Shown here piece after piece: positions 1 to 64,000 of a stretch of 64,000 nucleotides of DNA (its first letter is position 1; every line of letters starts with the position of its first letter). The notes under the pieces were generated by a model. It saw nothing but the letters and a program-made list of their open reading frames with translations, did not search any database and had not been told where the DNA came from. The position numbers and the translations under genes are program-made. The stretch is from Rugalucina vietnamica (taxonomy: Eukaryota; Mollusca; Bivalvia; Lucinida; Lucinidae): positions 64,661,043 through 64,725,042 of the forward strand of contig OZ024875.1 of assembly GCA_964017185.1 (NCBI GenBank). The letters run 5' to 3'.

Positions 1-213
1 TTTCCTGTTTCTTTATCACTCGATCAACTCACCGCTGTGTCTCGTGTGGGTTCGAGCCCCGCTCTGGCCACATGTGAGACAAGCCAAGTTCTGCTTGCGG
101 GTGTGTCAGGTGGTTTTTCTCGGGGTTCTCCCGTTTTCGACCCACCTTCTGATTAGCCCGTCTCATATGAGCTGAAATAATCTTGAAAGGGACGTAAAAC
201 TGTATAAAAAAAT
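1..213 (+). repeat. tRNA-derived SINE, copy 1 (cut by window edge)
   Basis: The first bases fall inside the tRNA-like head of the SINE seen complete at 2417-2646. The RNA polymerase III B box GGTTCGAGCCCC is at about 49-60. The body runs to the conserved end near 'CTTGAAAGGGACGTAAAAC', followed by an A-rich tail. The A box lies left of the window. Confidence 0.8.
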
Positions 214-328
214 GAGATATTATATTTCAGAAAACATTGAACACAAAGCCAGAATGCATAGGTAGTGTAGACACGGCTTTGGAAAGCAAGTTTCGTTTTG
301 GTGTAGTCAAGTTGTGTTTTCTCTATAT

Positions 329-580
329 GAGCCGCGACGCAAGAAAACCGGTCTTCGGGGTTTCCGACCAGGTCCGACACAAACCGGCCTGTACAAGCTC
401 AGAAAAGAGCTAGAAGCTTGAAATTTCGGATTTAAGTAGAAGAGGAATTGTACTATCCGAGTAGCGAAAACAAAGGCGCTGATCAGCTTCGCGGTTACCG
501 CGAAGCTGATTTAACCGCAAAGCTGATCTGCGCCTTTGTTTTCGCCTAGGCAAAAATCTGGTTTTCCCATGATGCGGCTC
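329..580. mobile_element. Foldback MITE (GAGCCGC family), copy 1
   Basis: The ends are inverted: it starts GAGCCGC and ends GCGGCTC, flanked by ATAT on both sides (likely target duplication). The centre folds back on itself, with an 'AAACAAAGGCGC' arm facing 'GCGCCTTTGTTT' across a GCTTCGCGG/CCGCGAAGC core. There is no coding potential. About ten relatives occur in this window (946, 2914, 3507, 6510, 31715, 41713, 46329, 47861 and others), so it is a mobile palindromic repeat. The transposase superfamily cannot be told from the ends. Confidence 0.8.
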
Positions 581-719
581 ATATAATCTACATGTAGTTT
601 ACAAAAATCACAAATGCAATGGGTGTTCTGTATGGCGTGAAATACGTTGAAATATTGTTTCTCGTAATATACATTATTTTATGTGTTCCACTTTGAAGTG
701 GCCACTTACTTCATCTCCG

Positions 720-938
720 GTATGCGAGAAAACCGGTCTTTGTGTTTTTCGACCAGGTGCAATACAAATCGGCCTGTACAGTCACAGAAGCAGGGTAGAG
801 GCTTGAAATTTTCGCTTTACGTAGAAGACAAAATGTACTATCCGAGTAGCGAAAATAAAAGGTGCTGATCAGCTATGCAGTTACTGCACATCTGCGCCTT
901 TGGTTTCGCAGATTGTGGTTTCTGCTGCAGCGGCTCGT
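720..938. mobile_element. Foldback MITE, copy 2 (degraded left end)
   Basis: It shares the internal block of copy 1 (AAAACCGGTC, CGACCAGGT, GGCCTGTACAG, GCGAAAA) and ends in GCGGCTC. The left GAGCCGC terminus is no longer recognisable, and the central palindrome is shortened. Confidence 0.6.
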
Positions 939-945
939 ATAGAAT

Positions 946-1152
946 GAGCCGCCTCGTGGGAAAACCAACAATGTGGTTTCCGAACAGGTCCGACACAAAC
1001 CGACCTGCACAGCTACAGAAGCAGGCTAGAAGCTTGAAATTATGGAGTTAAGTAGAGGAGGAGTTGTAGTATCCGAGTTGCGAAAACAAAGGCGCTGATC
1101 TGCGTCTTTGTTTTCGCATATGCAGATTGTTGGATTTCCCATGAGGCGGCTC
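946..1152. mobile_element. Foldback MITE, copy 3
   Basis: It has the full inverted ends GAGCCGCCTCGTGGGAAAAC and, on the right, their complement ending GAGGCGGCTC. Flanking AAT/AAAT is a possible target duplication. The central foldback is shorter than in copy 1, and only 8 bp separate this copy from copy 2. Confidence 0.8.
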
Positions 1153-1366
1153 AAATATTCCATCTCCGGTATGTAGATTGAATTGTACACACCTATTTCA
1201 AATGGCTGTTCTCTAATATGTAATGAACTAGGCAACAACATTTCCAGTGCTCCAGTATCAATTTTATTTAATGACTGTTTCTACTTTTCAATGGTCTTCA
1301 ACCGTTCAGAAGTCACATCGGTATGCCATGGTTCAAAAGGGACGATGTATCAAATTATTTTTTTTA

Positions 1367-1498
1367 ATTCAGTTTTACGTGCCTTTCAAGATTATTTCAG
1401 CTCATGAGACGGACCAATCAGTAGGTGGGGCGAAAACGGGAGAACCCCGAGAAAAAAACACCTGACAAACCCGCAAGCAGAACTTGGCTTGTCTCACG
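1367..1498 (-). repeat. SINE fragment (3' half)
   Basis: Read on the minus strand this is the 3' part of the same SINE family: 'GTGAGACAAGCCAAG', the GTTCTCCCGTTTTCGCCCC block and the terminal 'CTTGAAAGGCACGTAAAAC'. The tRNA-like head is missing, as in 5'-truncated insertions. Confidence 0.75.
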
Positions 1499-2416
1499 AC
1501 ATATCAAATTAACCTATCCAAAGTTTGAGGACAAGCGTTCTTAGATGCTAGGACTAGGCATTTACTTTACAACGGCCCTGATGATGAAGTTATCCTCCAT
1601 AAACCTTTAAATATGCCTGCGACCGATTTAAGCATCATGAATAAATAAATATATTCTAAGAACCTGGCTTTCTCATGTAAGTATCGAACATTAATGCACA
1701 TATACGGGAAATTGATGTTGGAACTATTAAAGGCACATGCCAAATTTTAGCATAACGTAGAAGGCATGTTTATACATATATCCAATGAATACATGGTAGT
1801 CTGGTGGCAGCATATTTGAGCACATTTTGAAAGAATCAGAAAGACCCAGAAATCGTTGCTTTTAAACTGATTTTAACTTCAACTTAGCTATTTTAACCTA
1901 TCATCTCTTATCCGTCTTACTGAATGCTTTTAACCTGTCTCTTCTTAAAGTTTAATTTTCAGGTGTTTTTTTTCTTTTTCGACAGAGCATCTGCCTTGAA
2001 TGTCCGTGAGGGCGTATGGCAGTATACGAAGATAGGTAGATACAAAGAATGTGGTTCATTTGCGCTCACAATTGTCCCAGGTAAACGTATTTATTTGCGC
2101 ACACAATTGTCCCAAGTAAATGTTACATTTGTGCACATCAAATTTTCTCAGGAAAATGGTATGTTTGCGCTCGCAAGACTGTAAGCCCTCATTTCCAGCC
2201 ACCAAGCTATACATGTATATCTTTCTTAGTCATTTCCAGTCCAAGCTATACATATTTCTAAGTCATTTCTAGTTCGAGCGATACATGTCTTCTCATCCAT
2301 GCTATAATCATTTCATCAGTACTCACTCAGTAGTTTTTTCGGTTTTATGCTTTAATCAAACACAAGTCAGTTTTATCATGTTTATATTTTTATTTATTTA
2401 TTTATTTATTTACTTT
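1499..2416. other. No gene seen; short degenerate repeats
   Basis: There is no convincing coding exon. At about 2060-2180 a roughly 38-bp motif (TTTGCGCACACAATTGTCCC) repeats imperfectly. The stretch 2121-2152 is complementary to 2837-2866, making a loose foldback about 740 bp long around the SINE at 2417-2646. Confidence 0.5.
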
Positions 2417-2646
2417 AATTCAGTTTAACGTCCCTTTCAAGATTATTTCAGCTCATATGAGACGGGCCAATCAGAAGGTGGGCGAAAACGGGAGAACCCC
2501 GAGAAAAACCACATGGCACACCCACAAGCAAAACCTGGCTTGTCTCACATGTGGCCAGTGCAGGGCTCGAACCCACACCAGACACAGCGGTGAGATGATC
2601 GAGTGATTAAGAAACAGCGCTCTTAACCGCTCGGCCACGGGGGCCG
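2417..2646 (-). repeat. tRNA-derived SINE, complete copy
   Basis: On the minus strand it begins with a tRNA-Ser/Leu-like head: an A box in GTGGCCGAGCGGTTAAGAGC and a B box GGTTCGAGCCC about 60 nt further on. A unique body follows and ends CTTGAAAGGGACGTTAAAC and an AT-rich tail with TTTA repeats. This is the most complete of four copies and defines the family. The tRNA isotype is inferred from the A-box and variable-region layout only. Confidence 0.88.
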
Positions 2647-2913
2647 CTTTTTCAAAATGGAATATTTCGAATTCTCCTACCTCTAGGTTGGAATTGGAGG
2701 TCGGTGAACAGGGTTAACAATGGTGTGTTTTATTTTTTGTACATTGATAAACCAAGGGAGAGGTGCAAAACAACACCAAAACCGTGCGCAAATGATATAC
2801 ATTTCTGTGAGCAAATGAAAACTGTGCACGAACGAAATTTCTGAAAAAATGTGCACAAATGTAACAGTTCACGTAATAATAGACAAATTAAGTTTGAAAG
2901 TTTTGTGATATAC

Positions 2914-3107
2914 GTGCCGCGACTTGAAAAAAACCCGTCTTCGGGAGTTTCGACCAGGCCCGACACAAAGCGACCTGCGCAGCTACATAAAAAGGCTAGA
3001 AGCTTGAAATTTCGAATTTGAGAAGAAGAAGGATTGTACTATCCATATAGTGAAAACAAAGGCGCTGGTCAGCTGTGCCGAAATCCGGTTTTCTCATGAT
3101 GCGGCTC
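2914..3107. mobile_element. Foldback MITE, copy 4
   Basis: The left end GTGCCGCGAC and right end GATGCGGCTC are inverted, with ATAC directly outside both ends. The central palindrome has largely collapsed (GGCGCTGGTCAGCTGTGCCG). Confidence 0.7.
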
Positions 3108-3506
3108 ATACGATGGGGATACAAATATGATGGCGAAAATGCTAATCTGACTATATATGCAAAGACAATGAGGGCAACTCGTGTTAAAGCCTATGGACCT
3201 CTTTATAACACGTTTTTACAGCAAACATGGATCATTGGACATAAATACATTTTACTCTCATTATAACACGGCACGGATAACTAACACGGACATTCATTTG
3301 GACCCAATATAGGTTGATGTGTTTTTTTGTAAAAACTGTATGTACAACCTTATCATGGAGTCGTAGAATAAATTGTTGGCATTTTTAAAACGACAAATAC
3401 TCAAACCCTTTATTTTTATAGTGATAAAAGTAGTAATGGGCGAGTGCCGCCCATTACTACTGATAAATACATTATTATTGTCCAGGGCTAATGGGAAACA
3501 ATATAT

Positions 3507-3742
3507 GGGCCGTCGCATCAGAAAACCTACAATTTGCATATGCAAAAACAAAGGCACAGGCCAGCTTCGCGGTCACCTTTAAGCTGATCAGCGTCTTTTT
3601 TTTCGCTACACGGATAATACAATGTTTCTTTTAATCACGTATATTCAATTTCAAGCTTCTATCCATCTTCTGTGACTGTACAGGCCGGTTTGTGTCGGAC
3701 CTGGTCGGAACCAAAATTGTTGGTTTTCTCACGCACAGGCTC
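3507..3742. mobile_element. Foldback MITE, copy 5
   Basis: It is bounded by GGGCCGTCGCATCAGAAAAC and its approximate complement ending GCACAGGCTC, with ATAT on both sides. Internally it keeps CAAAGGCACAGGCCAGCTTCG facing a GCTGATCAGCGTC arm. A further end-only fragment of the family sits at about 3870-3892. Confidence 0.72.
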
Positions 3743-4660
3743 ATATTCCTTTACTTTTCTCTACAGCTTACAATTGTTGCATGTTAAACTCGCAATGGTG
3801 TTGCACTATAAATTTAGATACTTCACTTTCTGCCCGATTTATCTTTAGTAAGCAAGAGTAGTCAGAGTAGTTTTTCTCACGCGAAGGCTCATATATAACG
3901 AATGTTCAATATTTGTGATTATGATGCAAATTATGGCATTTTCAGCCTCAATACACATGCAAAGTTAATTAAGTATATTTTGCACAAATACGACATTTAG
4001 CAGTATTGAATACAAAATGCAATGAATTCATAAATTGTGCGCATAAACTAAATAATGAAAGCATTTCTTCTTTACTGCGCATTTAAATAAAAAGAAATCG
4101 CATTCATTGAAGAGACTAACTGTATGTATAATGACAGGGATAAGCAAAATATTCTTTAGTTTGCGTGATATTCAACGTACAAGCATAATGAAAACTTTAC
4201 GTGTTTTATATAAAAAAAAAAAAAAATAAAAATAAAACCCATTTTCAATTTGCATTTTCTATTTAAATAGCACATTTCAATCCAGCACTATAGACGATGT
4301 ACTTATGCGAGGGGTATGGTCGTAAAGTTATGATTTTTATGAACATTCACTCTTGAGCTTGAACGAGTTAAATGTTTTTCTACGTAGAAGACAGGCCGTT
4401 GAATTATGTCCCAACCCCAAAACTGAAACGGTCTTCGGGAAATCATAGGCGGGTATAAAAATTAAAACTGAGATCCTTTAACAGCAGTGAGCACATGAAT
4501 GAGAAAGGAGATGGGTCATACCTCGGTTTCGACTATTAAAGTCTCGTCAGTGACCCTTTAGTTTCGGCAACATGGAGCCAAAGAAAACTACCGAAATCCT
4601 GCAACATTCAACAGGGTAGTCGATACAAAGACTAGTATTATCTAAATGGGACACCAAATA
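3743..4660. other. No gene seen
   Basis: AT-rich sequence with a poly-A run at about 4211-4225 and no convincing open reading frame, splice-bounded exon or known repeat. Confidence 0.4.
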
Positions 4661-5825
4661 TACTGACTGACAAAAGAAACGCTACAGCCTAAAAATGTGA
4701 TTTTTTGTAAAACGTAGAAAAATGCCGTGTTTTCTCTTGTTCCCGTAAAACCCCACTTTATAGAGATGGTTAACACAGATTTGTCGATAATATACACCCC
4801 AATCAAGGAATGCTAAAGGCGCTTTTACGAAAACATGTTTTTCGTGATTTAATTGGCACGATAACGACAAACTGCAAATTTTGCAAAACCTATGCAATCT
4901 ACACGTTATCAGTGTTCAGAAAAACACCCTACATTTGACTTTTTGAATTTTGCTGAAACGTCACGTTTCAACAACGTCAGCAGTTAGCAAGCTTTAGATG
5001 TGCTTGGTGGTGGTTTTTCCCGTAGGTTATGAAATCATACACTTCGGTATACACCAAACCACAACAAATACTTGCAAGCATGTTTACAACGACATTGACC
5101 AAAAAAGAACGACAAAGATCTTATAGGCCATGAGTTACGTCACAAGTGCATGATCACTACATTTGATTACGTCATTTACGCATTAGCTTTTAACTGCTGT
5201 AACGATTGCTGCAGATCGTCCCTGTTGTCGTTGGATTAGTTTGAGAAACTTTTTACGTCGACTTACAGCAGTTGGTTCAGTCCACGTAGGGCAAATCGTG
5301 CTCCTTTTATGACGTAACGTCACTTACGTCAACGCATACAATGCGGACTTTCTCAGGCGAAACAACATTAATGTTACTTCCGGTGTAACCATAACAATAC
5401 CTGTCGCCAAATCTTCACAGATGGAGCTCTAATGGAATCTTTGGATAGAAGGGTCCGTCAACGTCAACAGGGACCACAGACGCTGAATGACCTGCGAACT
5501 GCCTTAACGCAATATTCGTAGCGCATTTGCGTATTCCACATTCGTCAATTAACCGTCTAAAACCTTTAAATGTATCGTGTAAGTGTGTTGGTGATTGATA
5601 AAAGGGTGTTTTGCCACTATTTGGATTATTGTGAAATGCGCTTTACGGGTAGCTTGACGTCGGACGCCATTGTACAAAATCTTAAGGCGATATCAACTTC
5701 AAATTCATGTTGTGAATTGCAAGATTATCTCTTGTCAATATAATCAAATTTGTTTTGAAATAAACAAGATAGATTACACGAATTTCTTAAAGTAACATAT
5801 GTAGCGTTTCTTTTGTCCGTCAGTA
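4661..5825. mobile_element. Non-autonomous TIR DNA transposon (possibly Tc1/mariner type)
   Basis: The left end TACTGACTGACAAAAGAAAC (4661 onward) is the inverted complement, with one mismatch, of the right end GTTTCTTTTGTCCGTCAGTA (to 5825). The match continues inward through GCTACA. TA sits at both extremities, consistent with a TA target duplication. The 1.2-kb interior has no transposase-like reading frame. Superfamily assignment rests only on the TA flanks. Confidence 0.75.
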
Positions 5826-6509
5826 TTAAACATTGGTTAGAAAAATGAATCTTGACCCATAATGATTTTCTGATTTCTCTGAATATCCTCGCTGATCTCA
5901 AAGGACCAAAAAGAAAATATAACCTGCACTATGGATTATGTACGGGGAGACTTTTTAGGGCCGCCACACGGCACAACGCCAGCAGTAATAGCAGATAAAA
6001 TTTTTAAAATGTCGATTTAATCACTGGGTGATTGATAAGTTGATTTAATCAATGGTTGCTTCCTTTTTCCCGATATAAAAAATGTTTTGTTTGATTTTTA
6101 CTATAGACCCCGATAGGATTTGGTTTTGTTTAAGTCTGGTATCAGAATTCTTTTCTATAATAATTCCTAGAATTTGGTCACTGATTTTATTTGCTTCTCA
6201 CTAAAAGAATAGTGCTTTAAATGCAATTTCAAAGTAAGTTTGTATTTGATTCGTCAACAAGTGATACAAATTATGCAATTATTGTTATTGCCGACTCTGT
6301 TTTATGGAGATTTGCCGCGTGAATGTAGTAGAAAAAAAATCCGGTACCAAAAAGTCAAACAAAACCTTTTTATATCGGGGCCAAGGAAGCACCCAGTGTT
6401 AATTGGATCCAAACCCTCACACTTGCTCGAGATCTGCTGTAATTCAATATAACAAGATTGTGTTGGGTTCAAATACAAGCTTCCTATCTCGTTACAAAAC
6501 ATGAGAAAT
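5826..6509. other. No gene seen
   Basis: AT-rich intergenic sequence. A short imperfect repeat around TTGATTTAATCA/GATTTAATCACTGG is visible at about 6014-6055. No supported gene. Confidence 0.4.
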
Positions 6510-6743
6510 GAGTCGCCACATGGGAAAACCCGGCAACGATCTGCCTAGGCGAAAACAAAGGCGCAGATCAGCTTCGCAGTAGTTGCGAAGCTGATCAGCG
6601 TCTTTGTTTTCGCTACACAGATAGTGCAATTCCTCTACTATCTAAATCCAAAATTTCATGCTTCTAGCCATCTTCTGTGCTTGTACAGCCCGGTTTGTGT
6701 AGGATCTGTTTGGAAACCACATCGTTTGTTTTCCCATGTAATC
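6510..6743. mobile_element. Foldback MITE, copy 6
   Basis: The left end is GAGTCGCCACATGGGAAAAC and the right end carries GTTTGTTTTCCCATG. It has a strong central palindrome: GAAAACAAAGGCGCAGATCA, then AGCTTCGCAGTAGTTGCGAAGCT, then the matching GATCAGCGTCTTTGTTTTC arm. Confidence 0.75.
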
Positions 6744-6924
6744 ACCGTGATGATGCAGATGCAATGCATATTCTACTCGAAATACTAGAACAAAAGTTGT
6801 CAATCTACATAGTAGATATGGTAGTTTATTTTCTGAGCATTGAGGAAAATCACATTCGCTATTACCACATTGGCAAGTATCTGAATTATGACATCACGAA
6901 AACATGTCTGTGTAATGGAGACCC

Positions 6925-7165
6925 ACTTATACCCAATGTTTATATAGCAAGACTGGGGTATACTTGGGTACACCTATTTTTTCTTATTTTTGCTCCAAAA
7001 CATTGATTGTGGGTACTCGTTAGAACCGCATCTGCTGCAGAGGCGGTTCTAACGTGTACCCACAATCAATGCTTTGAGCAAAAATATTAAAAACAGCATT
7101 TTTCTGAAGAAATTTTCAATTGTTACAGCTGAAAAAATCTCTGGGCAAGTTTTCATAATAACATG
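6925..7165. repeat. Palindromic repeat family, copy 1
   Basis: A long foldback centres on about 7037. The arm CAAAACATTGATTGTGGGTA and the block GTTAGAACCGC face GCGGTTCTAACGTG and TACCCACAATCAATGCTTTG. The same layout recurs at about 29570-29830 with compensating changes in the stem, so it is a dispersed element and not a chance palindrome. Confidence 0.7.
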
Positions 7166-7290
7166 CTACCAGCCAGTTTGATGGAAAACAATATATTTAT
7201 ATTAAAATTCCATAAAATTAATTCAGGGGAGCCAAAACCCTGAGTTTTTGAAAGTAGTCTACCCATGCTTTGTACTCGACGTTTGTTCAG

Positions 7291-8267
7291 TTAACTGAAG
7301 CATGACGCGCGTCTTTGGGTCCTAACACACATATGTTGCAAATTTTCCTTCTTTCCAAAGCTATGCGAGCGTGTCCTGAATTTCTGTTGATCGTTTTCGT
7401 TCATCAAATCTGTCAAAACCATGCAATTTCCGGCGTCCGACAATATTCTCGACACATGGACTCGTATGGCGTTGTATCGAGACTCGTCATCAACGTCGAC
7501 ACTGTTTTCGGACGAATAGATATCATGTACTTTGGCAAAGAAGGGAAAATCTTCATCCCCAATGGAGCTTATAGGGGATAAGGTTGAATGTTCGTCGTCA
7601 GTCACTTCAAATGGAATGTTTAAATCTACAGTCAGATTGCTCAAGTCTGAGCATCTGCATTTAAGTTTTGATTCTCGTCTTAGCCAGGGAATAATATGAG
7701 AATAATACCCCTTGCGCTCGAGAGCTTGTATAATTGTTTTGAGAATTTTAGGGTTATCCGACTGGTTGCAAGCGTCTGCTAATCTCTCCCATTTCAGTTC
7801 ATCACTTATGTTATAGCTAGTATGAGAAACAATCTCTGCGTAAACATCATCAGTTATACCATTAACACTCCATACAAAGTCAGCAATATAACGTACATCA
7901 ATAGCTCGCTTCAATTTACAGTATACGCATAGCCTTTCACTGGCGTTAGTCTTTTTCTTTTCTTCGTACGATTTCCATATCTTAGCTTCTATTTCGGGAT
8001 GGAACTTTTTGACACAGTTGAGGAACTTTTTCAAAACTTCGAATGATCTTCCCTTAATAAGCCTGATAGTATTCCTGACTTGATCTTTAGGATTCAGTGA
8101 ATACAGCGCGGAACATTCATCCCCTGTTAGGCAGTCATTGGAAATCAAAAGATCACTTAGACCGCTGCTAGAGAATTGCATATCTTCCACTAGAATTACG
8201 ATGTTTTCCTGCAAGGCTTTTCCAAGGCAGTCAGCTTCTGTGTCGTTTGTAAGGCGCCGTCTTCTTC
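7291..8267 (-). CDS. Last coding exon of a double death-fold (CARD-like) protein
   Basis: This minus-strand exon gives about 324 residues and ends in a stop at 7291. It starts just after a strong 3' splice site (TTTCTCTCTACAG, AG at 8269-8268). The open frame continues upstream to a Met at 8322, but that part is better explained as intron read-through. Residues about 15-95 form an amphipathic-helix pattern like a CARD (LQENIVILVEDM, SDLLISNDCLTGDECSAL, DQVRNTIRLI, VLKKFLNCVKKFHPEI). Residues about 115-205 repeat the layout (IADFVWSVNGITDDVYAEI, LADACNQSDNPKILKTIIQA). The remainder is acidic, serine-rich and probably disordered. CARDs mediate adaptor assembly in apoptosis and innate immunity; here that role is inferred from fold pattern only. 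Both domains could be generic death-fold members. No caspase, kinase or NACHT domain is in view. Confidence 0.7.
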
Positions 8268-8594
8268 CTGTAGAGAGAAATAATGGATGCATTAACTTTT
8301 TGCCCTTAAAACTAAATTTCAAAATGTGATTTTGGAAAACGCGTACAGCGTAAAGATATAGTCACAGCGATTTGATGTTGTACTGTAATGTGTATGCCTA
8401 GACATATACATGTATACACATGTAGGATTGAACTCGTCGGAATGTATAACGTATAACTTTTAGTAATTCTCGAGCATATGTACATGTACCAATATACTAT
8501 TTACATATCATTTCAGCATTTAAGGTGGAAATTAATTAAAATGTTTTTATTTGTAATATATTGTTTTGACAACCTCAAATACCACATGGCTTAC
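8268..8594 (-). other. Phase-1 GT-AG intron
   Basis: The donor reads AGA|GTAAGC (GT at 8594-8593) and the acceptor TCTCTCTACAG|GAAG (AG at 8269-8268), giving a 327-nt intron. The upstream exon ends with one base of a codon and the downstream exon supplies two, so the reading frame is preserved. Two independent splice signals with matching phase are the main reason I treat the flanking open frames as one gene. Confidence 0.65.
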
Positions 8595-8975
8595 TCTTTT
8601 CTGTGTATGGTGGCCTCAGGGTTTCACGGATCACTGGTTGTTTAGTCTCTGTTTTTCTCTCTTTTTGGGCTATATTATCACTCTTGTCGCTGTTGGTCTC
8701 ATGTTTCCCATCTATGTCATCGTATCCAGCGTTCATTGCAGGATTAAAACTTGTAGGCTTTGAATCAAACGGTTTTACATCATTTGAAGACGCGTCTGAA
8801 ATCACAAGGGTCACCGGCTGTTTAGCCTCTGTTTTGCTCTCCTCTGAGGCTTTATAATCACTCCTATCCCTGTTGGTCTCATGTTTCCCATCTATGTCAT
8901 CGTATCTAGCGTTCATTGCAGGATTAAGACTTGTAGGCTTTGAATCAACCGGTTTTACATCATTTGAAGACGCCT
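8595..8975 (-). CDS. Internal exon with a duplicated 60-residue acidic repeat, same gene
   Basis: The exon of about 127 codons starts after GTAATTTCAG (AG at 8977-8976) and ends at the donor at 8594. It consists of two tandem 180-bp (60-codon) units, each starting S[ED]ASSNDVKP and containing PAMNA.YDDIDGKHETN and KTE.KQPV. The units differ at scattered positions and keep frame. Sequence is hydrophilic, rich in K/E/D/S/T and predicted disordered; function unknown. Both exon boundaries are phase 1, and the second unit also begins right after a TTTCAG, so the unit may have arisen by exon duplication with loss of the spacer. A Helentron-like element begins 16 bp upstream of the acceptor. Upstream exons of the gene were not found. 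Confidence 0.55.
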
Positions 8976-8991
8976 CTGAAATTACAATTAA

Positions 8992-10150
8992 CAAGTAGCC
9001 CAAGGGCAACGATCGCTCACCTGAGAGTCAACAAGTACAGTCACTGGACAAAGTGTTGTTTTTTCCATATATGGGTATGACGGTCATCTTGGTCAAGTTT
9101 CAGGCCTATGGCTGAAATGGTTTCCATAGGAACATTGGTCCTGTAAATGCTTACCCGAGACCTAGTTGTCACTTTTTCCCATGTTTCCATGTTTGCCTAT
9201 GTTTCCAAAATCGACCTTTACCTACATTAATCACATACCTTCATCTACCCTATCAGTTGTTTGCATCTATCACTTTTCAGTTCTCAGGCTGCAATAGTTT
9301 TCAAAAAATAACATTTTAAAAGCAGATGGGCTCCTGGGGTCCATTTTTTTTTTTCAGAATCATTAAATTTCAGTCCTACTGCCCAGTTCCTGCAAGACTT
9401 TCACTTAAAATGACATTTTAAAAGTTTTTCCCATTCAAATGCATTGACGACCTATGTTGACCTTGCCATAAAATAGGTCAAGGTCACCACAGGGTCATGT
9501 TTTATATATACATTGTAGTACTTGAGTCATCCATACTTCATGCAAAGTTTCGTTGAAATCGGTTCACCAGTTCTGGAGAAGAAGATATTTTAATGGTTTT
9601 TACCATATATGGGCATGGCGGCCATCTTGGTCATGTGACCTAGATTATCTATATACACATTGGTTCCCACTCCCTATAGATGCTCCATGTAAAATTTGGC
9701 TTTGATTGGCCAAGTGGTATCAGAGAGAAAAAAAAAACTTTGAAAAGTGTGTATGGACGACAGACCGGCCAAGGTCAAGAGATGACCTTGACCTAAATTA
9801 ATCATATACCTTCATCTAGCCCATTAGTTGTTTGCATCTACCACTTTTCAGAGCTCAGGCTGGAATAGTTTTCAAAAAATAGCTAATTTCCACTTTTCCC
9901 ATTATAAGTCTATGGAAACTTAAAGTTACCATAGCAACCAGAGTTCTTATCCGACTGGAATAAAAAACACAAATTATGTAGAGGCTACTGTCAGGAACAT
10001 GTATACAAAGTACAGGATTCATCCACTTAATAGTTTCTGAGGAGAAGATTTTTGAATGTTTTACTTTTTTTTTTTTTTTTTTTTTTTTTGTTTTTTTGTT
10101 TTTTTTTTTTTTTTTTTTCAAAATTTTGCCCTTTATGGGGCCCCAGCAAC
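8992..10150 (+). mobile_element. Helentron-like element family 1, copy 1 (3' end missing)
   Basis: It starts with the family's fixed left terminus CAAGTAGCCCAAGGGC and the subterminal block CGATCGCTCACCTGAGAGTC. The interior holds the repeated block with 'CATATATGGGTATG' and 'GGCCATCTTGG' and runs of TGACCTTGACCT, matching the copy at 43319-44792 in inverse. The right terminus (CTTCGGCTCAGGTGA) is absent. It lies in the intron just upstream of the repeat-bearing exon of the CARD-like gene. The right boundary is approximate. Confidence 0.65.
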
Positions 10151-10400
10151 CAATCAAAATAAAGAATTAGGACAAAACTCGCAAGAAACGTCAAACACTA
10201 CTCAATAAACATTTCTGCGAAAACAAAATTCAAGTGTCTGCAATTTTAGCGGAAAAAATAGCCGATTTCCACTTTTCCCATTATAAGTCTATGGAAACTT
10301 TAAGTTGCCATAGCAACCAGAGTTCTTATCCGCCTGGAATAAAAAAAAACACAAATTATGTAGAGGCCACTGTCAGGAACATGTATACAAAGTATAGGCT
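9885..10400 (+). repeat. Direct repeat pair plus poly-T tract
   Basis: A block of about 135 bp beginning TTTCCACTTTTCCCATTATA occurs at about 9889-10018 and again at about 10264-10397. Both contain TCTATGGAAACTT and CAGAGTTCTTATCCG. Between them lies a T-rich tract of about 55 bp (10065-10119). Confidence 0.75.
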
Positions 10401-10529
10401 TCTGGTCATAAGTAGAAATAGACAAAATATAAACCTACATTCCTCAAAGTGGTTTTACCACGGTCAGTATAGATAACAATTTACTATTGTTGTAGATTCA
10501 TAATGTCATTTGTGCAAAAAAAGGTACAA

Positions 10530-11090
10530 GTAGCACAGTGTTTTAGGTCCGTCACAGTGTGAGTGATTCTTTATGATATCAGCTACTGATTCTTGATGAT
10601 ATCAGGTAACAGATTCTTGACAAATGCTACGGATTCTTGACAAGGATTGATACTCCCAATTGCAAACAGCAAAAAATGGTAAATTTAGATAGTTGTAGAT
10701 CTAAAGTTTGTCAGGAGACATATTAGCAGCATGGTTCATGGCAGTCTATGTATATATTCTACATGTTATGTGTTCAAAATAAAACCAAATAGATAAATTG
10801 AGCAAATATGAAAAACATGGCAATTCTGTAAAATTATGTGAATTTCTAAAGCAAACATGTTTTGAAACATTGAAATAGTTAATAAAAGTGATATCTGGAC
10901 CTTCAAATTCTACATTACCCTGCGTAATAACACGTTTTCATTTTTTTGCATGCTACGGATTCTTGATGATACGTTACAGATTCTGTATGATAACAAAATG
11001 TGGGTAACAGATTCTTTATGATACATGTCACTGATTCTTTATGATAAATGTCACAGATTCTTTATGATATAAAGCAAGTTTATGATGATC
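10530..11090 (+). repeat. Dispersed repeat with GATTCTTTATGAT arrays, copy 1
   Basis: The left end contains TTTAGGTCCGTCACAGTG, followed by a cluster of GATTCTT[TG]ATGATA motifs, a 300-bp unique middle and a second cluster of the same motif at 10950-11075. The same arrangement in reverse is at 25460-26005. Clustered subterminal copies of one motif suggest binding sites at transposon ends, but no terminal inverted repeat could be fixed. Confidence 0.6.
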
Positions 11091-11557
11091 TACTACTAAA
11101 AATGCAGATTTGGAACCATTGTCCACCAATGAACTGTGTTTTTATCAACTCTACACTGCAAGAAATATGATGTGCATTCTAAAATTGATCAGATTTATCA
11201 CAAACCAATTAATAATTGTGATTAATGTAGAACCTTGTAGTATTTTTTGTATATATCACAAAACCCTATTATTTATTTATCTTTTAACTACATTGTACAG
11301 TGTATTTGATAAAATCAATTCCATTTTTTCAATCAGTGAGACCGACAATTTTAAAAGTAGTATTCATGTGTGTACAATTTTACATTGTTTTTTTTTCTGT
11401 TTTGGGTCTCACAAGCATGGACATTGATCCCATTTCTAACAACCTTACCGCTTCGATATGTCACCTTATGTATGTTTTCATGTTCTGGTAACTGAGTGAC
11501 CGCCTAGTGGGAAACAGCTGCTTACTCAGATTACAAAATGTTCCCTAAGTATGATAG

Positions 11558-13694
11558 TTCGTCTCTCACTAATGAGAAAGACCATCATTATTTCTTGAAT
11601 AGTGCTGATGTGTGTTGGTGAGTTCTTTGATGGCTGACTAGGCCAATTCTGGCTCTAAACTGTCGGTTGCAAGTAGAGCAAGTCAATGTCATAGAGTCTG
11701 AAGGTGGCACATTTGTTTTGGCTTTGCGCTCTCTTCGCTTTCTTTCAGCTTCACAGATTCTCTTCTTTTCATAAAGAGCTGCTCCTTTGTTGATGAGACC
11801 TCGCCACTTTGATCGCTCCTGTGCAGTCTGTTCCCAGGACCCCATTGGTATTTCGAAATCCTTCAGAGAGGCTTTGAGGGTGTCTTTGTAGCGTTTCTTC
11901 TGGCCACCTTGAGAGCGCTTTCCCTCCTGTAGTTCTCCATAGAAAACTTTCTTTGGAAGTCGCGCATCAGGCATTCTTATAACATGGCCAGTCCATCTTA
12001 GCTGTGCTAGCTTTAAGACTGTATGCATGCTTTGCATCCCTGCTTTCGTCAGGACCTCTGTGTCTGGAATCTTGTCCTGCCACTTGATTTTTAACAACTT
12101 TCTCAAACAGCTTAAGTGGAAATGGTTAAGTCTCTTTGCATGGCGTTGGTATACTGTCCAGGTCTCACATGCATACAAGAGGGTTGGCAGTACCACAGCC
12201 TTGTAGACTTTCAGCTTGGTGTCAAGCTTGATTCCATTTCGCTCCCAGACATTTGCACGGAGTCGTCCGAATGCCACACTAGCCTTTGCAATTCTGGCAG
12301 TGATCTCATCATCAATATGCACTGCTCTGGAGAGAGTGCTTCCCAGGTAGGTGAACTTGTCAACAACTTTCAGTTTTTGCCCATTCACAGTGATGGTTGG
12401 TTCATTATATGACTTTCCGGGCGCTGGTTGGTGTACAACCTCTGTCTTTTTTGTGCTGATTGTGAGATCATAGTTATCACATGACTGTGAGACTTGATCC
12501 ATGGCTCTTTGCATTTTTGCCTCTGTGCTGGCATTCTTATCCATATCATCTGCATAGAGGAGCTCATCTAGCACATCAGTCTGGACCTTAGTTTTGGCTT
12601 GCAACCTTTTGAGGTTGAATATGTTGCCATCAAAACGGTACCTGATTGGAAAACCAGAACACAGCCTTGTTTGACCCCATTTTTTACTTCAAATGGTTCA
12701 GAGAACTCTCCATCATTTTGCACACGTGCCTGCATGCCATCATGAAACTGCCGCACCATTGCTATGAATCTGGGTGGACAGCCAAACTTGGCCATGATTT
12801 TCCAGAGTCCATCACGACTAACAGTGTCAAAAGCTTTGGTGAGGTCAACAAACGTCATGTATAGATCTACATTCTGTTCTTGGCATTTCTCCTGAAGCTG
12901 TCTTGCTGTGAAGATCATGTCTATTGTCCCTCTGTCTTTTCTGAATCCACATTGACTTTCTGGGATAAGTCCCGTCTGATCAAGATGAACATTCAGACGA
13001 TTCAACAGAATTTTTGCAAGTATCTTCCCAGCAATTGATAGGAGGGAGATGCCTCTGTGATTGTCACAGACTTGAGGATTTCCTTTCCGCTTGTATAGGT
13101 GGATTATGGATGCATCCTTAAATTCTTGTGGGATAGCCTCCTTTCTCCACATACAGTGAAACAACTTTGTCAGTTTCTCTGCCATGGGTAGCCCCCCAGC
13201 CTTGTAAACTTCGGCAGGAATTGCATCTGCACCTGGGGCTTTGCCAGATGATAGTTGTTGAACTGCTTTTCTTGTTTCCGTAACGGTAGGAAATTCATCT
13301 AACAGAACATTGCACTCTATCTGTGGAAGTCTGTCGATTGCATCCTCATTGATGCTTGATGGTCGATTAAGCACACTATTGAAGTGTTCTGCCCACCTTT
13401 CCAAAATAGCTTCTTTATCTGTGAGAAGAGTGTTACCATCTGCACTGAGCAATGCGGTGGCTCCAGAACTCTTTGGACCAAAAATGGTTTTCAGTGCATC
13501 ATGAAATTTCTTCATGTCCTTTCTATCCGCAAAAGACTGAATTTCTTCTGTTTTCTTCCTCAGCCAGGAATCTTGCATGTCCCTAAGCTTGGTCTGGACT
13601 GTCTTACAAATGTTGCTGTAGGCTGCTTTCTTTGATACTGAGCTAGTATCATCTTGATGTGCCTTGTGCAATCGGTGCTTTTCTTCAAGAAGCA
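11558..13694 (-). mobile_element. 5'-truncated non-LTR retrotransposon (LINE)
   Basis: The element carries a reverse transcriptase on the minus strand in two broken frames (13695-12568 and 12604-11588) and no endonuclease, as expected from 5' truncation at about 13694. It is flanked by CCCTAAGTATGATAG (11543-11557) and CCCTTAGTATAATAA (13695-13709), which look like a diverged 15-bp target duplication within the Penelope-like tail. The clade is not certain; the C-terminal C2H2 finger is found in several LINE lineages of marine invertebrates. Confidence 0.8.
11588..12604 (-). pseudogene. LINE ORF2 C-terminal part: RT palm YADD to zinc finger
   Basis: The frame opens with LLYADDM, the catalytic reverse-transcriptase motif, then KTEVV, FTYLGSTLS, LLYACETWTV and RWTGHVIRM, the conserved thumb and connector blocks of LINE polymerases. 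It ends with a C2H2 finger (CSTCNRQF...HQRTH) near the C-terminus. It continues the protein begun at 13695, but in another frame. The junction near 12640 lies where the segment following NGVKQGCVL should be, so the polymerase is broken. Confidence 0.85.
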
Positions 13695-13695
13695 C
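12568..13695 (-). pseudogene. LINE ORF2 N-terminal RT part, frameshifted
   Basis: It contains ordered reverse-transcriptase blocks: SGKAPGADAIPAEVY, FKDASIIHLYKRKG with NHRGISLLS, FVDLTKAFDTV (first catalytic Asp), and NGVKQGCVL. After that block about 25 residues are out of frame and end at 12568. The matching sequence resumes in another frame from about 12640, implying a short deletion with loss of frame. No endonuclease domain precedes it. Not a functional enzyme. Confidence 0.85.
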
Positions 13696-13959
13696 CCTTA
13701 GTATAATAAGTAACTTACTGTCAATGTAGTTTTTTCACATTGGTTTTTGGAGCGGGAATTTCTGATTGCACCATTTCCATTAATTATAATCATTGCATAC
13801 TTTTTCCTTTTTGGTGACACTTAAGAGAGGTAACATTTACTGCTAGACTGGAATTCAGGAAATACAAATATTCAACGAATATTGATTATTTGAAACAGAT
13901 CTACATTCCTTTCACCGCTGTTACAGGATCTCATTCCCATGGCAAGCTGTTTTACTATG

Positions 13960-14592
13960 TATTCAAGAAAGCAGATATCTGTTATGCAATATTGGATATC
14001 TTGTTTAATAAATAAGATATATACTTTAATTTATTAGATATCTATTTTAAAGAAGATATTTTATATAGCAAATACGATATCCATTTTATTATATAAGATA
14101 TACAAAATGTTAATATTAGATATCTGAAATAGCAAATATCTGTTATGCAATATTAGATATCTTGTTTAACAAACAAGATATCTACTTTAATTTATTAGAT
14201 ATCTATTATAAAGAAGATATCTTATATAGCAAATACGATATCCATTTTATTATATTAGATATACAAAATGTTAATATTAGATATCTGAAATGTTAACTTA
14301 GATTTTACTGTTTATTCAAGAAAGCAGGTTCGTTATGCAGTATTAGATATCTTGTAAACTAAATAAGATATCAACTTTAATTTATTAGATATCTATTATA
14401 AAAATAGATATCTTATATAGCAAAAGAGATATCCATTTTATTACAGATTTACTAGATATACAAAAAGTTAATATTAGATATATGAAATGTTAATTCAGAT
14501 GTCCTATATAGTATATTTAGATATCATTCAAGCTTAGTAAGATATCTTATTTGTTAAAATAGATATCTAAATTGACAAATAAGATATCTTAA
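13960..14592. repeat. GATATC-rich AT array, segment 1
   Basis: The palindrome GATATC, usually within AGATATCTTAT, recurs about every 17-25 bp with variable AT spacers. A longer unit of about 150 bp is visible (three copies of TTATATAGCAAA...GATATCCATTTTATTA). It resumes at 22473 and 24672, so these are pieces of one array. Confidence 0.8.
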
Positions 14593-14780
14593 CAAGTAGC
14601 CCAAGGGCAACGATCGCTCACCTGAGAGTCAGCAAGTACAGTCACTGGACAAAGTAATTGGGGGTTTTACCATATATGGGTATGGTGGCCATCTTGGTCA
14701 TGTGACCTTGAAACCCTACTTACATCGGGTCAAGTGTATTATTGGGGACCCTTCTTTATCTTAAAAAAACCTACACTTAA

Positions 14781-17700
14781 CTACTACATAATACACCAAA
14801 AGTCGACAAGTCTTCAAGAGGACAAATGGACAATTTATAAATGAGGACCCTTCTCCCAATCTCATAGGTCGACAAGTCGACAGGTCGACAAGTCGACAAG
14901 TCGACAATTCAGTTTTGGCAGTTTAGGTTCTATTTCCCATCATGCACTTAGTCCTTGTAGTTCCTCTTGGACTATACCTACCTATCCATTTATATATTTT
15001 GGCAATATTAATTTGTCGACTTGTCGACTTGTCGACCTATTGCTTTTGTCAATAAGAAAGATCCGGTTAAGTTTATGGTTAGATTAGGGTTAGTGTAAGC
15101 AATTTTGGCATTATTGATTTGTCGACTTGTCGACCTGTCGACCTAGTGCTATTGTCAATAACAAAGATCCGGTTAGGGTTAGGGTTAGTGTTAGGGTTAG
15201 TGTGTGGTTAGGGTTAGGGCTTGGCTAGGGTTAGGGTTAGTGCTTGCCTCCCAGGCGTCGTTTGCGATCATGCTTCAGGTATATGATGATTATTATGTAT
15301 TGAAAGCTATATACCACATAGACTCTTTTTCCCATCATGCACTTAGTCCTTGTATTTCCGCTTGGACTATACCTACCTATCCATTTATATATTTTGGCAA
15401 TATTGATTTGTCGACTTGTCGACTTGCCTTTAAGTTTCCAGTGGATATGCCGCTGTACATCTATATGTCAATTATCTGCCGAAATTGATTTGTCGACTTG
15501 TCGACCTGTCGACTTGTCGACCTGTCGACCTGTCGACTTGTCGACCTGTCGACTTGTCGACCTGTCGACTTGTCGACCTGTCGAGCTAGTGCTATTGTCT
15601 ACAACAAAGATCCGATTAGGGTTAGGGTTAGTGTGTGGTTAGGTTTAGGGCTGGGTTAGGGTTAGGGTTAGGGTAAGGGTTAACTGTTGACACTCAGATT
15701 GGGACAATAGTGACCATTAATGAGGACCCTTCTCCCAATCTCATAGGTCGACAAGTCGACAAGTCGACAGGTCGACAAGTCGACAAGTCGACAATTCGGT
15801 TTTGGCAGTTTAGGTTATATTTCCCATCATGCACTTAGTCCTTGTACTTCCTCTTGGACTATACCTACCTATCCATTTATATATTTTGGCAATATTGATT
15901 TGTCGACTTGTCGACTTGTCGACTTGTCGACCTGTCGACCTGTCGACCTAGTGCTATTGTCAATAAGAAAGATCCGGTTAGGTTTATGGTTAGATTAGGG
16001 TTAGTGTTAGCAATTTTGGCATTATTGATTTGTCGACTTGTCGACCTGTCGACTTGTCGACCTGTCGACCTAGTGCTATTGTCAATTACAAAGATCCGGT
16101 TAGGGTTAGGGTTAGATTAGGGTTAGTGTTAGGGTTAGTGTGTGGTTAGGGTTAGGGCTTGGCTAGGGTTAGGGTTAGTGCTTGCCTCCCAGGCGTCGTA
16201 TGCGATCATGCTTCAGGTATATGATGATTATTATGTATTGACAGCTATATACCACATAGGTTCTTTTTCCCATCATGCACTTAGTCCTTGTATTTCCGCT
16301 TGGACTATACCTACCTATCCATTTATATAATTTGGCAATATTGATTTGTCGACTTGTCGACCTGTCGACCTGTCGACCTAGTGCTCTTGTCAATACTAAA
16401 GATCCGGTAAGGGTTCGGGTTAAGTTAGGGTAAGGGTTAGGGTTAGTGTGTGGTTAGGGTTAGGGTTGGGTTAGGGTTAACTGTTGACATACAGATTGGG
16501 ACAATATGTCAATAACAAAGATCCGGTTGACCAACATCTCCACCTCCATTTGTATACACCACTCATACTGATTTGTCGACTTGTCGACCTGTCGACTTGT
16601 CGACCTGTCGATTTACTGATGTGGACATTACAGAAGATCCATCTCCCTAGCCAATTCTTGTACTTCCGCTTGAACTTTACCTACCTATCCATTTAAATAT
16701 TTTGGCAATATCGATTTGTCGACTTGTCGACTTGTCGACTACTACTACATAATACACCAAAAGTCGACAAGTCTTCAAGAGGACAAATGGACAATTTATA
16801 AATGAGGACCCTTCTCCCAATCTCATAGGTCGACAAGTCGACAGGTCGACAAGTCGACAATTCAGTTTTGGCAGTTTAGGTTCTATTTCCCATCATGCAC
16901 TTAGTCCTTGTAGTTCCTCTTGGACTATACCTACCTATCCATTTATATATTTTGGCAATATTAATTTGTCGACTTGTCGACTTGTCGACCTATTGCTTTT
17001 GTCAATAAGAAAGATCCGGTTAAGTTTATGGTTAGATTAGGGTTAGTGTAAGCAATTTTGGCATTATTGATTTGTCGACTTGTCGACCTGTCGACCTAGT
17101 GCTATTGTCAATAACAAAGATCCGGTTAGGGTTAGGGTTAGTGTTAGGGTTAGTGTGTGGTTAGGGTTAGGGCTTGGCTAGGGTTAGGGTTAGTGCTTGC
17201 CTCCCAGGCGTCGTTTGCGATCATGCTTCAGGTATATGATGATTATTATGTATTGAAAGCTATATACCACATAGACTCTTTTTCCCATCATGCACTTAGT
17301 CCTTGTATTTCCGCTTGGACTATACCTACCTATCCATTTATATATTTTGGCAATATTGATTTGTCGACTTGTCGACTTGCCTTTAAGTTTCCAGTGGATA
17401 TGCCGCTGTACATCTATATGTCAATTATCTGCCGAAATTGATTTGTCGACTTGTCGACCTGTCGACTTGTCGACCTGTCGACCTGTCGACTTGTCGACCT
17501 GTCGACTTGTCGACCTGTCGACTTGTCGACCTGTCGAGCTAGTGCTATTGTCTACAACAAAGATCCGATTAGGGTTAGGGTTAGTGTGTGGTTAGGTTTA
17601 GGGCTGGGTTAGGGTTAGGGTTAGGGTAAGGGTTAACTGTTGACACTCAGATTGGGACAATAGTGACCATTAATGAGGACCCTTCTCCCAATCTCATAGG

Positions 17701-18690
17701 TCGACAAGTCGACAAGTCGACAGGTCGACAAGTCGACAAGTCGACAATTCGGTTTTGGCAGTTTAGGTTATATTTCCCATCATGCACTTAGTCCTTGTAC
17801 TTCCTCTTGGACTATACCTATCTATCCATTTATATATTTTGGCAATATTGATTTGTCGACTTGTCGACTTGTCGACTTGTCGACCTGTCGACCTGTCGAC
17901 CTAGTGCTATTGTCAATAAGAAAGATCCGGTTAGGTTTATGGTTAGATTAGGGTTAGTGTTAGCAATTTTGGCATTATTGATTTGTCGACTTGTCGACCT
18001 GTCGACTTGTCGACCTGTCGACCTAGTGCTATTGTCAATTACAAAGATCCGGTTAGGGTTAGGGTTAGATTAGGGTTAGTGTTAGGGTTAGTGTGTGGTT
18101 AGGGTTAGGGCTTGGCTAGGGTTAGGGTTAGTGCTTGCCTCCCAGGCGTCGTATGCGATCATGCTTCAGGTATATGATGATTATTATGTATTGACAGCTA
18201 TATACCACATAGGTTCTTTTTCCCATCATGCACTTAGTCCTTGTATTTCCGCTTGGACTATACCTACCTATCCATTTATATAATTTGGCAATATTGATTT
18301 GTCGACTTGTCGACCTGTCGACCTGTCGACCTAGTGCTCTTGTCAATACTAAAGATCCGGTAAGGGTTCGGGTTAAGTTAGGGTAAGGGTTAGGGTTAGT
18401 GTGTGGTTAGGGTTAGGGTTGGGTTAGGGTTAACTGTTGACATACAGATTGGGACAATATGTCAATAACAAAGATCCGGTTGACCAACATCTCCACCTCC
18501 ATTTGTATACACCACTCATACTGATTTGTCGACTTGTCGACCTGTCGACTTGTCGACCTGTCGATTTACTGATGTGGACATTACAGAAGATCCATCTCCC
18601 TAGCCAATTCTTGTACTTCCGCTTGAACTTTACCTACCTATCCATTTAAATATTTTGGCAATATCGATTTGTCGACTTGTCGACTTGTCG
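14781..18690 (+). repeat. Direct tandem duplication of about 1.95 kb
   Basis: 14781-16740 and 16742-18690 are near-identical: offset is 1961 bp at the left, changing to 1953 bp after copy 2 lost one 8-bp GTCGACAA unit at about 16855. I noticed only isolated substitutions, for example near 17820. Each copy holds several GTCGAC arrays, TTAGGG tracts and the block with TGCTTGCCTCCCAGGCGTCG. Short open frames in it (such as the STCR/VDL repeats) are translations of the satellite and not genes. Confidence 0.9.
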
Positions 18691-20600
18691 ACTTGTCGAC
18701 TTGTCGACCTGTCGACTTGTCGACCTAGTGCTATTGTCAACAACAAACATCTATATATGTCATTTATATGTACTGCCAAAATTGAATTGTCGACTTGTCG
18801 ACCTGTCGACTTGTCGACTTGTCGACCTAGTGCAATTGTCAACAACAAAGATCCGGTTAGGGTTAGGGTTAGGGTTAGTGTGTGGTTAGGTTTAGGGTTG
18901 GGCTAGGGTTAGGGTTAGGGTTTAATGTTGACATACAGAATGGGACAATAATGAGCATTTATGAGGAGCCTTCTCCCAATCTCATAGGTCGACAAGTCGA
19001 CAAGTCGACAATTCAGTTTTGGCAGTACAGATAAATGACATATTTAGATGTACAGCCGCATATCCACTGGAAACTTAAAGGCTTATCACATGTCGATATT
19101 GCCAGTAAAAGTAATCTCGGAGGATTCTTTCTTTAGCTTGGGTGTCGATGGGGGGGGGGGGCTTGCCTCACAGGCGTCGTATGCGATCATGCCCCTCCCG
19201 CTTCAGGTATATGATGATTATTATGTATTGACATCTAAATGTGCCACATAGGTTCTATTTCCCATCATGCACTTAGTCCTTGTAGTTCCGCTTGGACTAT
19301 ACCTACCTATCCATTTATATATTTTGGCAATATTGATTTGTCGACTTGTCGACTTCTCGACCTATCGACCTGTCGACCTAGTGTTATTGTCAATAAGAAA
19401 TATCCGGTTAGGGTTTTGGTTTGATTAGGGTTAGTGTTAGCAATTTTGGCATTATTGATTTGTTGAATTGTCGACCTGTCGACTTGTCGACTTGTCGACC
19501 TAGTGCTATTGTCGATAACAAAGATCCGGTTAGGGTTAGGGTTAGATTAGGGTTAGTGTTAGGGTTAGTGTGTGGTTAGGGTTAGGGCTTGGCTAGGGTT
19601 AGGGTTAGTGCTTGCTCCCCAGGCGTCGTATGCTGCTTCAGGTATATGATGATTATTATGTATTGACAGCTATATACCACATAGGCTGTTTTTCCCATCA
19701 TGCACTCAGTCCTTGATTTTCCGCTTGGACTATTCCTACCTATCCATTTATATATTTTGGCAATATTGATTTGTCGACTTGTCGACTTGTCGACCTGTCG
19801 ACCTGTCGACCTGGTGCTCTTGTCAATAACAAAGATCCGGTAAGGGTTAGGGTTAAGTTAGGGTTAGGGTTAGGGTTAGTGTGTGGTTAGGGTTAGGGTT
19901 GGGTTAGGGTTAGGGTTAACTGTTGACATACAGATTGCGACAATATGTCAATAACAAAGATCCGGTTGACCAACATCTCCACCTCCATTTGTAAACACCA
20001 CTCATACTGATTTGTCGACTTGTCGACTTGTCGACCTGTCGACTTGTCGACCTGTCGATTTACTGATGTGGACATTACAGAAGACCCATCTCCCTAGCCA
20101 ATTCTGATTTCTGATTTTTAACTGTTTACCTATAGATATGGACATTAATGAGGGCATCTATAACCATTAATGAGGGCATCTTCACATCCATTTACATGTA
20201 TACATACATCTATAATCAATACTGATATGTCGACTTGTCGACTTGTCGACCTGTCGACTTGTCGACCAGTTGACCCAGAGCTATTGTCAATAACAAAGAT
20301 CCGGGTAGGGTTAGGGTTAGGTTAGGGTTAGGGTTAGGTTGGTGTTAGGACTGTGTTAGGGTTTGAGTTAACTGTTGATATACAGAATGAGTGAATAATG
20401 ACCATTTTTCAATAGTGAATTGTCGACTTGTCGGCCTGTTGACCTAGTGCTCTTGTCTATAACAAAGATCAGGTTAGGGTTAGGGGTACGGTTAGGTTAT
20501 GGTTAGGCTTAGGTTGGTGTTAGGGTTAACTGTTGATATACAGATTGGGACAATACTGAATTGTCGACCTGTCGACTTGTCAACCTGTCGTCTTGTCAAC
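14867..20600. repeat. GTCGAC satellite with interspersed TTAGGG-type tracts
   Basis: Arrays of 8-bp units (GTCGACTT, GTCGACCT or the inverse GTCGACAA) of 2-12 copies alternate with tracts of GGTTAGGGTTAGGG and spacer blocks (CATCATGCACTTAGTCCTTG; TATCCATTTATATATTTTGG). The order array-spacer-TTAGGG repeats about every 350-550 bp, a higher-order repeat. TTAGGG is the usual animal telomere unit; here it is interstitial and degenerate. Confidence 0.9.
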
Positions 20601-20864
20601 CTATGATTATTGCGAGGTCCCGCTTGAGTTAGCTGTTCACGTCCTTGTATAAAGATTAATGATATTGATTTGTTAAATGATCGACTTGTTCACCTTTCAC
20701 GATACTGATGTGGCCATTAGGCAGCATCCTTTTTGCCAGCCAGATATACGATGTATGATTTGTATCGAGCAGTGAAGGTTATCGGACATGTATTGAAGAG
20801 CACCTGATGTATGTCTTGGTGTGATATATATATATATATAATAATAATGTAAAAATCCAGATGT

Positions 20865-20995
<131 letters not shown>

Positions 20996-21114
20996 TCTGT
21001 GATCCTAACGTATGGTCCCCAATAGTGCCCTTGAGCCCTTACATCAGCAGAATAGCTCTTGTCTGGATTGTGTATCCTCTTGTCTGCCAATTTGGTTCAC
21101 TTGAAAAAATATAT

Positions 21115-22265
21115 CCATTGTAAGTCTATGGTAGATAATGACATGCCTGGGGCGCTGTCTCTACGCCCCCCAGGGGCACCGTTGGCATCATTTATAAAGG
21201 AGAGTATTATTCATTAGTTCACACAAAATATGAAAACACTGGGCCATATGGTTTCGAAGAAGACGATTTTTTTGTTTTCCAATTGTAAGTCAAAGGGAGC
21301 TATTGACCCCCCCCCCCGGGGTGGGGCCATTTCTGACCCCAGGGGCATGCTTGGCAGGATTTATGTAAATCTCCACATAACAATGCTGCATACCAAATAT
21401 AGAAGCTTTGGCTGTTGTGGTTTCAAAGATTTTTCATGTATTTTCCATTGTAAGCCTATGGCAGATAATGATGCCCCCAGGGCGGGGCCTGTATGGACAC
21501 CAGGGGCACGTTTAGCAGGATTTATAAAGAGGATCACTATACAGTACATTGCTACACCCAAAATATGAAAGCTCTGGGCCTTGTGGTTTCGGAGAAGATG
21601 TTTTAATGTTTTTCCCATGATGCCCCTGGTGCAGTGCCCGTATGGACCCCAGGGGCACGGTTGGTAGGATTTATAAAGAGGATCACCATACATTGCTACA
21701 CACAAAACATGAAAGCTGTGGGCCTTGTGGTTTTGGAGAAGAATATCTTTTTATGTATTTTACCATGACGACCCTGGGGCGTGGCCCGTATGGACCCCAG
21801 GGGCACGGTTGGCAGGATTTATAAAGAGGACCACTATACATTGCTACACACAAAATATGAAAGCTCTGGGCCTTGTGATTTTGGAGAAGAAGTTTTGTTT
21901 TTTGTTTTTCCCATTGCATGTTTATGGGAGCTAATGACCCCCGGGCCGGTGCCATTTTTTGACCCCAGGGGCATGATTGGCAGGATTTATAAAAAGGACC
22001 ACTACACATTGCTACATACAACATATGAAAGCTCTGGGCCTTGTGGTTTCGGAGAAGAAGATTTTTTTATGTTTTTCCCATGACGCCCCCGGGGCAGGGC
22101 CCGTATGGACCCCAGGGACACCGTTGGCAGGATTTATGAAGAGGACCATTATACATTTCTACACACAAAATATGAAAGCTCTGGGCCTTGTGGTTTTGGA
22201 GAAGATTTTTTTTTTTGTTTTTCCCATTGTAAGTCTATGGGAGCTATCTGTTGCCATGGAAACCT
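21115..22265 (+). repeat. Tandem array, about 120-185-bp units with GACCCCAGGGGC
   Basis: About seven degenerate units each contain GACCCCAGGGGCACG.TTGG, CAGGATTTATAAAGAGGA, ATGAAAGCTCTGGGCCTTGT, GGAGAAGA and a TTTTTCCCAT block. It ends with the GGAAACCTGAGTTC and ACGGACGGATGGACGGACG segments that precede the 3' end of the host element. This is the internal core array of the Helentron-like element. Confidence 0.85.
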
Positions 22266-22472
22266 GAGTTCTGATCTGACCTGGCCCAAAACTTAACACA
22301 AACTTTCCCCCTCCTCAATGATGCTTTAGATGAAATTTGATCACGATTGACCATGTTGTCTTAGAGATATTCAAGTTTGAAAATGTGGACGCACGGACGG
22401 ATGGACGGACGAACGCACGGACAGACACCGGCTTGACTACTATACTAGTAGCCTTCGGCTCATATGAGCTAA

Positions 22473-23198
22473 AAATTATATTAGATATCTTATTTGTAAA
22501 AAGTATATAACATATCTTAATTAATAATTAGTTAAATAGATATCTGATTTAGCAATTATGATATTAGATATCAGATATTTTTTTCTTAATGATACATCTT
22601 AATCAGCATTTGAGATATCTAAAATAGTTGAATAGATATCTATGTTAACATATAAGATATCATATTTGTCGAATAAGATATCTTCTGTAGTATATTAGAT
22701 ATCTTAATTATATTCACATATAAAATATTTTATATGCTAAAATAGATATTGTTTTTAACGAATTAGATATCGTATTTACAAATATAGATATCTTATATCC
22801 TATATTAGCTATCTTATTGAGCTCAACAAATAAGACGCCTTTAGTATCTTATTCATTTTACCTAATCACAACCGATTTCTTTAACTTATCTAAGATATCT
22901 ACTATGTCAATACAGATATCTAGTTCATAGCCTTAATTAAGATATCTTGTATTAATTCAGATATCTGAATTATAAATTAAGATATCTTTTTTCTAATTAA
23001 GATATCTAATTTACCGAATAAGATATCTTATTGACCACTGTATATAAGATATCTATATTACCAGTTTAGATATCTTATTGGCTAATTAAGATATCTAGTT
23101 TAGCAATAAAGATATCTTATTAACCAAAGAAGATATCTTGATTAATCTTGTAAAGAAGATATCTTTTTTAGGTATAGCAGATATTTTATTTAGTATAC
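22473..23198. repeat. GATATC-rich AT array, segment 2
   Basis: Continues segment 1 after the 7.9-kb insertion: more than 25 GATATC palindromes with AT spacers. It ends at the border of the next inserted element. Confidence 0.85.
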
Positions 23199-24456
23199 TA
23201 GAAAAAGTGCCTTGAGAGGCACGTATACCCCCGGCTGGTAGCCACCAAGCCCCCTTCCCTACCCCCTACCTAAACAACCCGGCACATGCTCACCCCTGAC
23301 ATTGAACATCACATCACCAACGAAAAACAGTACCCTTATCAAGTACATTTTAGAAACCACCAAGCCCCCTTCCCCACCCTCTACCTAAACAACCCGGCAC
23401 ATGCTCACCCCTGACATTGAACCTCACATCACCAATGAAAGACAGCACCCTTATCAAGTTCATTTTAGAAATAAGCAGTGTGAAGTACTTTACATACAAA
23501 CATGGGGAAGTGTAGTTTATGACATATCTATTTTAGAGTGGTATACAGAGCTGACGTGTATACCCAATCTAGGACAAAAGCGCGGACATTTTGGGTCAGG
23601 TCCTCAGTCCTAGATTGAAATGAAAGTAGAATGTCATTCTTAAAAAAAAAAGTCCTAGATCTTGACCTCAGGTCCCACCCCCACCCCATGCATGGACCAG
23701 TGGGCCTAGACCTTATGTGGTACCTATGTTGTGTTGTAAGCATGAACGCTTTCTAATACATGGTTGTCAAGATATAGACACACAAAATATTAATCTTGGT
23801 AACTACTGTATTTTATGTGTCCTAGATTTTGACCTAGAGCCCCACCCCTAGAGTTTGGTGCCATGGAATTTAATTCAACCCTAAAGGGTATCTATGATCC
23901 AAACAGGAATACATTCCTATAAGTATTTGTTAAGATATGAACTTAGAGATGAAAAAACACTATGTAAATAGCACATTTTCAAGGTGACCTAGATTTTAAC
24001 CTCTAGCCCCACCCCTGGGCATGGACTCAAGGTCCGAACTGACAGAAACAAAGCAAACCCTATAGGGTACCTATAGTTAAAATATGAATGGTTTCTGATC
24101 ATTGGTTCATGAGATATACACCACCAGTGAAACAAACCAAAACTTTGACCCAAAGTAAAGGTGACCTAGATTTTGACCTCTAGCCCAACCCCCAGGCATG
24201 GACCCAGGGTCCAAACTCACAGAAACAAAGCAAAGCCTATAGGGTACCTATGGTTAAAATATGAATGGTTTCTGATCATTAGTTCATGAGATATACACCA
24301 CCAGAGAAACTTTAACAAAATCTTTGACATAAATTCCACGAACGTTCCGGAATAACGAACGAACTAACGAACGAACGAACCAACGAACATACGAACGGAC
24401 GAACGGAAAAGCGAAAACTATATACCCGTCGGCATAAATGCCGGGGGTATAATAAG
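23199..24456 (+). mobile_element. Helentron-like element family 2
   Basis: The left terminal region has TATACCCCCGGC (23224-23235) and the right has its exact complement GCCGGGGGTATA (24440-24451), next to a small hairpin CGGCATAAATGCCG. Between them are a 115-bp direct duplication (about 23240-23470) and about four units of 150-165 bp containing CCTAGATTTTGACC, GCCCCACCCC and TTTCTGATCATT. A GAACGAACGAAC tetranucleotide tract lies near the right end. The layout parallels family 1, but the ends differ. No coding capacity. The outer borders are within GATATC array DNA. Confidence 0.7.
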
Positions 24457-24469
24457 ATTATATTAGTTT

Positions 24470-24671
24470 CATAATCACTCGATCATCTCAGTGCTGTGTC
24501 TGGTGTGGGTTCGAGCCCCGCACCGGCTAATTGTGAGACAAGCCAAGCTCTGCTTGCGGGTGTGACAGGTGTTTTTTCTCGGAGTTATACCGTTTTCGCC
24601 CATCTACTGATTGGCCCGTCTCATATGAGCTGAAATAATCTTGAAAGGGATGTAAAACTAAATTAAAAAAA
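24470..24671 (+). repeat. tRNA-derived SINE, copy 4
   Basis: It contains the B box GGTTCGAGCCCCG, the GTGAGACAAGCCAAG block and the end CTTGAAAGGGATGTAAAAC with an A-rich tail. The 5' half of the tRNA head is missing. Inserted between family 2 and the last GATATC segment. Confidence 0.85.
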
Positions 24672-24905
24672 AAATATATATTATAATATTAGATATCTAA
24701 ATTATCATATAAGATATCTTATATACTATATGAGATATCTTAATTGTGGGATTAAATATCTTATTTAGCACATTAGGCATCTTCTATATAAAATATCTTA
24801 TTAAGGATATAAGATATCTTATTTAAAAAAGTAGATATCTTTATTGCTAAATAGATATCTTTTATCTTAATTAAGATATCTTATTTACCATTCAAGATAC
24901 CTAAT
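24672..24905. repeat. GATATC-rich AT array, segment 3
   Basis: The last part of the interrupted array, with about ten GATATC or near-GATATC palindromes. Confidence 0.8.
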
Positions 24906-25109
24906 AAGCACATTAAATAGTAAAACGGCTTGCCATACATTTCCTATTATAATTGATGCCATCTTTATTTACAGAGTAACAACCTAATACACAGCAAGTG
25001 TCAGTACTGCATGAAATCATACAATAACCCTGATGCAGTCGTCAGGCATTGTATTCTAGATCATCCAGCCAAAAATGTGACTTTTCTGTGGTCCCTCCTG
25101 AATGTCAAC

Positions 25110-25275
25110 GTTAAAAAAGGAAGTGCAGTGCTGTAGGGGTAGACTACAGGACTCCGATGCGGGAGGCCCTGGGTTCTAGACATAACTCTACCATGCAGAT
25201 CGTGTTTAGAATCTGTAGTATTGTTTAATACACAAGAATTGGTGGCCCTTTGTCCCAACATGACTTAAAACTTGT
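25110..25275 (+). repeat. Possible tRNA-derived SINE fragment, second family
   Basis: GTAGACTACAGGACTCCGATGC resembles a degenerate tRNA D-arm to anticodon region, and CCCTGGGTTCTAGACA a mutated B box. No second copy is seen in this window, so the assignment is tentative. Confidence 0.35.
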
Positions 25276-25459
25276 TTACTGGGACGTCTAGCCATAACTT
25301 AACCAAACCATATCATAAAATGTGTAAATAAATGCTCAAATCTCAGTACGACTTATAAAATAATGACTTGTATACCGAACCACATAGTTCAAACCTGCTT
25401 TGTAGATCAAAGACATTAATAATTGGTAGTTTATCTCCATAAAAAGAGTGGTAGGTTGT

Positions 25460-26005
25460 AGGCTATGGTGTCATAAAGAATCTGTAACATATCATAAAGA
25501 ATCCGTTACCCAACATTTAGTATCATACGGAATCCGTGACAAAATTTTGTCACAGATTCTTTATGATACTTTTGATGCTTGAAAAAACAAAAGTCTGCAA
25601 AACAATTCCTTTGAAGATTTACATGCATGGAAAAGTGTAAGTTCATAGATAATTAGTTAAATTTCTAAACTGTTGATAAAATGTTTTGATGTGTTATGTA
25701 TTTTGATATTCATTTTCGATTTTCCTTGCTTAATTAACCATTTTAAGGATATAATCACCCATTAACTTTCAACCTGTATACCACCATTGCTAAAATTGAT
25801 CGAGAACAGTTTCCAGCTCATATATACTATGTATGTTTGTCAAAAAGGTCATTTCCGGCATCAAAAAACTTAGAAACGCCGGTTGTTCATCACCTACCAA
25901 TAGATGAGCTAAGAGAATCATAAAGAATCTGTAACGCTATCATAAAGAATCAGTAGCTGATATCATAAAGAATCATCCCGCACTGTGACGGACCTAAACC
26001 CCAGT
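25460..26005 (-). repeat. Dispersed repeat with GATTCTTTATGAT arrays, copy 2
   Basis: The inverse of 10530-11090: clusters of ATCATAAAGAATC at 25470-25565 and 25915-25975 flank a unique middle, and the end reads CACTGTGACGGACCTAAA. Immediately outside is the Penelope-like tail. Confidence 0.65.
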
Positions 26006-26278
26006 GAGTAGGCAAAGATCAGGAAAAGGCGCAACCACTCCAAAAACCGAGGTGGGAAAAAAACTTGATTAACAATCAGATACTTATACCATAAAAAACA
26101 TATCGTAAGCCAATTGAGCAGCTATTTTCCCAATAGGTGGCCACTCAGTTGCCTAAACTTAACTAAAAATATGAAAACACACATAAGGCGCCAACAGCAC
26201 AAATATTTTTAACACCAAGACATAAAACAAAAAGAACCACCACAGAAGTATCGCCTTGGAACGACCAGTAATATAAAA

Positions 26279-28048
26279 CAAATAGCCCAAGGGCAACGAT
26301 CGCTCACCTGAGAGTCAACAAGTACAGTCACTGGACTAAGTGGTAACAATTTTATTTTTATTATTTTTATTTATTTTTTTTTATTTTATTTTTTTTTTAT
26401 TTTTTTTTTTATTTTTTTTTTTTTTATTTTTTTTATTTTTTTTTTTTAAATCTGATCAAAATTGAAGATGCTGGAGTGGCCACAACACTAAAAACTGATT
26501 TTTCAAACATTCAAGGGCAGCTAACTCCGCAGTCCAGGGTCGAATCTGGCTCAAATTCAAACTCATCCAAGATGTTATGATTATCCTTGTCTCTACCAAG
26601 ACGAAGATCCGATCAAAACTGAAGGCGCTAGAGTGGCCACAATACAAAATATTGATTTTCCGAACACTAAAGGGCAAATAACTCCGCAGTCAGAGGTCAG
26701 ATCTGGTCGAAATTCGAACTCATCCGAGATATTGTAGTTATTCTTGTTACCTGCAAGAATGAAGAAGATCCACTGAAAAACAAAGATGCTAGAGTGGCCA
26801 CAACACAAAATATTGATTTTTCAAACACTCAAGGGCAGATAACTCCCCAGTCAGAGGTCGGATCTGGTCGAAATTCGAAAACACCCGAGATGTTATGGAT
26901 GTCCAAGTTACTTCCAAGAATAAAGAAGATCCGAATAAAAAATGAAGGCCCTTGAGTGGCCACAACACTAAATATTGATTTTTCACACAGTCAAGGTCAG
27001 ATAACTCTGCAGTCAAGGGTCAGATCTGGCTGAAATTCGAACTCATCCGAGATGTAATGGCTATCCTTGTTACTTCCAAGTATGAATAAGATCCGAATAA
27101 AATTGAAAGCGCTGGAGTGGCCATAACACTAAATATTGATTTTTCAGACACTCAAGGGCAGATAACTCCGCTGTCAGAGGTCGGATCTGGTCGAAATTCG
27201 AACTCATCCGAGATGTTACGAATGTCCTTGTTACTTCCAAGAATAAAGACGATCCGAATAAAAGTGAAGGCGCTAGAGTGGCCACAACACTAAATATTGA
27301 TTTTTCACACAGTCAAGGGCAGATAACTCTGCAGTCAAGGGTTGAATCTGGCTGAAATTCGAACTCATCCGAGATGTTATGGCTATCCTTGTTACTTCCA
27401 AGTATGAAGAAGATCCGATCAAAATTGAAGGCGCTAGAGTGGCCACAACACAAAATAATGATTTTTCAAACACTCAAGGGCATCTAACTCCACAGTCAGA
27501 GGTCGGATCTGGCTGAAATTCGAACCCATTCGAGATATTATGGTTTTCCTTGTTACCTGCAAGAATGAAGAAGATCCAATGAAAAATAAAGGCGCTAGAG
27601 TGGCCACAACATTTTCCCATTATAAGTCTATGGGGATTTTTCCAGACGCTCAAGGGCAGCTAACTCCGCAATCTGAGGTCGAACCTGGCCGAAATTCGAA
27701 CTCATCCGAGATGTTATGGTTGTCCTTGTTACCTGCAAGAATGAAGAAGATCCAATCAAAAAATGAAGTTGCTAGAGCGGCCACAACATTGTCCCCATTA
27801 TAACTCAATGGGAGCTACCTGTTGCTATGGAAACCAGAGTTCCGATCCGATCTGCTTAAAAACCTATGGCAGGTAATCCCCTACCCCAATGCTGCTTCAT
27901 GTAAAATCTGACTGCAATCGGCCAGCCAGTCTCAGAGATATTCAAGATTGAAAGTGTGAACGCACGCACGGACGCACCCACCCACGGGCGCCGGCTCGAC
28001 TACCATACTATAAGCTCACCTTGTGAGCCTTCGGCTCAGGTGAACTAA
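26279..28048 (+). mobile_element. Helentron-like element family 1, copy 3 (complete ends)
   Basis: It starts CAAATAGCCCAAGGGC with subterminal CTCACCTGAG and ends with a hairpin GAGCCTTCGGCTC followed by AGGTGAACTAA. The 3' CTAA, an upstream hairpin, an 11-bp subterminal inverted repeat (GCTCACCTGAG against CTCAGGTGA) and no target duplication fit Helitron/Helentron-type non-autonomous elements. The interior is a tandem array at 26450-27830 and an ACGCACGGACGCACCC tract near the right end. Bivalve 'pearl' repeats have this fixed-ends-plus-core-array design. Confidence 0.72.
26450..27830 (+). repeat. Tandem array, about 160-165-bp units
   Basis: About eight or nine units share GAGTGGCCACAACA, CAAGGGCAG.TAACTCC, AGTCAGAGGTCGGATCTGG, ATTCGAACTCATCCGAGAT and GAAGATCCGA. 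It is the core array of the Helentron-like copy. Preceded by an ATTTT-rich tract (26350-26448). Confidence 0.9.
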
Positions 28049-28530
28049 TTACTGGTGGGCTTATAAATCGATTTTACATGGCCATAACATCACCCTCAGC
28101 TTCTGTAGAGGTTCATTACATTTAGTTAGTTCTTCGGTCCTCGTGGTGAATCTCTAACTAGTCAATGAATCACCAAGAACAAACAAACAAATCATGATAA
28201 ACATCCCGATGGATCAAAAACGAGGACTCACAGATTGAGTAAGCTGCCCGACGATGGAGATCCCTGGGCGCCGAATAATTTACTAACTCCGGAGCAAAGA
28301 AAAACACCGGTTGGACACCGTTGGGCCAAGCAACAGCCCCAACCAGTAGAAATGGTAAGCTGTAAGACGGGGCCATCATAGAGTCTGACGACCGACCCAC
28401 CGGTGTGCAAGTAAAGAAGGCAGCATAGTTATCAACCATGATTGGGTTAAAAACTAGGCATGCAGACTGTCGCATAACATTCAAGTTATAACATAAATTT
28501 TAGAAGAAACAAATCCATTTGCAACAGAAA

Positions 28531-28923
28531 GAAAACTATATTTCCATATTTTTTCTCTCACTCCTTTTAAGTTTTAAGACCCATGTATGATTGAATATAG
28601 ACCCACATTAGTTTGACAATTATGTCGTATTAATAAATTTTGAAGATCAAACTTTCAAAATTTACTTAATAAATGATGTCACAGTGTAAAATGTACATGT
28701 ACGTACATCGTTTGCTGTCTGCAGTACCTAAGTCAAGGAAAGGACCATTATAGGCCTAGCCTACTGTCTAATCCTTTGACCCTTGTTTATAGACTATATG
28801 TATTCATAAATGAATGTATATACATATATAATGTAATCATGAATTTCTAATAAATAAATACTCAATAAAATACCTGATTTACGAAAATTATAAAATTATA
28901 ATGATTTGTTTTTCTCTCTTTCT

Positions 28924-28989
<66 letters not shown>

Positions 28990-29040
28990 CAGAATAAACA
29001 CGTTAACCCATAACCACCACGTAACGCTATATTGTATTTT
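28531..29040. other. No gene seen; poly-T tract
   Basis: AT-rich sequence with a pure T run of about 62 bp at 28927-28989. No supported gene. Confidence 0.5.
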
Positions 29041-29054
29041 CGACCAAAACCTGA

Positions 29055-29466
29055 TAAGTATGCGTTCTAAAACAACTTAATGAAAATGCGCGTGACACAT
29101 TAATGCTTTAAACTAAGATCATCCTTACGGGAGAAAATGGACTGTTGTGCACTATTAAACAGTTTCGTTTAAGCGAAGTCAAATGTCAGGAAAATTATAA
29201 AACTTAAAACTTACCATCTGCCTGTCTTTTACCGTTGTAAGCCGTCAGACCATCAACTTTCTCAGTAAGTATGCGTTAATGAAAATGCGCGTGACACATT
29301 AATGCTTTAAACTAAGGCGATCCATACGGGAGAAAATGGGCTGTTGTGCACCATTTAACAGTTTTGTTTAAGCGAAGTCAAATGTCAGGAAAATTATAAA
29401 ACTTAAAACTTACCATCTGCCTGTCTGTTACCACTGTATGCCGTGAGACCATCAACTTTCTCAGTA
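29055..29466 (-). repeat. Direct duplication of about 205 bp carrying a splice-donor end
   Basis: 29055-29260 and 29270-29466 share GAAAATGCGCGTGACACATT, AAGCGAAGTCAAATGTCAGG and ACTTACCATCTGCCTGTC. Each contains on the minus strand the coding tail ...TEKVDGLTAY... followed by a GATG|GTAAGT donor. Confidence 0.8.
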
Positions 29467-29540
29467 AGCAGAGCCAATGATTGTTTTACAGATTTAACTT
29501 CTGTCAGTAACTCTGTTATAGTCTGGAGGATGATTCTTTG
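29414..29540 (-). CDS. Candidate 42-codon coiled-coil exon of an unknown host gene
   Basis: On the minus strand the segment starts after GATGGTTTTAG (acceptor; an alternative acceptor CTCCAG gives a start at 29522) and ends at a consensus donor G|GTAAGT (GT at 29413-29412). It is fully open and encodes a heptad-like helix: ILQTITELLTEVKSVKQSL, then ALLTEKVDGLTAY and a short basic end. Intron phase at the donor is 1. The last 19 codons and the donor are duplicated at 29215-29270 with slight divergence. It is too short to identify. The coding call rests on the two splice sites and the helical pattern. No neighbouring exon of the same gene was found. Confidence 0.42.
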
Positions 29541-29569
29541 CTAAAACCATCAGGAAAACATGTCGGCGA

Positions 29570-29830
29570 AACGTATACCCCTTAGACCCTATTTTTATAT
29601 AGTAAAACTGGGGTATACGGGGTATGCCTAATTTTCTTATTTTTGATCCAAAACATACATTATGGGTATTCGATAGAACCGCCTCGGTTAGGCGGTTTTA
29701 ACGTGTAACCACAATGTATGTTTTGAGCGAGAATATTAAAAAACTCAATTTTTTTCCAATGAAATTTTCATTTATTTTTTCTTCTGAAAAAATCTGTGTA
29801 AATTGCATGGGCAAGTTTTCGTAATGTAAA
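29570..29830. repeat. Palindromic repeat family, copy 2
   Basis: Same layout as 6925-7165: ACTGGGGTATAC, then an ACATACATTATGGGTA arm, GATAGAACCGCC and its complement GGCGGTTTTAACGTG, then CACAATGTATGTTTTGAGC. Stem bases differ from copy 1 but remain complementary to each other. Confidence 0.7.
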
Positions 29831-29940
29831 AGTCTTAAGCTTGTAAAGAGAAGGAAGTTACAAAGTGTTTTGGATTTGTTCATTTCTCAACAGTTACATG
29901 TATATCAACACTACCGTGTGATTTGTTGGAATTTATAGCA

Positions 29941-30290
29941 TTTGTTTGTTTGTTTGTTTGTTCGTTCGGGTTTAACGTCGCTTTCAACATTATCTGTCAT
30001 ATCACGACGGTGTCTGCTTGTGACAGGGAACTCAATGCTCACTTTTATAGTGCTGCCTCACTGTGGCATCAGATCCCAGACACATTTAACTGATACTACC
30101 TCCAGTCACATTTTACTGACACCGGAGCGACCAGTCCTAGCCCTACCCCGAAAATCAGAGTGCCAAGCGGGGAGCAACTAGTACCATTGTTAACGACTTT
30201 GGTATGTCGCGGTCCTGGATCGAACCCGGTACCTCCCGATCTCGGAGCGGACACTCTACCTACTGAGCTACCGAGGCTGGTTTTATAACA
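29941..30290 (-). repeat. tRNA-derived SINE, distinct family
   Basis: On the minus strand the head reads CTCGGTAGCTCAGTAGGTAG, an excellent A box, followed by a B box GGTTCGATCCAG about 40 nt on. The body ends in CAAACAAACAAACAAACAAA, a tandem tail typical of SINEs. This family is unrelated to the GGTTCGAGCCC SINE in the body sequence. Confidence 0.88.
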
Positions 30291-30340
30291 TTTAACCAGC
30301 AGAGAAGAGTGTATTAAGGGGATGCCAATACAAATCTAAT

Positions 30341-31505
30341 ACTTGTATAATTAACATTCTGTAGCTATGTCTACATAACGAAACATAATGTAGCTATGTC
30401 TACATAATAAAAAATTATATAGCTATGTCTACATAATAAAACATTCTGTAGCTATGTCTACATAATAAAATATTCTGTAGCTATGACTACATAATAAAAC
30501 ATTATGTAGCCATGTCACAGTCTGCATAATGAAACATTTTGCAGCTATGTCTACAAAATAAAACATTATGCAGCTATGTCTACATAATAAAACATTATGT
30601 AGCTATGTCTACATAATAAAACATTATGTAGCTATGTCTACATAATAAAACATAATGTAGCTATATCTACATACATTATGTAGCTATGTCTACATAATAA
30701 AACATTCTGTAGCTCTGTCTACATAATAAAAAAATTCAGTAGCTATGACTACATAATAAAACATTATGTAGATATGTCTACATAATAAAACATTCTGTAG
30801 CTATGTCTACACAATAAAACATTCTGTAGCTATGTCTACATAATAAAACATTCTGTAACTTTGTCTACTTAATAAAACATTCTGTAGCTATGTCTACATA
30901 ATAAAACATTATGTAGCTATGTCTTCATAATAAAACATTATGTAGCTATGTCTACATAATAAAACATTATGTAGCTATGTCTACATAATAAAACATTATG
31001 TAGCTATGTCTACATAATAACACATTCTATAAAATCTACATAATAAAACATTTTGTAGTTATGTCTACATAATAAAACATTCTGTAGCTTTGTCTACATA
31101 ATAAAACATTTTGTAGTTATGTCTACATAATAAAACATTCTGTAGCTTTGTCTACATAATAAAACATTATGTAGCCATGTCTACATAATAAAACATTATG
31201 CAGCAATGTCTACATAATATAACATTATGTAGCCATGTCTGCGTAATGAAACATTATGCAGCTATGTCTACAAAATAAAACATTCTGTAGCTATGTCTAC
31301 ATAATAAAACATTATGCAGCTATGTCTACATAATAAAACATTGTGTAGCTATGTCTACATAATAAAACATTATGTAGGTATGTCTAAATAACAAAACATT
31401 ATGTAACTATGTCTAAATAGTAAAATAATATGTCTAAATAATAAAACATTATGTAGCTATGTCTACGTAATAAAATATTATGTAACTATGTCTACATAAT
31501 AAAAC
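30341..31505. repeat. 29-bp minisatellite, about 40 units
   Basis: The unit contains ATGTAGCTATGTCTACATAA followed by TAAAACATT. Units vary by single substitutions (CTGTAG, GCAGC, TTTGTC). The unit is itself partly palindromic (GTAG...CTAC). Confidence 0.92.
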
Positions 31506-31714
31506 AAAACTGGCGTCTGAAACCTGTCAGCCTCCTCTTTTCAGTGATATCTACTGTATTGTAGGTACATGTATGTCAACGAAATACATGTACTAGTATA
31601 TTAATGTATCGAATTTACCTCCGAGTCGGATTTTCCTGTCGTTCCCATATTTCGTGTTTTTTTTTTAAACTTCCCTATTAATCTGACCAAGGGACTCAGT
31701 GTTTATTTAAATTT

Positions 31715-31920
31715 GAGCCGCGACACAATAAAAACCGGTATTCGGGGTTTCCGACCACAAACTGGCACAAACTGGTCTGTACAGTCACAGAAACTAGAAT
31801 CTTGAAAGTTTGGTTAATTGTAGTATACGTGAAACTATAACAAAGACGCTGATAACTGAACAGCTGATCTGCGCCTTTGTTTTCGCATAGGCAAAATCCG
31901 GTTTTCTCATGATTCGGCTC
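31715..31920. mobile_element. Foldback MITE, copy 7
   Basis: Bounded by GAGCCGCGAC and GATTCGGCTC with TTAA/TAAT-like flanks. The internal CAAAGACGCTGAT faces CTGATCTGCGCCTTTG. Confidence 0.72.
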
Positions 31921-32294
31921 TAATAAGTTGTGGTAAAATATTGTAAATTGCTCCAGAACATTATGACTAGCTTGTGTGTAGCCATTTAAATAGATCTTTT
32001 AAACTATGCACCAGTGAGTTTCTTATATAATAAGGATTCAAAATGGATTCAAAATATCCTTTCATGCACGATGAAATGGAAAGGCAATCATGTGTTTTTT
32101 ATTCCTTTCGCGTAAAACGTGAAGCGCATACAGTGCCATATTATATGTATGTATTTTTTTTATCAGAACGTGAACGAACTTTGGCGCCCATGATAGTCGC
32201 CCGTAATGAAAGTAATAAATTTTAGCACCTGTTCGTATCATTTTCACAGAGCATGGCATATAAGACTTGTTTCTCAACATACTAGCATTTGCCC

Positions 32295-32334
<40 letters not shown>

Positions 32335-32863
32335 CTTAGTATGAATATTGAATGATTGTTCAAAACATACATGTAGGCTCTACTGACAATCACGTGGTAT
32401 TGGAAACATACAAACCGATGATAAATGATCGGTGACACACACTGCAATTGAGACAGAAGTTGGGGTTAGATATTCGAGTTTTCTCCTTTAGCGTGTACTC
32501 TACTGAAAAATAGATGGTTGCAGTCCATCCAGGAAGTTGAATATTTATTGAAAGAAAGTAACATAAGAAATCCCGGTTATTTCGTTTCCGCAAACACTTC
32601 AATTTTATTGTGTTTGAAGCACTATATGTTCATGGGGCGGAAGTGTTTGCGAAAATGAATTAACCTAGAAACTCGATTTTTTCATCTCAACTTCGGGAAA
32701 AATTGCATTGTGCGTCACCCATTCCATACCACGAGTTTATCAGCTGTGTGTTAGGGATAAAATCCGAGTAGCAAGTGTGTAGATAAACACTTAATTAAAA
32801 TGGGTTTACTTTAAAGACATTAATGCAATACAGTCGATGCAATCAATCTCAGTTCAGGGAACA
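31921..32863. other. No gene seen; poly-T tract
   Basis: AT-rich, with a T run at about 32298-32331. The open frames on both strands at 32040-32600 are short, lack splice context and look like chance. 32860-32863 (AACA) is the left target duplication of the Gypsy element. Confidence 0.45.
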
Positions 32864-33586
32864 TATAACATAGTCAATGCCGACCTCTGCTAATTAAGCT
32901 GTTAATTGGGTTAATTACTAATGAGCTTAATTAGCTACATGTATATTTTGTACCTTGTACCATTTACAAGAGTACATAGTTGCATAATCAGTCACATGTT
33001 TAGGGCAATATCTCTGACATTTAGATTTGGATGATGAAACTTGCAGAACGTGACTGACATTCGGGCACCTGGTATTTGACATTTCAATTGATAAACAACT
33101 TGTTAACATCTCCAAATACCAGGTTGACGAATGAAGTAAGCGATATAGATAAAGGTTACATTTTTGGCACTGAACCTTGGAACATCTGTGATTATCAGAC
33201 TGGTTGCCAACTTTGTGATATTTAGCAAATGTCAACTATTACGTCATTCAGCTGCCGTGTGATTGGTTGATATCTTTAGTACATTACGTATATAGATGGC
33301 GCTGAGTGAATGACCAGTATTTTGATTGGCTAGCCATGACGCAAGTAGATGGCGCCTTGATAGCATAGAGGGCGCTTGGCCAGAGAGTATATAAGATAAT
33401 GTCTCCGTGGGAGAATCAGTTAAGTTTTTGAAATTACTTTACCACTATACGATTACTTTAATTTACTTTATTGTTGGAATATAAATATTAATTATATTGT
33501 GAACGTTTAACAAGACTTTTATTTCATTGAGTGTTTTGGGCCATCTGAGGTCCTCCTTCGGGTACTGCCCCCACAACTACGCTACA
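32864..33586 (+). repeat. 5' LTR
   Basis: It starts TATAACATAG and ends GCTACA; the identical frame with few substitutions is at 40804-41526. A core promoter TATATAAG lies at 33388-33395. A possible primer-binding site beginning TGGTGCC is at 33596, 9 nt after the LTR; the tRNA is not identified. Confidence 0.93.
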
Positions 33587-33722
33587 TAGTTGATTTGGTG
33601 CCTACAAGACCAGGATTTCAGCCTTGTTGTGGACACAGCCGATTCAAGAAAAGGTAGGAAAGGTTACTTATCTCTTTTTAGTGTAACTTTTAGCTAACCT
33701 TTGATTTTAATACTTTACTATC

Positions 33723-34637
33723 ATGGATGGTGCTAATGCAAATGTACAACCTGGTGCCGGTGGCATAGGACAGGTGTTTGCTGATTTAGCAACAGAAATG
33801 GCTGGTGTGCAGTCTGCTTTAAGTGCTCAGGGAGTAGCTCAGATGGTACCTGTTTTTGAAGGGGAACCAAAAGGTTTCCGGGATTGGGTTAAGGCGATAG
33901 AAAAGTATTGTGCCTTGATGAATCTTCCTGATGACAGGAAGAAAATGATTGCTTTTCAAGCAAGTAAGGGTGCAGTAAGTGGTTACATTCAAAGGTACAT
34001 GAATGCATTACCCGATAGTACATGGGGAGATCTTAAGGGAGAACTTGCAAAACGCTTCTCAGATGTGACCGATCCACAGTTTGCCTTGAGCATGTTGAGA
34101 CAAACAGTTCAAAAGAAAGGCGAGAACATTCAGTTGTATGCTGAACGTATCTTGTCCTTGGCTGAAGAGGCATTCTTAGGCCAGGGAGGAGATGCAATTG
34201 AAAGGCAATTAATAGACACATTCGTGGATGGGCTCACAAATGAGAGCTTAAAAATGACAATTTTAAGAAAGAAGCCGGACAACTTGCAAGATGCAATCGC
34301 TATTGCAACCAATGAACAAAACTTATGGGCAAGGGTGCATTTATCAGGTTCAGTTCCATATACTCAGAAGTCTGACAAGCGTGGTACTCCTATGGAAGTA
34401 GATCATTATCGAAATTTTAGATGTTACAAATGCAAACAGAAAGGTCATACAGCAAATCGTTGCAGAAATGTTAATGCAGTAGACAGACGGACTAACAGAA
34501 AAATCTTATGTTGGGGTTGTGGTCAAGAAGGTCACACTTTAAAATTCTGCAAAAACAGAAATCAAACGCCAAGACCACCTATAGGTCATGGTAGGTCATT
34601 TTATCATGTACAAAATAATCAGCAGTCGGAAAACTAG
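33723..34637 (+). CDS. gag: Gag polyprotein of the Gypsy element
   Basis: 304 residues, intact. Residues about 45-200 are the helical capsid-like region (PVFEGEPKGFRDWVKAIE, LAKRFSD, ENIQLYAERILSLAEEAF). Two CCHC zinc knuckles follow at about 233-246 (CYKCKQKGHTANRC) and 263-276 (CWGCGQEGHTLKFC), which bind element RNA during packaging. It ends at TAG 34635-34637. The protease frame is -1 relative to gag and is already open across the gag stop, so Gag-Pol was probably made by -1 ribosomal frameshifting. GGAAAAC at 34628-34634 is a weak slippery candidate. Confidence 0.92.
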   Translation: MDGANANVQPGAGGIGQVFADLATEMAGVQSALSAQGVAQMVPVFEGEPKGFRDWVKAIEKYCALMNLPDDRKKMIAFQASKGAVSGYIQRYMNALPDSTWGDLKGELAKRFSDVTDPQFALSMLRQTVQKKGENIQLYAERILSLAEEAFLGQGGDAIERQLIDTFVDGLTNESLKMTILRKKPDNLQDAIAIATNEQNLWARVHLSGSVPYTQKSDKRGTPMEVDHYRNFRCYKCKQKGHTANRCRNVNAVDRRTNRKILCWGCGQEGHTLKFCKNRNQTPRPPIGHGRSFYHVQNNQQSEN

Positions 34638-35158
34638 AAAGCTCTCGGCATGATGAAGCCGATGACGAGAGCAATAAAACAGAAACCCATTCAAAAGAAA
34701 ACAAAATACCAACATTTCATATTCAGTTGGCAGGAAGTCCAAATTCATGTATAATCAAAATTGGCAAACAGAAATACAGATCTTTAGTAGATACAGGCGC
34801 CGAGGTATCTTTGATGCACCGACGCGTGTTTGATCAATTAAGGGACAAACCAAGGCTTCAACGTCGTAAAATTAATCTTCATGGGGTGAATGGAAGTCTT
34901 TTAAAGATAGATGGGTGCATTGACCTTACTTTCAGTGTTGGTGGTGCAACAATGAGACAAAACTTCTATGTCGTCATGGAGATGAACAGAAATATGATTT
35001 TAGGAACAGACTGGCTTAAAAATCATGGAGTTAGGATTTATTACGATCTTGGTTGCATAAGAATAGGTGACAAGAATTATGTCAATCTGGAAGAAGATAT
35101 ACACATTGCTTCTGTAGTAAGGATGAAAAGTACAACTGTTATTAAAAGGTACAAGTAG
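34638..35158 (+). pseudogene. pol: Pol fragment 1: aspartic protease
   Basis: The retropepsin motif LVDTGAEVSLM carries the active-site Asp in DTGA, and ILGTDWLKNHGV is the second conserved block. The frame is open upstream through the end of gag, so there is no need for a separate start codon. It stops at TAG 35156-35158, which lies inside a foreign fragment matching the Penelope-like tail. The protease itself appears intact; its continuity with RT is lost. Confidence 0.85.
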
Positions 35159-35200
35159 GCAAAGATCAGGAAAAGGCGCAATCAGAAAAAGATTCCCACT
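35150..35200 (-). repeat. 51-bp Penelope-tail fragment inside pol
   Basis: The stretch starting GTACAAGTAGGCAAAGATCA and ending AAAAGATTCCCACT is the same as 51329-51379 of the Penelope-like tail. The flanking pol sequence is in frame 2 before it and in frame 3 after it. It explains the stop and the frame change between protease and the RT connector. Confidence 0.8.
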
Positions 35201-35717
35201 ACTGATTGCAAGTAGTAGTAAACCCCAGACGGCAACTATTTGCTATGGAAAGGTTAGGTTTAATCCTGATATCAAGACTGAACAATGTTACCAAATATCA
35301 TCAGCAGACACAGGCTTTCTTGTCAATGAACCAGGGCTTCAAGTTGTAAATTCAGTGAGTAAGTTGCAGAGTGATAGATCAATCCCCATTCTCGTAGTCA
35401 ACAACACCAATAAGACTATGAGAATATTCAGACATAGCACCTTAGCAAAGCTTGAAAGTGACTTTAGCAAAGTCACAGAAGTGAATTCTATCCTGAAAGG
35501 TCCTGATGTAGGGGGTCAATTAGATCTTAAGGACTTGGATGTACCTCAAGAATTCCGAAAGGATATAGAACATCTTATCCTAAAGAACCAAGAGCTATTT
35601 GCCAGTAAAGACACTGAACTTGGTCATACTAAAACTGTGCAAATGAAAATTGACACAGGCGATTGTAGTCCGATCAAAATGCGTCCTTATAGGGCTCCAT
35701 TGACTTTAGAAAGTTGA
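35196..35717 (+). pseudogene. pol: Pol fragment 2: protease-RT connector
   Basis: The open frame continues from about 35196 to a stop at 35715-35717. It holds the spacer with ILVVNNTNKTMRIFR, a region of charged helices, and LGHTKTVQMKIDTGDCSPIK followed by the RPYRAPL block that precedes RT in Ty3/Gypsy Pol. After that block the expected RT N-terminal segment is missing and the next recognisable block is in another frame. Confidence 0.75.
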
Positions 35718-37744
35718 ACCAGGTCACTAAGAGGAACTCATATCCCCTCCCTGTTATTGATGATATACTGGCATTGTTGGGAAAGTCAAAATTCTTCTCT
35801 TCTCTCGATCTTAAAAGTGGATATTGGCAGGTGTCAATGAACGAACATGACAAAGAGAAGACAGCATTTGCCTGTCACAGGGGTCTGTTCGAATTCAATG
35901 TGATGCCTTTTGGTCTTTCTAATTCCCCAGCGGTGTTCCAGGAGTTGATGTCTGTGGTGTTGCAGGGTATCGGTACGTTTGCCATTGCTTATCTTGATGA
36001 TATACTTGTATTCAGTCCAACCCTTGAAGACCATCTACGACATTTGGACATTGTATATGACAGGTTGCGTCAGCATGATCTGAAATTGAAACTGAAGAAA
36101 TGTGGGTTTTTGAAGTCTGAAACACAGTACCTTGGCTTCATTATAAACAAAGATGGTATCAAGCCGGAACCAAAGAAGGTTGAAGCAATAAGGTCCTTAC
36201 CAGTTCCTACTTGTGTTAGAGAAATTCGGTCTTTCATTGGAATGTGTTCTTTTTATCGAAGGTTTATCCCCAATTTTTCGGAAATTGCCGAACCAATCAT
36301 AGACCTTACAAGGAAGCATGCACATTTCAAATGGTCGGATAAACACCAGAAAGCATTTCAATATTTGAAGGACAGTTTGACTGTAGTTCCTTTCCTTGCT
36401 TATGCTGACCAAAACAAACCATACACTCTCTATACTGATGCCAGTGGAACATGTATTGGTGCTTGCTTGACCCAAGCTGCTGAGACTGAAGACCCTCACT
36501 TCCACAATGTCCCAAATGAAAAACCAATCTACTATCTTTCTCACAAGCTGAGCAGAACCCAGTGTAAATGGTCAACTGTGGAAAAGGAGGCCTATGCGAT
36601 CCACTTTGCTCTCCAGAAGCTGGATCACTATCTACATGGTGCTGAATTTGTGATCAAGACCGATCATAAGCCCTTGAAGTATTTACTAGAGTCTCCAATG
36701 CAAAATAAGAAAGTCCAACTTTGGGCACTGAGCATGTCAGGATACAATTGCCAGATTGAATATATACCTGGTACAACCAATACCTGTGCTGACTTATTAT
36801 CAAGGAAACCAGATGATGAGGCTTCGGAGGAACCAGAAAATCTAGATGAAAGCGAAGAAGTGACCCTGGATATCAATGATAACACTTTTGAGGTGAACAC
36901 CTTAAACTCCAATAGGTTTGAGCCTAAGAAATTCGCCAAGTGTGATGTCCCAATGGATGACCCTCTTAAGAAGCCAGAAGATTGCTTCCCAGAACTTGAC
37001 ATGGTGAAAGAACAGGCTAAGGATGATGAAATCCTTGAATTGAAGACAATTCTTGTTCATGGAGATCCTGGAAAAGACACACAGAGGAAACATCTTATAG
37101 TTGATGGTGTCTTGTATTATCTCTCTGATCCTGACAATGATCCAATTCTTAGATTGTTTGTTCCCAGACATTTGAGAACTGGAGTAATCACACAATACCA
37201 TGATGATAATGGGCACATGGGGGTTCAGAAATCATTTGATGGAATCAGACAGAAATATTATTGGCCAAACTTGTACAAAGAAATTTATCAGTATGTGACA
37301 AATTGTGTTGTCTGTAAAACTAGGTCTCTTCAAAAGGTAAAGCAACCATTGCAAGAAACTGACATACCACCTTATCCAATGGCTAAGCTTTCTTTAGACT
37401 TGTCTGGTCCATATCCAACATCTTTGTCTGGAAACAAATACATCATTGCTTTTGTTGACTGGTTTAGTGGGTGGCCAGAGGCTTTTGCTGTCCCTGATAA
37501 GACCGCTGATACAGTTGCAAATTTGTTGATAGAAGAAATATATCCGAGGTATGGCTGTCCTCTACAAATTGTGACTGACAATGGGACTGAGAATATAAAT
37601 CAGGTCATTAGAGAAACTTTAGAAGCTATGAATATCCATCATGTGCTTACAAGTGTCTACCATCCTCAAAGTAACGCTAAAGTTGAGAGGTTTCACAGGA
37701 CATTGCATGATGTTCTTGCAAAGAAACTAACAGACAATCAATAG
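35702..37744 (+). pseudogene. pol: Pol fragment 3: RT, RNase H and most of integrase
   Basis: The first RT fingers are deleted: the readable protein begins DFRKLNQVTKRNSYPLP. Then come LDLKSGYWQV (first catalytic Asp), MPFGLSNSPAVFQ and IAYLDDILVF (catalytic YLDD). RNase H has YTLYTDASG, EKEAYAIHFAL and KTDHKPLKYLL. Integrase has an HHCC zinc domain (H..H in YHDDNGHMG; CVVC) and a DDE core with LDLSGPY, VTDNGTE and AKVERFH. It is closed by an in-frame TAG at 37742-37744. Confidence 0.9.
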
Positions 37745-38734
37745 CACTGGGATCTTTATCTGAACCAAGCTTTAGCCGCAATACGCTTCAACATCAGTGT
37801 CTCTTCAAACTTTTCCCCATTCTTTCTACTGTACAACAGAGATGTGGTGTTGCCAGTCGACAATCTTATGAAGCCTAGACGAAAATACCAAGGCGAAGAA
37901 ACACACAAAATAGCCTTGGAAGAACGGCATAAGAACTTTGTTTTAGTCTGGAGACATTTGAAGAACGCCAAGAAGAGGCAAGCTAAATATGCCGATCAAG
38001 GATCAAAGCAGATAGACTATGAAGTGGGTGATCCAGTCTACTACAAGAATCAACGAATGCAAAATAAGCTTGATGCAAGATGGAAACCATTTCATAGAAT
38101 CATAGCTAGGAGAGGACCTAGCTCATATTTGATTCAAAACCAACTAGATGGATCCACCATCAAAGCTCATGCCGTAGATCTGAATCCGGTGAATCTTGAG
38201 GAATGGGACATTCCATGTACCAAAGACGGCAGATCGATGCGCATGGCTGCATATGCTATTCCACCAGATGAATCATCATCAGAGGATGATGGCTCAGAAC
38301 CAGATGAACCCTTGAGGAAGGTCATAAGACGACATCGAAGGGAGAGAGAAGATTCTGACGAAGAAGATGACATCCCTTTGATGGAGCTGTCTAAGAGGCT
38401 GAAAGCCAGAAAAGAAGCTGAAGAAGAGGAAATTAGAGCAGCTGAAGAACAGCGACAGTTCTTGGAACAAGATCAACAAGTACAAGAACAAGAACCTATT
38501 GATGATACAATGGTTGAAAACGATGATCCAATGGGCGAAGATTCCTTTGATGATGCTATGTCTGTGAATGAGGTCAATGACTGTACACCTACAGACACTG
38601 AAAGCAAAAAGGTCAATTGCTCAGAGAAGATAGAAACAGAAAATAAACCTAAGGAAAATAAATTAGATCCTAAGGTTAAGGCTCCACTTCAAGCCAATCA
38701 GACAATCATGAGTAGGATGTCTGGGTTGGCTTAA
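37745..38734 (+). pseudogene. pol: Pol fragment 4: integrase C-terminus with long charged tail
   Basis: Same frame as fragment 3, so only the TAG separates them. It starts with HWDLYLNQALAAIRFNIS, followed by the GPY/F-like barrel region (YEVGDPVYYKNQR, RWKPFHRIIARRGPSSYLI). The last about 170 residues are an unusual tail: acidic serine clusters (SSSEDDGSEPDE), basic RRHRRERE, then a long E/Q/D-rich stretch. I do not see a chromodomain. The tail may be a chromatin-tethering segment, which is inference. Confidence 0.8.
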
Positions 38735-40803
38735 GTTGAATAGGCTTCATAGAGAGTATTTGCAAATTTGCAAATGCTCATATTGCATTTATATCAGTTG
38801 ATTAAGTATTACATTACTGACTGTATCAAAGTGTTGTTTACACTATTTGTTTTTATTGTCTATGTTAGTGATTGTTGCAACAATGACAGTTTGCAACGCT
38901 GATTACACATTTCTCATCACTTGAATTTGCTATACCATGATAAATATGACATTAAAGGGGACAGACTTATGACAATACCGATCGGACGAAGAATCCATTT
39001 GCTATAGTTCATGCAACAATCGCTATATGACCTTTACCAAATCTTAAGCACACATGTATAATACCATTGTTTCTGAAACATTCCGAAAGCATTTATCAAT
39101 AAGGTAACAGTGCCATTGGTCTGCATTCAGGGTTGCCTAATGCAAGGTGTTCAGGCTCATTTGGGTGTCATATGACTTAACAACTCTTGTCGAGCCTCAA
39201 ATGTTTACCTAAGTTTACCAGCATACTAGGAAAAACGGGGTCAGAGTCAAATCAAAGATTCACGGGGGTCATTTCATAAGCTCAGGAACATCTCGAGATC
39301 CCCCCTGTGATACAATTTAAGCACATCATTTCCAGTAAAATTACAGTTTGTGTACCTGATGAGCAAAATCAATTATAATTTGCATACTTTGCAAAGTCAC
39401 CATCATGATAGTCATAATCTGTTATTCTTATTATAAAAAGAGCAGAGCAGTCTTTAATTGCGAGAGAAACTGGTTAGCTAATTGTTACAATGATGAGAGT
39501 GGTGTGACCAGAACTGCCCGAGTAAATGATTCGGTGACGTCTGAAGACGAGGCTGTTGGTCGCAAGCCAAGAAGACAAGAACCTTCTACACCGAATGAGG
39601 GGGCGGTAGCATTGGCTACGTTGTTGGGCGAAGGCAGCTGCAAGGTGGCCCAACGGAATTAATGGACATCTAGAGATGTGGAAGCGCGATTTAAGCCCAT
39701 AGTATTGCCCTGAAGGCAGTGCCATGGCAGAAGATTTTTTTTGTCGACGATTAAGTCCACGGTGTCACCCTGAAGGTGGCGCTGTAGCAGAAGATTCACC
39801 TGTATATAGTTCATTGACTTTTTATTTGGATGACATTAATATCAGAAGATTTAAATTGTGTTTTAATAATGTCATATATGGTGCAGAAAAGACTGCATAG
39901 GTTTTAAACCTAAATGGATAATACTGGAACAGCTAAGGCTGTTAGTTACATTGTATGAACAGTACAAAGTGTACTTACCTGTATAGCATGTATAGTTCCT
40001 AAACTATGTGTAAAATAATGTAGTAACATTGAATGACATTTACCAAACAGAAGAACTGGCACATGTGCTGACAGACCAAATGTCAAATCATGATTTTGAT
40101 GATTGAAGATTGATGCCAAAGTTAAATGTCAGCTACTGAACAGTGATGTTTAACAGCTGATTTCCATCATTCTAAAATAAAACAATTGTAAAAACTTTGA
40201 AAACAAAACCACAAACTTTCTACATTAGAATGGAATCGAGTATTACGAGATCGACGATAAGGATGGGACGAGGTGACAATTTATTTGGAAGTCAGAACGG
40301 AAGCTGTGTTACGGAAGCCAGGACGGAAGCTGTGTTATCTCGACTCGCAATTTTCAAGACTTAATAAACAGTGTTTCGTTTGTTTTAATATATTCAATTT
40401 TCAAGACTTGATAAACAGTGTTTTGTTTCTTAAATATATTCAATTTTCAAGACTTTATAAATAGTGCAGTGATAATTAAATTTGAGCAATTGCCAAGACT
40501 TGATAAAGTTTCTTAATTCACTTTCTTTCGGATTACCTATCTTCAGATTTTTGTGTATTCTTAGTAACGAGGGTAAATGCCATTAAATGTAATTAGAAGG
40601 TTAACTGTAATGTATATAATGCATACTAAAGATAAGTAAATTGTTTAAAATATGTTAACATGAATATTGCGCAAGCAGTTGTATGTATGTACACTCTGGT
40701 CCAGTGCTGGGTATGGTCAAGGTTTCGTCATGGCGGTATATTGAATCTTTAATTCTTGAGAGTTTTATTAAATTAAATAAAACTCTTTTAAGAAAGGGGC
40801 GGA
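38735..40803 (+). other. Gypsy 3' untranslated region
   Basis: Two kilobases between pol and the 3' LTR, unusually long for the family. It contains a small open frame of 85 codons (39405-39662) without recognisable env features, and a three-fold repeat of CAATTTTCAAGACTT at 40350-40500. No env gene is seen. It ends in the purine tract at about 40790-40803. Confidence 0.6.
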
Positions 40804-41526
40804 TATAACATAGTCAATGCCGACCTCTGCTAATTAAGCTGTTAATTGGGTTAATTACTAATGAGCTTAATTAGCTACATGTATATTTTGTACCTTGTAC
40901 CATTTACAAGAGTACATAGTTGCATAATCAGTCACATGTTTAGGGCAATATCTCTGACATTTAGATTTGGATGATGAAACTTGCAGAACGTGACTGACAT
41001 TCGGGCACCTGGTATTTGACATTTCAATTGATAAACAACTTGTTAACACCTCCAAATACCAGGTTGACGAATGAAGTAAGCGATATAAATAAAGGTTACA
41101 CTTTTGGCACTGAACCTTGGAACATCTGTGATTATCAGACTGGTTGCCAACTTTGTGATATTTAGCAAATGTCAACTATTACGTCATTCAGCTGCCGTGT
41201 GATTGGTTGATATCTTTAGTACATTACGTATATAGATGGCGCTGAGTGAATGACCTGTATTTTGATTGGCTAGCCATGACGTAAGTAGATGGCGCCTTGA
41301 TAGCATAGAGGGCGCTTGGCCAGAGAGTATATAAGATAATGTCTCCGTGGGAGAATCAGTTAAGTTTTTGAAATTACTTTACCACTATACGATTACTTTA
41401 ATTTACTTTATTGTTTGAATATAAATATTAATTATATTGTGAACGTTTAACAAGACTTCTATTTCATTGAGTGTTTTGGGCCATCTGAGGTCCTCCTTCG
41501 GGTACTGCCCCCACAACTTTGCTACA
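40804..41526 (+). repeat. 3' LTR
   Basis: Same length and ends as the 5' LTR at an exact offset of 7940 bp, with no indel. It is followed by the AACA target duplication. Confidence 0.93.
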
Positions 41527-41712
41527 AACACTTTTAGCTCTTTGGAAAAGTTTGAACAAATCCAGCTTTCTTTTTTCTTGCGATGCTGGATTTTTACCAC
41601 ATACATATTTTAAACCTTGGCCTAGGCTAATTTATGGAAGTTCTCAACATTTTGCCTTTGTGCTACTGATGATACAGTATTAGTATGGCTTGTATTTATA
41701 ATAATAATAATT

Positions 41713-41946
41713 GAGCCGCCTCGTGGGAAAACCAACAATCTGCATATGCGGAAGCAAAGGCGCAGATCAGCTTCGCAATAACTGCAAAGCTGATCAGCGC
41801 ATTTGTTTTCGCTTTACGAATACTTTAATTCCTCTACTTTCTAAATCCAAAATGTCCAGTCTCTAGCTTTTTTCTGTGCTTGCACAGCTCGATTTGTGTC
41901 GGACATGTTCGGAAACCACATTGTTGGTTTTCCCACGAGGCGGCTC
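41713..41946. mobile_element. Foldback MITE, copy 8 (well preserved)
   Basis: The ends GAGCCGCCTCGTGGGAAAAC and GTTTTCCCACGAGGCGGCTC are perfect inverse complements. A large central palindrome around GCAGATCAGCTTCGCAATAA is also present. The best-preserved terminal inverted repeat in the window. Confidence 0.85.
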
Positions 41947-43318
41947 TATTGAATACGGGTTTGGCATACATGTATGAAAATCTCCAAATTATTGAAAACG
42001 GGTTTGCCTTTTTGCTTCTGCACTCCTCCACACTCAAACAGGAATAAAATGTTAAATCTGATCGTGTAAATGAAATGAATAAACGATCTAGGATCTAAGA
42101 CTGCATGTTTCATCTCCATACCAACTAATGTAGCAGTACATTTAAAAAATAAAGATAACATTTTAAAATGTATGGGCAGTTTAAAAAAATGGCCCCGGTC
42201 CATTTTGAGGCTTTAGACACCTGTGAGACTGTACTGTATGCATGGAAATTATCAAGAGATATACAAAAAAAAAAAAAAAACAAGTACCCAGACAGGCCTG
42301 ATTTCACAAAATTTCTATGATGTAACTTTATAAATAAAAAATTTGCAGCTGTTTGATGTAAGGAGTGCAACATTTTTGTGTGAAATTTTTCATTGAAATC
42401 AAATTTGAAAGCTATCATACTGAATCAAAATAAGGAATAGAAATTGAAGAGATACAAAATATCAAACATATGAGTATAGAGATAAAAATAATGAACAACA
42501 CGGCCACTCTGGTATTTTCAGATTTTATATCACGCGCGCAAATCTACTTGAAGTCAAAATGTAAGGAGTGTAAGATTTTAAGGTTTTTGGTCAACAAATT
42601 TTAATACTTGTGGTTGTCATTTATTTTCTTACTGTTCATACAAATATAAGCTCATGCCCCCAATCAGTTACCACAGCATTTAGTTTAGCTCTGTCCTTTG
42701 TTTCCTTTTTTTAATGAAAAGACTGTAAGACCTTTTTCCACCTGACAGCTAAAAATCATCCTTCATATATTATTGAATCTCTTCAAATGATTAAATTAGA
42801 TACGGTACAAATAAGGCCAGATTTGTCTGCCAAATAACAGTTTTAGTGTTTTAGTGTTTTAACACAATGTTACATTGGGGCCATTTTTTTAACTGCCCGG
42901 ATGCTAGAACAAAATGTCTACAATTATACCTGCCGAATATATATTTACGTACAACTGGCTGCACAGCCCGAACATTGTATTTCGGAATATGGAATATTCA
43001 TCCATTTTTGTTTTTGGGATATAGGATGTTCAGGAAGCCTTTGGAATATGGGATACTGTAATTCATTTTGGGATATTAGTCAAACAGATTTTGGGATATG
43101 GGGTACTTTGATCAGGGGTGGCTGGGTATGGGATACGGGATCATATTACCTAAACCCCAATCGGGAACGAATAAAAACGTAGAATTATGGACAATTCGGA
43201 CCTTGGTTTATTCAGCCCTAGTCAATCCGAATCAGATCCGAATTAGCCAACGTCCGAATTATCCACGTACCATTTAAACATAACAACTCTTTTCACAACA
43301 GCCAGTCATTTTAAGTTT
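41947..43318. other. No gene seen; diffuse repeats
   Basis: AT-rich sequence with poly-A at 42266-42282. At 42970-43140 a loose repeat of GGGATATGGGATAC/GGAATATGGAATATT appears. No exon with credible splice signals. Confidence 0.4.
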
Positions 43319-44792
43319 TCAGCTCACCTGAGCCGAAGGCTCACAAGGTGAGCTTATAGTATAGTAGTCGAGCCGGCGTCCGTCCGTGCGTCTGTGCGTC
43401 CGTCCGTTCACATTTTCAAACATCTTCTTCTCTGAAACCGCTTTGCCGATGAAAGCCAAATTTTGTGTGGAGCATTCATGGGTAGGGGGAACAAAAGTTT
43501 GTTCGCGGGATCTTGATCACATGACCAACATGGCCGCCACGCCCATATATGGTAAAAACCACTCAAAAAGCTTCTTCTCCAGAACCAGCAAGCCGATTTC
43601 CACGAAACTTGATATGTAGCATTAGGGACTCCAGCCCATCATAGTTTGCGCAAATGATGACCCTGGGATGACCTTGACCTATTTTACGGCAAGGCCAATT
43701 TTGGAAACATAAGCTTTTACATGGGAAAAAGTGAAAATTATGGATTTTTCGAAAACTATTGCAGCCTGAGACCTGAAAGTGGTAGATGCAGAGAACTAAT
43801 GGAGTATATGAAGGTATGTAATTAATTTAGGTCAAGGTCATCTCTTGACCTTGGCCGGTCTGTCATCCATACACACTTTTCAAAGATCTTCTCCTCCGAA
43901 ACCGCTTAGTCAATCAAAGTGAAATTTTATGTGGAGAACGATGTGGTAAGGGGGAACGAAAGTTTGATCGCGAAATCCAGGTCACATGACCAAGATGGCC
44001 GCCACGCCCATATATGATAAAAAAAACACTCAAAAATCTTCTTCTCCAGAACGGGCAGGCCGATTTTCACGAAACTTGGTATGTAGCATTTGGGACTCCA
44101 GCCCATCATAATTTGATCAAATGATGACCATAGGATGACCTTGACCTATTTTACGGCAATGTCAATTTTAGAAACATAGGCTTTTACATGGGAAAAAGTG
44201 AAAACTATGGATTTTTTGAAAACTATTGCAGCGTGAGACATGCAAAACAACTGAATGGAGTCGATGAAGGTATGTGATTAATTTAGGTCAAGGTCATCTC
44301 TTGACTTAGGTCAAGGTCATCTCTTGACCTTGGCCGGTCTGTCATCCATACATACTTTTCAAAGATCTTCTTCTCTGAAACCGCTTGGCCAATCAAAGTG
44401 AAATTCTATTGACCTATTTACGGCAATGTCAGTTTTGGAAGCATAGGCATTTACATGGGAAAAAGTGAAAACAAAGGATATTTTGAAAACTATTGCAGCC
44501 TGAGACCTGAAAAGTGGTAGATGCAAACAAGTAACGGGGTAGATGAAGGTATGTGATTAATGTAGGTTAAGGTCAAATCTGGAAACATAGGCAAACATTG
44601 AAACATGGGAAAAAGTGACAGCTAGGTCTCAGGTAAGCGTTTACGGGACCAATGATCCTATGGAAACCGTTGCAGCCATAGACCCCAAACATGACCAAGA
44701 TGGCCGTCATACCCATATATGGAAAAAAAACTTTATCCAGTGACTGTACTTGTTGACTCTCAGGTGAGCGATCGTTGCCCTTGGGCTACTTG
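43319..44792 (-). mobile_element. Helentron-like element family 1, copy 4
   Basis: On the minus strand it begins CAAGTAGCCCAAGGGC (44792) and ends with the hairpin GAGCCTTCGGCTC then AGGTGAGCTGA (to 43319), a CTGA 3' terminus. The 11-bp subterminal repeat GCTCACCTGAG/CTCAGGTGAGC is perfect here. The interior has about three units of roughly 400 bp with GGCCGCCACGCCCATATATG, TTGACCTTGGCCGGTCTGTC and ATGGGAAAAAGTGAAAA, and the CGTCCGTCCGTGCGTC tract near the 3' end. Confidence 0.78.
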
Positions 44793-45014
44793 TATTTAAA
44801 TTATTACGGCCTTATTTTAAGTCCTTGTGATGACCTAGTCATGAGTGCAAGAACGTTCATCGCATACAAATTTAAGCATATAGAGAGGCGTTTTCAAAGT
44901 CCTTCAGTATAACTCATACGGTAATGCGGATAATTTTAAAGGACAGACATATGACTGAATTTTTAACAAGAAAACGCGTTTCTATTGCAACGTGTCACCG
45001 GCGTGCTTCTGACG

Positions 45015-45865
45015 TTGGTTGAAAGTTGCCTCTGTTTTCAGCACGCCCATCGTTGTTTGTCTTACACGCTACAATCACATTTTGTAAACATTGTATCAAA
45101 GGTAACTTTGGTTCCGTGTTCCGTAAACGGGACAATGTTGGACTAAAGACGCTTTTACGTGAGGGCGTTTCGAAACCAGAATTTTATAGTGACTTGGTTT
45201 ACAAATTAAAGAAACTTATAGGAAGTATTTTTTTTTTCTTTTCAGTTAAGAAAAATCATAACACGTTACATACGTAAAGGGTTTAACTTAAATGTTATGC
45301 GACAGTCTGCATGCTTAGTTTTTAACCCAATCACGGTTGATAACTATGCTGTCTTCTTTAATTGCACGCTGGTGGGTCGGGTGTCAAACTTTATGATGGC
45401 TCCGACATAAAGCTTTTCATTTTAGTTGGTTGGGGCCGGAGTTTCTTGTCTGTTGCTTGACCCAACGTGGTTCAACTGGTGTTTTTCTTTTGCTCCGGAT
45501 TTCAGTTAGTTATTCGGCGCCCAGGAATCTCCATCGTCGGACAGCTTACTGAATCTGTGAGTCCTTGTTTTCGATTCATCATGGTGGTTATCATAATTTA
45601 TTTGTATGTCCTTAATTTGACCAATGTTGTGAAGTTGAACCACTGTAGAAGATAAGGCGATACTTATGTTGTGGTTATCTTTGTTTTGTGTTTTAGAGTC
45701 GATCTTTTGTGCTGCTCACTCGGCTAACGATTTGTTTTCTAATATAAGTATTCGTACCTAATTGTCAATTTAGTTTTTTCCCAAATCGGTATTTGAAGTG
45801 TGAATTTCCTTCTGATTGCGCATTTTCCTGATCATTGCCTACTTGTACCCTTTTCGTATCGGAAT
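45015..45865 (+). mobile_element. Penelope-like copy, 5'-truncated and decayed
   Basis: Pieces of the reverse-transcriptase C-terminus are readable in different frames: NVGLKTLL.EGVS.PEFYSDLVYKLKKL at about 45134-45220, then the RQSACLVFNPI and NCT blocks to about 45385. The non-coding tail follows to GCATTTTCCTGATCATTGCC and CTACTTGTACCC. It parallels 51330-52240 in inverse, with several small indels. Confidence 0.7.
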
Positions 45866-46328
45866 TGTCTTTGTTTCAGTGACCAACCTATTGATTAGAC
45901 ATGATTTTGGCATTCCATTGTTAACAGGCCCTTCACAACGTTTGATTGTTTTCCGTAAATTTCGTTTACGTGCAAGTCCTAGTCGGCTGGTGTGGTATTG
46001 TCAATTTGACGTCTCACAAATAAACTATCCTGGTTCTGGTAGGTCACCACTCATGTCTTCCTTCCAAAAATTAAACTATGGGCCTAATATACTTTGTACA
46101 AAAACTAGCGGATGCAAAGAAAATTGCTAAATTTATTGCGCATTTCAAACTTATATGGCATGGTTTTTACGTGAATTATATGCTTTTCATGCTAAGTTAT
46201 ATGATAGGATAAATTATATGCTTTTAGGTCTTGCCTTTGTATTCAAGGTTCCATCCTCACAACCTATCAAAATGTAAGGAACTGCCTCCCATCCGCCCAA
46301 ATCCGAGCCGATCACCTAATCAACAAAT

Positions 46329-46535
46329 GAGCTACATAATAACAATGTGGTTTCCGAACAGGTCCGATACAAACTGAGCTGTACAAGCATAGAGGATGGC
46401 TTTAGATTGAGAAAGTAGATGAATTGTACTATCAGTGTAGCGAAAACAAGGGCGCTGATCAGCTTCGCAATTACTGGCGCGGATGCGTCTTTAGTTTCGC
46501 ATATGCACGATGTTGGTTTTATCATTAGGCGGATC
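46329..46535. mobile_element. Foldback MITE, copy 9 (degraded ends)
   Basis: It keeps AACAATGTGGTTTCCGAACA, the GCGAAAACAAGGGCGCTGAT arm and a right end ATTAGGCGGATC. The terminal repeats have several substitutions. Confidence 0.65.
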
Positions 46536-46595
46536 AATTATTAAACAATTCTCGCAAAACAGCAATTGATTTTTGTGGTCTCACTTACCACGTTT

Positions 46596-46615
46596 CCATC
46601 CCCCCCCCCCCCCCC

Positions 46616-46657
<42 letters not shown>
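46596..46657. repeat. C-run followed by A-run
   Basis: A run of C of about 18 bp is joined directly to a run of A of about 40 bp; a GAATAA pentamer/hexamer-like tract follows at 46759-46795. Confidence 0.9.
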
Positions 46658-46663
<6 letters not shown>

Positions 46664-46859
46664 TTTGGGACATTCCTATCGTACATTTACACGATTTCAC
46701 GGACTCACTACATAATACAGCTATCTTCAAGTTTTTTGGAAAGCATGAAGGTGCTATTGCGAATAAGAATAAGAATAAGAATAAATAAGAATAAGAATTC
46801 TTTATTCAGAAAACCAACATACAAAAAGGTGTCCTCCGATCATAGCCCCTGCGAAAATT

Positions 46860-47180
46860 AGTTAGAAGAACTGTTCTTGAACTGCTCTTAAGAGTTCTTA
46901 ATCTGTACATAAAGGATTTCAAGAACATTTGTACTTGAACTGTTCAAGAACACACTTCAAGAACAGTTCACACACTTTTTAAGAACTCCTCAAGTTCGTA
47001 AATTGTTCTTAAATAGTTCTTGAACATTATAAGGACTTTTGTTGAACATATTATTGACTTAGATGTTCTTGAACTGTTCTTAAATTTGTTCTAGAACATT
47101 TTAAGGACTTTTCTTGAACATCTTATCGATTTAGGTGTTCTTGAACTGTTTTTAAATTTGTTCTTGAGTCATTGTGATTT
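46860..47180. repeat. Degenerate GTTCTTGAACTGTTCTTAA repeat
   Basis: TGTTCTTGAACTGTTCTTAA and its near inverse (AAGAACAGTTCAAGAACA) recur at least eight times. The largest units, about 70 bp (from TTAAGGACTTTT.TTGAACAT), are repeated twice at 47030-47160. No coding sense. Confidence 0.6.
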
Positions 47181-47860
47181 TTCGCACTCAAAGCTATTGA
47201 GTGTTTCAAAGATGGTTTTTGTTAAGCAACAAATCAAACAATTATTATAGAGCCGTGAGCTCTAGATGGGCGACAATTTATGGCTAATCTAAAGTTTATA
47301 TACTACTATAGTTTAAAACACTTGTGTTCCGAATGAAATCAGAATATACACGAACATATATTTATTTTTATTGTTCAAGCGTCTAGATTGGTGCTTGCGA
47401 TAGAAAATTAATCATAAAATATTATTATTTTTAAAGTGTGATACTTTGCCTCTATTAATGGAAGTTTAAATGAAAAGGAAGCAATCCCGATAATCAATTT
47501 ATAGTGCTTCCCCTTGAATTGATTATTTGACGGTATGTCACAAAACACCGGCATACTGAATGTAACGGTTAGACTGGAGGCGATGTTCAGTGATACCTCC
47601 CCCTTTTGTTGAAATTTTAACATTTATGAGCATGATAAATTTTAGTGTCAGCTGAGCTGAGCATGAAAAAAATAACCTCGGGACCTGGTACCGGAGCGTC
47701 ATATAAAGCTTCTCCACAAGCCACCACCCGCATCTTCAGGAACGTATGTGCCCAGAGCAAGCGGGGTCCCCCTAGTGTTTGCACCGGATAATGTGTAAAA
47801 GCAAATACCAAATTAGGTATAAGACTAGAAATCATATAATAAAAATGTTTCTTTATATAT

Positions 47861-48094
47861 GAGCCGCCTCATGGGAAAACCAACAATCTGCATAGGCGAA
47901 AACAAAGACGCAGATCAGCTTCGCGGTAACCGCTAAGCTGATCAGCGCCTTTGTTTTCGCTACTCGGATAGTATAATCCCTCTTCTACTTAAATCTGAAA
48001 TTTCAAGCTTACAGCTCTCTTCTGTGCCTGTACAGGCCGGTTTGTGTCAGACCTGTTTGGAAACCACATTGTTGGTTTTCCCACGAGGCGGCTC
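47861..48094. mobile_element. Foldback MITE, copy 10
   Basis: The ends GAGCCGCCTCATGGGAAAAC and GTTTTCCCACGAGGCGGCTC have ATAT on both sides. The central palindrome GCAGATCAGCTTCGCGGTAA faces CGCTAAGCTGATCAGCGCC. Confidence 0.85.
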
Positions 48095-48233
48095 ATATGT
48101 AGGATATTTAGTATCATTACCACAACTGTAACAAATTCCCCAACAGCGCCAACACCTACGTTGCTCTCCGATATTGGTGTTTTCTGAGAGGACTTTCGTC
48201 CGGAAGTGGAACGCCGCGGCTTGGAGTTTGCAA
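48095..48233 (-). CDS. Possible exon remnant with a membrane-like segment
   Basis: On the minus strand an acceptor TTTGTTTTACAG (AG at 48235-48234) is followed by an open frame: basic/serine-rich SKPRRSTSGRKSSQKT, then VGVGAVGEFVTVVVMILNIL, which has the length and hydrophobicity of a membrane span. The frame then runs into the MITE at 48094, so the original exon end is unknown. It is confined between the MITE and a Penelope-like tail. Weakly supported. Confidence 0.28.
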
Positions 48234-48261
48234 CTGTAAAACAAATATTAAAAAGTGTCTG

Positions 48262-48540
48262 CAAGGCGATACTTCTGTTGTGGTTCTGTTTGTTTAATGT
48301 TTTGTAGTCGAATGTTTGTGCTGTTTGAACCATATGTATGTTTTCATATTTTCAGATAAGTTCGAGTAACTGAGTAGCCACCTATTGGGAAAGAGCTGCT
48401 CACTCGGCTTACGACATGTTTTCTTAGTATAGGTACCTAAATGTCAATTAAGTTTTTTTCCCCACCTCGGTTTTAGAGTGGGAATTTCTTTCTATTTGTG
48501 CCTTTTCCTGACCATTGCCTACTTGTAGCTTTTTATTAGA
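48262..48540 (+). repeat. Penelope-like 3' tail, solo
   Basis: Starts GGCGATACTTCTGTTGTGGT, contains TGTATGTTTTCATATTTTCA, CCACCTATTGGGAAAGAGCT and GTGCCTTTTCCTGACCATTG, and ends CTACTTGTAGC. No coding part attached. Confidence 0.7.
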
Positions 48541-50150
48541 ATATATTATAAAACATAACCAGACCGGTTCAATATTTGTATAAAGCTAGGTCTAATTAAG
48601 AACAACAACAACAACAAAAAAGAAAAAAAAAACCCTATAGTTCAGCATGTCGCGGGTGCATTCAGGTTCAGGATATAACCAAGATACAAGATCTTTATTA
48701 CGAATTATGGGGAATATAAAGACAAGGCATGTGAACCTCAACGTGACAAAATGTACCTTCGGACATTCTGACATTACTAGTAGAAAGCAACAAAAAGCGG
48801 AAAAATGATGCAATATGCGTTATAGAAATAACAGTGTATTTGTAATCTTTGAACACTGGGCTACCAAATGAATGAGTTTTAAAACATATTTATTGTCAAT
48901 ATTTGGAGTTGTCTGCCCTTGTTTTAGCCCATAATACACATAATTTTCCTATATGTATGGTTAAACGGTAACCATAGCAACCGCATCATCATGAAAATAG
49001 ACAAATTAATTACGACAGATTGGCTGTACGGATGGTATGCTTCTATCTTAGCAATAGGTTCAGACCGGTGCTTAAACAGTTTTAAGCAAATGCATCGAGT
49101 TTCGTAAGCTCTACTAACATGCAGAAATGCATTACGCAACTTTTACGTCATTTTTCAGGACAATGACGTCTGTAGGGTTCATATAGTAAATTGGTCATAA
49201 CTCACAAAATAAATTAAATAAACTGGTCAAATAAAGAGTAACAGACTCTAGAAACATTATACATTCAGCGTAGCTTTGTTTTTCTAATACTCAAATAATT
49301 GTCCGAAGGTACATTTTCTCACGTTGTGGCCCATGTATAATGGCAAGTTCCCAACTCAAGTCTTGAACAATCAGGCAAAACAAACAAACAAGCAAATATC
49401 ACGATGATCTTTAAAGGTGTATGTCACCTGCCAATGAAATACATGACGACATTAAGCCGGAAACAGTGGAAAATGCAAGCATGGCGAATACATGAATAAA
49501 ATATTGCAATTGTTTGCAAATGGGGTAGTAATACGATGATGTTCATTTGTAATCATTTGTCTAAATTCATATGAACAAAATATGCCAGCTTGCGCATTAT
49601 GTTTACATCTTCACAATTTAACAACCAGAAAAAATTGGTAAAGTCGTCCATTTCAGCAAAATTCCCACAAGATTAATTAGAGGCTCTCTGATATATTCAC
49701 GCCCTGTTACCTACATATTTGTTATCTATGTTTGTTTAATAAGTACTTATTCCTCTGTCACGATGACAGGTTTTCAGTTCAACACTAACAAATAGCAACA
49801 AGATAGATTTCCAAGGGTGGTCGGGTGGGACTTTGGGCCCTACTCATTGGAGCCTAAAGAAATAAAAGGGCTGCTGATACCTCCTAGCAAAGGTTCTTCG
49901 CTGCTGACTGACCATCTGATTACAGCTTAACCACTCAGGTCTGAACCTGCCCTGAGAAAGTGGTTCGTCAAACCAACCATACATATATAATCTTGTTGGT
50001 TTAGTAGGGTGGTTATATTTGACGCCTTTTGTGGATGTCATGACGTCCTAATTTTGGATAAAGTCCGATAGAATCGAGGCAAAGTCCCGACATGACCATA
50101 GCTGTTGACTGGAACGTTAAGCATAAATTCAATCGATCAGTTAAAATTTT
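48541..50150. other. No gene seen
   Basis: AT-rich DNA with short open frames only. CATTTTTGTCACGTTG-like pieces near 48735-48780 recur in inverse at 49300-49335 (CCGAAGGTACATTTTCTCAC against the complement), a loose foldback. No supported gene. Confidence 0.35.
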
Positions 50151-50159
50151 TCACAGCAT

Positions 50160-50290
50160 CATTATGCAAGGCATTGGTCTCAGAATCGAGAGGTCGTGGG
50201 TTCGTACCCCACTAGCAGTGGATTGTGTCATCTAGTAAACTACATACATGTAATTTGCTTCTAATAGTACAAGGAAGTGGTGTATCCTTC
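50160..50290 (+). repeat. Possible SINE-like tRNA-derived fragment
   Basis: GGTCGTGGGTTCGTACCCCA resembles a B box with its T-stem; the preceding GGCATTGGTCTCAGAATCGA could be a degenerate tRNA 5' half. Only one copy is in the window. Confidence 0.35.
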
Positions 50291-50584
50291 TGACCATGTC
50301 TGAAAATGTTGACTGGAACGTTAGAACTCAAATATGCGGTAGCAAACTGAAAAGCAATGATTATACATGAGTGCTATACTGAATTGTGGAGATAGGTAGC
50401 CCTGTTAGATAAAACAGGATAGGTCTATATACTTGTTATGCAACATCGGCCATGGTAATCTTGTAAGAATTTATCATAAAAATTTGGGCCAGAGCTATTA
50501 CATATTTGCATGTAAAATAATGCATAAATTGCTTCGAAATAATCCATGTTTCATGTAAAATCGATTTAAGCCCGCCAGTAACTT

Positions 50585-50880
50585 TGTGTTGCTGATCGTT
50601 CCAAGTCAATACTTCTGTGGTGGTTCTTTTTGTTTTATGTCTTGGTGTTTAAAATTTTTGTGCTGTTGCGCCTTATGTATGTTTTCATATTTTTAGTTTA
50701 GTTAAGGTAATTGAGTGGCCATTTATTGGGAAAATAGCTGCTTTTTCGGCTTACGAAATGTTTTCATGGTATAAGTGCCTGATTGTTAGTTTGTTTGTTT
50801 TTTTTAACCTCGGATTTGGAGTGGGAATCTTTTTCTGATTGCGCCTTTTCCTGATCTTTGCCTACTTGTACCTTTTTCAA
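50585..50880 (+). repeat. Penelope-like 3' tail, solo
   Basis: Matches the inverse of 51330-51640 block for block (CCTTATGTATGTTTTCAT, GGGAAAATAGCTGCT, TCTGATTGCGCCTTTTCCTG, GCCTACTTGTACC). Together with that copy it forms an inverted pair separated by about 450 bp. Confidence 0.75.
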
Positions 50881-51327
50881 GCAGCGTGCAGGTTTGAAAA
50901 ATTTAGGAGTTTGAATCGATTCCAGACTGGAAACTCCAATTTGTGCCACTTTCATGATTATCTTAACAAGACATGGAAGTATTGACCTCAACATAGAAGA
51001 TCACCATCAGTAGCTTAATAAAAGTGTTCTGGGCTGCTAAAGTACCTGGTAGTTATAGGTAAAAATATATTATTTCATGAAAGACGCTGTTTAACCAGAA
51101 TTGCATATCACGCCTATGAAGCTATCCATCTGATGCTGTAGGCATGATATAGGTGTTGAGAACCCAATTATTCAATATAAAACAGAATATGATAATGGTG
51201 ATAGTTGAGTATTAAGACCTTGACATTCATCGTAACCAACCTTGGACAAAATCTAAACATGGACATAAACAAAGGGGGAAAACTGTATACACACAGTAAA
51301 TATAATCATCCCCATTTCCCTCATAAG

Positions 51328-52860
51328 AAAGTACAAGTAGGCAAAGATCAGGAAAAGGCGCAATCAGAAAAAGATTCCCACTCCAAAAACCGAGGTGGGA
51401 AAAAACCAAACTAACAATCAGGTACTTATACCATGAAACATATCGTAAGCCGAATGAGCAGCTATTTTCCCAATAGGTGGCCACTCAGTTACCTTAACTT
51501 AACTAAAAATATGAAAACATACATAAGGCGCCAACAGCACAAAAAATTTTAAACACCAAGACATAAAACAAAAAGAACCACTACAGAAGTATCGACTTGG
51601 AACGATCAGTAACACAAAGTTACTGGCGGGCTTAAACCGGTTTTACAGGTACCTAACCTCACCCTCAGCTTCTGCAGTGGTTCACAACATTTAGTTAGTT
51701 CTTCGGTCCTCGTGGTGAATCTCTAACTAGTCAATGAATCATCGAGAACAAACAAATAAATCATGATAAACATCCTGATGAATCAAAAACCAGGACTCAC
51801 AGATTGAGTAAGCTGCCCGACGATGGAGATCCCTGGGCGCCGAATAACCTACTAACTCCGGAGCAAAAGAAAAACACCAGTTGGACCCCGGTGGGCCAAG
51901 CAACAGACAAGAAGCTCCGGCCCCAACCAACTAAAATGAATAGCTTTAAGTCGGGGCCATCATAGAGTCTGACGCCCGACCCACCGGCGTGCAATTAAAG
52001 AAGGCAGCATAGTTATCAACCATGATTGGGTTAAAAACTAAGCATGCAGACTGTCGCATAACATTCAAGTTATAACCTATACGTCTGTAACGTGTTATGA
52101 TTTTTCCGAACTGAAAAGAAAAATCATTTATTCCTTTAAGTTTCTTTAATTTGTAAACCAAGTCACCATAAAATTCAGGTTCCGAAAGGCCCTCACTTAA
52201 AAGTGTCTTTAACCCAACATTATATTTGGAAATCAATTCATAGTGTCTACGATAAAATTTAGAAAAGGTTTTTCGAAGTTTATGATACCGATAGCCCTGT
52301 TGGAGAAGTTTTGCCGTTAAACATTTATTTCGAGCGTTGAAGTCTGTAACATGATTGCAGACTCTAGCAAACCTAATAAGTTGCGAAATGTATACACCAT
52401 AAGAAGCACGACGAGGAACGTCACCATCCAAAAAAGGAAAATTTACTATATCAAAATCAAAGTCATCGCGCTTATCATAAATTTTAGAAGAAACAAATCC
52501 ATTTGCAACAGAAAGATGTAGATCTAAAAAGGGGGCTTCGGTATCTGAGATATTAGCTTTGTTCAACTGAAGTTCAGGTGGATAAATTTGATTGACCATG
52601 CCTTCAAAATAAGGATTGTCAATGTTCAAAAGGTCATCGAGGTACCTAGATGTGGAATTAAAAGCCTCGATAACATCAGCTTGATTATCATGGTTAAGAG
52701 AATCCATGAAATCTCTTTCGTAGCAGTATAAAAATAAATCAGCTACGAGAGGTGCGCAATTTGTACCCATCGGAATTCCAACAATTTGTCTGTATAACTT
52801 GGTCCCAAATCTAATATAAATATTATCAAGGAGATAGGATAAGGCGTCGCACACATTCTG
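51328..52860 (-). mobile_element. Penelope-like retroelement, 5'-truncated, with RT
   Basis: The minus-strand order is a reverse-transcriptase frame (52854-51946) followed by a 3' non-coding tail to the terminus at about 51328 (GGTGGGAAAAA...GCCTACTTGTAC inverse). At least six partial relatives are in the window. The upstream part of the element (and any GIY-YIG endonuclease) is missing. The Penelope-like class is inferred from the RT motif set; the clade is not certain. Confidence 0.65.
51946..52854 (-). pseudogene. Reverse transcriptase (Penelope-like type), N-truncated
   Basis: 302 residues. It includes GIPMGTNCAPLVADLFLYCYE, then SRYLDDLLNIDNPYF with the catalytic YLDD, then the thumb region FLDLHLSV, RASYGVYISQLIRFARVCNHV, LLQQGYRYHKLRKTFSKFYRRH and LVYKLKKLKGI. 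These motifs belong to a widespread invertebrate RT family related to Penelope-like elements. The fingers and first catalytic motif are absent (5' truncation at about 52860), so it is not a complete enzyme. The frame is otherwise intact to its stop. Confidence 0.75.
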
Positions 52861-54270
52861 ACATGACCAAAGTACTCTGGTGCATCATACAGTATGGGAG
52901 GGTTGTCTAAAAACAAATGGATGAATTAAGTTTTTGTGTTTTGTACTGAAATGACAAAAAAGGATCGGTGGTTGGAGTAAACATCCAAGTGCCGACACGA
53001 TTCTTGCCCTGAAAGCAACCAAAGTGTTACATTATATTGTATTTACAATTGTATTTTGAATGGACATTCAATGTACTTTAATCAAAAGCATGTACTAGTG
53101 GTTTGAGACTGGACAAAATAAGCATGGTAAGAAATGGAAAACCTGATAATGTAATTACCGTTGTCATGTGGAAGAAGAAAGCCGTATATAAATGTCACTT
53201 TATTGCTCAGCAGCCATTTTTGATGTCATATTTGCCTCTCAAATTGACACAGTAATATATACAAATACAATCAGACTATTTTATTTATTGGAATTAATGT
53301 AAATTTCTCAGAAATAAATAAGAACCCACATCATCTTAAATTAAGAAACAAACAAGGTACTCTTGTTCTTCCAGATATTTTTGAAACCTATGTATGGACT
53401 TGTATATGAATCTTTGTCTAAAACATCTTATATGCCATCATAAATGACTTTAAGCTTAGTTTTATACGTACAAATAAGTTTCAAAAAGCACAGAAACAAT
53501 AACCAAACACATTTGATACACCAAAGTCATCTAAAGCATATTGGTGATTGTAATGTATAGAATTGTAAGTTTTGGCGGCCATCTTGGATGTTGTTCATTT
53601 TGAATATCTTATAATTGTTCATTAAACAGCATATTTGTATTGAATCCAGTGCAATAAAATCAAACAGAGTGTAGTCTGTTGACTGCATGCTCTAAGGAAC
53701 AAAGTACATGTGATTTCTAACAGCAGTTTGGGAAATACCTGAAAACATGTAAAATCTAAAATAAGGGGGTGGGGTAAATAAATATTGAATAACTTTGCAA
53801 ATAATGTACAGTTGTGGCTTAAATGACCAGATTCTAGTATAAGACAAACTTAGTCTTTGATCAAAGTGAAATAAAGCGAAACAAATCACTTATTTTCATG
53901 CTAAAAATTATTTTTGTGTCTGGTGGGCCTCAGAAACGACCCCCAAGGCCTTATAAGCTGAATTTTTAACACCATTTTGCCTTGAAATGTTATCAAATTT
54001 GCATATTTTGATGCTTCACACACTTAAAGTTTTAGAAAATCTCAAAATATTGTGTATATTGTTTACCTGAAATCTGTGAAATGCATGTATACCCTAAAAT
54101 TTGGATTTTTTACTTTGTCGGCCATGTTGGACGCCATCTTGGATTTCTCAGCTCGCCATCACTGTTGCCAATTTATGCCGGCAGTTCCATATACTACAGT
54201 CCCTGCTGAACATTTTGATATATGATACGTTTTGTTATACCGGGTGACCGGGTACCTCAATTTTTTAGCC
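52861..54270. other. No gene seen
   Basis: AT-rich sequence without convincing exons. 'GGCGGCCATCTTGG' and 'GGCCATGTTGGACGCCATCTTGGA' at 53574 and 54120 are common in invertebrate dispersed repeats, but no boundaries can be set. Confidence 0.35.
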
Positions 54271-54277
54271 TGGATTG

Positions 54278-55523
54278 TCACCCTACCATAAAGGTCGGAC
54301 ATGCTAACAAAAGGTGAATTTCATCACCTAAAACACCAAGGGAACATATAGTGCAAAGACGATCTGCCCTATCAATTCTTGCGTACCTACCAATTTCAAT
54401 GTTTAATCTATGAGATGAAATTCGAAATCTAGTGATGTCTCTTCTAAGCGCAAAGTTTTCTGAGTTTAAATAGTTCTCAAATCCAAAATTACATTTAATT
54501 TTAGTATATGTATCTAGCTTTCCGACAGAGCATTGTTTTCTTAAAGAGTACCATTCTTCTAAATATTTTTGTTTAAGTGCCTTAGACAATTTCTTGATAA
54601 ATGTGGTCCGTTTCATAGTTGAAGAGCATGAAAGAGGTACATTAAGAAGCTCAGAATTTTTTTTACTACAGTTATACCACGAATTAGTACCCCTAGCCTG
54701 GCCCCAGACTTTGAGTTATAGCAAAGGTGAATTATTCTTACTTGACTCTTACTTGACCCTTTTTCTGATAAAATAATCTCCCCTACTAGGCAGAAACTCA
54801 GTTACTGTTGGGCCAGTTAGAAAATGTTTGCTTCTCAGTTTTTTTTAATGTAGGTTAAAAAATTTTTTTTAGTCTATATTACCCCCTTCGATAGTTTTTT
54901 AACATTCTAATGCATCATATAGTAAGGAATGTTGATCAAGATTTTCAAGACGGTACCAATATTTCAACATGTCTTTAATAATATCTATATAAAACGGATA
55001 TCTTCCTAACTCAGACATAACTGCAAAATTTGCACTTTTGCGATGTACTCCAAGAATAAATTTACTAAACTTGATGTGTAATTTTTCTGCCTCTGTATTA
55101 CTAAAAATCTTATGTAAAGAAATACCATTCCGAAACTTTGAGCTTACAGGATTAAAGACTCCGCAAATTTCACTGCTATATAAAAGTATAGGTTTAATAG
55201 TATGATCAAATAAAAGCATGCTTACAGTTTTTTATAGACGGACGTAAATTTAAAATGTTTTTGCATAATTTAAAGTAACCTTTCAGTCCCTTCTTATATA
55301 GCTCAGATTTAGCATAGGAGAATGAACCAGATGCTGAAAAATATAGTCCTAAATAACGATATGATGAAACACAGTCAATACTGACATCATGGAATATAAA
55401 TTTAGATTTTATGTTACTCCCTGCTTTATTATCATCTGCATACATTAAACAATGTAAATGGGCAGTGTTCAATTTCACTGGGTCAGCACAAGACTGAAAA
55501 ATACAAATACTTTGGTAAATCAT
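54278..55523 (-). pseudogene. Decayed CR1-like LINE polymerase
   Basis: Three minus-strand pieces in different frames are collinear with the C-terminal half of a LINE polymerase. 55523-55206 has LMYADD (catalytic), then a gap, then SSYRYLGLYFSASGSF, KGYFKLCKNIL. 55219-54899 has FDHTIKPILLYSSEICG, KLHIKFSKFILGVHRKSAN, and LGRYPFYIDIIKDMLKYWYRLENL. 54616-54278 has the end, FALRRDITRFRISSHRLNIEIGRYARI with a CTIC...H.LLACP cysteine/histidine end. The 280 bp between the last two pieces hold no readable LINE protein. Clade assignment is by general resemblance. Confidence 0.75.
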
Positions 55524-55927
55524 TAACCGGTAGCTTGTGCCATACCGTCAAATATCATATCAAGGGAAAGCAATCCTCAGCTTGAGTGGTAGTTGGTGTC
55601 AAATCGCTTTCTTTTTAGTAGAACTTCCACTGATGAAGCTAAAATATTTTCAAGACGACATTATGTGTTTGTCCAATTTTCAATTTTTAAATTATTCTTA
55701 GATACTTAAAACAAAATGTGTTTCAATTTAAATTCGGAACGCAATTGCTTAAAACTACAAAGAATATATATTACATAGACATGCCCTAAGAATTTTGCTA
55801 CCGATCGAGCTATCATGCTCTATATATTAATTGTTTGATTTAATGCTTTACAAAATCATCTTTGGGGCACTCAATCGCTTTGAGTGTAGCACTTACAAAT
55901 TACGGTACCATCAGCGCCAAACGATTC
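55524..55927. other. No gene seen
   Basis: Nothing recognisable between the LINE and the satellite array. Confidence 0.4.
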
Positions 55928-57914
55928 ATTCCCACGACGCTTGGTTTAATCATTTAAGGATGTTCGCTGCCAATGAAAAAGTATTCAAACTTTTTTTTCT
56001 AATCACTCTTTTTTGATTCCAAAATACAACACAAGACATTTGAAAACAAAATAAATATAGGGTAGTGTGCATTTTTTCAAGCTACATGCCTCTGAATGAG
56101 ACCTCTGAGCTCCATGTTTAAATTTGGTAAAATTAATTTAATTTTTAATTCTTTGAAACATACCTGTCTTGAACAAAACTACACATAGACTGCTTTCAAA
56201 AGTCATAATCATTCCCACGACGCTTGGTTTAATCATTTAAGGATGTTCGCTGCCAGTGAAAAAGTATTCAAACTTTTTTTTCTAATCACTCTTTTTTGAT
56301 TCCAAAATACAACACAAGACATTTGAAAACAAAATAAATATAGGGTAGTGTGCATTTTTTCAAGCTACATGCCTCTGAATGAGACCTCTGAGCTCCATGT
56401 TTAAAATTTGGTAAAATTAATTTAATTTTTAATTCTTTGAAACATACCTGTCTTGAACAAAACTACACATAGACTGCTTTCAAAAGTCATAATCATTCCC
56501 ACGACGCTTGGTTTAATCATTTAAGGATGTTCGCTGCCAGTGAAAAAGTATTCAAACTTTTTTTTTCTAATCACTCTTTTTTGATTCCAAAATACAACAC
56601 AAGACATTTGAAAACAAAATAAATATAGGGTAGTGTGCATTTTTTCAAGCTACATGCCTCTGAATGAGACCTCTGAGCTCCATGTTTAAATTTGGTAAAA
56701 TTAATTTAATTTTTAATTCTTTGAAACATACCTGTCTTGAACAAAACTACACATAGACTGCTTTCAAAAGTCATAATCATTCCCACGACGCTTGGTTTAA
56801 TCATTTAAGGATGTTCGCTGCCAGTGAAAAAGTATTCAAACTTTTTTTTTCTAATCACTCTTTTTTGATTCCAAAATACAACACAAGACATTTGAAAACA
56901 AAATAAATATAGGGTAGTGTGCATTTTTTCAAGCTACATGCCTCTGAATGAGACCTCTGAGCTCCATGTTTAAATTTGGTAAAATTAATTTAATTTTTAA
57001 TTCTTTGAAACATACCTGTCTTGAACAAAACTACACATAGACTGCTTTCAAAAGTCATAATCATTCCCACGACGCTTGGTTTAATCATTTAAGGATGTTC
57101 GCTGCCAGTGAAAAAGTATTCAAACTTTTTTTTTCTAATCACTCTTTTTTGATTCCAAAATACAACACAAGACATTTGAAAACAAAATAAATATAGGGTA
57201 GTGTGCATTTTTTCAAGCTACATGCCTCTGAATGAGACCTCTGAGCTCCATGTTTAAATTTGGTAAAATTAATTTAATTTTTAATTCTTTGAAACATACC
57301 TGTCTTGAACAAAACTACACATAGACTGCTTTCAAAAGTCATAATCATTCCCACGACGCTTGGTTTAATCATTTAAGGATGTTCGCTGCCAGTGAAAAAG
57401 TATTCAAACTTTTTTTTTCTAATCACTCTTTTTTGATTCCAAAATACAACACAAGACATTTGAAAACAAAATAAATATAGGGTAGTGTGCATTTTTTCAA
57501 GCTACATGCCTCTGAATGAGACCTCTGAGCTCCATGTTTAAATTTGGTAAAATTAATTTAATTTTTAATTCTTTGAAACATACCTGTCTTGAACAAAACT
57601 ACACATAGACTGCTTTCAAAAGTCATAATCATTCCCACGACGCTTGGTTTAATCATTTAAGGATGTTCGCTGCCAGTGAAAAAGTATTCAAACTTTTTTT
57701 TTCTAATCACTCTTTTTTGATTCCAAAATACAACACAAGACATTTGAAAACAAAATAAATATAGGGTAGTGTGCATTTTTTCAAGCTACATGCCTCTGAA
57801 TGAGACCTCTGAGCTCCATGTTTAAATTTGGTAAAATTAATTTAATTTTTAATTCTTTGAAACATACCTGTCTTGAACAAAACTATACATAGACTGCTTT
57901 CAAAAGTCATAATA
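55928..57914 (+). repeat. 284-bp satellite, seven near-identical units
   Basis: Units start ATTCCCACGACGCTTGG at 55928, 56211, 56495, 56779, 57063, 57347 and 57631, a period of 284 bp (283 for the first). Visible differences are single bases or one T in a T-run. Each unit contains TTTAAGGATGTTCGCTGCCA, whose inverse GCAGCGAACATCCTTAA occurs once at 60263-60279, so the unit includes one end of a dispersed repeat. Confidence 0.95.
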
Positions 57915-57917
57915 TTT

Positions 57918-58172
57918 ACGTAACGCATCTTCATCTTCAGAGACGTGACGCGCGATGTTCGTACAAATTTGTGTAACACGACGTTCACGTTCAGTTTGAT
58001 TTATTTTGCGCTGAGCGATACGTGTATGTGTCAGGTAATCTGATTGTTCGCTTGCATGTTGTACCTTCGAGAGTTTTAATATTTCTTCTTTTTCAAGTGA
58101 TCCTCTTAAACTATTTTTTTTTCTTTCTCCACTGCGCAGTTCTATTTTAAGAAGCTTAAATGTGTGTTCCAA
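57918..58172 (-). CDS. Possible first exon of an unknown charged helical protein
   Basis: About 85 codons from a Met at 58172. The sequence is very charged and helical: LRGSLEKEEILKLSKVQHAS, YLTHTRIAQRKINQTERERR, TQICTNIARHVSEDEDALR. A donor-like C|GTAAAT ends it at about 57918, just before the satellite array. CRE-like TGACGTAC and TTACGTCA sites lie within 50 bp upstream of the Met. I do not recognise the protein. If real, the satellite lies in its first intron. It could also be part of a dispersed repeat. Confidence 0.38.
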
Positions 58173-60290
58173 TAAAGTACGGTATCATGGCGTTTGTGAC
58201 GTACATTATCATGCGTTTACGTCAAGTGTGACAAAAATTCAGCCTTGTTAAATAATTTATAAAAATAATATTATTTGTCGCACGACAATGAAAATAATAT
58301 GATTTTAAAGCTTAGAACATGAGCATTTTAGTAAAAGTATCGTATGTCTTGTTTTCTTGTATTAAAATTTATTTATTTCACAATAAGGAAGATGACCCAC
58401 TCAAAAACAAAGCAAAATTCGCATGTGTGACATTTTTTCAGCCAAAAGTAAAGCTTTATAAGAGTGAAGTTTTCAAAGTTTTATAAATATTTCTGCATAC
58501 ATTTTAATCAGCTTTTTATGAGCATTTAGTTTGTATGAAAATGGTCGTACATGTTAACTCTGTGTAATAATCGTGTATTTTAATTTCAAGTGCACCCTTG
58601 ATTTTCCCCAAAGCGTGACACTTTTGGCACCGGCTGTTTTTTAACTGCCAAAAATTGAAATGCGGTCCGAAGTTAACTAAAATTATGTCAGTGATATCTA
58701 CATGTATTGTCATTATCCCGCCGTATTTTGATGGGATTTGGTCAAAAAACTTCGGAGATGTACGTTTTCAAACCTTTTTAGCAATGCGATTTTGTTACGC
58801 GTGACACGCTGTTTTGGCGTAAAAATTGCATTTTATTTGTATCTTGTTAAATTTTGCGTGATAAAAATCATGCATGGTTGTTGTAATGCAATTATCCATA
58901 CGAAGCGGATTATTTTGATATGTAAAACATAGATATTGAGCCGAAACTGCGTTTGTTATTGCGTTTTTACTGACACAGCAAGCATTATTTTAAAATTTGT
59001 ACGAACTTTGCGCGAACGCAGAGACTACTTTGGACCAACAGCATAGGAAAATTTGCAACTTGGAGTGTATGAAAAAAAAAAATACGATTCCTTTTCCAAC
59101 CCTACCCCCATACTTGAAAAGTCGGAAATAATCAATATTTTGAAATGTGCCAAACCCATATTTGTTGATTCAAACTTTTTCTTGTATTGTCACACAATAT
59201 AGAACTTGGCAATATTGTTTGAATAAAAGAAAGAAATATGTAGGGTAGTGAGCATATAAGAGAGATCCAACAACTTGAAAATCGCCATTTTCAGCCTTTC
59301 TTCGGCTGTTTTGTTTCAAAAAGCCCATTTCATAAAACCACCTAAAATTTTAAAACCAACACACCAGATACACAAAGAATGACTACTGTATGTTTCGTAG
59401 TGTGTGATAATGGTTTTTCGCAGATATTTTACAACTGTTCAAATAATGAAGAAATATTTTCTTGGCACTATTAAGCATCCAGTTTGTCGCAAAATGTGCA
59501 GCAAAAATTTTGAAAATCGGTTGACAAATAAATAAGTTCTGGTCAAAAACATTTTTGAATAGGGATTTCCTGTACAAAAATCTTATGGAAGGGAGGTAAA
59601 TATTTTCCCGCAAAAAATTTAAATTCTAACTATTTAATCATGATTACTAAAAATTATTATAAATTGACACAAATGACACACCTGAGACAAAATCTTCATG
59701 ATCAGGTAAAAATTCTCGAAAAAGATGCATTTTCACGATCATCGATTATCTCCCTTGCCAATGCAAAATCCCTATGCAAAATTCATTTTGGCCATAAAAA
59801 CTTTATTTGTTCACGGATTTTCAAAAAATTTTCAGGTCCTATTAGGACAAACTAAGATCAAGATTTTGACATGAAAATATTTTTTCATTTTTTCTGTCGT
59901 CCCCTATACAAAAATTTTCTGCGAAAAACCATTATCTTGGGCAAGTTTTCAGACTATAAGAAGACCTTGTACACATATACTGCTGCTAAAATAAACATCG
60001 AACTAGTGCAATTAATTTGAAGATGTGTAATATTCAAGTTTAATCTACCCTACCCCCTAATTTTTACTGACAACTAAAATTTTCTGAAAAGTTTCAGAAA
60101 ATGAGCTGAAAAAATGAAGTTTCTTAGAGTGACAATTTTCATGGCTCATTCAATGCATATCATCAATATGTATCCAAATATAAAATATTTGGAAAATATC
60201 TGCAACCGTTTATGAGATATTCAAGAAAAGAAAAACCGGAAGTTCCGAAATGTCAAATGTTAGCAGCGAACATCCTTAAAATCGTAAAAT
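58173..60290. other. No gene seen; right part of a TTAA-ended dispersed repeat
   Basis: AT-rich, with no coding exon found. It ends at 60263-60279 with GCAGCGAACATCCTTAA, the inverse of the TTAAGGATGTTCGCTGC in the 284-bp units. TTAA-flanked ends of this kind fit a piggyBac-like or other TTAA-targeting non-autonomous element, but the interior gives no support. Confidence 0.4.
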
Positions 60291-60405
60291 AAATTATTTT
60301 CAGTTCCAAAAAGGAAAACGACTTGGTGCAATCAGAATCGAAGTCCCACCCCAAAAAAACGAGGTGGAAAAAGCAACAACTAATGATCAGGAGTAGTAAT
60401 GGCCG

Positions 60406-60532
60406 GCGGTATGGCTCCATTTTCTGAAAAATTATAGCTCCATTTTTATGGCTCCATTTCAGATAAGCGTAGCGCTAGAAATGGAGCCATAAAAATGGAG
60501 CTATAATTTTTCAGAAAATGGAGCCATACCGC
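60406..60532. repeat. Perfect 55-bp inverted repeat with 17-bp loop
   Basis: 60406-60460 is the exact reverse complement of 60478-60532; the loop is AGATAAGCGTAGCGCTA. Each arm contains three degenerate copies of GGCTCCATTT. It stands 119 bp beyond the 3' hairpin of gene A. An unmutated arm pair of this length implies a recent origin or gene conversion between arms. Confidence 0.95.
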
Positions 60533-60650
60533 GCACCCTGGGTCTCAGTTTATGAACTAGCTAAGTTGCATGTGTAGGTAAGTATCCTTGAGTTAAGACA
60601 GGGACTTTAAGTAATGTGCAAATAAAGGTTATCTTTCAGAAATAGTTGGT

Positions 60651-60666
60651 AGCCCTGAAAAGGGCT
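60651..60666 (-). terminator. Histone-type 3' stem-loop of gene A
   Basis: On the minus strand AGCCCTTTTCAGGGCT: six paired bases and a TTTC loop, 26 nt after gene A's stop. The context ...AACAGCCCTTTTCAGGGCTACCA and a purine-rich TGAAAGAT about 12 nt downstream match the histone mRNA stem-loop and downstream element (U7 snRNA site). Confidence 0.75.
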
Positions 60667-60692
60667 GTTTGAGTATTTTGTGAAGTCTGAAT

Positions 60693-61115
60693 TTATTTTG
60701 TAGTCTTCTTTCGCTTGGTTGCTTGTATTTCTTTCTTAGCTATGCCTAATCCTACAGCTGGAGATGATGTAGCCGGTTGGTCGGTATTGATGATGTCTAA
60801 TCTGATAGGCATTCTGATCGCAGGGAACTGTATGCTTGGCATCTGAGCTTGTCGCTGTACTTCTTCTTCCAGTTGTTTGACTTTGGATTTCAACTCATTG
60901 AGTTCTTTAACCAAGACATCTATTATCTGTGTTCTTTGCAGTTGTTGCTGCAACTGTGATGTCTGTTGCTGGTAAGGAGAAACCGCTTGTACTGGTTGTT
61001 GATAGTACTGCTGTTGTGTAGTTGCAGTGTCATTAGTAAAGACTTCATTACATGCTTGCAGTAATATGTCTGGGTTGTTAATCATATCGTCGAAGCTGAT
61101 TTGATTCGAAGCCAT
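60693..61115 (-). CDS. Gene A: Q-rich coiled-coil protein, unknown
   Basis: 140 residues from ATG 61115. Residues about 1-28 are acidic (FDDMINNPDILLQACNEVF), 30-65 glutamine-rich (QQQYYQQPVQ, QQTSQLQQQLQ), 62-92 a coiled coil with heptads (IIDVLVKELNELKSKVKQLE), and the C-terminus is basic (KRKKTTK). No known family recognised. It is divergent from gene B; 219 bp separate the two ATGs, and both promoters have the same 15-bp element and TATA box. The TATA-to-ATG gap is 39 nt, so the leader must be very short. The 3' end has a histone-type hairpin. A multimerising structural or nucleic-acid-binding role is guesswork. Confidence 0.8.
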   Translation of the reverse strand: MASNQISFDDMINNPDILLQACNEVFTNDTATTQQQYYQQPVQAVSPYQQQTSQLQQQLQRTQIIDVLVKELNELKSKVKQLEEEVQRQAQMPSIQFPAIRMPIRLDIINTDQPATSSPAVGLGIAKKEIQATKRKKTTK

Positions 61116-61154
61116 GACTGAACATGTATGTAAAACTTGGACTGTTGAGCTAAG

Positions 61155-61187
61155 CTTTTATACTCACTGAGAGGATTGACCTACTTT
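61155..61187 (-). promoter_or_regulatory. Promoter of gene A: 15-bp element plus TATA
   Basis: On the minus strand AAAGTAGGTCAATCC (61187-61173), a 10-bp gap, then TATAAAAG (61162-61155). The same 15-mer with the same gap drives gene B. The element contains AGGTCA, a nuclear-receptor half-site sequence. Confidence 0.8.
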
Positions 61188-61256
61188 CTGTCTCATGTTT
61201 GTAAAGTCGGCTGTGATTTGTTACTTATACAGGACCTTCTGATTGGTTTGAAGTTT

Positions 61257-61289
61257 AAAGTAGGTCAATCCCCCCAGAGAGTATAAAAG
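61257..61289 (+). promoter_or_regulatory. Promoter of gene B: 15-bp element plus TATA
   Basis: AAAGTAGGTCAATCC (61257-61271), a 10-bp gap, then TATAAAAG (61282-61289). An inverted CCAAT box (GATTGGTTT) lies at about 61239-61247. The ATG follows 45 nt after the TATA box. Confidence 0.82.
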
Positions 61290-61334
61290 CAATTGCATTT
61301 TGCAGTTCTGTACACTTTCTTCGTGTACAACAAA

Positions 61335-61781
61335 ATGGCAAAACAGTTTGACTGTGAGTGCTACTTGAGGGCTTTGGAGGAGCAGGCAGACAGTATTGGT
61401 GGGGCGGCTACCAGCATGTTGGAAGCTATCAATACTTTCAAGAACAGCGCTGAGTCCTTGCAGCGGACGGTAGAAAATCTGAAGTCCATGATTGGTATGA
61501 CAAGAAGTGCTATGAATTTAGCACATGGAGGACGGGTTGTAGAGAAGACGGAGATAAAGCGGGAAACACTGTCACCAATAGTATCTGAGGAAGACTGGGA
61601 TGATGACAGGCCCAGTCATAACTACAGTGATCAGACTGAAGATTGGGACGCCGAGGCAAACGAGCCGTCCTATAGTTTTGAAGGCAGGAATCTTTCGATT
61701 CCTGCCTACAGAACGGTCAAGTTTGATCGTTGGGGACAGCGCTGCCCTGCCTGTGGGAGTAGATACTGTGCCTGCTCCTAA
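61335..61781 (+). CDS. Gene B: helical, acidic protein with Cys-rich end, unknown
   Basis: 148 residues. The ATG at 61335 is chosen because the context CAAAATGGC is good and it lies 45 nt after the TATA box; the frame is open further upstream, but that part precedes the expected transcription start. Residues about 8-60 are helical/coiled coil (LRALEEQADSIGG, LQRTVENLKSMIG). Residues 80-115 carry tryptophan-acidic clusters (EEDWDDD, TEDWDAE), a pattern found in binding peptides. The end has CPACGSRYCAC, a possible zinc site or disulfide knot. No family recognised. It is paired head-to-head with gene A and followed by gene C in the same direction. Confidence 0.82.
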   Translation: MAKQFDCECYLRALEEQADSIGGAATSMLEAINTFKNSAESLQRTVENLKSMIGMTRSAMNLAHGGRVVEKTEIKRETLSPIVSEEDWDDDRPSHNYSDQTEDWDAEANEPSYSFEGRNLSIPAYRTVKFDRWGQRCPACGSRYCACS

Positions 61782-61808
61782 TCATCTGTGGCTTAAGTTC
61801 CACCCAAC

Positions 61809-61824
61809 GGCCCTTTTCAGGGCC
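61809..61824 (+). terminator. Histone-type 3' stem-loop of gene B
   Basis: GGCCCTTTTCAGGGCC, six-base stem and TTTC loop, 27 nt after the stop, in the context CCAACGG...CCACACA, very close to the metazoan histone consensus. A TTTCTTTCC tract follows where a purine-rich downstream element would be expected, so the downstream part fits less well than in genes A and C. Confidence 0.78.
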
Positions 61825-61972
61825 ACACATTTCTTTCCGATTGAACTAACTTTTATTTATGTATTTATGATGTATATGTGTTGTCTTACGGTTATGGTGT
61901 AATCTTTGTGGCGTGTTCGTATGTGAACTTCTCATTGGTTCTGATCAAAACGCATTTGATTGGTTCTGATTA

Positions 61973-62006
61973 AAAGTAGGTCAATCCTAGTCATTGACTA
62001 TATAAC
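61973..62006 (+). promoter_or_regulatory. Promoter of gene C: 15-bp element plus TATA
   Basis: AAAGTAGGTCAATCC (61973-61987) is identical to the elements of A and B. An 11-bp gap precedes TATATAAC (61999-62006). Two inverted CCAAT boxes in CATTGGTTCTGATCAAAA and GATTGGTTCTGATTAAAA make a 27-bp-spaced repeat directly upstream (61933-61976). Confidence 0.82.
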
Positions 62007-62041
62007 ATCGTGTTCTGTGCCTCTCTGTACATTCTGGAACT

Positions 62042-62218
62042 ATGGGGTTCTTTGAAAAATTCAGTTTGAGGAAATTGTGTGCTGCTTTTCACAAAAAAGA
62101 TTATCGGGAAATTGAGAGGCAACAAAACAAGATGGGGATACAGATTTTTTTGGCCAGAAGAGGTATTGGTTACTGCAAACCAGTAGCTATTGTACGACCA
62201 ATGCCTCGAAAACCTTAG
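62042..62218 (+). CDS. Gene C: 58-residue basic protein, unknown
   Basis: A short gene missed by a 60-codon cut-off. ATG at 62042, 35 nt after the TATA box, and stop TAG at 62216-62218. The protein is strongly basic: MGFFEKFSLRKLCAAFHKKD at the start, a helix YREIERQQNKMG and an R/P-rich end (VRPMPRKP). It has two cysteines and no signal peptide. No family recognised. Its reality is supported by context: identical promoter element upstream and a histone-type hairpin 26 nt downstream. Confidence 0.72.
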   Translation: MGFFEKFSLRKLCAAFHKKDYREIERQQNKMGIQIFLARRGIGYCKPVAIVRPMPRKP

Positions 62219-62244
62219 GAATCTCTTGTCTCTCATGACCAAAC

Positions 62245-62260
62245 AGTCCTTTTCAGGACT
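62245..62260 (+). terminator. Histone-type 3' stem-loop of gene C
   Basis: AGTCCTTTTCAGGACT, six-base stem with TTTC loop, in the context CCAAAC...ACCAAA. CAGAAAGAAT follows 10 nt later, an excellent histone downstream element. The stem differs from those of A and B by paired (compensating) changes. Confidence 0.8.
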
Positions 62261-62490
62261 ACCAAATCTTCAGAAAGAATACCTTTGTAATATTGGTACT
62301 GACCAAATCTTCAGATAGAATATCTTTGTAAGAAATTTGCTGACCATGTCTTCAGAAAGAAAATGTTTGTAAGAAATTTGCTGACCATTTCTTCAGAAAG
62401 AATATCTTTGTAATAATGTTACTAACTTGTATAATGACCAATATTTCATGACTACCAAATCTCCAGAAAGAATACCATTGTAAGAAACAA
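62260..62490 (+). repeat. Five tandem-like copies of the downstream-element block
   Basis: Units of about 40 bp: ACCAAATCTTCAGAAAGAAT, then CTTTGTAA, repeated at about 62261, 62303, 62343, 62383 and 62455, with substitutions (CAGATAGAAT; CCATGTCTTC). Only the first is preceded by the hairpin. An AATAAA at 62498-62503 after the last unit could serve as backup polyadenylation. Confidence 0.75.
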
Positions 62491-62637
62491 CTAACACAAT
62501 AAAACATTTTTTTCAATTTTAATTTGTACAAACAATTTTTAAGTGTACACATTTGAATAATATAGTCTCTAGAATTATTTGACTAATACAGTCTCTTAGA
62601 ACATTTTGACAACAGTCACAGTTCATAACTTAAAAAA

Positions 62638-63387
62638 TCAGTTCAATGTCAATTTACTTAATGATTTCTTCAGCTCTTCTTCTGGATCAAGAACAATTTC
62701 GTCACAGTTCTTAGCATCATGAGTCTCTGATTTACAGATGAAGCAGTATTTCCTCTTAGGAATCCTTCGTTTCGTCTTCTTTGGCTCAGCTGTCTTCTCT
62801 ACTTTTCGCTGCTTGCTTGGAGTTGGCTCTGGCACATCTTCGTCACACATTCGCTTTCGTTTGTTTGTCTTTTCCACCACTGCAGTTGATTCAGTTGATG
62901 TTGAAATTTTCTCTGGTTTTGTCTCATCTTTCTGTGGACACTTTGAAGCCCAGTGATCAAACGAACCGCACTTGAAACATTGTCCATGTGCTGGTTTTCC
63001 ATCTGGTTGTTCTCTAGCAAGCTTTAGTTTCAAACAATCGCTGGCCCAGTGTGTTGTTTCTTTACAGTAGTAACATTGTCCAAAAGGTGGAACAAGTTTT
63101 CCTTGTGCCCTCAGCATATCTTCTAATGGTTTTAGCTGTTGAACTTCATCTGTAGTGAGAAGTTTCTTCAAAGATATGAAGTGGTAGTAGATACTCTTAG
63201 TCTCACTGCTCATAGTTGAATCCATGTTTACTCTTTGACGATTTGAAGTAGAATGATTCTGTGAGTCTGTGTCACCGACTTTATACCCTGGCGCAGCATG
63301 CGTAAAGGTACCTTTCATCAATGATCGATGTTGATAGTAGATACTCTTTGGGTCATTGAATTTTTCTTTTCTTGGATCTTGTGACAT
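62638..63387 (-). CDS. Gene D: triple zinc-knuckle protein, unknown
   Basis: 249 residues from ATG 63387. It has three CX2CX4HX4C knuckles: C105-C118 (CYYCKETTHWASDC), C137-C150 (CFKCGSFDHWASKC) and C215-C228 (CFICKSETHDAKNC). The first two resemble each other (HWAS.C). Before them KSIYY.H.SL.K occurs twice (residues 14-25 and 64-75). Between knuckles 2 and 3 is a basic stretch (NKRKR; KKTKRRIPKRK), a likely nuclear signal. Zinc knuckles of this type bind single-stranded nucleic acid in Gag and in host RNA-binding proteins. The C-terminus is KLTLN, as in gene E. TATAAAAA at 63441-63434 is 46 nt before the ATG. No reverse transcriptase or protease accompanies it. The 3' side shows no histone-type hairpin. 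Confidence 0.82.
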   Translation of the reverse strand: MSQDPRKEKFNDPKSIYYQHRSLMKGTFTHAAPGYKVGDTDSQNHSTSNRQRVNMDSTMSSETKSIYYHFISLKKLLTTDEVQQLKPLEDMLRAQGKLVPPFGQCYYCKETTHWASDCLKLKLAREQPDGKPAHGQCFKCGSFDHWASKCPQKDETKPEKISTSTESTAVVEKTNKRKRMCDEDVPEPTPSKQRKVEKTAEPKKTKRRIPKRKYCFICKSETHDAKNCDEIVLDPEEELKKSLSKLTLN

Positions 63388-63433
63388 GTTGCTTGTTCAG
63401 ATTAGAAATGATAATGTGAGTCTGTTCTTCCAG

Positions 63434-63441
63434 TTTTTATA
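63434..63441 (-). promoter_or_regulatory. TATA box of gene D
   Basis: TATAAAAA on the minus strand, 46 nt before the gene D start and 3 nt after the gene E stop codon. The 15-bp element of genes A-C is not present upstream; that place is gene E coding sequence. Confidence 0.6.
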
Positions 63442-63444
63442 CGT

Positions 63445-63831
63445 TCAGTTCAGTGTCAGTTTGTCGATTGCAGAAATGAGATCTTCATATTCCATATCTT
63501 CCTCCTCACAATCTCTTCGAATATCTGTCAGTATAGATTCTAGATGAGAAATCACGCCGTCGTTATTGGCAACGTGAGTTAGCCAGTGGAGATAAGTTAT
63601 CGGACTGTCATCAATGAGTCTCCACATTTCATTTGCAATTTTTCTGCACCAATATTTGAAAGTACCAAATGTTTCCAATCTGTTCAACCACATATTGATA
63701 CCTTCTCTTGTTTTCAAGAATTCAGCATCGGTTGGTTCTAATGACAAAGTCTGTTGCAAAGCACACTTGTACACGTCAAACTGTAAGATCTGATCCAAAC
63801 ATACGGGTAGACTCTTTGTAATGCTATTCAT
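63445..63831 (-). CDS. Gene E: unknown helical protein with acidic end
   Basis: 128 residues from ATG 63831. Mostly helical: LDQILQFDVYKCALQQTL, INMWLNRLETFGTFKYWCRK, EMWRLIDDSPITYLHWLTHV, then an acidic end (DCEEEDMEYEDL) and the terminal AIDKLTLN. The shared KLTLN with gene D suggests a common C-terminal signal or common ancestry of that end. No family recognised; tryptophan-rich helices could be capsid- or matrix-like, which is speculation. The start overlaps the stop of a 35-codon frame (63935-63828) by ATGA. It continues the tandem arrangement of the cluster beyond the window. Confidence 0.75.
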   Translation of the reverse strand: MNSITKSLPVCLDQILQFDVYKCALQQTLSLEPTDAEFLKTREGINMWLNRLETFGTFKYWCRKIANEMWRLIDDSPITYLHWLTHVANNDGVISHLESILTDIRRDCEEEDMEYEDLISAIDKLTLN

Positions 63832-63935
63832 GATGTATATCCGAGCAGGTATCTGGAATAACTTGTTGGATACTGTAAAGTAACTTGATTATCTGCTTGT
63901 GTCTCGAACAACTTCCAGTTTCCAAATGATACCAT
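63828..63935 (-). CDS. Possible 35-codon upstream frame overlapping gene E
   Basis: ATG at 63935, stop TGA overlapping the ATG of gene E in the four bases ATGA. The protein starts MVSFGNWKLFETQADNQ and has no recognisable motif. TATAAAG at 63957-63951 lies only 15 nt before this ATG, so a transcript starting about 30 nt after the TATA box would not include it; it would instead serve gene E with a leader of about 95 nt. Confidence 0.3.
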   Translation of the reverse strand: MVSFGNWKLFETQADNQVTLQYPTSYSRYLLGYTS

Positions 63936-64000
63936 GTCTCCGTCTTCGTGCTTTATATTGTCTAACAGTCTCCAATTCAAACACAGTTCACTCTCAGGTC

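Follow-up and report, generated by a model that had tools for sequence, protein, structure and literature searches.

Histone-type 3' hairpins and a common promoter on three non-histone open reading frames

Introduction

Histone mRNAs are presented in two papers as the sole animal mRNAs that end in a short hairpin of this type without a poly(A) tail (PMC10388802, PMC1924863). Among the features that matter to SLBP, one of these papers names a G in the second pair of the stem, with adenines preceding the stem and an A immediately following it (PMC10388802); a further report names a closing U-A pair and a U at the first and third loop positions (PMC6827988). TCF15 mRNA, which is not a histone message, is cited in another paper as bound by SLBP (PMC3022624), and a viroid loop is described as a copy of the histone loop structure held to act in plants, for which no SLBP is reported (PMC6827988). 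An internal Histone3 match has also been noted in a coronavirus gene; at 14.7 bits in the excerpt available (PMC7786107), it is far weaker than the hairpins described here (29.1 to 33.9 bits). Viral histone genes such as bracovirus H4, as far as the accessible text describes them, resemble the present locus in uniting a histone-associated feature with a possible viral setting; there, however, a histone coding gene is concerned, whereas here the RNA signal alone would be borrowed. In the mostly open-access literature covered, with few subscription papers and in the portions accessible, no gene set was found that carries a complete hairpin after each stop codon together with a common promoter.

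The histone-type hairpins of the three ORFs A, B and C are a variant of a known RNA-processing signal, and the new point is the common promoter, which suggests a regulon.

Results

The ORF block and its proteins

The window, by which we mean the whole 64-kb stretch of DNA analysed, is of animal type, with a SECIS match, an ORF with a CARD domain and RT-bearing ORFs, and includes a retrotransposon that encodes gag, protease, RT, RNase H and integrase domains; some repeats in the window may be molluscan. The ORFs A to F lie in a block reaching from about 60540 to the window end, with a G+C content of 0.39 versus 0.33 in 58000-60540. The layout is compact, as 3.4 kb accommodate six ORFs distributed over the two strands:

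60693..61115, minus strand: ORF A, 140 aa, rich in Q, resembling a coiled coil by eye, C-terminus basic (KRKK)
61335..61781, plus strand: ORF B, 148 aa, predicted helix at residues 9-63, acidic middle, C-terminal CPACGSRYCACS
62042..62218, plus strand: ORF C, 58 aa, net charge +10
62638..63387, minus strand: ORF D, 249 aa, CCHC-type knuckles, basic stretches, C-terminal LKKSLSKLTLN
63445..63831, minus strand: ORF E, 128 aa, C-terminal LISAIDKLTLN
63828..63998, minus strand: ORF F, C-terminal part only, continuing past the window end

Among 2000 second-order random sequences of block length, the longest ORF reached at least 140 codons in 117 and at least 249 codons in none; at least two ORFs of 128 codons or longer occurred in 10 of the 2000, and the block has four (249, 148, 140 and 128). 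A period-3 codon signal is present in A, B and D (reached by 1, 19 and 8 of 2000 shuffles, respectively) and absent from C, E and F (1804, 642 and 1856 of 2000), the lowest count among six non-coding control stretches being 23 of 500. Since this signal is absent, the coding status of C, E and F is less sure, and that of C is the weakest among A, B and C.

No histone family was found by Pfam in A, B or C at E up to 1, in agreement with the initial annotation, which had held that these proteins do not look like histones, and A matched no Pfam family above its cut-off. The single-sequence structure models of B and E reached a mean pLDDT of 59 (helix core above 85) and 49, respectively, and a PDB sequence search with the two returned nothing below E 0.6. 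Comparison of A to F with one another by blastp at E up to 10 gave short matches only, the best one (9 residues around cysteines in B and D) at E 0.035, and none among A, B and C.

The protein of D resembles Gag-type CCHC nucleocapsid proteins in its zinc knuckles, of which three are seen by eye and two are scored by Pfam (PF00098, 31.7 bits versus a cut-off of 20.8), and in its best PDB match, a Gag polyprotein (E=1.1e-4). It differs from them in its company, as no protease, reverse transcriptase or capsid domain was found in A to F with Pfam and NCBIfam. CCHC knuckles are also common among cellular proteins. A comparison of D with phage records gave no match.

Hairpins downstream of A, B and C

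A hairpin of 16 nt, with six perfect pairs out of six and the loop TTTC, follows the stop codon of A, B and C at a distance of 26, 27 and 26 nt, respectively, which matches the 26-27 nt annotated initially:

60651-60666, minus strand: hairpin A, AGCCCTTTTCAGGGCT (AGCCCT-TTTC-AGGGCT); RF00032 match at 60671-60626, 33.9 bits, E 5.1e-6; fold -9.0 kcal/mol
61809-61824, plus strand: hairpin B, GGCCCTTTTCAGGGCC (GGCCCT-TTTC-AGGGCC); RF00032 match at 61804-61849, 32.0 bits, E 2.8e-5; fold -11.4 kcal/mol
62245-62260, plus strand: hairpin C, AGTCCTTTTCAGGACT (AGTCCT-TTTC-AGGACT); RF00032 match at 62240-62286, 29.1 bits, E 3.2e-4; fold -7.2 kcal/mol, a second small stem included

The E-values stem from a search of the whole 64-kb window, which gave no further RF00032 match up to E=10. 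Each of the three matches covers the model in full (positions 1-46 of 46), but all miss its gathering score of 34 bits, by 0.1 to 4.9 bits, and a search at that score lists none of them. The covariance scan proposed for these 3' ends thus singled out the three hairpins, at scores below the cut-off. The case for the hairpins rests on their number, place and company rather than on score. Based on 200 first-order Markov sequences, 0.005 such hairpins are expected per 64 kb versus three observed, for a pattern drawn after the hairpins had been seen. When the scan of the window was loosened to seven permitted loops, it turned up a single additional perfect hairpin (12602, loop TTTG), which has no RF00032 match. 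The lowest-energy structure is the hairpin for each of A, B and C, with modest folding-energy z-scores of -1.72, -2.85 and -1.60; 13, 3 and 16 of 200 shuffles, respectively, folded as well as the native sequence.

With the replication-dependent histone 3' end (RF00032) the three elements share the 16-nt hairpin, the TTTC loop, the A-rich 5' flank and the ACC or ACA 3' flank, and with replication-dependent histone genes the short ORF directly upstream, the TATA promoter and, for A and C, a candidate purine-rich downstream element. They differ from the model in that the stems of A and C begin with A-U, and from the genes in that the proteins are not histones. All three hairpins have a G at the second pair, the closing U-A and a U at the first and third loop positions; adenines precede the stem and an A follows it immediately. 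In all of them the nucleotide adjoining the stem on its 5' side is a C, and in the human histone element it is an A. In the accessible portion of a study of mapped C. elegans histone 3' ends (PMC1924863), a C stands directly 5' of the stem as in hairpins A, B and C, and the stem of B with the AAC before and the ACA after it is identical, whereas the loop differs. The covariance model, the place, the flanks and the finding of no histone family together support the initial proposal that three ORFs not coding for histones carry 3' ends of histone type.

Two of the six stem pairs (1 and 3) vary between the hairpins, in each case with both partners altered in a single one of the three. The initial annotation had taken such compensating changes as a sign of selection on the fold; the changes are confirmed, but since A, B and C lack homology with one another, these changes would speak for maintained pairing only in the case of a common origin of the hairpins, and on this thin basis they are no more than suggestive.

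A promoter shared by A, B and C

At the 5' ends of A, B and C an identical 15-nt word, AAAGTAGGTCAATCC, is found without any mismatch, followed by a TATA element at 10, 10 and 11 nt, respectively:

61155..61187, minus strand: promoter of A, AAAGTAGGTCAATCC (61187-61173), 10 nt, TATAAAAG
61257..61289, plus strand: promoter of B, AAAGTAGGTCAATCC, 10 nt, TATAAAAG, divergent from the promoter of A
61973..62005, plus strand: promoter of C, AAAGTAGGTCAATCC, 11 nt, TATATAA

A single ATTGG (CCAAT) box lies between the divergent promoters of A and B, and ATTGGTTCTGATYAAAA repeats are located upstream of the C promoter at 61934 and 61959. When up to two mismatches were allowed, the 13-nt core of the word gave three matches in the window, all of them exact; 1.32 are expected in such a search and 12 of 100 shuffles reach three, so that the evidence is carried by the exactness and the fixed place of the word. 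A nuclear-receptor (ROR) reading of the word was dropped, the loose motif occurring 13 times in the window.

Since ORFs without mutual similarity have both ends in common, the shared 5' and 3' signals point to A, B and C as one putative regulon. This sharing of both ends by dissimilar ORFs is the strongest new point; the initial annotation had proposed a coordinated gene set without mention of the promoter word, which now strengthens that proposal.

Sequences near the hairpins of A and C

Purine-rich elements, tandem repeats and possible polyadenylation signals were found around the hairpins of A and C:

60692..60697, minus strand: AATAAA overlapping the stop codon of A, upstream of hairpin A
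60632-60637, minus strand: purine-rich element of A, GAAAGA, 13 nt 3' of the stem
62272-62277, plus strand: purine-rich element of C, AGAAAG, 11 nt 3' of the stem, recurring in the repeats
62261..62423, plus strand: four 41-nt tandem copies of the stretch right after hairpin C; CAGAAAG occurs in three of them, CAGATAG in the other
62498..62503, plus strand: AATAAA, candidate polyadenylation signal, 238 nt past the end of hairpin C

The downstream purine-rich element reported initially for A and C is thereby recovered, and the same motif scan detected none downstream of hairpin B. A further partial copy of the repeat is located at 62444-62483, with the 3' arm of the hairpin changed; a second hairpin copy in the repeats of C was considered and rejected, as 62430-62480 does not form it. 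The AATAAA at the stop codon of A would, if used, count against hairpin-only processing, and given this signal and the one past hairpin C, the mRNAs of A and C may be polyadenylated.

Searches for relatives and for similar hairpins

No credible relative of A to F was found in IMG/VR, in a search that reaches close relatives only, and no viral hallmark gene was detected in A to F with Pfam and NCBIfam, which is weak negative evidence for the 3.4 kb of the block that lie in the window. Two IMG/VR matches to B (L001 and L002) share an acidic SEEDWDDD word and were judged to be chance; neither has an RF00032 match at E up to 1. L001 is presumably phage-like, judging from its ORFs, and those of L002 are similarly long. 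Among prokaryote genomes, a poor place to look for an animal element and again searched for close relatives only, 51 stretches fitted a pattern for B and none was confirmed. The promoter word with TATA occurs in 26 IMG/VR contigs, which were rejected: none of the 26 showed the TTTTCAG core in the hairpin scan or a tblastn match to A to F at E up to 0.1.

The hairpin pattern was found in two IMG/VR contigs, each with 5/6 Watson-Crick pairs, and in 13 prokaryote contigs, with 6/6 pairs in L034, L035, L036, L038 and L043. The Rfam model was run on 14 of these 15 pattern-picked contigs, L042 (3/6 pairs) being left out. Three of them, L034 to L036, titled as Gastranaerophilales MAGs (L035 is bacterial), scored 29.5 bits each, and the phage-like IMG/VR contig L029 scored 25.1 bits, but inside a 528-codon ORF; the other 10 had no RF00032 match at E up to 0.1. 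Since look-alikes reach 29.5 and 25.1 bits in pattern-picked contigs, an RF00032 score by itself is no proof of a histone-type element.

Discussion

We lean, with slightly more belief than doubt, towards the view that A, B and C are genes whose mRNAs would be processed in the host SLBP manner and which belong to a compact element, of viral descent or mobile, residing in an animal genome. The virus-derived or mobile nature of the element is suggested by its compactness, the ORFs on both strands, the knuckle protein and the small size of proteins for which no relative is known. The regulon would then consist of three short transcription units without introns, A, B and C, each with the common promoter (AAAGTAGGTCAATCC with TATA 10-11 nt on) and a histone-type 3' end. 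Host SLBP would bind the hairpin in the pre-mRNA of all three, and the U7 snRNP might pair with the purine-rich element in A and C and be held mainly via SLBP on B. The proteins of A, B and C could thus be made while host DNA replication is on. From the hairpin signal we infer that SLBP binds these mRNAs, that they are cut without polyadenylation and that their expression is coupled to S phase; a viral or mobile origin is put forward less firmly. The fuller picture of an animal DNA virus or mobile element with a whole gene class ending like histone mRNAs, in which a common promoter and an SLBP-bound hairpin replacing the poly(A) tail would tie the class to S phase, is tentative, and we place it somewhat short of an even chance. 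Several points speak against the preferred explanation, namely that no homologue of A to F was found in the searches described, that the scores lie below the cut-off, that a C stands before the stem, that B has no purine motif, that C, E and F show no codon signal, that AATAAA signals lie at the stop of A and past hairpin C, and that the 3.4 kb in view hold no viral hallmark gene.

The main rival is a host origin, which appears rather unlikely: A, B and C would be lineage-specific host genes, active for instance in germline cells or in early embryos, whose promoters and 3' ends of histone type were gained secondarily, a dispersed histone repeat being one conceivable source, so that the 3' processing would be the same and the origin cellular. 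Replication-dependent histone gene pairs have divergent promoters with CCAAT boxes and TATA, and the ATTGG (CCAAT) boxes and TATA in the divergent promoter of A and B resemble them; the basic runs in A and D and the net charge of C (+10) would also fit. For host genes, however, it would be unusual to lie so densely packed on the two strands, next to an ORF with Gag-type knuckles and to ORFs that overlap as ATGA, and the ORFs adjoining the hairpins match no histone family. Between a viral or selfish element and a germline chromatin system, the two options named initially, the compact both-strand layout and the Gag-like knuckle neighbour favour the former, the chromatin role being supported by the basic stretches alone.

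The next alternative, to which we give still less weight, is that the histone-like hairpins are used otherwise, in RNA stability, export or packaging, perhaps bound by a protein of the element such as D, and that the mRNAs are polyadenylated. The AATAAA signals 238 nt past hairpin C and at the stop of A, the finding of no purine-rich motif on B and the scores below the Rfam cut-off are all compatible with this; moreover, D looks RNA-binding, with basic stretches and an export-like end, and the viroid loop with histone loop structure is held, in the accessible part of the source, to act in plants (PMC6827988). Yet the match at the present locus takes in the loop, the flanks, the distance from stop codon to hairpin and, for A and C, also the purine-rich element, features that would not be required of a generic hairpin. 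That the hairpins are functionless bystanders resembling the histone element by chance is very improbable. Look-alikes do exist in very large collections (the three MAG contigs at 29.5 bits and the phage-like contig at 25.1 bits), as does the weak 14.7-bit Histone3 match within a coronavirus coding region (PMC7786107, in the excerpt available), but the three hairpins seen here versus 0.005 expected per 64 kb each lie just past the stop of an ORF, in a window without any other match up to E=10.

If the preferred explanation, an element with host-SLBP-type processing, is true, a non-histone regulon would show that the histone 3'-end pathway can be borrowed as a whole, and the element would gain a means of following the host S phase. 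Genes of this kind would tend to escape detection in RNA-seq after poly(A) selection.

The D-E-F side of the element would rely on ordinary polyadenylation. Neither D nor E has an RF00032 match to the histone hairpin, and an ATTAAA was found downstream of D. A TATA element lies upstream of D:

63435..63441, minus strand: TATAAAA upstream of D

F and E overlap in the sequence ATGA, where the TGA of F shares bases with the ATG of E. The D and E proteins have KLTLN as their last residues, and a leucine-rich export (NES) pattern occurs in each solely at the C-terminus. A second TATAAA is located at 63285-63280 (minus strand), in a duplicated stretch ahead of an internal ATG of D.

Inverted repeat and duplication at the block

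About 120 nt from the histone-type hairpin of ORF A, on its outer side, lies the following element:

60406-60532: perfect inverted repeat, 55 nt, with a 17-nt centre

This repeat is foldback or MITE-like and possibly represents a terminus of the higher-G+C block that holds ORFs A to F; a second copy was not found within the 64-kb window. Matches to miRNA families were obtained at the repeat on both strands, all of them sub-threshold. A further repeat was observed in D, the ORF encoding CCHC knuckles:

63163-63358: local duplication with copies at a spacing of 150 nt

The duplication doubles a KSIYY-coding stretch and also a promoter-like TATA-CAGACTCACA stretch, which leaves two possible starts for D.

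Look-alikes of the histone hairpin in prokaryote contigs

Three contigs picked by the hairpin pattern in prokaryote genomes (L034, L035, and L036), titled Gastranaerophilales MAGs and belonging to one sample series, have the hairpin GGTTCTTTTCAGAACC in common, and the stretch following it is conserved among them as well. They score 29.5 bits with RF00032, the Rfam histone 3' UTR stem-loop. This hairpin is a look-alike of the histone element, and in L035 it sits in bacterial sequence.

Other elements in the window

Retrotransposon ORFs, a satellite-like array and a SECIS match were located elsewhere:

11588-13695 (-): retrotransposon ORF(s), RT domains
33723-38734 (+): retrotransposon ORF(s), zinc knuckle/gag, protease, RT-RNase H, and integrase domains
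51904-51971 (-): SECIS_1 match, 39 bits against a gathering score of 35
56000-57913: 284-nt tandem array, satellite-like

The tandem array includes several identical copies, and the start of the SECIS_1 match falls within the end of the ORF at 51946-52854.
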